From Parcubacteria group bacterium GW2011_GWA2_47_26 (GTDB lineage Bacteria > Patescibacteriota > Patescibacteriia > GWA2-47-26), in NCBI GenBank assembly GCA_001001705.1, contig LCOG01000012.1, forward strand, positions 1 through 40,399: 40,399 nucleotides of DNA, in the 5' to 3' direction. Position 1 is the first letter of the stretch. The number at the start of each line of letters is the position of its first letter. The notes under the pieces are model-generated. The model was not told the DNA's origin. It ran no database searches and saw only the letters and a program-made list of their open reading frames with translations. Positions 1 through 40,399 of this stretch are shown piece after piece. The position numbers were made by a program, and so were the translations under genes.

Positions 1-104
1 AAGGTTGAGCCAAGGAAAAAATTAATTCCCGCTAAGGTGTCATTTTTGATTACCCAACCGAGATGTGTTTCGGTGTCATAGTTAGATTGCTTGACACGCA
101 CGAA

Positions 105-134
105 CAAGACCAGCCGGAATTTCGGCTGGTCTTG
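105..134. repeat. Hairpin in the first intergenic stretch
   Basis: Twelve-base arms CAAGACCAGCCG and CGGCTGGTCTTG enclose a six-base loop. The hairpin lies just past the stop of the minus-strand gene ending at 169, so it could end that transcript, but no clean T run follows on either strand. Nothing else is recognisable in positions 1-168. Confidence 0.5.
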
Positions 135-168
135 CCTTGCACTTAATTTTTCTCCCTATTTCTATCCG

Positions 169-531
169 CTATACTACACGTGATGCCTGATAAACCCCAA
201 GTTGTTGTTCCAGAAGCGTTACCCGCTTTTTTAATCCCTCAATTTCAATCACTACTGCGTCAGCATCTTCCCTAGTACGCTCTTCCAGTCGCTTGAGCGA
301 CTCTTTAATATCCTCCAGTTCTTTCTGAAAATCTGTAAAACGCAGACCCAAACTTTCAACATCTTTTTTAAGTATGGATACATCGCTTTTTAGCGTACCC
401 ACGTCGCTTTTTAGTATTTCTACATCATCTTTTACTATTTCAAAATCCTCCCTCATCACCATGTGCTCCTTTAAAAACTCCAAAATATCCGCAGGAGTAA
501 CCTCGTTTTGTATTGCGTTATTCTGGGTCAT
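169..531 (-). CDS. Short coiled-coil protein of unknown function
   Basis: A 120-residue protein. After about 30 residues it becomes a continuous heptad pattern with repeats of the type DVxxLKSDV (near residues 35-60), then a second charged helix rich in Glu, Lys and Leu to about residue 112. There is no signal peptide, membrane segment or catalytic motif. It starts 14 bases after the stop of the larger coiled-coil gene upstream, so the two are probably co-transcribed. Proteins of this kind are common in Patescibacteria without known function; a structural or oligomerising role is inferred only. No clear Shine-Dalgarno sequence precedes the ATG. Confidence 0.7.
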   Translation of the reverse strand: MTQNNAIQNEVTPADILEFLKEHMVMREDFEIVKDDVEILKSDVGTLKSDVSILKKDVESLGLRFTDFQKELEDIKESLKRLEERTREDADAVVIEIEGLKKRVTLLEQQLGVYQASRVV

Positions 532-545
532 AGATCGGCTATAAA

Positions 546-2045
546 CTATTGGGTAGGCGTTGGCGGCTGTACCGGCATTGTCGGCTGCTGCATTGGGCTG
601 CCGCCTCCGCTAGAAGATCCGCTTGTGGGTCCGCCGGGCATCATATCTTCCTCCACGTTATCCTGCCCTGGGCCAGCCTCTTGCTCAAATTTCTGCCGCA
701 TCCTTTCTAATCTCGCCCGCACATCCTCTGACGCCCCGCGGCGCTGTCTTTGTGAAGCCAAGATCTTCTGCATTATGTCGCGCAACTCTCGTTCAATCTC
801 TTGCATATCCTCACGAGCCTGCCGCCACTCACCACTGTTGATCGCCTGAATAACCGGCTGCACAAGTTCATTTACTTCATTTTTCAGCTCATTGTCGCGA
901 ATCATTTTAGACATCTCTTTTATTCCGCGTAGCATCTGCATAGCCCCTTGCAGCTCTCCAGGATGATCGCCCTCGCGGATCTCTTGCATCCTTTCATTTG
1001 CGCATTCAAAATCACCTGACTGGTAACAAGCCCTTACTTCGCTGTGCAATACTTTAATAGCATCTACCCTAGCCCTCACTGCCGCCACATCAAATCCAAG
1101 ATTTTGAAAGGCTTTTTGACTAAGCAATCTCGTACCCCTATTTATATCCGTAAGCAGTCTGTTCAATTCGCGCGGCAACTCCACTTTCAAACGTATTTTT
1201 TGTATCTCATCCCATAATTCCGCATCGCGATATTCCTCTATAATAGAGCGCAACTCGTCAAAATCTTCTCCGCTGTTTGAACGAATGCGATTCTCAAAAT
1301 CAGCTATTTTAGCTTTTAACGCATCAGCCTGCGCCAGATCATCAGCCGCGCCCCGCAAACGCCTTAATTGATTATACAAACGAGTTAGCTCCCTTTTTTG
1401 CTGCACGATTTCGCGAAGCACATTTTGTTTTTCGTTTACAATCATCTGTCTCTCAAATTGTTCTCTTTGATCATCATCCACTTCTGGACCTTGATCTTGT
1501 TGCGGACGATCCATCTGGGGACCGCCCCTCTCACCAGACCCTTGGCCCTGTCGTGATCCAGTCGAAGGGCCATCCTGCGACGGATAATTTGAACACGGCC
1601 CGGGTCTTTCTACTCCGTTGACTCGACAGGTTTGTGGTGCTGGCGCAGGTTGCGGCTGTGATGATGGAGGAACTACCGACGCAGGGACTGGTTGCGGAGC
1701 TGGAGCGGGTACCAATGGTGCGACATCTCCCTGTGATGATATTGCTGGTACTGGACTAACATTTTCTACTGGTACAGCGACTGGCGTGGCCGAAACAGAC
1801 GACGGTGCAGGTTGCACTATCGGCGCAGTTTGCGCCGGCTGCTCTGTTACTTGGGCTATCAAATACCCCGGTTCAGGCACAAGTTGGGATAAAAAATCAG
1901 CCTGTTGCGCCGCGGCACTGCCTACAGCGGCAGATGAGGACCAAGTTAATAACGCTGAAAGTATAAGGAAACTCCCAGCTATCTTAATGGACTTATCTTT
2001 TCGCGTGCCACAGTGGTAGTGGCAAAAATATTTAAGGTTACCCAT
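546..2045 (-). CDS. Exported proline-rich coiled-coil protein
   Basis: A 499-residue protein. A basic stretch and a hydrophobic segment near residues 20-45 (SFLILSALLTW, followed by an Ala-rich region) form a signal peptide or N-terminal anchor. Residues of about 60-190 are low-complexity Pro/Ala/Val/Gln, like a cell-wall-spanning linker. Residues of about 195-450 are long charged helices with coiled-coil character. The C-terminus is rich in Gly, Ser, Pro and Gln. It is not a recognised family. The layout (anchor, flexible linker, helical domain) suggests a surface or envelope protein; this is inference. The first gene of a two-gene unit with the 120-residue coiled-coil protein downstream. 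Confidence 0.75.
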   Translation of the reverse strand: MGNLKYFCHYHCGTRKDKSIKIAGSFLILSALLTWSSSAAVGSAAAQQADFLSQLVPEPGYLIAQVTEQPAQTAPIVQPAPSSVSATPVAVPVENVSPVPAISSQGDVAPLVPAPAPQPVPASVVPPSSQPQPAPAPQTCRVNGVERPGPCSNYPSQDGPSTGSRQGQGSGERGGPQMDRPQQDQGPEVDDDQREQFERQMIVNEKQNVLREIVQQKRELTRLYNQLRRLRGAADDLAQADALKAKIADFENRIRSNSGEDFDELRSIIEEYRDAELWDEIQKIRLKVELPRELNRLLTDINRGTRLLSQKAFQNLGFDVAAVRARVDAIKVLHSEVRACYQSGDFECANERMQEIREGDHPGELQGAMQMLRGIKEMSKMIRDNELKNEVNELVQPVIQAINSGEWRQAREDMQEIERELRDIMQKILASQRQRRGASEDVRARLERMRQKFEQEAGPGQDNVEEDMMPGGPTSGSSSGGGSPMQQPTMPVQPPTPTQ

Positions 2046-2091
2046 AAAACATGCCCTTAAAAATTAGGTCATTTTATATTATATCACATTT

Positions 2092-3369
2092 TTACGCTCC
2101 AAACAAATACTTTATCAACACCCTCTCATCCTTGAACGGCCCGATCACTGCCGCGGCCATGCGCGGCAAACAAATAATATCGCGCGCCGCGGCCAGCACA
2201 TCCTCGCGTCTTACTGCGTCAAGTTTTTTAAAACGTTCCTCCGGGGTTTCTACTTTACCGAAAAATAATTCCTGTCTGGCGTACCATCCGGCTAAATCAT
2301 TAGTCTCTTCAAGTTGCAAAACTGTCCGCCCCTTAATCGTATTTTTTGCGTCTTCAAGTTCACCCGCTGTCACGCCGGATTTGACTATCCGCGCTAGTTC
2401 CGCACGAATCACTTTAATTGCTTCTTTTAATCGCCCGGCGTCAAGTCCGGCATGCACCGCAAACACGCCGGTATCTTCGTACATGCCAATATCCGTACGC
2501 ACTGAATATGCCAGACCGCGCCTCTCGCGCACCGCCACAAATAAACGCGAAGACATTGTTCCGCCAAGCACAGCATGCAATATTGAGAGCGCGTTGGCGC
2601 GTTCATCGCCGTATTTATACGCCGGCCAGCCGAGCATAAGCTGGGTTTGCTCCAAATCTTTATATTGCAGATTTAATTTCTGGCCAATACTCCCTCGCCA
2701 GCGCTGCCACTGCCGCGGCCGGGAAGCGGGCGCGCGCATTGCTCTTAAACCCGTCTCCACATCTTTAAACACATGCTCATCCAAATTTCCGCAAACTACA
2801 ACCAAAGCTCGCGCTGGCACATAATAATTGCGGACAAACTCAACAATATCCTGCTGTGTAATTTTAGACATGCTTTCTTTAGTGCCGGCAATGTTCCATC
2901 CCAATGTTGAACCTTGAAACAACGCGCTCTCAAATATATTCTCAATATGCAATAAAGGATTTTCCTCATACATCTTAATTTCCTCAAAAATCACCTTGCG
3001 CTCGCGATCTACTTCTTCAGCGGCAATCTTGGAATTGAGCAGCATATCAAAAAGAATATCCATAGCCTCGCTCAATTTCTCACGACTGATCTTGATATAA
3101 TATCCCGTATGATCCTTGCTCGTAAAAGCATTGTATTCCGCGCCATATCTATCTAATGCTTTGGAAATATGCAAAGTTGTCGGACGCTTTTTCGTACCCT
3201 TAAACATCATATGCTCCACAAAATGCGCAATGCCATTAATATTTTCCGTTTCATAACGCGAACCAACCCGAAACAAAACCAAAAGCGTTACGGCTTTTGT
3301 TGAAGACAAGGGCACCAATATAGTGCGCACGCCGTTTTTCAAAACTCGTTTTTCAAAAATTTCTGACAT
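2092..3369 (-). CDS. M16-family zinc metallopeptidase (pitrilysin/processing-peptidase type)
   Basis: A 425-residue protein with the inverted zinc motif HxxEH (HFVEH, residues 49-53) and the acidic stretch VIFEEIKMYEENP about 75 residues later that supplies the third zinc ligand. The second half has the usual inactive M16 repeat (SSRLFVAVRERRGLAYSV). The length fits single-chain M16B peptidases, which act as dimers on peptides or small proteins. I chose the ATG at 3369 because the family sequence begins with MSEIFEKRVLKNG. The longer reading frame to 3390 only extends into the edge of a repeat element. The substrate cannot be told from sequence. Confidence 0.92.
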   Translation of the reverse strand: MSEIFEKRVLKNGVRTILVPLSSTKAVTLLVLFRVGSRYETENINGIAHFVEHMMFKGTKKRPTTLHISKALDRYGAEYNAFTSKDHTGYYIKISREKLSEAMDILFDMLLNSKIAAEEVDRERKVIFEEIKMYEENPLLHIENIFESALFQGSTLGWNIAGTKESMSKITQQDIVEFVRNYYVPARALVVVCGNLDEHVFKDVETGLRAMRAPASRPRQWQRWRGSIGQKLNLQYKDLEQTQLMLGWPAYKYGDERANALSILHAVLGGTMSSRLFVAVRERRGLAYSVRTDIGMYEDTGVFAVHAGLDAGRLKEAIKVIRAELARIVKSGVTAGELEDAKNTIKGRTVLQLEETNDLAGWYARQELFFGKVETPEERFKKLDAVRREDVLAAARDIICLPRMAAAVIGPFKDERVLIKYLFGA

Positions 3370-3385
3370 ACAAAATGAAATTTTT

Positions 3386-3449
3386 GTCATTGCGAGCGAA
3401 GCGAAGCAATCTCACGAGATTGCCACGTCGCTGTGCTCCTCGCAATGAC
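3386..3449. repeat. Interspersed palindromic repeat (GTCATTGCGAG family)
   Basis: Terminal inverted arms GTCATTGCGAG and CTCGCAATGAC enclose GAAGCGAAGCAATCTC-type sequence. It fills the whole gap between the M16 peptidase and the L,D-transpeptidase gene. The same family occurs in the reverse transcriptase gene (6326-6407), twice in the histidine kinase gene, and as a variant before thyA. Confidence 0.85.
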
Positions 3450-3451
3450 GA

Positions 3452-4201
3452 TTAATTATCAATAATCACTCTGGTGCCAACTTCCGCCCAGTCATACAAA
3501 CGCCCCATGTAATCATACGTGTATGGCACATTTACACAGCCCGCGCTTTTGCGTCGGCCAAAATCATCATGCCACCACGCGCCATGAATATAATAATTAT
3601 ACCCTCTCCCTCGCTTAAACGCTAGATTCCACTTGGTATTAGGGTAATCATAGTTGCGCCCCTTGTAGTGCACAACCGGGCGTTTTTGCAAAACCCGAAA
3701 TTCGCCCGTCGGAGTCGGCGTTCGCGGCAATCCCGACGAAATCAAAAACTCATCCAACTTCATATCACCAAAAAAATAACTCAACTTTTGCTCGCCCAAA
3801 GAAACTTCTATCCGTTTTGCCACTTTGCGCGAACTTGTACTCAAAGGATCATAAGAATTCCGGACTTCATCTCCATCTCTATAGCCATCGCCATCAGTAT
3901 CGGGATTCATAAGGCTAGTCCCTAGCGCCAATTCCCAATCATCCCAAAGCCCATCATTATCGCTATCCACACTGCGCAATTTTTTATTTTCCCCATGCCG
4001 CGGCGAATAACCATTTGCTATCTCCTCCCCATCTAAAAATCCATCGCCATCGGTATCGGGATTATTACCGTTCGTAAAATAAACACTCGTCTCCATCTCA
4101 TCACTCAATCCATCACCATCGGTGTCAACGACTTGAGCATGAACTGACGAGGCGCCAAATATTAAAAACAAAAGAACACTGCTAATAGCAATCTTAGACA
4201 T
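3452..4201 (-). CDS. L,D-transpeptidase with calcium-binding type-3 repeats
   Basis: A 249-residue exported protein. An N-terminal signal peptide ends near residue 22. Residues of about 25-125 carry three or four Asp-rich units (DTDGDGLSD, DTDGDGFLDGEE, DSDNDGLWDDWE, DTDGDGYRDGDE) of the thrombospondin type-3 / EF-loop kind that bind Ca2+. Residues of about 130-249 form a YkuD domain with the catalytic His and Cys in HGAWWHDDFGRRKSAGCVNV. YkuD enzymes make 3-3 cross-links in peptidoglycan or attach proteins to it. The calcium repeats may position the enzyme in the wall (inference). Six bases separate it from the HAD gene upstream, so they probably share a transcript. Confidence 0.92.
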   Translation of the reverse strand: MSKIAISSVLLFLIFGASSVHAQVVDTDGDGLSDEMETSVYFTNGNNPDTDGDGFLDGEEIANGYSPRHGENKKLRSVDSDNDGLWDDWELALGTSLMNPDTDGDGYRDGDEVRNSYDPLSTSSRKVAKRIEVSLGEQKLSYFFGDMKLDEFLISSGLPRTPTPTGEFRVLQKRPVVHYKGRNYDYPNTKWNLAFKRGRGYNYYIHGAWWHDDFGRRKSAGCVNVPYTYDYMGRLYDWAEVGTRVIIDN

Positions 4202-4206
4202 TGGTT

Positions 4207-4896
4207 TTATAATTTATAAATTACATCCTTGCGCTCAACTACAATCTGCCACCCTTTATGCCGCGCAATTTTATATAATCCGCTTGAAGGATTAAAAGCA
4301 ATTGGCTTGTCCATCATATTTAAAAATGACGCATCAACAAGCGTATCCCCCACTCCTATAGAGCCGCGCAGTGTTAAATTATATTTTTTAATCACGCGCT
4401 CAACTAAGTAACGTTTGTCCGCTACCGAATAAACATATTTGGTTTGCCCGGTATAGCGGCCGCCTCCATCAGTTTCAAGAACCCAACCATATGTCTTATC
4501 AAAGCGCAGAAATTTGTTATAGATTCGTATTGTTTCATAGGGCGAGCCGGTTATCGCGAGTAAAAAATAATTTTTTTTTCTTAAGTCGCGGACAAGCTCG
4601 CGCGTAAACCGATACACGCGCGCCTTTTCTTCGACCACAACTATGCGGCTAACTCGTCGAATATCCTCTTGCTTCTTCCCTTTAATATACTTCATAAAAA
4701 CCTTAACGAGCTTTGTGATGTACGCGTCATGTGTGCCAGTGCGATTAAGCCATGCCTCAAATTCACGACGCACCTCTTCAAGAGCGCGCTTCGAAAAAAT
4801 TCCTTCCTCAACGAGATGCACAAAAAGGCGTCGAGTCAGACTGCTCCTAAAAATCGTGCCATCTACATCAAAAACCGCTAGCTTGCGTTTTCGCAT
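4207..4896 (-). CDS. HAD-superfamily IB hydrolase (SerB-like phosphatase)
   Basis: A 229-residue cytoplasmic protein. Motif I is FDVDGT (residues 9-14; the first Asp is the nucleophile), motif II is in ITGSP, and the acidic Mg2+ site is GVGDTLVDASFL near residue 180. The helical cap between motifs I and II is the size typical of subfamily IB (SerB and phosphatidate-phosphatase-like enzymes). The exact phosphomonoester substrate is unknown. Its start codon abuts the thyA promoter region, so the two are divergently transcribed. Confidence 0.88.
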   Translation of the reverse strand: MRKRKLAVFDVDGTIFRSSLTRRLFVHLVEEGIFSKRALEEVRREFEAWLNRTGTHDAYITKLVKVFMKYIKGKKQEDIRRVSRIVVVEEKARVYRFTRELVRDLRKKNYFLLAITGSPYETIRIYNKFLRFDKTYGWVLETDGGGRYTGQTKYVYSVADKRYLVERVIKKYNLTLRGSIGVGDTLVDASFLNMMDKPIAFNPSSGLYKIARHKGWQIVVERKDVIYKL

Positions 4897-4899
4897 ATA

Positions 4900-4927
4900 T
4901 TGCAGTATATCATATTCATGCTATACT
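4900..4927 (+). promoter_or_regulatory. Candidate promoter for thyA
   Basis: TTGCAG (4900-4905) and TATACT (4922-4927) are separated by 16 bases. They lie about 70 bases before the thyA ATG, in the divergent gap with the HAD gene. Confidence 0.45.
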
Positions 4928-4940
4928 GACATCTGTGATT

Positions 4941-4985
4941 GTCATTCTGAACGAAGTGAAGAATCCCGTTATTTTCTAGAATGAC
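4941..4985. repeat. Palindromic repeat, GTCATTCTGA variant
   Basis: GTCATTCTGAACGAAGTGAAGA at one end and an inverted TAGAATGAC at the other. It is a degenerate form of the GTCATTGCGAG family, placed in the thyA leader nine bases before the start codon, so it would fold in the mRNA close to the ribosome binding region. Confidence 0.7.
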
Positions 4986-4994
4986 CTAAATTCT

Positions 4995-5867
4995 ATGCAA
5001 GCCTATCTCAATCTCGTCCGTCACATCTTAGACAAAGGCGAACTAAAACAAAACCGCACCGGAATTGCGGCCTATACCATCGCCGGCGCCATGTTTGAGC
5101 ACGACATGGTCAAAGGTTTTCCTCTGCTCACCACCAAAAAAATGCCCTTTAAGATTGTTGCCACAGAACTGGAATTTTTTATTAAAGGCCTAACGGATAA
5201 AAAGTGGCTTCAAGAACGCAACTGCCATATCTGGGACGAATGGGCTAGCCCGCGCAAAGCGCCGTATGGCCACGACGAAGAATCAAAAAAACGCATGACC
5301 GAAGAGCGCGACCTCGGCCCAATCTATGGTTTTCAATGGCGGCATTTCAGCGCGTCCTATGAAAATTTTGACACCAATTACAATGGCCAAGGCGTGGATC
5401 AACTTACGCGCCTTATAACCCTGCTCAAAAATAATCCTAATGATCGCTGCATGATTGTTTCCGCCTGGAATCCTGTGGCGCTTCCGGAAATGGCCCTCCC
5501 CCCCTGCCACTACTCATTTCAAGTGACTGTTATCAACGGCAAACTCAATCTCCTATGGAGCCAGCGCTCCGTAGATACTATGCTTGGCTTGCCTTTTAAT
5601 ATCGCGAGTTACGCCCTGCTCCTCCATTTACTGGCCAAAGAAACCGGACTTGCCGAGGGGCGGCTGATTGACTTTCTTGGCGATGTGCACATTTACGAAA
5701 ACCACGTTGACGGCGCACGCGAACAATTAAACCGCGATCCCACCCTCTATCCTCTGCCGCGCATTGAAACTGATCCCTGGAACGGGATTTTAAACTGGGA
5801 AGCTCCGCATACCAAACTTCTCGGCTATACAAGTTATCCGAAAATTGAATTTCAAATTGCAGTATGA
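4995..5867 (+). CDS. thyA: Thymidylate synthase
   Basis: A 290-residue protein that makes dTMP from dUMP with methylene-tetrahydrofolate as carbon donor and reductant. The dUMP-phosphate loop begins at NRTGIAAYTI, the catalytic Cys is in ALPPCHYSFQ, and the following RSVDTMLGLPFNIASYALLLHL block and late folate-site residues are intact. The length is usual for ThyA. The product dihydrofolate needs the DHFR encoded at 8830, and dTMP is passed to the kinase at 9423. In this window those partners are separated from thyA by the DGR, whose reverse transcriptase stops two bases after the thyA stop on the other strand. Confidence 0.97.
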   Translation: MQAYLNLVRHILDKGELKQNRTGIAAYTIAGAMFEHDMVKGFPLLTTKKMPFKIVATELEFFIKGLTDKKWLQERNCHIWDEWASPRKAPYGHDEESKKRMTEERDLGPIYGFQWRHFSASYENFDTNYNGQGVDQLTRLITLLKNNPNDRCMIVSAWNPVALPEMALPPCHYSFQVTVINGKLNLLWSQRSVDTMLGLPFNIASYALLLHLLAKETGLAEGRLIDFLGDVHIYENHVDGAREQLNRDPTLYPLPRIETDPWNGILNWEAPHTKLLGYTSYPKIEFQIAV

Positions 5868-5869
5868 TT

Positions 5870-6943
5870 CTATTCTAGATCATGCCAGAACCAGTATGAC
5901 TGCAATACCTTTTGCCGCATCTTAAATGTGTTGCCATGCTGAAGCAATCCCAGATATGATTGTAATATCTCGTAAAGCGAGTGCGCTTGCAAACGACGCA
6001 TCATACGCCGCTTGGCCGCATCCCGAAGTACCCGATGATCGGGAAAATGCACCCAACCGAGGAAATCAACGCCGGACGCAAAGGTGTTGATCGTTACTTT
6101 GTTTGGGTGCAATTGAAGATGCAATCGTTCCTGTAAAAACTTCTCCACACTCGGTATTTGTGCTTCAAGCCATTCTCTATCATGATGCAAGAATACAGAA
6201 TCATCCGCATAGCGAATATAGTGTCGTACTTTTAAGCGATGCTTCACAAACCGATCCAATTCATTCATGTAGATGTTGGAAAACAACTGGGAGGTGAGGT
6301 TGCCTAAGGGAAGGCCTAGCTTACTGTCATTGCGAGGAGCCGAAGGCGACGCGGCAATCTCTTCATCGCGTGAGATCGCCACGCTCCCTTTGGTCGCTCG
6401 CGATGACACGGTAGCAAAACTTCTAATCACCTGCCCCAAAAGCCAGAGGATATCTTGATCGGGAATGTATTGCTTCAAAATACCGAAAATTACATCCTGA
6501 TCAATACTTGCAAAGAATTTTTTGATATCACACTTTAATACCCAGCAGGTGCGCTTATGATTGCGGCTCACCTTGTACGCCATGACACGGAAACGGTTGA
6601 ACGCTTTATGTACTCCCTTATCAATCCGGCATGAATAAGAATCTCCGATAAAGGTGCATTCAAAAAAGGGGTAGAGAATGCGGTAGATGGCGTGGTGTAG
6701 CAAGCGATCGCGGACTGGCGCGATATGGATAAGACGGCGCTTGGGATCCCAGATATGCCGTTCTTTGTAGTTGCCGTGCTGATAAACTTTGCTTGCCAAA
6801 TCCTCGCGCAGTGCTATGATATTGTCCATAAGGTTGCACGCAAACTCGCGTACATCCGGCTTGCCGCGCTTGCCGCATATAAATTCCTCCCAGGCTAAAC
6901 ATAAATTTTCTAGTGAAATAATGTCTTCAAATTTATGGCTCAA
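5870..6943 (-). CDS. DGR reverse transcriptase
   Basis: A 357-residue RT of the retroelement type that drives targeted mutagenesis: it copies TR RNA with errors at adenines, and the cDNA replaces the VR of a target gene. Visible motifs in order: an N-terminal block with LENLCLAWEEF and KPDVREF; motif 3/A, CDIKKFFASIDQD (138-150); motif 4/B, GLPLGNLTSQLFSNIYMNELD (210-230), with the LPLGNLTSQ signature typical of DGR and related RTs rather than the retroviral QG form; motif 5/C, IRYADDSVF (243-251); then a GVDFLGW block and a short thumb. There is no endonuclease or maturase domain. Residues of about 177-208 are an unusual insertion encoded by a palindromic repeat. The start is a TTG at 6943; upstream is in-frame poly-G and then a TGA, with no ATG. 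TR and target lie upstream on the same strand. Confidence 0.95.
   Translation of the reverse strand: MSHKFEDIISLENLCLAWEEFICGKRGKPDVREFACNLMDNIIALREDLASKVYQHGNYKERHIWDPKRRLIHIAPVRDRLLHHAIYRILYPFFECTFIGDSYSCRIDKGVHKAFNRFRVMAYKVSRNHKRTCWVLKCDIKKFFASIDQDVIFGILKQYIPDQDILWLLGQVIRSFATVSSRATKGSVAISRDEEIAASPSAPRNDSKLGLPLGNLTSQLFSNIYMNELDRFVKHRLKVRHYIRYADDSVFLHHDREWLEAQIPSVEKFLQERLHLQLHPNKVTINTFASGVDFLGWVHFPDHRVLRDAAKRRMMRRLQAHSLYEILQSYLGLLQHGNTFKMRQKVLQSYWFWHDLE
6326..6407. repeat. Palindromic repeat translated inside the DGR reverse transcriptase
   Basis: Begins GTCATTGCGAG and ends CTCGCGATGAC, the same family as 3386-3449. In the minus-strand reading frame it encodes about 30 residues (including SSRATKGSVAISRDEEI) between RT motifs A and B, with the frame kept. 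Confidence 0.85.
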
Positions 6944-6960
6944 TTGAATTCTTTTAACGT

Positions 6961-6973
6961 CCCCCCCCCCCCC
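6961..6973. repeat. Homopolymer of 13 C between RT and Avd remnant
   Basis: Thirteen consecutive C at the point where homology to the Avd-like protein begins abruptly. On the minus strand it is a G13 tract about 18 bases before the RT start codon. It may mark a rearrangement junction, may vary in length by slippage, or may be an assembly-sensitive spot. Confidence 0.8.
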
Positions 6974-6984
6974 TCATTGATTTA

Positions 6985-7206
6985 TTGGAAATAACCCTTA
7001 CTGCCAAATATACCAAGCGCGAGGAGAAATTGATAGTTCTAAATACCATAAGTCGCAAATTGGATAATCTGAAATTCTTTGTAACCGTGTTATGGGAGGC
7101 AAAAGGAGTTAGCCCGGCTAATTATGGTCAATTGGCGCAAAAACTCTCCAGCATAGGGACTATGCTCGGCGGCTGGACAAGGAAACTAACCTCGCCGCAA
7201 AAGTGA
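6985..7206 (+). pseudogene. Truncated Avd-like four-helix-bundle accessory protein, inverted relative to RT
   Basis: The 73-residue reading frame (TTG start; open in frame back to the poly-C tract with LIDLL before it) resembles the last two thirds of DGR accessory/S23-type four-helix-bundle proteins: a helix ending TLTAKYTKREEK, a helix with LDNLKFFVTVLWEAKG, a short loop, and the characteristic C-terminal LAQKLSSIGTMLGGWTRKL. Known members are about 110-130 residues and begin with a helix and a PRxxRFTLGDRI-like block, which are absent here. Avd normally forms a pentamer that binds RT and is needed for mutagenic homing. It usually lies on the same strand as RT; here it is on the other strand. 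I call it a remnant. A functional short form cannot be excluded. Confidence 0.7.
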
Positions 7207-7233
7207 ACTCCCTCGATTTGATCGAGGGAGTTC
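7205..7233. repeat. Perfect 13-bp hairpin between TR and Avd remnant
   Basis: Arms GAACTCCCTCGAT and ATCGAGGGAGTTC with a three-base loop. On the minus strand it begins about nine bases after the TR ends. It overlaps the stop codon of the Avd remnant by two bases, and no T run follows on the plus strand. It may be a structural part of the TR-containing RNA or a terminator (inference). Confidence 0.7.
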
Positions 7234-7242
7234 AATGAAGAG

Positions 7243-7372
7243 ACTCACTGACGACGAGGACGCCATAGTTGGAGTTGAGCTGGTTGCGGAAGTCGTTGAG
7301 GTTGAAGTTGCGGTTCGCGCCGTTCACGTTCGCGTAGGGCACGTAGACGTTGCCGTCCGGGTTCGTCCACCG
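7243..7372 (-). other. DGR template repeat (TR)
   Basis: Aligned to the VR at a constant offset of 490 bases. From 7251 to 7372 there are 15 mismatches. Fourteen are at T on the plus strand, that is at A in the coding-strand TR: 7276, 7281, 7284, 7285, 7293, 7297, 7302, 7303, 7309, 7315, 7329, 7350, 7351 and 7363. The fifteenth (7364) is a silent G-to-A in a Thr codon. Read in the target frame, TR encodes a run rich in Asn from AAC codons (for example NGANRNFNLNDFRNQ), as expected of a template built for adenine mutagenesis. The first 25 aligned bases (7251-7275) are identical in both copies. Similarity ends sharply after 7372. Confidence 0.96.
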
Positions 7373-7730
7373 AAATATATCAGATATCGTCCGTACCACC
7401 ACCCGTTGAGTGCTCTCCGGGTTGAATCTAATTTGAAGACGTTATCTCCCTAATATCTGATACCGAGTATCTTCATCATAGTCACTTCAATCTTGCCCTG
7501 CGGCAAGCCGTAACCGGCCACATTCTGAAGTTGAAATGGCGAGATTCTACCCGCCCAAGCCGTAACCGAGGCAGTATCGGTAAAATCTACTTCAGCATAC
7601 CAGAATTGAAAAAAATAGAAAAGACCCCCGCCCCTGTATTCACCTTGTGAGTGAAGCCGAGGGGGGGTCGAGGGAACTACGGATCGGACGATTGATGCCG
7701 AAGCGCCAAGTGTCCGAGTGACCAAGTTCC
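7373..7730. other. Spacer between TR and target gene, no clear gene
   Basis: On the minus strand a frame ending at 7450 contains a plausible protein C-terminus (FWYAEVDFTDTASVTAWAGR, later KIEVTMMKILGIRY), which I do not recognise. It has no start of its own and runs into the VR out of frame, so it could be a gene remnant. Positions 7623-7674 are a C-rich/G-rich stretch resembling the pyrimidine-rich repeat family. Inverted pairs AGGGAAC (7671-7677)/GTTCCCT (7726-7732) and CGGAC/GTCCG lie just past the target stop and could form the hairpin often found downstream of a DGR VR; this pairing is weak. Confidence 0.4.
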
Positions 7731-8309
7731 CTACTCGCTGACGACGAGGACGCCATAGTTGGAGTCGAGCCGGCCGCGGAAGCCGTAGAGGCCGAAGTCG
7801 CGGTACGCGCCGTTCACGCTCGCGTAGGGCACGTAGACGCGGCCGTCCGGGTATGTCCACCGCGAGTCCTGGCTGATGGCGAGCACCCAGCCCGGCCACT
7901 TCGCCACCTGTTCCAGGTGATCGTGCAGGAACCCGGCCAGGTCGCCGGTGTTGCCGAGGATGTGGCCCGCGGCCGTCAGGCGCACCGCAGCCTGCTCGCT
8001 CGTCTCGTTGTCGAGGTACGGCTCGACCCGGCACAACACCCGCCGGACACCGGTCCCCGCGAGCTTGAAGCGCTCGGGGGTGATGTTCGAGTTGATGTTG
8101 CCGAGGTTGCGCTCGCCCACGGCGCGCTTGATAAGCGCGACGAGGCCGAGCGACTGGTCGTAGGAGACCGGGTGCCACATCTGCGCGATGTGCTCGGCCA
8201 AGAACTTCTTGAGCAACGGGCGGTTGTTGGAGTCCGTCAGCGCAAGAAGCTCCTCATCCGTGAGGTCATGCATCAATCCTTCGAGAGAGCGTGCGGTTGC
8301 CGTTGCCAT
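7731..8309 (-). CDS. DGR target protein with variable C-terminus
   Basis: A 192-residue protein. Residues of about 1-145 are mostly helical (LTDEELLAL, RPLLKKFLAEHIAQMW, GLVALIKRAV, LAGFLHDHLEQVAKW) with no signal peptide or membrane segment. Residues 150-192 are encoded by VR and end in SNYGVLVVSE, a Gly/aromatic-rich tail like the ligand-binding end of C-type-lectin-fold DGR proteins. The fold itself is not proven here. The residues that differ from TR are 153, 157, 164, 169, 171, 173, 175, 176, 179, 180 and 182. I chose the ATG at 8309 because GGAAAGAAG precedes it at good spacing; a longer frame to 8354 lacks this. The gene is clearly GC-richer than its neighbours. The ligand and the job of the N-terminal part are unknown. 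Confidence 0.9.
   Translation of the reverse strand: MATATARSLEGLMHDLTDEELLALTDSNNRPLLKKFLAEHIAQMWHPVSYDQSLGLVALIKRAVGERNLGNINSNITPERFKLAGTGVRRVLCRVEPYLDNETSEQAAVRLTAAGHILGNTGDLAGFLHDHLEQVAKWPGWVLAISQDSRWTYPDGRVYVPYASVNGAYRDFGLYGFRGRLDSNYGVLVVSE
7733..7862 (-). other. DGR variable repeat (VR)
   Basis: The last 130 bases of the target gene, about 88% identical to TR. Differences from TR on the coding strand are 10 A-to-G, 3 A-to-T and 1 A-to-C, plus one silent non-A change near the 5' edge. The invariant block 7741-7765 at the 3' end would serve as the initiation-of-mutagenic-homing site. The next mismatch (7736 versus TR 7246) and divergence beyond it give the VR and TR distinct 3' boundaries, as in known DGRs. 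Confidence 0.95.
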
Positions 8310-8455
8310 GATCGTGCTTCTTTCCGCTCGTTTAAGAGCAGTACTCCCAGCCAATTGGCCAGAAGAAAAGCCGAGATTTCCCGGCCTTCTTGCGACTCAC
8401 TCGCAGAGAAGTGAGCCAAAACAAGACCAGGAATCCCATTTAAGGAGCACATTTT
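8310..8455 (-). promoter_or_regulatory. Structured leader of the DGR target mRNA
   Basis: About 140 untranslated bases between the promoter and the target ATG. On the minus strand AAGAAGGCCG can pair with CGGCTTTTCTT across a short loop, and CTCAC/GTGAG pairs lie just upstream. The Shine-Dalgarno-like GGAAAGAAG is outside the main stem. No known riboswitch is recognised. Confidence 0.4.
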
Positions 8456-8484
8456 ATCCTATCATATTTTGGACAAAATGTCAA
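8456..8484 (-). promoter_or_regulatory. Candidate promoter of the DGR target gene
   Basis: On the minus strand TTGACA (8484-8479) and TAGGAT (8461-8456) are separated by 17 bases. It overlaps, on the other strand, the candidate promoter of the NYN remnant. Confidence 0.55.
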
Positions 8485-8498
8485 GAGTTGTGTAGAAT
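8469..8498 (+). promoter_or_regulatory. Candidate promoter of the NYN remnant
   Basis: TTGGAC (8469-8474) and TAGAAT (8493-8498) with 18 bases between, 12 bases before the remnant's ATG. Overlaps the opposing target promoter. Confidence 0.4.
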
Positions 8499-8510
8499 GA
8501 TGAGAGTAGT

Positions 8511-8752
8511 ATGCAAAAGCCACTCCTCAATTACGCTTTTATTGATAGCCAGAATACGACAAGGCCATTATTGTTTCAGGAGATGGAGATTTTCATTGCC
8601 TTATTGAACATCTGGAAAAGCAGGGGAAGTTGCTCCAAATTCTTATCCCTAATCCTCGTAAATATTCCGCATTGTTGCGGAAATTTCGGCGTTATTTTGT
8701 ATATGTTGATAATCTTGCACAAAAATTAGGTAAAAACAAAGAGAGAGAGTAA
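8511..8752 (+). pseudogene. NYN-domain (LabA-like) nuclease gene with an internal deletion
   Basis: The first 15 codons read MQKPLLNYAFIDSQN, the start of a NYN/PIN-like domain with the first catalytic Asp. Reading then resumes in another frame as DKAIIVSGDGDFHCLIEHLE, continuing ALLRKFRRYFVYVDNLAQKL to a TAA at 8750-8752; this is the domain's second acidic motif and C-terminus. The middle (roughly 80 residues in typical NYN proteins) is missing and the join is out of frame, so no nuclease can be made. NYN proteins are single-metal RNases or related enzymes. The remnant sits between the DGR and folA. Confidence 0.8.
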
Positions 8753-8829
8753 CCTTCGGACGAACCTTAGGTGTGCCCTCTCATCGTGATATAGTAATCA
8801 TATCATACCCATAAAAACTGTCAAGAGCT

Positions 8830-9357
8830 ATGCTATCTCTTATCGCTGCAATATCAAAAAACGGAGTCATTGGCAAAGAGAACGCACTGCCTTGGTATTT
8901 GCCCGAAGACTTGAAACGATTTAAGCAAATCACCACTGGCAAAACCGTGCTCATGGGCCGAAAAACTTTTGAATCTATCCTGAAACGGCTCGGCAAACCG
9001 TTGCCCAACAGAAAAAATGTTGTGGTTACGCGTGATTCGGATTATTCTGTGGCTAAGCCACAAACCACTGGTGGTTTAGCCACATCAGTTACAATGTATC
9101 ACTCAATTGACGACGCACTCAAAGCGCACAAGGGAGAAGATATTATAGTCATCGGCGGCGGCGAAATCTACGCCCAAACCATTGATCGAGCTGACAAACT
9201 TTATACTACCGAAGTGCGCCAAGAAATCGAAGGCGACACCTTTTTTCCAAGGATCGATCCGGCCATTTGGAAAGAATCCGCGCGCGAAGATCATGAAGGA
9301 TTTTCGTTTGTAGAATACGTGCGAATTTATAACCCCCCTAGCCTCTCCTTAACTTAG
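8830..9357 (+). CDS. folA: Dihydrofolate reductase
   Basis: A 175-residue enzyme that reduces dihydrofolate to tetrahydrofolate with NADPH and so recycles the product of ThyA. Visible family blocks: IAAISKNGVIGKENALPWYLPEDLKRFK (substrate pocket with the acidic residue in the first helix), GKTVLMGRKTFES (NADPH site), LPNRKNVVVTRD, and VIGGGEIYAQTI. A short stretch after VVTRDSDYSV (KPQTTGGLATSV) is encoded by sequence with an internal inverted repeat (AAGCCACAAACCACTGG / TGGTTTAGCC). The last residues, NPPSLSLT, come from a pyrimidine-rich repeat that also provides the stop codon. AAGAGCT before the ATG is a weak ribosome site. Confidence 0.96.
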   Translation: MLSLIAAISKNGVIGKENALPWYLPEDLKRFKQITTGKTVLMGRKTFESILKRLGKPLPNRKNVVVTRDSDYSVAKPQTTGGLATSVTMYHSIDDALKAHKGEDIIVIGGGEIYAQTIDRADKLYTTEVRQEIEGDTFFPRIDPAIWKESAREDHEGFSFVEYVRIYNPPSLSLT

Positions 9358-9414
9358 TGGGAGAAATGAATTTAGTCTCCCCTCTTAAGATAAGAGGGGA
9401 ATAAGGGGAGTTAC
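9331..9414. repeat. Pyrimidine-rich interspersed repeat at the folA end
   Basis: Two units of the CTCCCCTTAACTTAAGGGGAG type (CTCTCCTTAACTTAGTGGGAG and CTCCCCTCTTAAGATAAGAGGGG), ending GGGGAGTTAC. It begins inside folA, replaces its 3' end, and fills the gap to tmk. The same family is translated inside gatB, argS and valS. Confidence 0.8.
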
Positions 9415-9422
9415 AAACTATT

Positions 9423-10133
9423 ATGCAAGGTAAACTCATCGTCATCGACGGCATTGACGGCAGCGGCAAGACCACTGTTCAGCAGGCTCTGGCGAGTTGG
9501 CTTAAAGCGCAAGGCTACAAGGTCTTCAATGTTCAGGAGTGGTCAAAAAAACACCATGCCCTTCCCGACGCAGCCCTACTGAAGCAATATGATGTCCTGC
9601 TGACTGCTGAACCAACCGCGGCCTGGATCGGCACCGCCATACGTCAAGAAATTATCCGGGACGGCGGTGAATACACCGGCCGCGACGCCGCTATAGCTTT
9701 TTCACTCGATCGCCAAGTGCTTTACAACCGCTGTATAATTCCCGCGCTAAAAGCTGGCAAAATAATAACCCAAGACCGATCCGTCTCCACCTCAATCGTA
9801 TACCAGCCCATACAGCACAAAGCCGCGCCCCTTAAATACGTATTATCATTGCCGGGCAACTCTTTTGTCTTGCGCTATCCTCCGACTATGCTACTCGTTG
9901 CTTCCATCAAACCCGAAACAGCCTTAAAGCGCCTGCAAGGCCGCACGCAAAAAAAAGACCGCGCTATTTTTGAACGCCTGGAATTTTTCCGCAAAGCCCA
10001 GCTCCGCTTTGAATCCCCCTGGTTTAAAAAATTCTGGCAATCCCGCGGCACGCGCATCGCTTATCTTGACGCTAATAATCCTCCCAAACAAGTTGTGAAA
10101 GAAGCGATTAAAACATTAGAAAACTATTTATGA
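9423..10133 (+). CDS. tmk: Thymidylate kinase
   Basis: A 236-residue P-loop kinase that phosphorylates dTMP to dTDP. Walker A is GIDGSGKTT (residues 10-18), the dTMP-binding region has TAEPTAAWIGTAIR, and DRSVSTSIVYQ is the DR(Y/S) block near residue 120. The lid region (RTQKKDRAIFERLEFF) is present. Slightly longer than the usual 205-215 residues because of a stretch between Walker A and the EP motif (WSKKHHALPDAALLKQYD). Together with ThyA and DHFR it completes the local dTTP supply route. Its stop overlaps the ATG of the next gene (ATGA). Confidence 0.95.
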   Translation: MQGKLIVIDGIDGSGKTTVQQALASWLKAQGYKVFNVQEWSKKHHALPDAALLKQYDVLLTAEPTAAWIGTAIRQEIIRDGGEYTGRDAAIAFSLDRQVLYNRCIIPALKAGKIITQDRSVSTSIVYQPIQHKAAPLKYVLSLPGNSFVLRYPPTMLLVASIKPETALKRLQGRTQKKDRAIFERLEFFRKAQLRFESPWFKKFWQSRGTRIAYLDANNPPKQVVKEAIKTLENYL

Positions 10134-10837
10134 TTTCCTCTGCCGAATTACTAAAACGCCCGCTCCAAATTTACTCCGCCCATTTTAATATTTTTTTCAA
10201 ACTTCTGCTCGTCCCTCTGATTTTTAATATTGCCGTGAGCGCTATACCAATAACACGCAATGCAGAGCTCGCTTTAATCGTGGCGCTTCCTATGGCTTTA
10301 TTTTCAATACTTGTGGCGGCTTGGACTGAACTTGCTCTTGTGCGCGCGTTTTATAACTATTCTTCTGGCGCAACTTTAAACATCGCCGCCACCCTTCGCG
10401 AAGCCCTGCAAAAACTACCCTCCTTTATATTTTTGCTCATCATCTGGTTTGTAGTCGTGCTCGTCGGACTAGCCTTTCTCATTATTCCCGGAATTATTTT
10501 CGCCACTTGGTTTATGTTTTTAAGTTCTGCCCTCGTAATTGAAGACCAACGCGGCCTAGCCGTCTTCCGCCGCAGCAAGCAATTGGTTGCAAATAATTTT
10601 TTTGGCCTATTCTGGCGAGCCGTTGCCTCGGCCCTGCTGATCTCTGTAATCCTCATAACCGCCATTCAGGGATTTGTGGCGATTTTGCAAGCTACAGGAC
10701 TACGCGCCTTCAACCAGTTTTTGTTTGACGTAATTACCAACAGTTTCGGGAGCGCGCTTTCTGTGCTTTTCTTGCCGGCCTTTATCGGTATCATCGTCAC
10801 GCTTTATCTAGAAATACATAAAACAAAAGGAGTATGA
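10130..10837 (+). CDS. Polytopic membrane protein of unknown function
   Basis: A 235-residue protein with about five or six hydrophobic segments (near residues 20-40, 45-70, 90-125, 150-180 and 195-225) and few charged residues between them. The pattern, with PGIIFATWFMFLSSALVIED after the third segment, resembles membrane domains of the glycerophosphodiester-phosphodiesterase-type/DUF group, but I cannot name a family. It is translationally coupled to tmk by a four-base overlap. Confidence 0.75.
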   Translation: MISSAELLKRPLQIYSAHFNIFFKLLLVPLIFNIAVSAIPITRNAELALIVALPMALFSILVAAWTELALVRAFYNYSSGATLNIAATLREALQKLPSFIFLLIIWFVVVLVGLAFLIIPGIIFATWFMFLSSALVIEDQRGLAVFRRSKQLVANNFFGLFWRAVASALLISVILITAIQGFVAILQATGLRAFNQFLFDVITNSFGSALSVLFLPAFIGIIVTLYLEIHKTKGV

Positions 10838-10992
10838 TCCCGTTAGAAGTTCAGGCAAGCCATTCATATACTATGATGGCGAATCCCGTTAGAGGTAGCG
10901 GACGCAGTCCGCGTCCTACCTCTAACGGGACGAAGCCGACTTCGTCTACGGGATACAATATAAACAGATAATTCTTAAACTTCTAACGGGAT
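10837..10992. repeat. Nested inverted repeats filling the gap before gatB
   Basis: The outer pair ATCCCGTTAGAAGTT (10837-10851) and AACTTCTAACGGGAT (10978-10992) is a perfect 15-bp inverted repeat. Its right arm contains the first two bases of the gatB ATG. Inside, 10883-10931 is a second hairpin with ATCCCGTTAGAGGTAG arms around a GTAGCGGACGC/GCGTCCTAC core, followed by ACGAAGCCGACTTCGT. No gene lies here. Confidence 0.8.
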
Positions 10993-12619
10993 GCAATATC
11001 AACCCATCATCGGTCTAGAAATCCACGTACAACTCAAGACCAAATCAAAATTATTTTGCGGCTGTGATAATCGCGGCGAAGACGCACCGCCTAACACTAC
11101 GGTCTGTCCTATTTGTATGGGACACCCCGGCGTCTTGCCTGTCTTAAACAAACAAGCGCTTGATTGGGGAGTCTTAGCCGGCCTAGCTCTAAACTGCGCC
11201 ATTCCGGAAAAAGCTAAATTTGACCGCAAAAACTATTTTTATCCTGACTTGCCCAAAGCCTATCAAATTTCCATGTATGACGAACCAATCGCCATAAATG
11301 GTTTGCTGCCTCTGGAGATCCCCGCGCCTAAAGGCGATCGCCGCTATGCAGATATCCGCATCACCCGCATCCATCTTGAAGAAGATGCGGCTAAAATGAT
11401 TCATAACTCCACCTCTCCTCCCCTTAACTTAAGGGGAGGTCGGGAGGGGTTACCCCCTGAACGTAGCGCAGCGAAGTTGAATGGTTTGCGCTCCTACGTC
11501 GACTTTAACCGCGCCGGCACACCGCTAATTGAAATTGTTACTGAACCGGATTTGCGCTCGCCCCTTGAAGCTAAAACTTTTTTGCAAGAACTGCGCCGGA
11601 TTATGCGCTATTTGAATGTTTCTGATGCAGACATGGAAAAAGGTCATCTGCGTTGCGATGCCAACATCTCATTGCAGCCGATCCTTGCTACCCCCGATCT
11701 CCCCTCTTATGTAAGGGGGGGCACGGGGGGGTTACACCCCAAAACTGAACTGAAAAATATAAACTCTTTCCGCGCGGTTGAACGCGCCCTGCAATATGAA
11801 ATTCAGCGCCAAACAAAACTTTGGGAAGCCGACGCGTCGCCAAAAATTCCTACCACGCGCGGCTGGAACGAAAAAGAAGGGGTCACAGAAGAACAGCGCA
11901 GTAAAGAAGGCTCTGAAGATTACCGCTATTTTAGAGAGCCAGACTTGCCGCCCCTGCTCCTTCATGAAATAGCCAAGGAAGTGCGCGGTAAAATGCCCGA
12001 ACTGCCTCGCGCCAAACGAATTCGCTTTCAAGAGGAGTACAGCTTCTCCGCCTCTGACGCCTTGACGCTGACAGAAGAAAAACTTGTAGCCGATTATGTG
12101 GAAAAAACAATGATGGAGCTCCGCACTTGGATCATAGCGGCTGAAGAGGAAGGCGCTGAAGATGAAAAATGGGGGCGTAACAAACAAAAACTCGTGCGGC
12201 TTTTCTCCGGCTGGTTTTTGTCTAAACTTTTTGGGCTAATGGAAAAACATGCCGTGGACATCAGGTTGCTTAAAATCACGCCTGAAAACTTTGCGGAATT
12301 TCTTACTATGATCCACGCAAACCGCGTCTCTTCTGCGGCAGGGCTGCAAGTACTAGAAGAAATGCTACTGACCGGCGCAGACCCGCATCATATTGTTGAA
12401 GAAAAAAAACTTGAACAAGTCTCTAACGAAGAAGAAATCGCTACAATTGTCCAAAACGCGATTGAAGCCAACCCCCAACCCGTTGCAGATTTTAAAGCCG
12501 GCAAACAAAACGCCTTGCAATTTCTCGTTGGCCAAGTCATGAAGACTAGCCGCGGCAAAGCCAATCCCGACCTCGCGCAAAAACTCCTGCGCAAACTTTT
12601 GAGACCTCTTGCAAAATAG
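10991..12619 (+). CDS. gatB: Aspartyl/glutamyl-tRNA(Asn/Gln) amidotransferase subunit B
   Basis: A 542-residue protein; the usual length is about 475-500. It starts with the family signature PIIGLEIHVQLKTKSKLFC and the CxxC zinc residues (CGC and CPIC), and contains SYVDFNRAGTPLIEIVTEPD and the tail domain ending in GKANPDLAQKLLRKLL that binds tRNA. GatB activates and helps amidate Glu-tRNA(Gln) or Asp-tRNA(Asn) with GatA and GatC, neither of which is in this window. Two in-frame insertions account for the extra length: about residues 140-168 (PPLNLRGGREGL) and about 231-249 (LPSYVRGGTGGLH), both encoded by pyrimidine-rich repeats. Both fall at loops next to conserved blocks, which themselves look intact. 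Confidence 0.96.
   Translation: MQYQPIIGLEIHVQLKTKSKLFCGCDNRGEDAPPNTTVCPICMGHPGVLPVLNKQALDWGVLAGLALNCAIPEKAKFDRKNYFYPDLPKAYQISMYDEPIAINGLLPLEIPAPKGDRRYADIRITRIHLEEDAAKMIHNSTSPPLNLRGGREGLPPERSAAKLNGLRSYVDFNRAGTPLIEIVTEPDLRSPLEAKTFLQELRRIMRYLNVSDADMEKGHLRCDANISLQPILATPDLPSYVRGGTGGLHPKTELKNINSFRAVERALQYEIQRQTKLWEADASPKIPTTRGWNEKEGVTEEQRSKEGSEDYRYFREPDLPPLLLHEIAKEVRGKMPELPRAKRIRFQEEYSFSASDALTLTEEKLVADYVEKTMMELRTWIIAAEEEGAEDEKWGRNKQKLVRLFSGWFLSKLFGLMEKHAVDIRLLKITPENFAEFLTMIHANRVSSAAGLQVLEEMLLTGADPHHIVEEKKLEQVSNEEEIATIVQNAIEANPQPVADFKAGKQNALQFLVGQVMKTSRGKANPDLAQKLLRKLLRPLAK
11408..11494. repeat. Translated pyrimidine-rich repeat in gatB (first)
   Basis: Contains CTCCTCCCCTTAACTTAAGG and its inverted arm, then GGGAGGGGTTA. 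It adds about 28 residues between the MIHN and YVDFNRAG blocks without breaking the frame. Confidence 0.85.
11681..11737. repeat. Translated pyrimidine-rich repeat in gatB (second)
   Basis: CCCCCGATCTCCCCTCTTAT followed by GTAAGGGGGGGCACGGGGGG. It adds roughly 10-15 residues before the KTELKNINSF block. Confidence 0.8.
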
Positions 12620-12657
12620 CCCTCGCAACGCGAGAAGGATGTCTGAAGAAAAATCGT

Positions 12658-12695
12658 CACGCGCAAAATCCTACGATCGTAGGATTTTGCGCGTG
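12658..12695. repeat. 38-bp perfect palindrome (CGCAAAATCCTACGATCG family), copy 1
   Basis: The half-site is CACGCGCAAAATCCTACGA, followed directly by its reverse complement with no loop. It lies in the convergent gap between gatB and the M23/MopE gene. Other copies are at 18678-18711 and 19491-19526. Confidence 0.95.
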
Positions 12696-12723
12696 AGATT
12701 ACCCTCGTCTAAAAATTTCCCCT

Positions 12724-12752
12724 AAAAAAAACAACGCGCCCGAAAGCGCGCA
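12724..12752 (-). terminator. Intrinsic terminator of the M23/MopE gene
   Basis: On the minus strand a GC hairpin (CGCGC ... GCGCG around TTTCGG) is followed by a run of eight T after TTG. It starts about 20 bases past the stop at 12772. Confidence 0.75.
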
Positions 12753-12771
12753 GAAAGAACGAAAACGATAT

Positions 12772-14670
12772 TTATGGTACTTGGCAATTCCGGACACCCC
12801 ATCTATAAGTACACACTAGCCCGCTCCAGCAGTCAAAGCTGCTGCAACAATCACCGTTATAGCATAGCCCGCCGCAGCATTTCTGCGGGGTAGCTACGCC
12901 TCCGTACATCATACACTGCCAATCAGTAGCGCAGGGAGAATATGATCCTCCCAAGCATACCTCGCGCACATATCCGTCTCCATCCCAATGCTCACGATAC
13001 CCCGTACAACACGTCCACCTTCGGCATAATCCGCCGCAACAGATCATGCCGCTTTCACAAGGAGTCATAGCACAGCACGACGGATTATCATCTACTACAC
13101 CATTGCAATCATCGTCCCTATCGTTGCAAACTTCACTGGCTGGAATACCGGGAGTTGCGTTACAAACCGTACTCAACCCATCAGTAAAACACACCATTAT
13201 ACCAGCTGTTGCGCATGCCCCAACTCCTCTTGTACAGGAACTTCCCAGTGAGGCCGCGCCAATATCACGGAAGTCTTCATCAGTTGCCCCATCGCAATCA
13301 TCATCCAGCCTGTTGCAAGTTTCGGCAGTTGCGCGAGGCAATGGCTCAGCGCCGCAGACGGTTGAGCGGCGATCTGTAGAACAAACCATAACGCCAGTAT
13401 TCCTGCAAGTGCCCTGACCAACTGTACATGAACTGCCCACCGACGATACACCGATGTCGTAAAAATCCTCATCCGTTCTGCCGTCACAATCATTATCAAT
13501 ACCGTCACATGATTCAAGGCCGGGAGGCAGTAATTCCGCCGCGCATACCGTAGCGCGATGATCCGCGGTGCAGACCATTATGCCAGTATTAACACAAATC
13601 CCTATTCCCACCGTGCAAGAATTTCCCAGTGATGCCGCGCCAATCGCGCGGAAGTCTTCATCAATAAGTTCAGTACAGCGGGGACCGACACAAACGCAAC
13701 TGCGCGTGGGACTGCCGCAACGGCAATCCGATCCTTCGCAATCGCAGTCATTGTTGAGATTATCACAGACTTCAGCAGTGGGAGCGCCTGGATCAGCGCT
13801 ACAGACTGTAGCACGGTGATCCGCCGTGCAGACCATTGCTCCAGTGCGCAGGCAAGCGCCCAGACCAACAGTACAGGCATTACCGAGCGAAGCCGCGCCA
13901 ATTGAACGCCAGTTTTCATCAATCCCATCGGCACAGTTGTTATCTACTCCATCGCACACTTCGGAAGCGCCAGGATTGATCGCGGGATTGGTATCGTCGC
14001 AATCGCCTGCAGAAACTGTGTACCCATCACGGTCGGAGTCATTGACTCCCAATCTTTCCAAGAATCGCGAAGGGTTTGTGAACAATCCGCCGTGCGGATT
14101 GCCACTGGCGTCGAAGTCTACGTCTTGGCCGTAACGAAGTGCATAGCCGGGGTAGAGCCATACATAGTTTCCGCGCACATCACGAGGTGCTGGGCCGAGT
14201 CTAATTCCAAAATGCAAATGGGAATCTCCATCCCCGTTCTCATCATCTGGGCCACGACATCTTGTTCCAGACGGGCTGACTCCGCCACTGTGTGCAACAT
14301 AACCTATGATTTCACCTCTTCGAATGATCCCAGTCAACCTCGGTCTATATCCTACACGATTAGAAAGGTGACCATAAAGTGAAGTAAACTTATTCCCATC
14401 ATCGAGCGTGTGTTCAATGATTATTACCATGCCGAAATTGCAGTGTGCACCACTGATCGGCGAGGAAATTATCTGGCCATCAGCAATCGCGTATACTGGC
14501 ATAAGTGGTTCTGCCGCGTGATCTTCGCCAAGATGACGAGGATTACAACAGCCAAACACCCGCCCCTGAAATGAACCGGGTGCGTAGTTACCCAATGGAT
14601 ACTGCACGGGAAGTGCGAATACTGGCGAACTAGCCATTAATACAAGCACAGCCACGGCTATCTTCTTCAT
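12772..14670 (-). CDS. Exported M23-type peptidase with MopE-like Cys-rich repeats
   Basis: A 632-residue protein. The signal peptide is residues 1-19 (ends VFALP). Residues of about 40-190 form an M23 (lysostaphin/LytM-like) domain with RHLGEDHA, SLYGHLS and SHLHFGIRL as zinc and catalytic motifs, so it may cleave peptidoglycan or other peptides. Residues of about 215-560 contain DRDGYTVSAGDCDDTNP and repeated EVCDGxDNNCDGxxDE-type units, alternating with four copies of a SLGNxCTVGxGxC-type unit. These resemble the metal-binding MopE repeats best known from Myxococcota. The C-terminus is Cys-rich (CCGGLCRRWTCC, CCGGLC). The gene follows the lipoprotein gene by 12 bases. A truncated second copy of its N-terminus lies at 20568-20885. 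Confidence 0.88.
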   Translation of the reverse strand: MKKIAVAVLVLMASSPVFALPVQYPLGNYAPGSFQGRVFGCCNPRHLGEDHAAEPLMPVYAIADGQIISSPISGAHCNFGMVIIIEHTLDDGNKFTSLYGHLSNRVGYRPRLTGIIRRGEIIGYVAHSGGVSPSGTRCRGPDDENGDGDSHLHFGIRLGPAPRDVRGNYVWLYPGYALRYGQDVDFDASGNPHGGLFTNPSRFLERLGVNDSDRDGYTVSAGDCDDTNPAINPGASEVCDGVDNNCADGIDENWRSIGAASLGNACTVGLGACLRTGAMVCTADHRATVCSADPGAPTAEVCDNLNNDCDCEGSDCRCGSPTRSCVCVGPRCTELIDEDFRAIGAASLGNSCTVGIGICVNTGIMVCTADHRATVCAAELLPPGLESCDGIDNDCDGRTDEDFYDIGVSSVGSSCTVGQGTCRNTGVMVCSTDRRSTVCGAEPLPRATAETCNRLDDDCDGATDEDFRDIGAASLGSSCTRGVGACATAGIMVCFTDGLSTVCNATPGIPASEVCNDRDDDCNGVVDDNPSCCAMTPCESGMICCGGLCRRWTCCTGYREHWDGDGYVREVCLGGSYSPCATDWQCMMYGGVATPQKCCGGLCYNGDCCSSFDCWSGLVCTYRWGVRNCQVP

Positions 14671-14682
14671 TGTCGCCTCCTC

Positions 14683-15318
14683 CTATGGCAGGAAGTGGAA
14701 TGTGTTGAGGATTTGTTGGATTTCTTGCTTTAGCGCCGCCGTTTCTGCGTCGGGCGGAGGTGCTACTATTCCAACATTGTATACACTTATCGAGTAAGCC
14801 ATTCCTTCATGGACAAGATAGACACACTCGCCGTAACGAATACCTCCGCACTTAGCCACACGGCCACGCGCTCCGTCAATTATCATCGCTGTATCAATTT
14901 CGGAATCATCCCTCCCTTCCTCCCACAACTGATCCACGCTCTTGCCCTGTGGATCAAACACGACCACACCGATTGACGCCGGAGCGACTTGAGCAAGAGA
15001 GGTAAAATGTCCCTGACTTTCCGCCAGCAGTTGTTCCAGATCTGGCGCATCCTTGTACAGAGCGCCACCCTCGGTCACTTTCCATGTCGGCGGATACGCA
15101 ATCCTATAGCCACCTTCTTCACTCGTGTACACCCTCCACCCCTCCGGAATCACGGGCCCGCTATCTTGAACTGGCTCGCTTGCGTCAGAGACAGGCTGGC
15201 CTGCGTCTTCCGTCAAAGACGGAGCGCTGGCGTCTTTCTTGCATCCCACGCCAAGCAGCAGAAGCGCCGCCAAAACCAGCAAACCCAGAAACATCACTCG
15301 TCTATTTTTAAGGTGCAT
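14683..15318 (-). CDS. Lipoprotein of unknown function, partner of the M23/MopE protein
   Basis: A 211-residue protein. The start at 15318 is chosen because AAGGAGG lies five bases before it. The signal peptide ends in a lipobox (LLLLGVGC). A low-complexity Ala/Ser/Asp linker follows, then a compact domain of about 150 residues starting at EEGGYRIAYPPTWKVTEG, a form seen in PsbP/Mog1-like lipoproteins (tentative). It ends with a helix (AALKQEIQQILNTFHFLP). It is the first gene of a two-gene unit with the M23/MopE gene. A frameshifted paralogue is at 20897-21548, again just upstream of an M23 paralogue, so the pair moves or duplicates as a unit. Confidence 0.82.
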   Translation of the reverse strand: MHLKNRRVMFLGLLVLAALLLLGVGCKKDASAPSLTEDAGQPVSDASEPVQDSGPVIPEGWRVYTSEEGGYRIAYPPTWKVTEGGALYKDAPDLEQLLAESQGHFTSLAQVAPASIGVVVFDPQGKSVDQLWEEGRDDSEIDTAMIIDGARGRVAKCGGIRYGECVYLVHEGMAYSISVYNVGIVAPPPDAETAALKQEIQQILNTFHFLP

Positions 15319-15433
15319 GGAGTCCTCCTTGGCCGTTTTGGCTTCTCCATTTTGATTGTAACACATAGGTGTGAAAATATAAAATTATAATTTTACTAGC
15401 TTCTAGATTTGAGCTTCTAGATTCATCTTTCAT

Positions 15434-17356
15434 CTATTGCCTCGGCAACTCTACCCCTTTTCCTCCTTCCCCCATCTCTTCCGACGAAAGCGGCGGCGGC
15501 CCGGCTAAAGGCAAAGTGAAAATGAAGGTTGAACCCTTGCCGCGGCCTTTTGATTCAGCCCAAATTCTCCCCCCATGCTTTTCCACAAACATTTTTGCCA
15601 CGTGCAACCCCAAACCGCTACCCTCTATTGGTTCACCATCACGGCGCCGCATATTGCCACCGGCAGCCCTCCTAAACTTTTGAAAAAGCACTGCCAGATC
15701 CTCTGCATCCAACCCAAACCCCGTATCCTTGATGGAAACCCGCACCTCCCCGCTGTCATTGCGAGGAGCCGAGAGCGACATGGCCATCCCCTCTCTTTCT
15801 CCTCCCCTCGCCCCCCCAATGTCATTCAGAGCGGAGCGAAGAATCTCGCGCGTATGCGCGGCATCCACCACCTCACACGCCACCTTAACCGACCCTTTAG
15901 CCGTATACTTAATCGCATTATCAATCAAATTAGTGATAACATGCCTCAACTTCTCCTCATCAAATTTTATCAACGGAATACTCCCTCCCCCGCCTTTCGT
16001 CATTGCGAGTCCCGACTGCTGTCGGGACGTGGTAATCTCTCCTGTTTCTCCTCCCCTTGCCCCCCCAATGTCATTCTGAGCGGAGCGAAGAATCTCGCGC
16101 GCATGCGCGCCATCCGCCGCAAACATCAACCTCAACCCCTTCTCCTTTGCCCGCGGCTGATATTCCTCAACAATATCGCGCACCAACGCGCACAAATCTT
16201 GCTCCTTAAAATTATACTTCATCTTCCCCAGCTCAATCCGTGAAACATTAAGATACTCGCCAATCAAATTAATAAGCCGCGTGGAGCTCTCTAACATTTT
16301 ATTCAACGCCTCCGCCTGCCGTTTATCAGTCAATTTTCCAAAAGTGCCGTCCATCAATGCGCCAATCCCCAGCCGCACAACCGTTAGCGGACTGCGCAAT
16401 TGATGCGAAGCCATAGATAAAAAATCCGTCTTAGCCTGATCTAACTCCTTCAACTTCGCATACGCCACCTCCAATTGATTTTTCAACCGTTCCATCTCCT
16501 CCCGCCGTTTTACTTCATTTATAACGCTACGGACGAGTAATATACCAAAAGAGAGGACGAGTATAAATAGTAATATCCTAAATATAGCCTCCCCCATTGA
16601 CCTGGACAAAAACACCTCTACCCCAACAATGATTATCAGGATTGATGCCAATAATTCTGCCGCGATAATCCGAATATCAAGCAATTGATGCTTGACAATA
16701 GCAGCACTAATAGATAAAACGAAAATAGTAGTAAAAACTGGCCCTAGCCAAATAAACCTCCACTCTTCAAACCATGGTGACGGCAATACTAGGTTAAACA
16801 GTGAACCGAAAATGCCAGGGACTAGCACCCCCCAGAAGATATACCCTAATTGGAGCCGTTCTATTCCCTTGACCTTTCTATATCGATCCCAAATAATCCC
16901 CAACCCCCCAAAAAACGATGAAACAAAATAGATAGCAAAAATAAAATGGGGCATCCTATAAATATTAACCGCCCTACCCCATGTCTCAATCCGTAAAGAC
17001 TCAACCAAAAAATCAGATCCTGCAATTAATAAACTTAGAATTATAGCCAGTAGACCAAGGCCCAACCACAGTGCGGCAGCTATTTTTTTATTAATGAAAA
17101 AATGAACAAAAAACCAAAAAGCTATTCCAATTAAACCAGCTGTGACATAAGCTAAGCGCATCGATAAAAGCGCCGAAACATTATCGCCTGCAAGCTGAAA
17201 ATAGAACAGAGAGAAAGCCCATAGTGCTATAAAGACTGTAAAAAACCAAAAACTAATATGCACTTTATTGCGCCATTGCTTCATTGCAACAAGGAAACCA
17301 ATGGCTACATTTAAAAAACCAACGAATATTAGAACAAGCCCCTGATAGGTAAGCAT
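15434..17356 (-). CDS. Membrane histidine kinase with repeat insertions
   Basis: A 640-residue sensor kinase. Residues of about 1-270 have seven or more membrane helices, of the kind annotated as a histidine-kinase N-terminal 7TM region, then a coiled linker. The HisKA domain has the phosphorylated His in SMASHQLRSPLTVVRLG. The ATP-binding domain has the N box (RHVITNLIDNAIKYT), the G1 box (IKDTGFGLD), the F box (LFQKFRRA) and the G2 box (GSGLGLHVAKMF), so it looks active. Two insertions, with REILRSAQNDIGGARGG and REILRSALNDIGGARGG, lie before the N box and before G1; both come from palindromic repeats. No response regulator gene is adjacent, so the partner is elsewhere. The ligand is unknown. 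Confidence 0.9.
   Translation of the reverse strand: MLTYQGLVLIFVGFLNVAIGFLVAMKQWRNKVHISFWFFTVFIALWAFSLFYFQLAGDNVSALLSMRLAYVTAGLIGIAFWFFVHFFINKKIAAALWLGLGLLAIILSLLIAGSDFLVESLRIETWGRAVNIYRMPHFIFAIYFVSSFFGGLGIIWDRYRKVKGIERLQLGYIFWGVLVPGIFGSLFNLVLPSPWFEEWRFIWLGPVFTTIFVLSISAAIVKHQLLDIRIIAAELLASILIIIVGVEVFLSRSMGEAIFRILLFILVLSFGILLVRSVINEVKRREEMERLKNQLEVAYAKLKELDQAKTDFLSMASHQLRSPLTVVRLGIGALMDGTFGKLTDKRQAEALNKMLESSTRLINLIGEYLNVSRIELGKMKYNFKEQDLCALVRDIVEEYQPRAKEKGLRLMFAADGAHAREILRSAQNDIGGARGGETGEITTSRQQSGLAMTKGGGGSIPLIKFDEEKLRHVITNLIDNAIKYTAKGSVKVACEVVDAAHTREILRSALNDIGGARGGEREGMAMSLSAPRNDSGEVRVSIKDTGFGLDAEDLAVLFQKFRRAAGGNMRRRDGEPIEGSGLGLHVAKMFVEKHGGRIWAESKGRGKGSTFIFTLPLAGPPPLSSEEMGEGGKGVELPRQ
15755..15862. 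repeat. Translated palindromic repeat in the kinase gene (before G1 box)
   Basis: Starts GTCATTGCGAGGAGCC, continues with a CT-rich stretch and CCCCCCCAATGTCATTC, then GAGCGGAGCGAAGAATCTCG. The second half repeats almost exactly in 15998-16110. Confidence 0.85.
15998..16110. repeat. Translated palindromic repeat in the kinase gene (before N box)
   Basis: CGTCATTGCGAG, a small hairpin GTCCCGAC/GTCGGGAC, a CT-rich part, then CCCCCCAATGTCATTCTGAG and GAAGAATCTCGCGCGCATGC. A close relative of 15755-15862, so one gene holds two copies of the composite element. Confidence 0.85.
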
Positions 17357-17437
17357 AAATAAAAACTGAGAGGACTAACGCATGATACTTATGTATTATA
17401 CCATGCATCAGACCCCTCTGTCTCCTCTCCGAACTCG

Positions 17438-18487
17438 TTAGAGCCGGACGAGTGCGCCTCCCATCATCATCCCGGCTCCCACCCAGAGAAAGCACAGGGA
17501 ATCGCCGCCCTTGACGCGTCCAGCCCTACGGTCTTCATCCAGGAGAATGAGGGTTGACGCAGCCGAGGTGTTCCCGTAGTCGACGATGTTCACGGGGATA
17601 CGATCAAGAGGAATACCAGCATGATGCGCAAACCCCTCCACAAACCATCGATTCGCCTGGTGGATATATACCCGGTCAAGACGCGCCCTCTTTTCCGGGC
17701 TACCCAAACCCAGTCGTTCTACATTGTGTGACATCGCGGGCTGAAACTGCACCGCAACATCACGAGCGTCCATCATGTAAAGGTGTTCAGCCACATTGTC
17801 AGCCGTGGTCGGGTTGAGAACCCCTCCCGCTGGATAATCCACCAACGGATGGGTTCCATCAACCTCGTAGAAACACTCTTGGATTCCTGTATTAAGCTCT
17901 GCGGTGGCTTGCAGCACCATCGCCCCAGCCCCGTCAGCAAAAACAACTGCTGACAGCCAGTGCTTCTTTTCTACATATCGCCTCCAGTCCACAAAAAACG
18001 GGGACGGGGTGTTGCTTGCGACGATAAGAGCACGTCTAGTGGGTTGAGACGCTGCCTGCAAGTAAGTACAGGCCATCTCAATGCCCTTGGCAATACCAGC
18101 ACACCCAGAATCAATGTGCTCCACGCGTGCATGGCAACCGAGACCAAGCCGTCGATGCAACTCGATCGCAGAGTACATGAAGTGTAGCTTATCCGGAGTG
18201 CAAGAAATATGGACGAGATGATCTATCGCGCCACCCTCGAGATTTGCATCCTCGAGAGCGCGACGCGCCGCCTGTTCGGCCAGGTCAGTATCCGAAAAGG
18301 CGCGCTCCGGCTTACGACCGGTACTAAAATCGAAGTTCAGGCGACGGCGTTTGATGCCACACTTCTCCTGTAACCAACTACCCGGTTTGTTTATGCCAAG
18401 CTCGTGAAAGAGTGTATCGTTGTTCACGATCTCGGGCGGCAAAAAACTGCCAGTACCAATGATCTGTCCCCTCACCGCTCCGTTCAT
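17438..18487 (-). CDS. 3-oxoacyl-ACP synthase III-like thiolase-fold enzyme
   Basis: A 349-residue protein with the complete KAS III triad: Cys in HIDSGCAGIAKG, His in VYIHQANRWFVEG, and Asn in VDYGNTSAASTLILLDE. The C-terminal FLWVGAGMMMGGALVRL is the glycine-rich end of the fold. FabH starts fatty acid synthesis by condensing an acyl-CoA with malonyl-ACP; related enzymes make quinolones, polyketides or other acyl products. No other fatty-acid or polyketide gene lies nearby. Start at 18487: AGGAGAGG precedes it at good spacing. The gene is GC-richer than its surroundings, which together with its solitary position suggests acquisition by transfer (inference). Confidence 0.88.
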   Translation of the reverse strand: MNGAVRGQIIGTGSFLPPEIVNNDTLFHELGINKPGSWLQEKCGIKRRRLNFDFSTGRKPERAFSDTDLAEQAARRALEDANLEGGAIDHLVHISCTPDKLHFMYSAIELHRRLGLGCHARVEHIDSGCAGIAKGIEMACTYLQAASQPTRRALIVASNTPSPFFVDWRRYVEKKHWLSAVVFADGAGAMVLQATAELNTGIQECFYEVDGTHPLVDYPAGGVLNPTTADNVAEHLYMMDARDVAVQFQPAMSHNVERLGLGSPEKRARLDRVYIHQANRWFVEGFAHHAGIPLDRIPVNIVDYGNTSAASTLILLDEDRRAGRVKGGDSLCFLWVGAGMMMGGALVRL

Positions 18488-18677
18488 GATCCTCTCCTCT
18501 CGTAGGGTTTTAGGAACGCCTCCATTTCTTAAGTACACCACAAAAAACGCCTTTTGTCAAATTTCGCCCCACTTTTGTCCCGTTTTTTGTTTTCTTGCTC
18601 CTCTATGTTCGGTATGGCGGCCTCGCCATTCACCAACCCCGAAATCCTTCAGAGCAGGCATCGCCAACAAGCAAAAA

Positions 18678-18711
18678 CGCGCAAAATCCTACGATCGTAG
18701 AATTTTGCGCG
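18678..18711. repeat. Palindrome (CGCAAAATCCTACGATCG family), copy 2
   Basis: Half-site CGCGCAAAATCCTACGA with its reverse complement, one mismatched pair (GGATTTT became GAATTTT). It lies between the KAS III-like and PaaX-like genes; the rest of that roughly 295-base gap holds nothing recognisable. Confidence 0.92.
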
Positions 18712-18783
18712 CGAGTCTTTCTTTTCCTGCTATCCCCTTTTTTACTTCTACCATAATTTGAACTCGTATCACAGCTCGTCTTA

Positions 18784-19383
18784 TCACTCTTGTTTTAATT
18801 TATAATGCCTTTCAAGTTCCTGGCATTCCCCCATTTCATCAACCCGAACAAAACGAACAAATGGCAACAATTTTGCATGCGTAAGATAAAGAATCAGTTC
18901 GCGTGGAACCTCATGCGGATACACATATACACTTTTCTGTAAACGACAAAACCCTGCTTTACGCAGTGCCTCGCGAATTAAATCACGTTCTTTGCGTCCC
19001 TGTTCTGGAATATCAAAAAGCGCCATGCGCCAGCGTCCATCCCAAGAACGCTTTTGAACAGGCGTACATTTAGCAAGTTTTCTGCACAATATTTCCACTT
19101 TCCCTTTCTTGGTCAATTTCAAAAATTTCTTTCCCTGCTTTTCAGCATTCTCAATCCATCCTCGATCTTTCAATCGGCGAATCTCCTGCTCAAAGCGGTG
19201 ACGCGGAATATGTTTTGGCCATCCATCAATCCGTCGCAAATGCGCATATGGGGTTTCAATGCCAGGCATCATCTCAATCATCTCCCCTAAAAATTCAAGC
19301 AGCCAACGTCCAGCAGTAACCCCGACAACTCCCACTTTCTTTAAACGTAAACTCTTGGCTTTATATTTGCTTACCCTAGCCAT
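18784..19383 (-). CDS. PaaX-like winged-helix / Cas2-like-fold protein
   Basis: A 199-residue protein. Residues of about 10-100 look like a winged helix (HRFEQEIRRLKDRGWIENAE, then a beta-wing KFLKLTKKGK). Residues of about 110-199 have the pattern WDGRWRMALFDIPEQGRKERDLIREAL and LQKSVYVYPHEV, typical of the ferredoxin-like C-terminal domain of PaaX-family proteins that resembles Cas2. There is no CRISPR array or cas gene in the window, so I read it as a transcriptional regulator rather than Cas2. Its target is unknown. Confidence 0.8.
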   Translation of the reverse strand: MARVSKYKAKSLRLKKVGVVGVTAGRWLLEFLGEMIEMMPGIETPYAHLRRIDGWPKHIPRHRFEQEIRRLKDRGWIENAEKQGKKFLKLTKKGKVEILCRKLAKCTPVQKRSWDGRWRMALFDIPEQGRKERDLIREALRKAGFCRLQKSVYVYPHEVPRELILYLTHAKLLPFVRFVRVDEMGECQELERHYKLKQE

Positions 19384-19490
19384 ATTTTAAAATAATGTAA
19401 AACTAATAAGTGGTAAAATTTTTAGTGAATGACCTCCCGCGATAGGAGCCGCGGGGCTAGACGCTAAACTAGTATAGCATGCCCTATCAC

Positions 19491-19526
19491 GCGCGCAAAA
19501 TCCTACGATCGTAGGATTTTGCGCGC
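19491..19526. repeat. 36-bp perfect palindrome (CGCAAAATCCTACGATCG family), copy 3
   Basis: Half-site GCGCGCAAAATCCTACGA followed directly by its reverse complement. It lies in the divergent gap between the PaaX-like gene and the coiled-coil gene. Confidence 0.95.
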
Positions 19527-19579
19527 TAATGGCCATTCGACAAATATGCAACGCAAATTAGATGATTAAATATGAAACA

Positions 19580-19607
19580 TTGACAAAAATAGTGCTTCTG
19601 TTAAAGT
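19580..19607 (+). promoter_or_regulatory. Candidate promoter of the coiled-coil gene
   Basis: TTGACA (19580-19585) and TAAAGT (19602-19607), 16 bases apart, about 53 bases before the ATG at 19660. Confidence 0.4.
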
Positions 19608-19659
19608 AAAGAATCATTCAGCGACTTAATTAATTTAACACTTAATTCACTCAATAAAT

Positions 19660-20556
19660 ATGCCCAATCTGCCATCACGGAGGACGAAAACCGAACTTCT
19701 GGAAGAATATAACAAACTTTTAGCCCAGCATGAAGATCTCCGGCGTACTGCGCAATTAGTGAGTGATCCACAAAGTGTGGCGCTTATTTCCAAGGTCGAA
19801 GGATATACCATGGATCAACTCACTCACTCCATCACTGATCTCAAATCCAGTGTCAATGCAACGCTGAACGAATTAGCCGATAAACTTATTGCGGAAGCGC
19901 AAAAATTCAGCGAGATACAAAAAGCTATTGAGGTCGCCAAGAAAAACCTTGAGCTCAATTATCACGTCCAAGTTGCCGCTGATACACTTGACCGTCTGAT
20001 TGCCGACCATAAAACGCAGTCAGCCACGTTTCAAGATGAAATTTCGGCAAAGCGGCGCGACTGGACACGCGAGCAGGAAGAACGCGACTACACCCTAACG
20101 GTTGCGGCGCGCCGCGGCCAGGAAGAATTTGAAGAAAAAAGGGGTAAACAGGATCGTCTGTTTAAGGAGCGCGAGGAAGCACTGACGCATCAAGAAACAG
20201 AGATGGCGCAATTGCACGCGCAAACGCAAAATTTCCCAAACCAACTTGAACGAGCGCTCGCACAGCGTGAACAAGACTTATCCAAACGCATGCGTACGGA
20301 ATTTGATGCGCAAATGGCAAGCGCGAAAAAAGACTGGGACGCGCAAAAAAATATTTTCGAGATGCGTATTGGAAACCTTGAAGAGCGCATCAAGATGCAG
20401 CAAAATGAAGCAGGCGCCCTTAAAGGCGAACTTGAACGCGCCAACAAACGCGTGCAGGAGCTTGCTATTAAAATTATTGAGAGCGGATCGCGTACTGCCG
20501 CAAGGCTGGAAGAGGCGAGCACTAGTCAATCTGCTGAAACTAAACAAAGTTCTTAG
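19660..20556 (+). CDS. Long coiled-coil protein of unknown function
   Basis: A 298-residue, very charged protein that is helical almost throughout, with heptad-like spacing from about residue 10 to 280 (for example LLEEYNKLLAQHEDLRR and LEERIKMQQNEAGALKGELE). There is no signal peptide, membrane segment or enzymatic motif, so it is probably cytoplasmic. The tail is Ser/Thr/Gln-rich. Similar SMC- or myosin-like annotations reflect the coiled coil only. It is flanked by unrelated minus-strand genes and is probably monocistronic. No Shine-Dalgarno sequence is visible. Confidence 0.75.
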   Translation: MPNLPSRRTKTELLEEYNKLLAQHEDLRRTAQLVSDPQSVALISKVEGYTMDQLTHSITDLKSSVNATLNELADKLIAEAQKFSEIQKAIEVAKKNLELNYHVQVAADTLDRLIADHKTQSATFQDEISAKRRDWTREQEERDYTLTVAARRGQEEFEEKRGKQDRLFKEREEALTHQETEMAQLHAQTQNFPNQLERALAQREQDLSKRMRTEFDAQMASAKKDWDAQKNIFEMRIGNLEERIKMQQNEAGALKGELERANKRVQELAIKIIESGSRTAARLEEASTSQSAETKQSS

Positions 20557-20567
20557 ACAAAACACTA

Positions 20568-20885
20568 TCAACTATCTAAACACTGTACTAATAGCGAAAT
20601 GAACTTGCTACCATCATCGAGCATGTGCTCAATGATTATTACCATGCCGAAATTGCAGTGCGCGCCACTTGCCTCTGCAGTCAGTACCCAACCGTCAGTG
20701 ATTGCGTAGACCGCTGTAAGCGGCGAAGCAGTGTGATCTTCACCTAGATGTCGAGAGCTACAGCACCCAAACACACGGCCTTGATAAGAACCGTGAGCGT
20801 ATTTATCCAGGGGATACTGCACCTGAAGCGCAAAAGCGCGAGAAGGAATCAGCCACAACACACACAGCAAGAAACTATGTCTCAC
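20568..20885 (-). pseudogene. Truncated copy of the M23/MopE gene
   Basis: A 105-residue frame whose first 90 residues match the start of the 12772-14670 protein (signal peptide, VQYPL, YQGRVFGCC, RHLGEDH, SGAHCNFGMVIIIEH, LDDG). It stops just where the first copy continues into the SLYGHLS motif; the second catalytic motif and all MopE repeats are lost. The last residues (VQCLDS) are unrelated sequence. It keeps its place 11 bases after the lipoprotein paralogue, so a two-gene unit was duplicated and then eroded. Confidence 0.85.
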
Positions 20886-20896
20886 GGCTCTCCTCC

Positions 20897-21548
20897 CTAT
20901 TGCAAGAAGGTGAAGGCGTTGATGATTTGTTCGATCTCTGCCCTGACAGAGGGATCACCAACCACCAAACCCTGTTTATACATGTTTATAGAATATGCTC
21001 TACCCCCATGAAGCACAGAGATACACTCTTCGTACTGAATCCCCGTACAAATGCCGAGTCTCCCGCGTTCACCAGCAATGTTCATCTCCCGATCAATATC
21101 CCCACCGTAACCGCCAGCGTCTTCCCACAACTGATCAACGTTCTTGCCCTGCGGATCAAACACGGTCACGCCAATTGACGCAGGCGCGACTTGGGCTATG
21201 GAGGTAAAGTGCCCCTGACTTTCAACAAGAAGCTGTTCCAGATTGGGGGCATCTCTATAAATGGCGCTACCGTACATGTCACTATCAGTCGTTGCTTTCC
21301 ATGTCGGCGGATACGCTATTTGGTAGCCCTCTTGCCAATCCACATACCACTGCCACCCCCCCCGGGGGAATAATCTCCGGCCCGCTACCTTCTACAGGCG
21401 GACTTGCATCAGAGACGGCCGGAACACTGGCATCTTCCACTAAAGGCGGCGCACTCGCTTCTTCCCTCTTACATCCCGCGCCAAGAAGCAGAAGCACTGC
21501 CAAAACCAACAAACCCAGAAACATCACTCGTCTATTTTCAAAGTGCAT
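20897..21548 (-). pseudogene. Frameshifted copy of the lipoprotein gene
   Basis: The start at 21548 has the same AAGGAG ribosome site and the same N-terminus (NRRVMFLGLLVLA, lipobox LLLLGAGC) as the 14683-15318 lipoprotein. The frame continues to GSGPEIIPPGG and is lost in a C9/G5 run at about 21357-21370. The rest (EGYQIAYPPTWKATT to IINAFTFLQ, stop at 20897) is intact in another frame. One indel in the homopolymer separates the halves, so it may be a pseudogene, a phase-variable gene or a sequencing error. Confidence 0.8.
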
Positions 21549-21620
21549 GGAGTTCTCCTTGATTCCATTTCCTCCATTTTTATGATACCACATAGAAAAA
21601 AATCTAGCTAGCTCTTTTTT

Positions 21621-21667
21621 GCCAAAATTTCTCAACATATACGTCGTATATGCTTCAAAATTTTGGC
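21621..21667. repeat. Long AT-rich hairpin
   Basis: Outer arms GCCAAAATTT and AAATTTTGGC and inner arms CATATAC/GTATATG around GTC. GAAAATTTTGC after it on the plus strand extends the pattern. No T run fits a terminator. It lies in the gap between the lipoprotein paralogue and hepT. Confidence 0.75.
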
Positions 21668-21728
21668 TTCGCCTCGCTCAAAATCTGAAAATTTTGCTAC
21701 AAACATTATTAAGCAACAGGTCTAATGA

Positions 21729-22169
21729 TCAAGCTCGCGCTTTTAGCTTGAGATACTCATCAATATATTTTAAATACTCATGATACTGGCTCAAGCCAGC
21801 CTTCATATCCTCAATCATTTTTTTCTTCAAAACTTCCTCATATTTATGAACCAATTTATTCCGAAGTCCTACCGAATTTGCGATGCGTAAGGCAAATTCA
21901 TACGGCAACACGTTACGTTCTCCTAAAACAATAAACATATTACGGTAGTCATCAGGCACAGAAATATTCTCTACTAAAATAAGGTGAACATTGATATCAA
22001 TTGCTGTATCCACAGTAAGTTGAAAAAGACGCTCAATCGCATGCAAAATCGTATGATCGCCGATAATTGCGACTGTATTGCGTGAAAGATGTGTTCCAAG
22101 CTCCTGCAAATATTCCCGCACGGCATGCATTTTATTCTCTATCAGAGTTTGATTAAGTGTGGCTGACAT
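21729..22169 (-). CDS. HepT-like toxin (HEPN domain, DUF86 type)
   Basis: A 146-residue all-helical protein with the HEPN RNase motif Rx4HxY as RNKLVHKYEEV near residue 105. HepT toxins cleave RNA and are silenced by their partner nucleotidyltransferase MntA, which AMPylates the Tyr of this motif in characterised systems. The gene overlaps the partner gene upstream by 17 bases, the usual arrangement. The pair may work as a toxin-antitoxin or phage-defence module; function here is inferred from the family. Confidence 0.88.
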   Translation of the reverse strand: MSATLNQTLIENKMHAVREYLQELGTHLSRNTVAIIGDHTILHAIERLFQLTVDTAIDINVHLILVENISVPDDYRNMFIVLGERNVLPYEFALRIANSVGLRNKLVHKYEEVLKKKMIEDMKAGLSQYHEYLKYIDEYLKLKARA

Positions 22170-22572
22170 AAGGTGTACTAAGAAAATCTTTTAGTTGCTG
22201 CCGCTTCAGCCTGAAAATTAATCCGGCGTCTAGATAAGCGCGAATAGCTCCTATCTGAAAATAACTAAATAGCTGAGGTGATTCCTCAAATAAGACTTTG
22301 CCATTCACAGCTATCTCTTTGGCTAGCAACGGCTGAACATGAGCAAGGTTAACGATCTCGACATCACTGCGGCTAAATAAACGGCCAAATTCGCTGCTAA
22401 GATTAGCTTCGCCTGCAAGTGTCAGCGCTTTTTTTGCTTTCACGGCAATATCAATGTCGCTGTGTTTATGGGTTGTGCCTGTAGCGGTTGAACCAAAAAG
22501 TACAGCCAAAGAAAGGCCATAGCGATCAGCTATATCCCTAAGCTCGTTTTTCTGTGCAGAAGTTAGTTCCAT
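22153..22572 (-). CDS. MntA-like nucleotidyltransferase antitoxin
   Basis: A 139-residue minimal nucleotidyltransferase with the motif GSx10DxD (GSTATGTTHKHSDIDIAV, near residues 27-44) and a third acidic residue in the SDVEIVNL strand. Partner of the HepT-like gene that follows it with an overlap. In studied examples MntA transfers AMP to HepT and so neutralises it. Confidence 0.88.
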   Translation of the reverse strand: MELTSAQKNELRDIADRYGLSLAVLFGSTATGTTHKHSDIDIAVKAKKALTLAGEANLSSEFGRLFSRSDVEIVNLAHVQPLLAKEIAVNGKVLFEESPQLFSYFQIGAIRAYLDAGLIFRLKRQQLKDFLSTPYVSHT

Positions 22573-22598
22573 ATTTTTGGGGCATTAGAAGTGTACCA

Positions 22599-22628
22599 TA
22601 AACAAACGCCGCACGCAAAGCGCACGGC
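22599..22628 (-). terminator. Probable terminator of the kelch lipoprotein gene
   Basis: On the minus strand CCGTGCGC pairs with GCGTGCGG (two wobble pairs) around TTT, then CGTTTGTTTATG. It lies about 40 bases after the stop at 22665. The T tract is weak. Confidence 0.5.
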
Positions 22629-22664
22629 AGAAAGAGAAAAAGAGAAAGAGCCATTGTATTTGTA

Positions 22665-25266
22665 CTACGGCGGCGTGTACCGCCCGCCGGTATTACCACC
22701 GTAAAGATAGCTACCTCCCCACACGATCATCTCTGACCCGGTCCAGACGGCGGTATGTTGCGCTCGTGCCGTGGGTGCGCCGCTTATTACAACGGTTTCC
22801 CAAACATCCACAAACGGATCATACCAACCGCCAGTGTTAAAATAGCTCGTCGTAGCTCGTCCTCCCCACACGATCATCTCTGACCCGGTCCAGACGGCGG
22901 TGTGATCCCGCCGACCAAGGGGCGCACCGCTCGTCGTGATCGGCAACCACCTGTCAGTCACGGGATCATATTGCCCTCCTGTGTTCAAAGACGCCTCTCC
23001 TCCCCACACAATCATCTCTGACCCGGTCCAGACGACGGTATGTTGCTCTCGTGCCGAAGGAGCTCCTGTGCTTGCCATTACTCTCCATGCATTTGTTACT
23101 GGATCATAACGAGCACCCGTGCCGCTAACACCCCAGCTACCACCGCACTCCACACCCCTACAGTACCCACCCCACACAATCATCTCCGTCCCAGTCCAGA
23201 CAGCAGTGTGGAAAGCGCGAGGGGACGGCGCCCCTGCGGAACTGATCGCGGACCACGTGTTTGTGCTCGGATTATATCTGCCGCCTGACGCCAAATATAC
23301 TTCTGTGCCAGGAGGTGGAAAATCATTTGTATATAAGCCTCCCCACACTATCATCTCTGTCCCGGTCCAGACGGCGGTGTGATTGGTGCGGCCCGTAGGC
23401 GCACCTGCTGTTGTTATTGTCGCCCAGGTATTAGTCGTAGGATTGTACCGATCACCAGGCTGGCTTGATTCCTCGGGAAAACAATAACTCCCGACACACC
23501 ACCAATATACGCCTCCCCACCCAATCATCTCTGAACCAGTCCAGATGGCAGTGTGCATGGCGCGCCCGAATCCACCGCCTATAGAAACCCATGAATCCGT
23601 AAGCGGATTGTATCTACCACCGTCTGCGGCTACCACTTCTCCACCCGGGTATCCAACCGCAACAGATCCGCCCCACACAATCATCTCCGTCCCAGTCCAG
23701 ACGGCAGTGTGGCGAAAACGTGCAGTCGGCGCAGAAATTGTGGTAACCGGTGCCCAGCAACCCGCAGGGATAAATACGCATGCTCCACTTGCGCACGAGT
23801 CCGTGGTGCAAGCGTTGCTGTCGTTGCACACGGTGTCGGTCTGGGTGTAATTGCAGATACCGGCGCTACAAGCGCCCACTGCCGAATAAGTCCGCAGAGT
23901 GGCGCTATCCAGACACATTGCCGCTGGTGGCGTAGTGCAAGCCATAGGCGTGCCCATGCACGAGCCACTTGCGCACCGGTCCGCCACCGTGCAGAGGTTG
24001 CCGTCGTTGCAGGCCAGAGTGTTCGGAGTGAACACACAACCCCGAGCCGGATCGCAAGAATCGTCCGTGCAGAGATTCGCCGGTCGCGGCGTAAGTGCGA
24101 CGCACCGTGCCGCTCACACACACCGCCAAAGGCGGAGTCGTGCAGGTTATCGGCGCAGTCATACACATTCCTGCAAGACAGGAGTCCGTGGTGCAGGCGT
24201 TGGAGTCGTTGCACGTCGTGTCGGTCAAAGTATATGAACACACGCCGCCCGCGCACATGCCCGTTTCTGCGTAAGTCCGCAGAGTCGCGTCATCCGCACA
24301 CACCGCCACTGGCGGGGTCGTGCAAGTTATCGGTGTGTACACACACACTCCACTCACGCACGAGTCCGCAGTGCAGGCGTTGGAGTCGTTGCAGGTCGTG
24401 TCCGTGACAGTGTAGTTGCACACGCCAGCAGAACAGGCGCCGGTCGCGGCGTAAGTCCGCAGAGTAGCGTCATCCACGCACACCGCCGAGGGCGGCGTGG
24501 CACAGGTCATAGGCGTGCCTGCGCACGATCCACCCGAGCAAGTGTCCGCCACCGTGCAGAGGTTGCCGTCGTTGCAGGCCAGAGTGTTCGGAGTGAACAC
24601 ACAACCCCGAGCCGGATCGCAAGAATCGTCCGTGCAGAGATTGCCGGTCGCGGCGTAAGTGCGCAGAGTAACGTCATCCAGACACGTTGCGGTTGGCGGC
24701 GTAGTGCAAGTCATGGGCGTGCCCATGCACGCGTTCCCAAGACAGGAATCCGCCACAGTGCAAGGGTTGCCGTCATCGCAAACATCATCTGTCGCAATAC
24801 AGCTATCCCAAACACAATTCAAACAGCGCTGAACTCCAGTTGAGCCGCAAGCTGGCGCGCAAGACTGGCTTGCCTCGCCTTCGCACTGCTCACTGGCATC
24901 GCGCACGTTATCTCCGCACCGCGCCAGAGCGCAATTCATACGACAGGCATCGGGTTCCGTGTTGGAATTACGCTGGCCTTGATCGCATTGTTCTCGCGAA
25001 TCTCTCACGCCGTCTCCACAAGAGGCAAGACGACAAGATGTCCTGCAGGCATCAGGCGCGCTGTTAGAATTGCGGCTACCGTCATCGCACTCTTCGCCAG
25101 GATCGCGCACACCATTGCCGCAAGAGGCCACGTATGTATCCGGCGTCTCTCTATCCGGTTCAACTAGATCCGGCGCACCCGCATCGGGCGGCGCCGCGCG
25201 ATCCCCTCCTCCGCAACCGAAGACACCGAAAAAAAACAGAACCGTGATTGAAATCAAAGAACGCAT
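22665..25266 (-). pseudogene. Giant Cys-rich lipoprotein with seven kelch-like repeats, split by a 1-base frameshift
   Basis: As sequenced it reads as two frames (25266-23905 and 24035-22665) that overlap in homologous repeat sequence. Comparing the repeat copy at 24626-24660 with 24070-24100 shows one extra base at about 24078 (GATTCGCC against GATTGCC). Removing it gives one protein of about 866 residues: signal peptide with lipobox FGVFGC; Cys-rich units of the type CGNGVRDPGEECDDG (like Myxococcus Cys-rich/DUF4215 repeats); about five units of the type CNDSNACTTDSCxxGxC alternating with TCTTPPxAxCxDDATLRTYAATG; then seven repeats HTAVWTGTEMIVWGG at the C-terminus, enough for one seven-bladed beta-propeller. 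It is probably surface-displayed and used for adhesion or binding (inference). Whether the frameshift is real is not decided. Confidence 0.8.
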
Positions 25267-25334
25267 GGCGTTCCTCCTTTTTTTCGCCTATCGTTAGTGT
25301 ACCAATACACTATGAAAGAGTCAACCCTTGCGCC

Positions 25335-27230
25335 CTACATCTCCTCTAACGGCTGAATCGTTAAAAGATGGAGACCGCGGCCTAAAATTTCGCGCGCCGA
25401 TCGCAAAAGCGCAAGACGAAAACCGCGCGTTGGCTCTTCGGATTGAAGAACCGGCACTGCCTCATAAAAATCCGAAAAAGTCTTGGCTAAACTGTAAAGA
25501 TATTGAGCAAGTTGTGATGGATCGCGCTGATCTGCTGCCTGCGCCACAATCTCGGAGAAGCGAGCAATGCTAAAAATGAGCCGCCATTCGCAATCGTTCG
25601 TAACTCCTCCTTCTCCCCCTCTTAACTTAAGATGGGGTTGGCCTGCCTGCGCAGGCAGGGGGGCGTTACTACCTTTCGCCTTTCGCAAAATACTTGCGAT
25701 CCGCGCATAAGTATAAAGCAAGTACGGCCCAGTATGTCCCGTAAAAGAAATTGAGGCCTTGGGATCAAAATGTACTAAACTTTTAGGCGAAACAGAAAGC
25801 AAATAATAGCGCACCGCGGCTTGGGCAATAATTTCCGCGCGTTCCCCTATCTCGGCCTCGGTCAAGTGTGCATGCCGCGCTTTAACTTCCTCATAAACCA
25901 ACTCATACATTTTATTAAGCAACGCATCTGCTTCCACCACCGTTCCCTCGCGCGTTTTCATTTTTCCTTCTGGCAAAAATACCAAACCATAGGACAGGTG
26001 TTCGCACTGATCCGCCCACTTATGCCCCAGCATTTTGTAAATCGCAAAAAGCTGTTTGAAATACAGATTCTGTTCTTGACCAACACACCAAATAGAATGC
26101 GCAAGCTTATATTTTTTTCCGCCAAAGGCGGATCCGCCTCGGGCGGAAAACTTTTCCGGCCCCAGAGCCAAATCCGCAGTGGCATAAATTGTAGTACCGT
26201 CCGCTCTTTGTAAAACCTTAGGAGGCAAGCCCAGTGCTTCTTCAAATTCAATAAGCACCGCGCCGCTTTTCTCTTTCTTAAAAATACCGCGCTTCAAACC
26301 CTCAACAACAACTTTTTTCCCTGCCTTCCAAAGTTTGCTCTCATAATAGAAAGCATCAAATTTCATGCCTAGTCTTTTAAGCGTCATGTTTATTCCCTCT
26401 AATGCCCAACCCGACATCTTTTTCCAAAGCTCCAAGGTTTCTTTATCGCCTGCTTCCCATTTGCGCACTAATTCTTCAGCCTGGGCTTGTAGAGTATGTC
26501 CTGACACCTCTCCTGTAGCGGCGGTCTTTAGACCGCCGCGCGGCGACCTCAAGGTCGCCGCTGCAATTTTTTGTTCTTCCCGTGCTTTGTGTTCAAACAA
26601 TACATACCAGCTCACCACAAACTCATCCCCTTTCATGCGCTCGCTCTCCGGAGTTTTCCCCGCGCCCCAAAGCTTATAAGCCAGCATGGATTTGGCAATG
26701 TGCAAGCCGCGATCATTAAAAAGACAAGTACGGATTAACTTCGCGCCCTGCGCTTCTAACATGCGCGCGACAGACTCGCCCAAAAATGCGTTGCGCAAAT
26801 GTCCAAGATGCAAAGGCTTATTATTATTAGGAGAAATCATCTCCATCATGACGCGTCCGCCTCGTAACCCCCTCTCACTCCCCCTTAACCTAAGGGGGAG
26901 AACTTTCTTTTTTCCTCCCCTTAATTTAAGAGGAGGTACGGGAGGAGTTACTACCTCCCTCACAATTTCCTCGCGTTTCAACCAAAAATTCACATACGGC
27001 CCGGCAATTTCAATCTTCTCCACTAAACCTTGCGGCTTTAATTTTTCCGCAATCTTCTGCGCCAATATAGCCGGCGCGATTCCCGCCTCTTTAGCCGCGC
27101 CAAAAAGCGGAAACGAAAAATCGCCCAACTTATAATCGGGCGGAAACACAATATCGGACAGTGCGATTTGTATACCAGCCGTTTTCAAAATTTTAACAAC
27201 ATCTTGCCTTGCTATATTCAAAACACTCAT
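25335..27230 (-). CDS. argS: Arginyl-tRNA synthetase
   Basis: A 631-residue class I synthetase. It has the N-terminal additional domain (FPPDYKLGDFSFPLFGAAKEAG), the HIGH motif as PNNNKPLHLGHLRNAFLG, the GVVFLPEGKMKTREG-like loop in place of KMSKS, and a DALR-type anticodon domain ending LLTIQPLEEM. The start is set at 27230 (MSVLNIARQD), where the family sequence begins. Members are usually about 550-590 residues. Four in-frame repeat insertions explain the excess: before the HIGH block (PPLKLRGG and PLRLRGSERG), after ATLRSPRGG, at SARGGSAFGGK, and LPAQAGQPHLKLRGGEGG before the anticodon domain. Charges tRNA(Arg). Confidence 0.96.
   Translation of the reverse strand: MSVLNIARQDVVKILKTAGIQIALSDIVFPPDYKLGDFSFPLFGAAKEAGIAPAILAQKIAEKLKPQGLVEKIEIAGPYVNFWLKREEIVREVVTPPVPPLKLRGGKKKVLPLRLRGSERGLRGGRVMMEMISPNNNKPLHLGHLRNAFLGESVARMLEAQGAKLIRTCLFNDRGLHIAKSMLAYKLWGAGKTPESERMKGDEFVVSWYVLFEHKAREEQKIAAATLRSPRGGLKTAATGEVSGHTLQAQAEELVRKWEAGDKETLELWKKMSGWALEGINMTLKRLGMKFDAFYYESKLWKAGKKVVVEGLKRGIFKKEKSGAVLIEFEEALGLPPKVLQRADGTTIYATADLALGPEKFSARGGSAFGGKKYKLAHSIWCVGQEQNLYFKQLFAIYKMLGHKWADQCEHLSYGLVFLPEGKMKTREGTVVEADALLNKMYELVYEEVKARHAHLTEAEIGERAEIIAQAAVRYYLLSVSPKSLVHFDPKASISFTGHTGPYLLYTYARIASILRKAKGSNAPLPAQAGQPHLKLRGGEGGVTNDCEWRLIFSIARFSEIVAQAADQRDPSQLAQYLYSLAKTFSDFYEAVPVLQSEEPTRGFRLALLRSAREILGRGLHLLTIQPLEEM
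25600..25668. repeat. Translated composite repeat in argS (near C-terminal domain)
   Basis: CTCCCCCTCTTAACTTAAGA followed by the palindrome CCTGCCTGCGCAGGCAGG. The same combination of elements occurs in valS at 29758-29861. Confidence 0.8.
26117..26149. repeat. Translated GC hairpin repeat in argS
   Basis: TTCCGCCAAAGGCGGATCC and its near-inverse CCGCCTCGGGCGGAA; encodes SARGGSAFGGK within the catalytic domain. Confidence 0.7.
26514..26565. repeat. Translated double-hairpin repeat in argS
   Basis: Bounded by TGTAGC and GCTGCA. It holds two adjacent hairpins, GCGGCGGTC/GACCGCCGC and GCGGCGACC/GGTCGCCGC. It belongs with 28995-29055 in valS and the core of 10883-10931. Confidence 0.8.
26864..26950. 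repeat. Two translated pyrimidine-rich repeats in tandem in argS
   Basis: CTCCCCCTTAACCTAAGGGGG and CCTCCCCTTAATTTAAGAGG, each an imperfect palindrome, then GGGAGGAGTTA. They encode the two LRGG/LRGS segments directly before the HIGH region. Confidence 0.85.
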
Positions 27231-27246
27231 AACCGCGAAATAATTT

Positions 27247-27282
27247 TTATCAGAAAAGTCGCGGCCGCGACTTTTCTGATAA
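27247..27282. repeat. 36-bp perfect palindrome between tyrS and argS
   Basis: Half-site TTATCAGAAAAGTCGCGG followed directly by its reverse complement. It occupies almost the whole gap and touches the tyrS stop codon. Same design (loopless, self-complementary centre) as the other two palindrome families but with a different sequence. Confidence 0.95.
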
Positions 27283-28479
27283 TTATAACGAGACGCGCAC
27301 AAAATGACGCTTTCCTTTTTGCACAAGCACGCCTTGTTTTGTTAAAGTAATCACTGCGCTTGAATCATCAACCACCTTCCCATCAACCTTAATGCCACCC
27401 TGCTCAACCACTCTCCTCGCCTCGCTTTTACTTACCGCAAACTTTGTTTGTACAAGCAAATCAACAATGCCTAATTTATGATTCCTAATTCTTAATTCCT
27501 GCACCTCCTCCGGCACTTCATGTCTCTGAAACGTCTGCACAAATGCCTCCTCCGCTTTTTGTGCCGCCGCCGCCCCGTGGTACATCTTAACAATCTCCCG
27601 CGCAAGCCGCGCCTTTACATCGCGCGGATTAATTCCGCCTTGGAGTTTTTTTTCAAACACATCAATTTCTTTAACTGGCATATCAGTAAGCAGACGGAAG
27701 TATTGAATTATGAGAGAATCCTGAAGCGACATGAGTTTTCCATACATTTCTGCTGGCGCTTCGGTAATACCAATATAATTTCCCAGCGACTTTGACATTT
27801 TTTGCGCACCGTCAAGCCCTATTAAAAGCGGACAGGTCATTACATCCTGCTCCGGCATACCAAGTTTTCGCTGAAGATCGCGGCCGGTAAGCATGTTGAA
27901 TTTTTGATCTGTGCCGCCAATTTCTACCGAGGCGCGAATCGCGACAGAATCATAAGCTTGGAGCATGGGATAATCTGTTTCATGCGCGAATATCTCCGCA
28001 GTTTTATCTTTCATGCGTTTTTCAAAATCATCCCGCTCAAGAATTCGTTTAAGAGAAAATTTTGCTCGATGCATAATAAGCTCACGCGCGTCCCATTTAT
28101 TAAACCATTCGGAGTTATAGTGTACTTCGCACTTTTTTATATCTAGCACCTTGCCCGCTTGGTTAAAGTAAGTTTGGGCATTTTTTTCAATTGTGGACGG
28201 ATCAAGTTGCGGCCGTGTCTTGGAGCGTCCGGAAGGATCACCGATCATGGCGGTGAAATCACCGATAATAAATACCACCGTGTGGCCGAGCTCTTGAAAT
28301 TCACGCAGTTTACGAAGAACTACTGTATGTCCCAAATGAATATCCAGCGCCGAAGGATCCATGCCGAGTTTCACCCGCAAGGGCGCACTCTTAAGAAGAT
28401 CGCGCTCGAGATGGTCGCGCACAATCACTTCCTCAACGCGCCGGCTTAAAAGCTCCAAAATTTTTTTCTTGTTAGCCAT
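27283..28479 (-). CDS. tyrS: Tyrosyl-tRNA synthetase
   Basis: A 398-residue class I synthetase: the HIGH-type motif is LDIHLGHTVVLRKLREFQ, GDFTAMIGDPSGRS follows, KMSKSLGNYIG is the second signature, and the C-terminal 70 residues form an S4 RNA-binding domain (GIVDLLVQTKFAVSKSEARRVVEQGGIKVDG). The length and HLGH/KMSKS pattern fit the TyrZ-like bacterial subgroup. Unlike its neighbours argS and valS it carries no repeat insertion. Charges tRNA(Tyr). Confidence 0.97.
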   Translation of the reverse strand: MANKKKILELLSRRVEEVIVRDHLERDLLKSAPLRVKLGMDPSALDIHLGHTVVLRKLREFQELGHTVVFIIGDFTAMIGDPSGRSKTRPQLDPSTIEKNAQTYFNQAGKVLDIKKCEVHYNSEWFNKWDARELIMHRAKFSLKRILERDDFEKRMKDKTAEIFAHETDYPMLQAYDSVAIRASVEIGGTDQKFNMLTGRDLQRKLGMPEQDVMTCPLLIGLDGAQKMSKSLGNYIGITEAPAEMYGKLMSLQDSLIIQYFRLLTDMPVKEIDVFEKKLQGGINPRDVKARLAREIVKMYHGAAAAQKAEEAFVQTFQRHEVPEEVQELRIRNHKLGIVDLLVQTKFAVSKSEARRVVEQGGIKVDGKVVDDSSAVITLTKQGVLVQKGKRHFVRVSL

Positions 28480-28485
28480 AGAGTT

Positions 28486-28572
28486 TTCCTCCCCTTACCC
28501 TAATGGGAGGTTGGAGGGGTTACGAAAAATTCGTAACTCCCCTGAATTCCCTCTTACCTTAAGAGGGGAGGA
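28486..28572. repeat. Pyrimidine-rich repeat between valS and tyrS
   Basis: Two units (CCTCCCCTTACCCTAATGGG and CCCTCTTACCTTAAGAGGGG) around TTACGAAAAATTCGTAA. An intergenic copy of the family that is translated in gatB, argS and valS. Confidence 0.85.
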
Positions 28573-28583
28573 TTTTCATTGTA

Positions 28584-31013
28584 TCATTTTGATGGCCACT
28601 GCTCAACAATCAACATTGATGCTTTGTCTTTGGGAAGACGCTGCCAAACCGCTTCAGTAACAAACGGCATAAAAGGATGGAGAAGCTTAAGGCAGGTGGT
28701 GAGGATCATATAGAGAACATGCTGTGCAGCCCTGCGATCTCCCACCCCTCCTCGCCTCCCCTCGGGCAGGGGAGGAAACGGCTCGCTTCCCCTCCTTTTT
28801 GAGGAGGGGTTAGGTGTGGTGAGCAACCGCGGCTTCATTTCCTCAATAATCATATCCGCAAAAGTATGCCAGAAATAATGATACAAAGTTTCGCCAGCAT
28901 GGTGAAATTCAAATTTATCTAAATGGCGGGTAACTTTTTTCGCGAGACCCTCTAATTCTTTAAGGGTTTTTTTGTCAGCCAGTGACAATTTAATTGTAGC
29001 CGCAGGCTTTAGCCTGCGTTCATTATGGTACGCCGGCTGAAGACCGGCGACTACAAAATCTTGGTTAAGGTTCAAAATCACAAACCGGCTTGCGTTCCAA
29101 ATCTTATTGGCAAAATTTCTATAACCGCGAATTTTTTCTTCAGAAATAATAATATCATTGCCGGCAGTATTACCGATTATGAGCGCCATACGCAACGCAT
29201 CGGCGCCATACATATCAATCACGCCCAATGGATCAATAACATTGCCCTTTGACTTAGACATCTTCTGCCGATCTTTGTCGCGCACCAAACCATGAAGATA
29301 AACATGCTTGAATGGCGCTTTACCCGTTGCATAAAGCCCAAGCATGATCATGCGCATTACCCAAAACGGCAAGATATCCCAACCGGTTTCCATCACACTC
29401 GTAGGATAAAATATTTTAAAATCATTAGTGGCTTGTAAGGTGGCAAACGGCCACTGTCCTGACGAAAACCAAGTATCAAAAACATCGGGCTCTTGTGTAA
29501 GTTCCGCACTCCCGCAATGTGGACACCTGTCTGGTGCTTCATCAATACTGACAACCACGCCATTCTGCATTCTGCATTCTGCATTCTGCATTTTTTCACA
29601 GTACCATGCCGGGATTCTAATGCCCCAGACAATTTGCCGCGAGATATTCCAATCGCGCAAATTCTTCATCCAGTGCATAAAGATTTTTTCAAATTTCTTG
29701 GTGACGAATTTTACTTCACCGGCCTTTACCGCCTCCACCGCCATATCGCGCAACGATAACCCCTCCTCACCTGCCTGCGCAGGCAAGCCTCCCCTTAAAC
29801 TAGGGGGAGGAACCTGACTGACGTTCCCCCTCTTAGGGTAAGAGGGGGTAGGGGGAGTTACGGATCTCGGCGCTTTAGTCATGGCCACATACCACTGCGG
29901 TAAAATTCGCGGTTCAACAATTGTTCCGCACTTGTAGCAGGTTGCTACCGAGTGAGTGTAGGCGGCGTCAATTTTTTCCATAAGCCCCTCTTTTTGCATG
30001 TCTTCTTCAATTACTTTGCGCGCCTCCGCTACTTTCAGGCCATGATATTTTTTCGCAGCCGGATTATCAGGCCAATACTTAATAAGATCCATACGGCCAT
30101 ATTGATCAATAACCGCTTTGGGTCCGGGTATTTCTTTCTCGTGTCTTTGCCATATTTCAAAGTCATTTGAGTCGTGTGCAGGAGTTACTTTTACCGCGCC
30201 GGTTCCGAACTCCGGATCAACCGCCATGTCGGCAATAACTTTGATTTTTGTTTTTCCAAGAAGGGTGGTAATTTCAATTTCTTTGCCGACAAGATGTTTG
30301 TAGCGCTTATCGTTTGGATGCACCGCAACGGCCGTGTCCCCGAACTTTGTTTCAAGGCGAACCGTGGCCAAAATGACCGGGCCATATTTTATATAATAAA
30401 GAGGATCCGGCTGTTCTTTGTGCTTAATTTCCAAATCAGAAAGAGTGGTTTGATGTTTGACGCACCAATTTACACTGCGCGTGCCGCGGTAAATCAACCC
30501 ATCGTCGTACAATTTTTTGAAAGTTTGATAAACGATTTTAATAATGCGCTCGTCCAGGGTGAAAATCTCCCGCGACCAATCGCATGAAGCTCCTAGCTTC
30601 CGAAGCTGATTCTCCATGATTTTTTTATTGGCCTGCGTAAAGTCCCAAATCTCCTGCCATAATTCCTCGCGAGGGATTTTGAAACGATTGCGCCCTTCTT
30701 TTTCCAGTTTTTTGTCGTACACTACTTGCGTCTCAAACCCCGCATGATCCGCTCCGGGAAGCCAAAGCGTACGCTCACCGCGCATACGATGGAAGCGCAC
30801 CATAATATCCTCCAGCGTCACAAAAACCGCATGGCCAATGTGCAAAGAGCCATTGGCATTAGGCGGAGGCATGATTATAGTAAAAGCCCTTGCGCCTTCT
30901 TGCGCATTGCTCTCTGGGCTAAAATAACCACCGGCCTCCCACTTCTTATAAATCTCATCCTCAACTTCTTTGGCGTTATATTGAGCCGCAAATATTTGTT
31001 CATTAGACAACAT
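28584..31013 (-). CDS. valS: Valyl-tRNA synthetase
   Basis: An 809-residue class I synthetase: PPPNANGSLHIGHA (HIGH), a CP1 editing domain with WCVKHQTTLSDLEIKHKE, WDILPFWVMRMIMLG, and KMSKSKGNVIDPLG. It is short for ValRS (usually about 870-950) because the C-terminal coiled-coil arm is absent, even though several translated repeats add length: SVTPPTPSYPKRG to LPAQAGEEGL, MQNAECRMQN, VAGLQPAYHNERRLKPAAT, and LLTTPNPSSKRRGSEPF to GRRGG. The insertion MQNAECRMQN falls beside the zinc-knuckle Cys residues (WYCEK and CPHCGS). Charges tRNA(Val). Confidence 0.96.
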   Translation of the reverse strand: MLSNEQIFAAQYNAKEVEDEIYKKWEAGGYFSPESNAQEGARAFTIIMPPPNANGSLHIGHAVFVTLEDIMVRFHRMRGERTLWLPGADHAGFETQVVYDKKLEKEGRNRFKIPREELWQEIWDFTQANKKIMENQLRKLGASCDWSREIFTLDERIIKIVYQTFKKLYDDGLIYRGTRSVNWCVKHQTTLSDLEIKHKEQPDPLYYIKYGPVILATVRLETKFGDTAVAVHPNDKRYKHLVGKEIEITTLLGKTKIKVIADMAVDPEFGTGAVKVTPAHDSNDFEIWQRHEKEIPGPKAVIDQYGRMDLIKYWPDNPAAKKYHGLKVAEARKVIEEDMQKEGLMEKIDAAYTHSVATCYKCGTIVEPRILPQWYVAMTKAPRSVTPPTPSYPKRGNVSQVPPPSLRGGLPAQAGEEGLSLRDMAVEAVKAGEVKFVTKKFEKIFMHWMKNLRDWNISRQIVWGIRIPAWYCEKMQNAECRMQNGVVVSIDEAPDRCPHCGSAELTQEPDVFDTWFSSGQWPFATLQATNDFKIFYPTSVMETGWDILPFWVMRMIMLGLYATGKAPFKHVYLHGLVRDKDRQKMSKSKGNVIDPLGVIDMYGADALRMALIIGNTAGNDIIISEEKIRGYRNFANKIWNASRFVILNLNQDFVVAGLQPAYHNERRLKPAATIKLSLADKKTLKELEGLAKKVTRHLDKFEFHHAGETLYHYFWHTFADMIIEEMKPRLLTTPNPSSKRRGSEPFPPLPEGRRGGVGDRRAAQHVLYMILTTCLKLLHPFMPFVTEAVWQRLPKDKASMLIVEQWPSK
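28741..28823. repeat. Translated pyrimidine-rich repeat in valS (anticodon domain)
   Basis: CCCCTCCTCGCCTCCCCTCG with inverse AGGGGAGG, then CCCCTCCTTTTTGAGGAGGGG and GTTAGGTGTGGT. It encodes the NPSSKRRGSEPF to EGRRGG segment. Confidence 0.8.
28995..29055. repeat. Translated double-hairpin repeat in valS
   Basis: Bounded by TGTAGCC and GACTACA, with hairpins CGCAGGC/GCCTGCG and CGCCGGC/GACCGGCG. Encodes VAGLQPAYHNERRLKPAAT. Same architecture as 26514-26565. Confidence 0.8.
29561..29591. repeat. Four tandem copies of CATTCTG in valS
   Basis: Four perfect 7-bp units followed by CAT and a T run. Seven is not a multiple of three, so any gain or loss of a unit would shift the frame. On the coding strand it encodes MQNAECRMQN within the zinc-binding part of ValRS. 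Confidence 0.9.
29758..29861. repeat. Translated composite repeat in valS (middle)
   Basis: CCTGCCTGCGCAGGCAAG followed by CTCCCCTTAAACTAGGGGGAG and CCCCCTCTTAGGGTAAGAGGG. Encodes the segment from SVTPPTPSYP to LPAQAGEEG. Confidence 0.85.
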
Positions 31014-31056
31014 AGTTTAATAGCATACGCCAAAACCTATCGCGCTTCAAGTATAT

Positions 31057-31090
31057 AAAAAAGACCCTGCCAACTGTTAAATTGACAAGG
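31057..31090 (-). terminator. Probable terminator after the 111-residue gene
   Basis: On the minus strand CCTtGTCAA pairs with TTGGCAGG (one bulge) around TTTAACAG, followed by GTC and a run of six T. About 35 bases past the stop at 31126. Confidence 0.55.
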
Positions 31091-31125
31091 CTCCAAAGTA
31101 CGAACCAGCTGGCCTTAACAGCTCG

Positions 31126-31461
31126 TTAGCATTGCACCGGCCTTAGCATGATTCCCGCCGGCCTTACGTGAGACGGCCACAAACTCACGGAAAACTCCCG
31201 CATCTCTTGATCCTTACCTCCGCGGCCAACGTCTATTCTCAAAACATGTTGCTCCAACGCACTGCACCAAAGTTCTTGCATCGCCGCCGCCATAGTAAAC
31301 GGCAAACTCATAGTTGGACTCAAAGATCCGTCCTCATGCTGATGTATGACTGCCCCGTCCGAGCGGAAAAAGATCCCCTGCACCTTCCATGCCAAGGCGT
31401 TCCTTAGAATGGTCTTAAGAAGGACACGAACTACGATCGATCCCACACGTTCAACGGCCAT
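31126..31461 (-). CDS. Hypothetical 111-residue protein
   Basis: The start at 31461 (MAVERVGSIVVRVLLKTILR) is chosen for the GAGGGTAAAC ribosome site before it. It has an amphipathic N-terminal helix, a central beta-like stretch with HQHEDGSLSPTMSLPF, and a Cys at the very end. No family is recognised, and there is no signal peptide or membrane segment. It looks more like a real gene than chance because it has a ribosome site, a divergent promoter and a terminator, and because its base use is even. It is GC-richer than the DHH gene next to it. Confidence 0.6.
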   Translation of the reverse strand: MAVERVGSIVVRVLLKTILRNALAWKVQGIFFRSDGAVIHQHEDGSLSPTMSLPFTMAAAMQELWCSALEQHVLRIDVGRGGKDQEMREFSVSLWPSHVRPAGIMLRPVQC

Positions 31462-31487
31462 GTTTACCCTCGCTGGTGGATACCTCC

Positions 31488-31515
31488 ACAATACCATAAT
31501 TTTGTGATAAGTCAA
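31488..31515 (-). promoter_or_regulatory. Candidate promoter of the 111-residue gene
   Basis: On the minus strand TTGACT (31515-31510) and TATTGT (31493-31488), 16 bases apart. Confidence 0.4.
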
Positions 31516-31534
31516 TGTCCTGCACATAAAGGTG

Positions 31535-31563
31535 TTGACACTCCCCACCCCGTCGAGTATAGT
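31535..31563 (+). promoter_or_regulatory. Promoter of the DHH phosphoesterase gene
   Basis: A near-consensus pair TTGACA (31535-31540) and TATAGT (31558-31563) with exactly 17 bases between, 21 bases before the ATG at 31585, so the leader would be very short. Confidence 0.7.
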
Positions 31564-31584
31564 AGGTGGATTCTACAACATAGT

Positions 31585-32748
31585 ATGGCCCAAGACACAA
31601 TCCAGCAAATCACCCAAAGACTTCAAGACGCCGAACACATCCTCATCACCTTCCCTTATCTTGAGGATATCAAAGAATCTGGCGACGCACTTGGTTCCGC
31701 GCTCGCCCTTTTTGGTTATCTCCAAAATCTCGGGAAAAAAGCCGACATTGTCGTAAACAATTTCAAAACCAACGAGCGCTTAGCATTTTTACCCAATATC
31801 CAGCGTGTGCAAGGAGGACTTTTACAACCGCGCAATTATACTTTGCGCATCAAATCCGATAACGCAAAACTAAAAGAATTAAGTTACGGGATCAAAGATG
31901 GCTCATTAGAAATTTATTTAACGCCCGATAACGGCGTTCTTACTCACGAAGATATTGAACTGCAACGCAATCGATATAAATATGACACGATCATCACACT
32001 AGACACGCCCGATCTTTCACTTCTAGGCAAGGTCTTTGAAGGGCATACTGAATTATTTTACGGAACGCCCATTATCAATATTGACCACCACGCCTCCAAT
32101 GAAGAGTATGGCCAGATTAATCTCATTGACATTAATGCCACTTCAACCGGAGAGATCCTTGCCGCGCTCCTAAAAACAATCGGCAGTCATCACCTAGATA
32201 AAAATATTGCCACCAACCTCTTTGCGGCAATATTTTTAAAAACACACGGCTTTAAGACTCCGACTATTTCGCCCAACACCCTAAAGATCGCAGCCGAGCT
32301 TTTGCAACTGGGCGCGCGGCGCGAGGACATCATGAAGCATGTTTTCCGCTCGCGTACCTTATCTTCGCTGCGACTCTGGGGCAAAACGCTCGCGCATCTA
32401 AAATACGATCCTGTCTTAGAATTCACCTGGTCTACTTTAACCCAGCGTGAAATCCTGGATAGCGGCGGCGCTCTACAAGAGTTGCCCGATGTAATTGAGG
32501 AACTTATCTTTACCTCTCCGGAAGCGGCCACTGTTGCGCTTATCTATGAAGAAACCGAGAAACGTATCTGCGCCCTCATTGCCAGCAAAAAAACAAGCTC
32601 GCATTTGCGAGCCCTGCCTTGGACTGTTTTAGAAACGACTTCAAACTGTACAAAATTCTGCCTCTTAAATCACACCCTAATTTCTGCCGAACAAGAAATT
32701 ATGGAAAAAATAAAAGGGGCGCTAAAACTGTTTCCTACACGTGGCTAG
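31585..32748 (+). CDS. DHH-family phosphoesterase (NrnA-like)
   Basis: A 387-residue protein; the start at 31585 matches the family beginning (MAQDTIQQITQRLQDAEHILITF). The DHH domain has a degenerate first motif: KESGDALGSALALFGYL where typical NrnA has DPDAIGS. The third motif is IINIDHHASNEEYG with the eponymous DHH. A DHHA1-like C-terminal domain follows. Active relatives degrade short oligoribonucleotides, cyclic dinucleotide products or pAp. There is an unusually long stretch between motifs I and III (LRIKSDNAKLKELSYGIKDG), so the substrate may differ. Cytoplasmic. Confidence 0.85.
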   Translation: MAQDTIQQITQRLQDAEHILITFPYLEDIKESGDALGSALALFGYLQNLGKKADIVVNNFKTNERLAFLPNIQRVQGGLLQPRNYTLRIKSDNAKLKELSYGIKDGSLEIYLTPDNGVLTHEDIELQRNRYKYDTIITLDTPDLSLLGKVFEGHTELFYGTPIINIDHHASNEEYGQINLIDINATSTGEILAALLKTIGSHHLDKNIATNLFAAIFLKTHGFKTPTISPNTLKIAAELLQLGARREDIMKHVFRSRTLSSLRLWGKTLAHLKYDPVLEFTWSTLTQREILDSGGALQELPDVIEELIFTSPEAATVALIYEETEKRICALIASKKTSSHLRALPWTVLETTSNCTKFCLLNHTLISAEQEIMEKIKGALKLFPTRG

Positions 32749-32814
32749 ACTACATTGTGGCCTACCTAACCACATAGCCGACAACATCCACGTGCATATC
32801 CTGTCTTGGTGCCC

Positions 32815-32850
32815 ATACCGAAATTGACACGATCGTGTCAATTTCGGTAT
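32815..32850. repeat. 36-bp perfect palindrome (ACCGAAATTGACACGATCG family), copy 1
   Basis: Half-site ATACCGAAATTGACACGA followed directly by its reverse complement. It lies 45 bases past the end of livF. A second copy, with two mismatched pairs, lies on the other side of the transporter genes at 37469-37506. Confidence 0.95.
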
Positions 32851-32894
32851 TCTCAATGCTCTTCATACCCATGGAAGAAAACGTCTCTATTTTT

Positions 32895-33614
32895 CTACTC
32901 CAATTTCCCCAAAAATACTTTTTCCAAAACCGCGCTTTGAACCAACTTTTCCGCGTTCCCCTCCGCAATAATCCGCCCTTTATCCAAAACATAAGCGCGA
33001 TGCACGATCTCAAGTAGCAATTTTATATTATGCTCAACCACTAAAATTGCCGTCCTATGCCCTTCGTTAATTCCTTTAATCTTGGCAAACACTTCTTTTA
33101 CAATTTTTGGCGCGAGTCCCAGCGACGGCTCATCCAGTAAAAGCACTTTTGGATCAGTCATAAGACCACGCGCCAAAGCCAGCATTTGCTGCTGTCCGCC
33201 AGAGAGCGTCTTTGATTTGCTCTTCCTCTTTTGCTTAAGCACTGGAAAAACTTCCATCACCTCTTCCATCCGGCGACGCAATTCTTTTTTATCCACAACT
33301 ACAAACCCTCCTATTTCCAAATTTTCCTCAATCGTCAAATGCGTAAATACTCGCCGGCCTTGGGGCACAAAAGCCAGACCTCGCGCAACCATTTCATAAG
33401 CTACGGGCGCGACCGACTTTCCGTGCCACAAAATTTGCCCTTTACAAATTGGCGCTAAACCAAAAATCGCCCGCAGCACAGTAGATTTTCCAGCCCCATT
33501 CGGCCCCATCAAAGCTACTATTTCGCCCTCATCAAGCGCGATATCGACCCCATCTAACGCCCTTAAACCGCCATACTGCACGGTAAGATTTTGCAACTGC
33601 AGTAAAGTCTCCAT
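32895..33614 (-). CDS. livF: Branched-chain amino acid ABC transporter ATPase LivF
   Basis: A 239-residue ABC ATPase: Walker A GPNGAGKST (residues 36-44), Q loop, signature LSGGQQQMLALARGL, Walker B KVLLLDEPSLGLAP, and H loop VEHN. FVPQGRRVFTHLTIEENL is characteristic of LivF. It pairs with LivG to drive import through the LivH/LivM channel. Last gene of the transporter operon. Confidence 0.94.
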   Translation of the reverse strand: METLLQLQNLTVQYGGLRALDGVDIALDEGEIVALMGPNGAGKSTVLRAIFGLAPICKGQILWHGKSVAPVAYEMVARGLAFVPQGRRVFTHLTIEENLEIGGFVVVDKKELRRRMEEVMEVFPVLKQKRKSKSKTLSGGQQQMLALARGLMTDPKVLLLDEPSLGLAPKIVKEVFAKIKGINEGHRTAILVVEHNIKLLLEIVHRAYVLDKGRIIAEGNAEKLVQSAVLEKVFLGKLE

Positions 33615-33657
33615 AATTTCAATCCAAAATTTCTAATTTCTAGTTTCCAGTTTCAGA

Positions 33658-34389
33658 TCATTCTCCCAAATAGGCTTCCATAACCTCTGGCCTACTCAAA
33701 ACTTCTTCCGATTTTCCTTCTGCAAGAAGTTTGCCGCTATCCAAAACAACTACATGATCGGCAAGCTCCCGAATTAAATCCATATTGTGCTCAATTAAAA
33801 CCACTGTTTTGCCAGACGCTCGTAAATCTTTAACAGCCGCAACCATGATTTTCAGCATCTCCGGAAATAATCCCGCAAAAGGCTCGTCCAAAAGAAAAAC
33901 CTCCGAATCCATCGCCAAAGCCCGGCCAATTTCCAAAAGTTTGCGCTGACCATACGAAAGGCTTTGCGCTAATGCACTGCGCTTTTCCCAAAGCCCCACC
34001 TTAATTAAAACCTCCTCTACTCTTTTAAGGTGATGCGCGCTATGCTTTTCAAAAAGCGCTCCAAAAACATTACGTTCGGTCAGCACCACTAAGATATTGT
34101 CTATCACCGTCATCTGATTAAAAAGCCTCACCTCCTGAAATGTTCTGGTTATCCCGTAGGCAGGGACATTGTAGGGCTTGATCGCACGCGCGCCCACGCC
34201 ATTGATAATAACCACACCGCTATCAATCGGCACGATTCCGCTTATCAAATTAATCAAGGTCGTCTTCCCGGACCCGTTTGGCCCAATAACAGCTGCGATC
34301 TTCCCTTTTTCAATAGCCAGCGACAAATTATCAACCGCATACACGCCATCAAAATGCTTTACTAATTTTTTGATCTCTAACGCATTCAT
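33658..34389 (-). CDS. livG: Branched-chain amino acid ABC transporter ATPase LivG
   Basis: A 243-residue ABC ATPase: Walker A GPNGSGKTT, signature LSYGQRKLLEIGRAL, Walker B VFLLDEPFAGLFP, and H loop IEHNMDLI. GITRTFQEVRLFNQMTVIDN is the LivG-type Q-loop region. It is slightly shorter than typical LivG (about 255) between the Q loop and the signature. The start overlaps the livM stop by four bases. Confidence 0.94.
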   Translation of the reverse strand: MNALEIKKLVKHFDGVYAVDNLSLAIEKGKIAAVIGPNGSGKTTLINLISGIVPIDSGVVIINGVGARAIKPYNVPAYGITRTFQEVRLFNQMTVIDNILVVLTERNVFGALFEKHSAHHLKRVEEVLIKVGLWEKRSALAQSLSYGQRKLLEIGRALAMDSEVFLLDEPFAGLFPEMLKIMVAAVKDLRASGKTVVLIEHNMDLIRELADHVVVLDSGKLLAEGKSEEVLSRPEVMEAYLGE

Positions 34390-35252
34390 ATTTTATACTC
34401 CCCAAGCAAACCCTGCGGCCGATACAGCATTAGTAAAATCAAAATTAACCCATAAACCAACTGCCGCATCTGCGCAGCTACACTGGAGGGAAATCCGACA
34501 AACCTCAAAATTTCCGGCAAGAGTATTAAAAATAAAGCGCCCAAAACCGAGCCGCGCAAATTGGCAAGCCCGCCCAAAATAATAATTACCAGAATAAAGA
34601 CCGACTCCATTAAAGTGAAACCGGAAGGGTCAATGAAAGTAATATACGAGGCAAAAAAGGAACCAGCAATTGCGGCCATCCCCGCGCCTATCATAAAAAC
34701 GGCGAGCTTGAAATATAAAGTGTTGTAGCCGAAAACTTGGATAGCTTCTTCGTCTTCCCGAATTGATTTGAGCACTCGGCCAAAAGAAGAATTAACGATG
34801 AAGCGAGAAGCGAGATAAACAAGACCCAGAAATGCTAAAACAAGCATTAAAAAATTAAAATTATTGGAAAAATCAATTCCAAACAATTCCGGCTTGGAAA
34901 TTCCCGGAATGCCGAGCGGCCCCCTTGTCAAATTCTGCCAGTTAAGAAAAACTGCAAAAGCAATAGCGTTAAAGCCAAAAGAGCCAAGGGCGTAATAGTC
35001 GTCCCTGAATTTGGAAAGCACTAACCCGATTAAAAAACTAGCAATTAAGGTTAGGATTATCCCTAGAACTACGGAAGGGAAAAAATCAACCCCGCTTTGA
35101 GTTAAAAGTATGGCGGTTGTGTAAGAGCCAATGCCGTAGAAAGCTGCGTGAGTAAGGGACAAAAGCCCAGTGTAGCCGACGACCAAATTCAAACTAACGC
35201 CAAGCATGGCGTAGACGGTGAACAAAATTGCTAAGTGAATTAGATATTCCAT
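34386..35252 (-). CDS. livM: Branched-chain amino acid ABC transporter permease LivM
   Basis: A 288-residue membrane permease with about eight to ten helices. NLVVGYTGLLSLTHAAFYGIGSY near the start and SIREDEEAIQVFGYNTLYFKLAVFMIGAGMAAIAGS (the ATPase-coupling EAA-like loop) identify the LivM family. Overlaps livG by four bases; one base separates it from livH. Forms the channel with LivH. Confidence 0.93.
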   Translation of the reverse strand: MEYLIHLAILFTVYAMLGVSLNLVVGYTGLLSLTHAAFYGIGSYTTAILLTQSGVDFFPSVVLGIILTLIASFLIGLVLSKFRDDYYALGSFGFNAIAFAVFLNWQNLTRGPLGIPGISKPELFGIDFSNNFNFLMLVLAFLGLVYLASRFIVNSSFGRVLKSIREDEEAIQVFGYNTLYFKLAVFMIGAGMAAIAGSFFASYITFIDPSGFTLMESVFILVIIILGGLANLRGSVLGALFLILLPEILRFVGFPSSVAAQMRQLVYGLILILLMLYRPQGLLGEYKI

Positions 35253-35253
35253 A

Positions 35254-36120
35254 CTATTTATTCATAATTCCTTTTGGACGGAAAAGCAGAAACACAATCA
35301 ACAAGGCAAAAGCGATTGCATCTTTCCATTCTCCTGATATTTTCCAGATGCCGAAATTTTCCACAAATCCCAACAGAAACGCGCCCATCACTCCTCCATA
35401 GATATTTCCAACTCCGCCTATAATAGATGCAATAACACCTTTCAATAATAATCCTAACCCCATCGTCGGCTCAATGCCAGTGTCAAAGCCAACCAATATG
35501 CCGGCAAGCCCGGCAATTGCCGAACCAATAAAAAATATCCTGCCGATAATTCTATTTGTATTGATACCAACAATTTTTGCCACTTCTTCATCGTCGCTCA
35601 TGGCTCTTACTGCTTTGCCGAACCGCGTTTTGTAAAGAAGCAAAATAAGTCCTGCCGTAATCAAGGCGACAGACATCAAAATAATGAGCTGTGTTTGAGT
35701 TATGACACCGTCAAAAATCTCAAAGATTCTTTGTGTACCGACGCTATATGAAAGCGTTTTAAATTGGCTGGTGAATAAAATGGCAATAACAGCTTGGATT
35801 GCCGTAAAAGCCCCAAGCGAAGCGACAAGCAAAACCATGTTGGACGCTTTTCTCTTGCGAAGCGGTAAATACACAAACTTATCTAATCCGTAGCCGGCTA
35901 TACCGGCAAGTAGGACCCCAATAATCACGGCAAGATACACGTTCCATCCCAAAGTTTTGGCAAAATAAAAGACAGCATATCCACCCACCGCCGCTATCAC
36001 GCCGTGTGCTAAATTGAAAAATTTTGTCGCGCCGTAAATTAAATTAAAACCAAGCGCGACTAACGCATAAATCGCTCCGGCGATAATGATATTGACAATA
36101 AGCTGGGGAAGTATGTCCAC
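35254..36120 (-). CDS. livH: Branched-chain amino acid ABC transporter permease LivH
   Basis: A 288-residue membrane permease. ALGFNLIYGATKFFNLAHGVIAAVGGY is the family N-terminal block, and AMSDDEEVAKIVGINTNRII is the coupling loop. GLLLKGVIASIIGGVGNIYGGVMGAFLLG marks the C-terminal half. First of the four membrane/ATPase genes, 88 bases after livK with a hairpin in the gap. Confidence 0.93.
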   Translation of the reverse strand: MDILPQLIVNIIIAGAIYALVALGFNLIYGATKFFNLAHGVIAAVGGYAVFYFAKTLGWNVYLAVIIGVLLAGIAGYGLDKFVYLPLRKRKASNMVLLVASLGAFTAIQAVIAILFTSQFKTLSYSVGTQRIFEIFDGVITQTQLIILMSVALITAGLILLLYKTRFGKAVRAMSDDEEVAKIVGINTNRIIGRIFFIGSAIAGLAGILVGFDTGIEPTMGLGLLLKGVIASIIGGVGNIYGGVMGAFLLGFVENFGIWKISGEWKDAIAFALLIVFLLFRPKGIMNK

Positions 36121-36153
36121 AATTTAATTATATCATTTTTAGCGGTAGCTCTC

Positions 36154-36189
36154 AACAAAATTGCCTCGCTTATGCGAGGCAATTTTGTT
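36154..36189 (-). terminator. Hairpin between livK and livH (attenuating terminator)
   Basis: A 16-bp perfect stem AACAAAATTGCCTCGC/GCGAGGCAATTTTGTT with loop of four. The GC part lies next to the loop and is followed on either strand by AATTTTGTT, so it can act as an intrinsic terminator in both directions. It lies 20 bases after the livK stop and could allow more binding protein than permease to be made. Confidence 0.65.
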
Positions 36190-36208
36190 TTCATGAGTAT
36201 CTAAACTT

Positions 36209-37345
36209 TTATCGAATATACTCTACTGTTTTTCCACCCTGTATAACCTTCACAGCAACCTCGGCTACTTTCAGGTCCCCATTGGCGTCGAACTCCACAA
36301 CCGGAACGGCAATAGAATATCGATAGACTGTTCTAGCCAACTCGTCCCTAATGGCTTTTTGATCCGTACCAACTTTTTCTATCACTTTAGCGAAGATTTT
36401 CACAGCATCATAGGCGTAAGGAGTGATAATATTGATGCTTTTATTTGAGACTTGCTTGACTTTTGCTTGGAAGTCGTCGGGGTTGTTGGTTTTACCTTCC
36501 ATTATCAGAACTCCCTCGGCTTCCGGTAATTTTAGGATGGATTCCTCAATAAATGCATCGCCGCCAACTACCGTTGCTGTAAGGCCAAGCTGTTTTATCT
36601 GCTTTAAGCCAGCAACTCCATTTTGCGGATAAACTGGGAAGTAGAGAACTTCTGGGTTGGCCGCCTTCGCTTTGGTTATTTGTGTTCGCAAGTCTGTTGC
36701 GTCTTGCAAGACACCTTCGTCATACACTATTTCTCCACCCAATTGTTTGTATCTTTCAATAAAGACATTCCTAATTCCTTGACCCCAGTCATTCTTGACG
36801 AATATTACGGCAGTTTTTCTCTTGCCAAGAGTGTTGTAGACAAAATCAGCGGCAAATTTGCCTTGTAGGGCATCTGATGGATAGTTGCGGAAAATATAAT
36901 CTCCGACCTTAGTAAGATCAGGGGCTGAAGCACCAATTAGAATTACTGGGGTACCAGCACTTTGAGCGATAGGAACTCCTGGACCTGCCGACGAGGAACA
37001 GACTGGACCAACAATTGCAGTCACTTTATCAACGTTAACAAGTTTATTTATCGCATTAGCTCCCGCTGAAGAACATCGATCGTCTTCAACAATCAGCTCT
37101 ACTTTCCTGCCATTTATTCCTCCGGCATCATTGATTTCTTTAACCGCAAGCATTGCGCCCCCGAAAGCGGCTTCTCCATAGCTTGCCCCTTCGCCAGTCA
37201 TCGGAGCAACCAGACCGATTTTAATCGGCTCTGTCGTTGCTGGCGCCGTTGGCGCTCCGGCCTTCTGCCGCAACATGGTATATCCTCCCCAAATTACTAT
37301 CACTAATACTATAATTCCTAAAACTATTTTGCTGTTTTTTGTCAT
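36209..37345 (-). CDS. livK: Branched-chain amino acid ABC transporter substrate-binding protein
   Basis: A 378-residue protein (ATG at 37345; an alternative TTG lies two codons earlier). A hydrophobic segment (VLGIIVLVIVIWGGYTML) is followed by a Pro/Ala/Thr linker and then a type I periplasmic-binding domain (IKIGLVAPMTGEGASYGE, VTAIVGPVCSSSAGPG, ITPYAYDAVKIF). There is no lipobox Cys, so the protein appears held by an uncleaved transmembrane anchor rather than by lipid, or is cleaved. The family binds Leu/Ile/Val, but relatives bind amides, urea or other amino acids, so the ligand is not certain. First gene of the operon. Confidence 0.92.
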   Translation of the reverse strand: MTKNSKIVLGIIVLVIVIWGGYTMLRQKAGAPTAPATTEPIKIGLVAPMTGEGASYGEAAFGGAMLAVKEINDAGGINGRKVELIVEDDRCSSAGANAINKLVNVDKVTAIVGPVCSSSAGPGVPIAQSAGTPVILIGASAPDLTKVGDYIFRNYPSDALQGKFAADFVYNTLGKRKTAVIFVKNDWGQGIRNVFIERYKQLGGEIVYDEGVLQDATDLRTQITKAKAANPEVLYFPVYPQNGVAGLKQIKQLGLTATVVGGDAFIEESILKLPEAEGVLIMEGKTNNPDDFQAKVKQVSNKSINIITPYAYDAVKIFAKVIEKVGTDQKAIRDELARTVYRYSIAVPVVEFDANGDLKVAEVAVKVIQGGKTVEYIR

Positions 37346-37468
37346 AATCAAAGTTAACTTAATGATTAAATTTTTAATTTAATGGCTACATTTTTCGACT
37401 TTAGGATTTTATATTGTAGTTTTATATTAGACTACCAATCCCCCGCGCGTCAAGCTGAATTTTATCCA

Positions 37469-37506
37469 CATACCAAAATTGACACGATCGTGTCAATCTC
37501 GGTATG
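37469..37506. repeat. 38-bp palindrome (ACCGAAATTGACACGATCG family), copy 2
   Basis: Shares the AATTGACACGATCGTGTCAA centre with 32815-32850; two mismatched pairs in the arms. It lies in the roughly 220-base gap upstream of livK, which otherwise holds nothing recognisable. Confidence 0.9.
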
Positions 37507-37566
37507 ACTCATCTTTACTACGATCCCACGGTTAATTACATAACCGATACCTGTACAAAAACCTAA

Positions 37567-38610
37567 TTAATAAATTCTATATGGTGCGTTTGTTTGACGA
37601 AATCCGAACCTATTTTGAACGGAACTGACGGCGCGCTTCGCGCGCCAAACTGAACGCTCGGGCGGGCAAAAAGGAAGGGGGTTGGGGGGAAGGAATTTTT
37701 GCTGGAAAGGAATATTTTTTACCAAGAACACACCATTGCTATTTTCATACAATTTGATAATCGGTGAACGATCAAGCAAAATTTCAAGTACACAATATAA
37801 TTCCCACACTTTTTCTCGCAACGGCATATTCTCTCTCAAATCGGAAACTTTAATTCCGATTGTTTTTGCTTCGTTTATTCCAATCGGTCTGCCGTGCGAT
37901 AACCATTTTTTATGGTCGGCCAAATTTTTAGCGATGCCGTCCGCTTTTTCCGCCGCTTTTGCATCACCCTTAAACATATATTTAGTTAGCCAATCTTTTA
38001 CCAATTCTTCGGATAATTTTTTAGCGTTTTCACAAATTTGCAAAATATGTAAATCATATTTATTCAAAAGCGGCAGATATGCTGGCAAAATATCGGTTCC
38101 GGCTTCCGAAATTACTTTTTTGGCTTCCTCGAAACCGTCAATTAAAGTTTGTGCTGGAACAAAATTTCCGTTGATTTGAATTTGAGGGTCAATCGGTCCA
38201 AGTTCTGATCTATCGTCCATCAAAATTTCATCACCAGACAAAACCATCATTGTTGCCGCGCTTTTTGCCATATTCGGGACGATAAAACGGATATTGTCAA
38301 AATGTTCTCGCAACATACAAACGATTGATTGTGTCGCTTCAGCGGAACCGCCCGGGCTATGAATAATTACATCAACGCCATTTTTATCCAAACCCTCAAC
38401 AATATCAGCAAAGCAAGTTTTATCGTCCCAAGTAATTGCGCCAGCGGGGTGATTTTTCTTTAAGTCAGAAAAATAAACCAAAACATCTCGTTTGGTTATC
38501 TCCTTAATTTCTTTTATTTTTTGTTTTCTAAATGAGTCAATATACTCAACCTGTTTTTCTGGCTGAGGCAGTTTATTTAACTCATCTAGTAGTCGTTGAA
38601 ATGTTGGCAT
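37567..38610 (-). CDS. ClpP/SppA-fold serine protease (SDH proteinase type)
   Basis: A 347-residue protein. Residues of about 40-240 show the crotonase/ClpP-like fold of SDH_sah/SppA peptidases: VIIHSPGGSAEATQ (oxyanion glycines, residues 82-94), PNMAKSAATMMVLSGDEILMDD with Ser117 as likely nucleophile, and SELGPIDPQI. SHGRPIGINEAKTIGIKV follows as in SppA relatives. There is no signal peptide, so it is probably cytoplasmic or membrane-associated. The last 45 residues or so (NPLPFCPPERSVWRAKRAV and onward) are encoded by a repeat and look like a read-through tail. Last gene of the five-gene operon; its start lies within the 69-residue gene upstream. Confidence 0.85.
   Translation of the reverse strand: MPTFQRLLDELNKLPQPEKQVEYIDSFRKQKIKEIKEITKRDVLVYFSDLKKNHPAGAITWDDKTCFADIVEGLDKNGVDVIIHSPGGSAEATQSIVCMLREHFDNIRFIVPNMAKSAATMMVLSGDEILMDDRSELGPIDPQIQINGNFVPAQTLIDGFEEAKKVISEAGTDILPAYLPLLNKYDLHILQICENAKKLSEELVKDWLTKYMFKGDAKAAEKADGIAKNLADHKKWLSHGRPIGINEAKTIGIKVSDLRENMPLREKVWELYCVLEILLDRSPIIKLYENSNGVFLVKNIPFQQKFLPPNPLPFCPPERSVWRAKRAVSSVQNRFGFRQTNAPYRIY
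37668..37702. repeat. 35-bp inverted repeat, left copy
   Basis: Starts AAAAAGGAAGGGGGTTGGGG and ends GAATTTTTGC. It lies inside the 3' part of the protease gene. An exact inverted copy is at 40365-40399. Both copies have GGGCGGGCAAAAA at their edge. Confidence 0.95.
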
Positions 38611-38791
38611 AATAATCTTTTTTAGAAAGCGAGCTGGAATAACTACCTCTATATCTCGGTTTCTGTTTAATAGTCATCGCGTCAATCGCTTGCTCGTAAG
38701 TTTTTTGAGCGTTTTCAAAAACTTCCAGAGCTTTTTTAATCTTTGGATTGTCTTTGATATTATTCAATTTTTGCTGAAATTGTATGTCCAT
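38582..38791 (-). CDS. Small hypothetical protein of the XRE-protease operon
   Basis: A 69-residue charged protein. It has a helix of about 35 residues (PKIKKALEVFENAQKTYEQAIDAM) and then a Ser/Tyr/Arg-rich tail. It ends 29 bases into the protease gene in another frame, which suggests translational coupling. Thirteen bases or fewer separate it from the membrane-protein gene before it. No family recognised. Confidence 0.6.
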   Translation of the reverse strand: MDIQFQQKLNNIKDNPKIKKALEVFENAQKTYEQAIDAMTIKQKPRYRGSYSSSLSKKDYYANISTTTR

Positions 38792-38803
38792 AAGTTGATT
38801 ATA

Positions 38804-39463
38804 TCATTCTTTAGGTTTGACACTACCCAAGACGACATAATAAAAAGCGCGTCTAATAACTTCAAAGAACAACAAAATCAATAAGTTGCCGATAATAAAA
38901 TATTTAATGAACTTACTATAAGTATAAGACGGTTGAATATCAAAAAGTTTTACGCTGTAATCAAGATATTTTGACTTGTCGCTGTTTATATAACTGTTCT
39001 CTATTTTTGGTATTGTTTCATCTAAATATTTTTTCTCGGCTTCAGTTAGCGGAGGCCGCTGGTTTTTCTTTATGGACAATCTATCGTTGCCATATACCTC
39101 ATAAACTTTTTGTGCCGCGAAAACATCTATATCGTCATTTGTCGGCTGGTAGCAATTTTTGAAAATAGTTTTGATCGTGTAATCATTATATCCCTCAAAA
39201 AAATTCTTATAATTGAACCCGTCTTTAAGTTCGTAATTTGACAACTCTATTCCTATTTGTTTGGGCGTAAGAATTTTTTTGTCACCATAGGTGCATGAAA
39301 TTGTCGTTTTGTTGTTATCTACATTTTTTACTCCTCCGCTTATGATTATTCCATTAAAAACAACAAACGCGACTAAAATACATAATCCAAAAACCACCTT
39401 CAATAGTCTATACCATGCTTTTGAATTCAAATATTGTAATGTTTTCTTTTCGTTGTTTTCCAT
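38804..39463 (-). CDS. Membrane protein with an extracytoplasmic domain (paralogue A)
   Basis: A 219-residue protein with one helix near residues 20-45 (LLKVVFGLCILVAFVVFNGIII) and a second near 183-205 (YFIIGNLLILLFFEV). The segment between carries ISCTYGDKKILTPKQIGIE, which resembles ITCNFGNKKTINAKNTDIK of the next gene upstream in the operon, and each has a further Cys (KNCYQ / KACGI) about 40-50 residues later. The two may form related domains with a Cys pair. Function unknown. Confidence 0.7.
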   Translation of the reverse strand: MENNEKKTLQYLNSKAWYRLLKVVFGLCILVAFVVFNGIIISGGVKNVDNNKTTISCTYGDKKILTPKQIGIELSNYELKDGFNYKNFFEGYNDYTIKTIFKNCYQPTNDDIDVFAAQKVYEVYGNDRLSIKKNQRPPLTEAEKKYLDETIPKIENSYINSDKSKYLDYSVKLFDIQPSYTYSKFIKYFIIGNLLILLFFEVIRRAFYYVVLGSVKPKE

Positions 39464-39467
39464 AGTA

Positions 39468-40001
39468 TTATTTGCTGTATTTATTTATACAATCCTGTCT
39501 TTGAGTTTTTTGAGCTTCCGTTTCGTTGCCCAATCCTGCGGGGTCTGAAGGATTAACTTGTTTAAGGCACGCTTCCAGCTCAGGATTATTGCTGAATAAA
39601 CCAAGAGGGTCGCTGATAAGTTTAACATTAAAGAGAGACGGCGGATTTTTACCTTGAACAGTCTGCTCTAGTAAATCAGTGGCCTCTTTTTCGGTTATGC
39701 CACAGGCTTTTTGAATTAAGAAATTTTTATCATGGCCAATAAATTTTCCGTCTGCGTCAAAATCTTTTTCGGTAAATTTTATGTCAGTATTTTTAGCATT
39801 GATAGTTTTCTTGTTCCCAAAATTGCAGGTTATTTGGACTTGATTTGTTAAATCCTTATAAACAAAAGTATCCACATACTGCGAAGCTTGCCAATTTTTT
39901 CCAGCCTCAATTACTGCCTTATATTTATAAGCGTGGTAAAAATACCCGCTTACTCCACCGAGTAGCAATCCTACAATTAAAATGATTAAAGTTTTTTTCA
40001 T
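39468..40001 (-). CDS. Membrane-anchored extracytoplasmic protein (paralogue B)
   Basis: A 177-residue protein with an N-terminal anchor or signal (TLIILIVGLLLGGVSGYF) followed by a domain containing ITCNFGNKKTINAKNTDIK, KACGITEKEATDLLEQ and a Cys pair near the C-terminus (EACLKQV, RQDCINKY). Related to the next gene downstream (paralogue A), four bases away. It lies five bases after the XRE regulator gene. Function unknown. Confidence 0.7.
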   Translation of the reverse strand: MKKTLIILIVGLLLGGVSGYFYHAYKYKAVIEAGKNWQASQYVDTFVYKDLTNQVQITCNFGNKKTINAKNTDIKFTEKDFDADGKFIGHDKNFLIQKACGITEKEATDLLEQTVQGKNPPSLFNVKLISDPLGLFSNNPELEACLKQVNPSDPAGLGNETEAQKTQRQDCINKYSK

Positions 40002-40006
40002 AAAAA

Positions 40007-40213
40007 TTATTTGATTAAATCTTCTATTGAAACGCCCAACGCTCTGGCGATTTTATCCATAGTTTGGACGCTTGGCTTATTAACTGTGCCGCTTTCGACC
40101 TTCATAAGCGTTGTATATTTTATATCTGCTTTCTTGGCTAAATCATCTTGAGTTAAGCCAAGTTTGGTGCGTAATTTCTTGATATTCTCGCTGATTGTTT
40201 TTCCACTTGTCAT
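40007..40213 (-). CDS. XRE-family (Cro/C1-type HTH) regulator
   Basis: A 68-residue protein that is little more than one HTH domain: ISENIKKLRTKLGLTQDDLAKKADIKYTTLMKVESG, then PSVQTMDKIARALGVSIEDLIK. Binds DNA as a dimer. It is the first gene of a tightly packed operon (five bases to the next gene) and an inverted repeat straddles its promoter, so it is likely autoregulated. Small XRE proteins of this kind often control toxin-antitoxin, phage or integrated-element operons. Confidence 0.9.
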   Translation of the reverse strand: MTSGKTISENIKKLRTKLGLTQDDLAKKADIKYTTLMKVESGTVNKPSVQTMDKIARALGVSIEDLIK

Positions 40214-40224
40214 ATAAATAAAGT

Positions 40225-40277
40225 TTTGGTAGTATTATAGTATATAAGGTTATTATCTGTATTCTTATACTACCAAA
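40225..40277 (-). promoter_or_regulatory. Operator/promoter of the XRE operon
   Basis: TTTGGTAGTAT (40225-40235) and its inverse ATACTACCAAA (40267-40277) flank an AT-rich core. On the minus strand TATAAT (40239-40234) lies at the inner edge of one arm. A repressor dimer at each arm, or a loop between them, would cover the promoter. No good -35 box is seen. Confidence 0.6.
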
Positions 40278-40364
40278 TAACATGAATTTAATCAAGCAAA
40301 TTTCTTGGCGGCGCATTTCGCAAAGCGAAATACGAAATTCGGCGGCGGCGGAAAGCGAGGGCGG

Positions 40365-40399
40365 GCAAAAATTCCTTCCCCCCAACCCCCTTCCTTTTT
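40365..40399. repeat. 35-bp inverted repeat, right copy, at the window end
   Basis: Exact reverse complement of 37668-37702. The window ends at its last base, so the sequence probably stops here because the repeat could not be resolved in assembly (inference). Confidence 0.95.

Follow-up and report, generated by a model that had tools for sequence, protein, structure and literature searches.

How can a cellular diversity-generating retroelement (DGR) keep mutating its target and avoid wrecking the good variants it has already made? Among the targeted hypermutators of bacteria, DGRs are the best known. For the slower turnover of cellular targets, Roux et al. (2021, PMC8144416) did not decide between two explanations, a control over the activity of the RT and selection acting on the target. 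A DGR cassette in the window (the whole stretch of DNA analysed here, 40,399 nucleotides from Parcubacteria group bacterium GW2011_GWA2_47_26) carries a 13-base homopolymer run where the 5' ends of its avd and rt genes face each other.

Anatomy of the cassette and diversification of its target

The features of the cassette, in window coordinates, are as follows.

7731–8309, minus strand: DGR target gene (192 aa, start ATG at 8309)
7733–7862, minus strand: variable repeat (VR), the 3' end of the target gene, ending its 192-aa ORF
7671–7732, minus strand: predicted stem-loop directly downstream of the VR, weak (z −1.8)
7243–7372, minus strand: template repeat (TR), which pairs with the VR
7204–7234, minus strand: very stable hairpin (z −6.4) downstream of the TR, abutting the avd stop codon
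6979–7206, plus strand: avd remnant (body of the Avd accessory protein), antisense to rt, first ~42 codons gone
6975–6977, minus strand: ATG upstream of the tract, fitting the rt frame when the run has 12 or 15 G but not when it has 13
6961–6973, strand-neutral: run of 13 C (plus strand) or 13 G (minus strand), the proposed slippage tract
6935–6937, plus strand: conserved avd ATG, the complement of an rt His codon, fitting the remnant frame at 11 or 14 C
5870–6943, minus strand: DGR-type reverse transcriptase (357 aa from TTG 6943) with the YADD active-site motif and GLPLGNLTSQ
6320–6425 (limits approximate), minus strand: in-frame insert in rt just ahead of GLPLGNLTSQ, repeat-element-like

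Three of these features, the avd remnant, the 13-base C/G run, and the in-frame rt insert, are absent from the original prediction for this locus. An Rfam search returns zero matches.

The TR and the VR align without gaps at an offset of 490 and with 88% identity, in agreement with the positions and the fixed offset first proposed. On the coding (minus) strand, they differ at 16 of 130 columns, and 14 of the 16 mismatches fall on TR adenines (ten A>G, three A>T, and one A>C). Adenine accounts for 31 of the 130 TR bases, and the probability of finding at least 14 of 16 mismatches at adenine is 1.4e-7. The other two mismatches are T>C at 7247 and G>A at 7364, the latter synonymous. The original prediction had counted 15 mismatches across 7251–7372; its 14 adenine changes and their breakdown stand, and its total omits the mismatch at 7247. 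A recount also reproduces the 11 altered target residues, at nine Asn codons, one Asp codon, and one Gln codon. The window element is a genuine DGR, and its target has been diversified by adenine-specific mutagenesis, as had been claimed. Searches of Pfam, NCBIfam, and PADLOC with the target gene product return zero matches. The AlphaFold model of the target has a pLDDT of 81.7, and its best Foldseek match is a C-type lectin, but with an E value of 0.03 and a TM-score of ~0.3.

The RT lies on the same strand as the target, as predicted. Its best match by sequence among solved structures is the RT of 8ub7 (1.3e-41), compared with 1.5e-16 for a group II intron RT. The 8ub7 record labels the protein merely as 'Reverse transcriptase'; we take it to be the RT of the Bordetella phage DGR. 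By sequence similarity, which is the basis of this class call in place of a tree with retron and group II RTs, the DGR reading holds against a grouping with retrons or group II introns, the outcome that would have spoken against the prediction. The search for more VR copies that was suggested along with the prediction finds no further TR/VR copies in the 842-kb draft genome, an assembly of 26 contigs that is ~80% complete.

The repeat between the avd start and the avd body

The window RT retrieves 80 Patescibacteria RT loci, most of which carry a G8–G14 run shortly upstream of the RT homology. The analysed set of 188 RT loci consists of these first finds, a sample of 380 genomes from the phylum, regions fetched from those genomes, and others; the sampled species are more than 5% apart. 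At 170 of the 188 loci, avd is antisense to and upstream of rt in a head-to-head arrangement; at 17, no avd is found; in phage BalMu-1, avd is co-oriented with rt. TR/VR pairs with mismatches mostly at A are present at 63 of 82 loci scanned, and the relatives with such pairs have a near-constant layout of VR, TR, antisense avd, and rt.

Close to its start, rt has a conserved His codon whose complement forms the usual avd ATG. That codon is CAT at 97 loci and CAC at one; elsewhere in rt, CAC accounts for 741 of 1809 His codons. The avd leader is open from this ATG to the tract at 75 of 77 loci, as against 13 and 14 of 77 for the other two frames. Ribosome-binding motifs ahead of the avd ATG are rare (4/89).

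A simple repeat separates the avd ATG from the avd body at 130 of 165 distinct loci. It is a C7–C14 run at 112 loci and (CT)n, (GA)n, (CA)n, or (CAAT)n at 18. The different repeat units encode different amino acids, which argues against a role at the protein level or as a G-quadruplex. At the loci with no repeat, the avd body shares its frame with an ATG in 35 of 35 cases (28 as the sole reading, seven with an ATG in another frame too). At the 130 repeat-bearing loci, by comparison, avd is in frame at 30, out of frame at 45 and 53, and ambiguous at two (Fisher 4.6e-15 for the phase contrast among unambiguous loci). On the RT tree (FastTree, 140 columns, many weak forks), repeat type clusters, with 19 changes versus 48 when shuffled, and avd phase carries no signal, with 54 changes versus a shuffled mean of 52.6. 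Close relatives differ by one repeat unit: L048 (C12) and L061 (C11) are 80% identical and have equal flank lengths, and their phases differ. The IMG/VR contigs contain no near-identical Patescibacteria pairs in which tract polymorphism within a population could be read. Some in-frame start, nearly always TTG or GTG, lies within ~21 nt after the tract or before it at 45 of 94 out-of-frame loci, so weak expression of Avd in the OFF state is possible.

The control set comprises IMG/VR loci and phage DGR records. At 79 control loci, avd and rt point the same way, and at 77 of these the surroundings of the avd start are free of repeats. The two exceptions, L258 and L259, resemble each other around the avd start, which is immediately preceded by short G/C runs; the run of L259 lies beyond the stop codon that closes the preceding frame. 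Eight control loci have an antisense avd. The repeat is present in three of them, whose RTs are 57–62% like the first sample, and absent from five at 45–48%.

The rt start and the state of the window copy

An rt ATG follows the tract at 78 of the 130 repeat-bearing loci, and for this reason we reject the poly-G run as a switch of rt alone as a general rule. Fifty-four repeat-bearing loci, the window excluded, have no rt ATG after the tract. At 35 of these 54, an ATG-led frame that is codon-aligned with avd is open into the tract (one and two loci for the other frames). Among the loci with an rt ATG of their own, a leader of this kind crosses the tract at 8 of 75 (p = 1e-10). Because of this contrast between the groups, we take the rt start across the tract as probably real. 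The leader is often MPQQITLFE-like, and its ATG lies opposite Trp-His codons of avd. The other 19 of the 54 loci are without such a leader. The rt phase equals the avd phase at 30 of 30 testable loci; provided that both starts are real, the codon-aligned antisense geometry entails this equality. Slippage thus probably switches rt too in the subgroup to which the window belongs, to judge from these reading frames.

The window groups with the loci that have no rt ATG after the tract. The first possible start of its rt after the tract is TTG 6943, and rt has no in-frame ATG there because the 13-G run parts it from the ATG at 6977–6975. The avd remnant matches PF22296 (1e-5, profile positions 41–106) and NF033474 (8e-11), both below the curated cut-offs. 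Alignment with six relatives places a deletion of ~121–125 nt, the first ~42 avd codons, just past the tract. At a tract length of 13, the remnant is out of frame with its upstream ATG; avd needs 11 or 14, and rt needs 12 or 15 unless it starts at the TTG. The description of the cassette as 'complete-looking' therefore fails, as avd is truncated and rt has no in-frame ATG. Because the tract fits neither gene and the avd codons are lost, the cassette in its assembled form is out of phase and likely to be inactive, either switched off or damaged. Its past activity is shown by the TR/VR differences; its present activity is doubtful. The deletion also took away the rt leader, and with both this leader and the avd N-terminus gone, the window is a poor example of a joint switch.

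Two other bAvd-like matches in the genome (C5 and C4) have no adjoining RT. We read both by eye as S23-type four-helix proteins and reject them as substitutes for Avd. Five other genomic C/G runs of at least 9 bases were considered as signs of a phasome beyond this locus; a putative gene has one of them close to its 3' end, and the rest suggest nothing clear, so this idea was also rejected.

Proposed phase variation, its alternatives, and known systems

We propose, with a probability of roughly 0.8, that Patescibacteria DGRs of the window's type are phase-variable, repeat slippage switching avd and probably also rt in the window's subgroup. The DGRs concerned would form a CPR subtype in which avd and rt are head-to-head with their 5' ends overlapping in antisense. 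The predicted avd start is the ATG complementary to the rt His codon, and the simple repeat lies between it and the avd body. In living cells, slipped-strand changes in repeat length would shift the avd body into frame or out of it, so that some cells would inherit the mutagenic machine in an ON state and others in an OFF state. In the window's subgroup, the rt ATG would mostly lie within avd, upstream of the tract. Owing to the codon alignment of the overlap, a single slip would bring avd and rt into or out of frame together. Homing would be lost when avd is out of frame: in the reconstituted Bordetella phage BPP-1 system, Avd is needed for homing, and repair is ~1e-9 upon Avd inactivation (PMC12875486). 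The benefit may be bet-hedging, in which a good target variant is kept and the search reopened later. A lineage would search the sequence space of its target and then lock the result, with lineages using different repeat units at the equivalent site. A broader statement also seems likely, though we hold it less firmly, namely that Patescibacteria DGRs include a widespread class of heritable on/off switches of evolvability, in which one repeat in the codon-aligned avd/rt overlap flips both genes.

The mixed phases could instead arise from homopolymer errors in sequencing or assembly, and a MAG consensus over runs of G10 or more can, as a general matter, be off by one. However, C runs of 9 or fewer show an unchanged spread (17 in frame, 16 and 23 out), non-homopolymer repeats are likewise mixed, and errors could produce neither the repeat itself nor its fixed place, which leaves this explanation very improbable. 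We give equally little credence to decay, with out-of-frame avd genes as pseudogenes and the repeats as scars. The truncated avd of the window would fit decay, as would L102, yet L102 is the only repeat-bearing locus with a stop between the repeat and the avd domain. Moreover, avd leaders are almost always open, and out-of-frame bodies are as constrained as in-frame ones (median pN/pS of 0.22 for OFF-OFF pairs and 0.23 for ON-ON pairs).

Programmed ribosomal frameshifting or transcriptional slippage would supply Avd steadily with no switching at the DNA level, and G/C runs are in general known to be slippery for polymerase or ribosome. Such a mechanism requires a fixed frame relation, but all three phases occur independently of the tree, and di- and tetranucleotide repeats take the place of the run in some lineages. 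We reject it as quite unlikely, there being no fixed phase among repeat-bearing loci. The mixed phases, the lack of tree signal, and the equal constraint make a fixed frameshift or decay a poor fit, and reversible slippage fits them. Finally, the window may hold an ordinary CPR DGR with an incidental C/G run, a dispensable Avd or one supplied from elsewhere, and an rt that starts at TTG 6943. The RT body and the TR/VR are intact, the TTG is a possible start, and many relatives start rt past the tract. Against this, several types of repeat unit occupy the equivalent site across loci, phases are mixed only where a repeat is present, and the two bAvd-like proteins from elsewhere in the genome look to be of another type. 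We regard this reading as unlikely.

If phase variation is correct, avd and rt would provide a concrete, testable control of the kind the opening question asks for, a bet-hedging switch on mutation itself. Sequence by itself would then tell in which assembled genomes the DGR is in its ON frame. In most such cassettes, automated gene calls may report a missing or truncated avd. In the open-access papers searched, we found no report of DGR phase variation via a repeat tract.

The BPP-1 DGR (mtd-avd-TR-brt) shares with the window a TR, a VR, adenine-specific change, a DGR-type RT, an Avd-family gene (a remnant in the window), and hairpins near the repeats. In BPP-1, avd is co-oriented with brt and the TR lies between them (PMC12875486), whereas in the window avd is antisense and head-to-head with rt, the repeat tract lies in the overlap, and the TR lies past the 3' end of avd. 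The CPR-restricted DGR clade 2 of Roux et al. (2021, PMC8144416) is similar in being a cellular Patescibacteria DGR with a small target that has no known domain, a likeness of features rather than of tree placement. The main text of that study mentions neither avd nor a repeat tract.

The simple sequence repeat (SSR) contingency loci of Neisseria, Haemophilus, Campylobacter, and Helicobacter also have a poly-G/C or short-unit repeat near the 5' end of a coding sequence and mixed phases across genomes. As in those loci, the repeat here lies between the start codon and the gene body, the frame varies across genomes, and the body is intact and constrained. In SSR contingency loci, the frame decides expression; here, such an effect of frame would be expected by analogy. 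Those loci mostly switch surface or modification genes, whereas the DGR repeat would switch a targeted mutation machine, and in one subgroup a single repeat would control two overlapping antisense genes.

Tract length and other C/G runs

The length of the simple repeat between the avd ATG and the avd body is unequal between close relatives, or between two DGRs in one genome, as in the following pairs of analysed loci:

L048 versus L061: C12 and C11
L032 versus L034: C10 and C11
L156 versus L159: C10 and C12

The window's genome has six C/G runs of at least 9 in 842 kb, the longest of which is the window's run. A further C10 run of this genome (locus L199, 1700-1709) is close to where a putative gene for a membrane protein has its 3' end.

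avd start and the hairpin by TR

Shine-Dalgarno-like motifs are rare upstream of the avd ATG (4 of 89 loci). Because the sequence 5' of the ATG often resembles ATAATATC in these 89 loci, the avd message is possibly leaderless, although the same upstream stretch doubles as rt coding sequence. A structural feature is predicted in the interval that separates TR from the stop codon of avd:

7204-7234: very stable predicted hairpin (z -6.4)

This predicted hairpin could be a terminator of both transcripts, or part of the TR RNA.

Cassette neighbourhood

The cassette is flanked by the genes of thymidylate synthase and dihydrofolate reductase (4995-9357), and the related DGR of family member G002 (L202) has a different gene neighbourhood. 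Among the loci analysed, a close relative of the target occurs in L071 alone. Over 7800-8399, the G+C content of the target gene is 59-69%, far above the value of about 39-50% in its surroundings.

The rt insert loop

The window's rt carries an insert directly before the motif GLPLGNLTSQ:

6320-6425 (limits approximate), minus strand: in-frame insert in rt

In-frame inserts are likewise positioned directly before GLPLGNLTSQ in the rt of six other loci (L004, L008, L033, L103, L104, and L106). Differing inserts occupy the same loop in several relatives, and some are similar to dispersed palindromic repeats, e.g. ...DPRFHGDD. The loop seems to tolerate mobile repeat sequence. A comparable insertion of mobile repeats into other genes is known for the Rickettsia palindromic elements.
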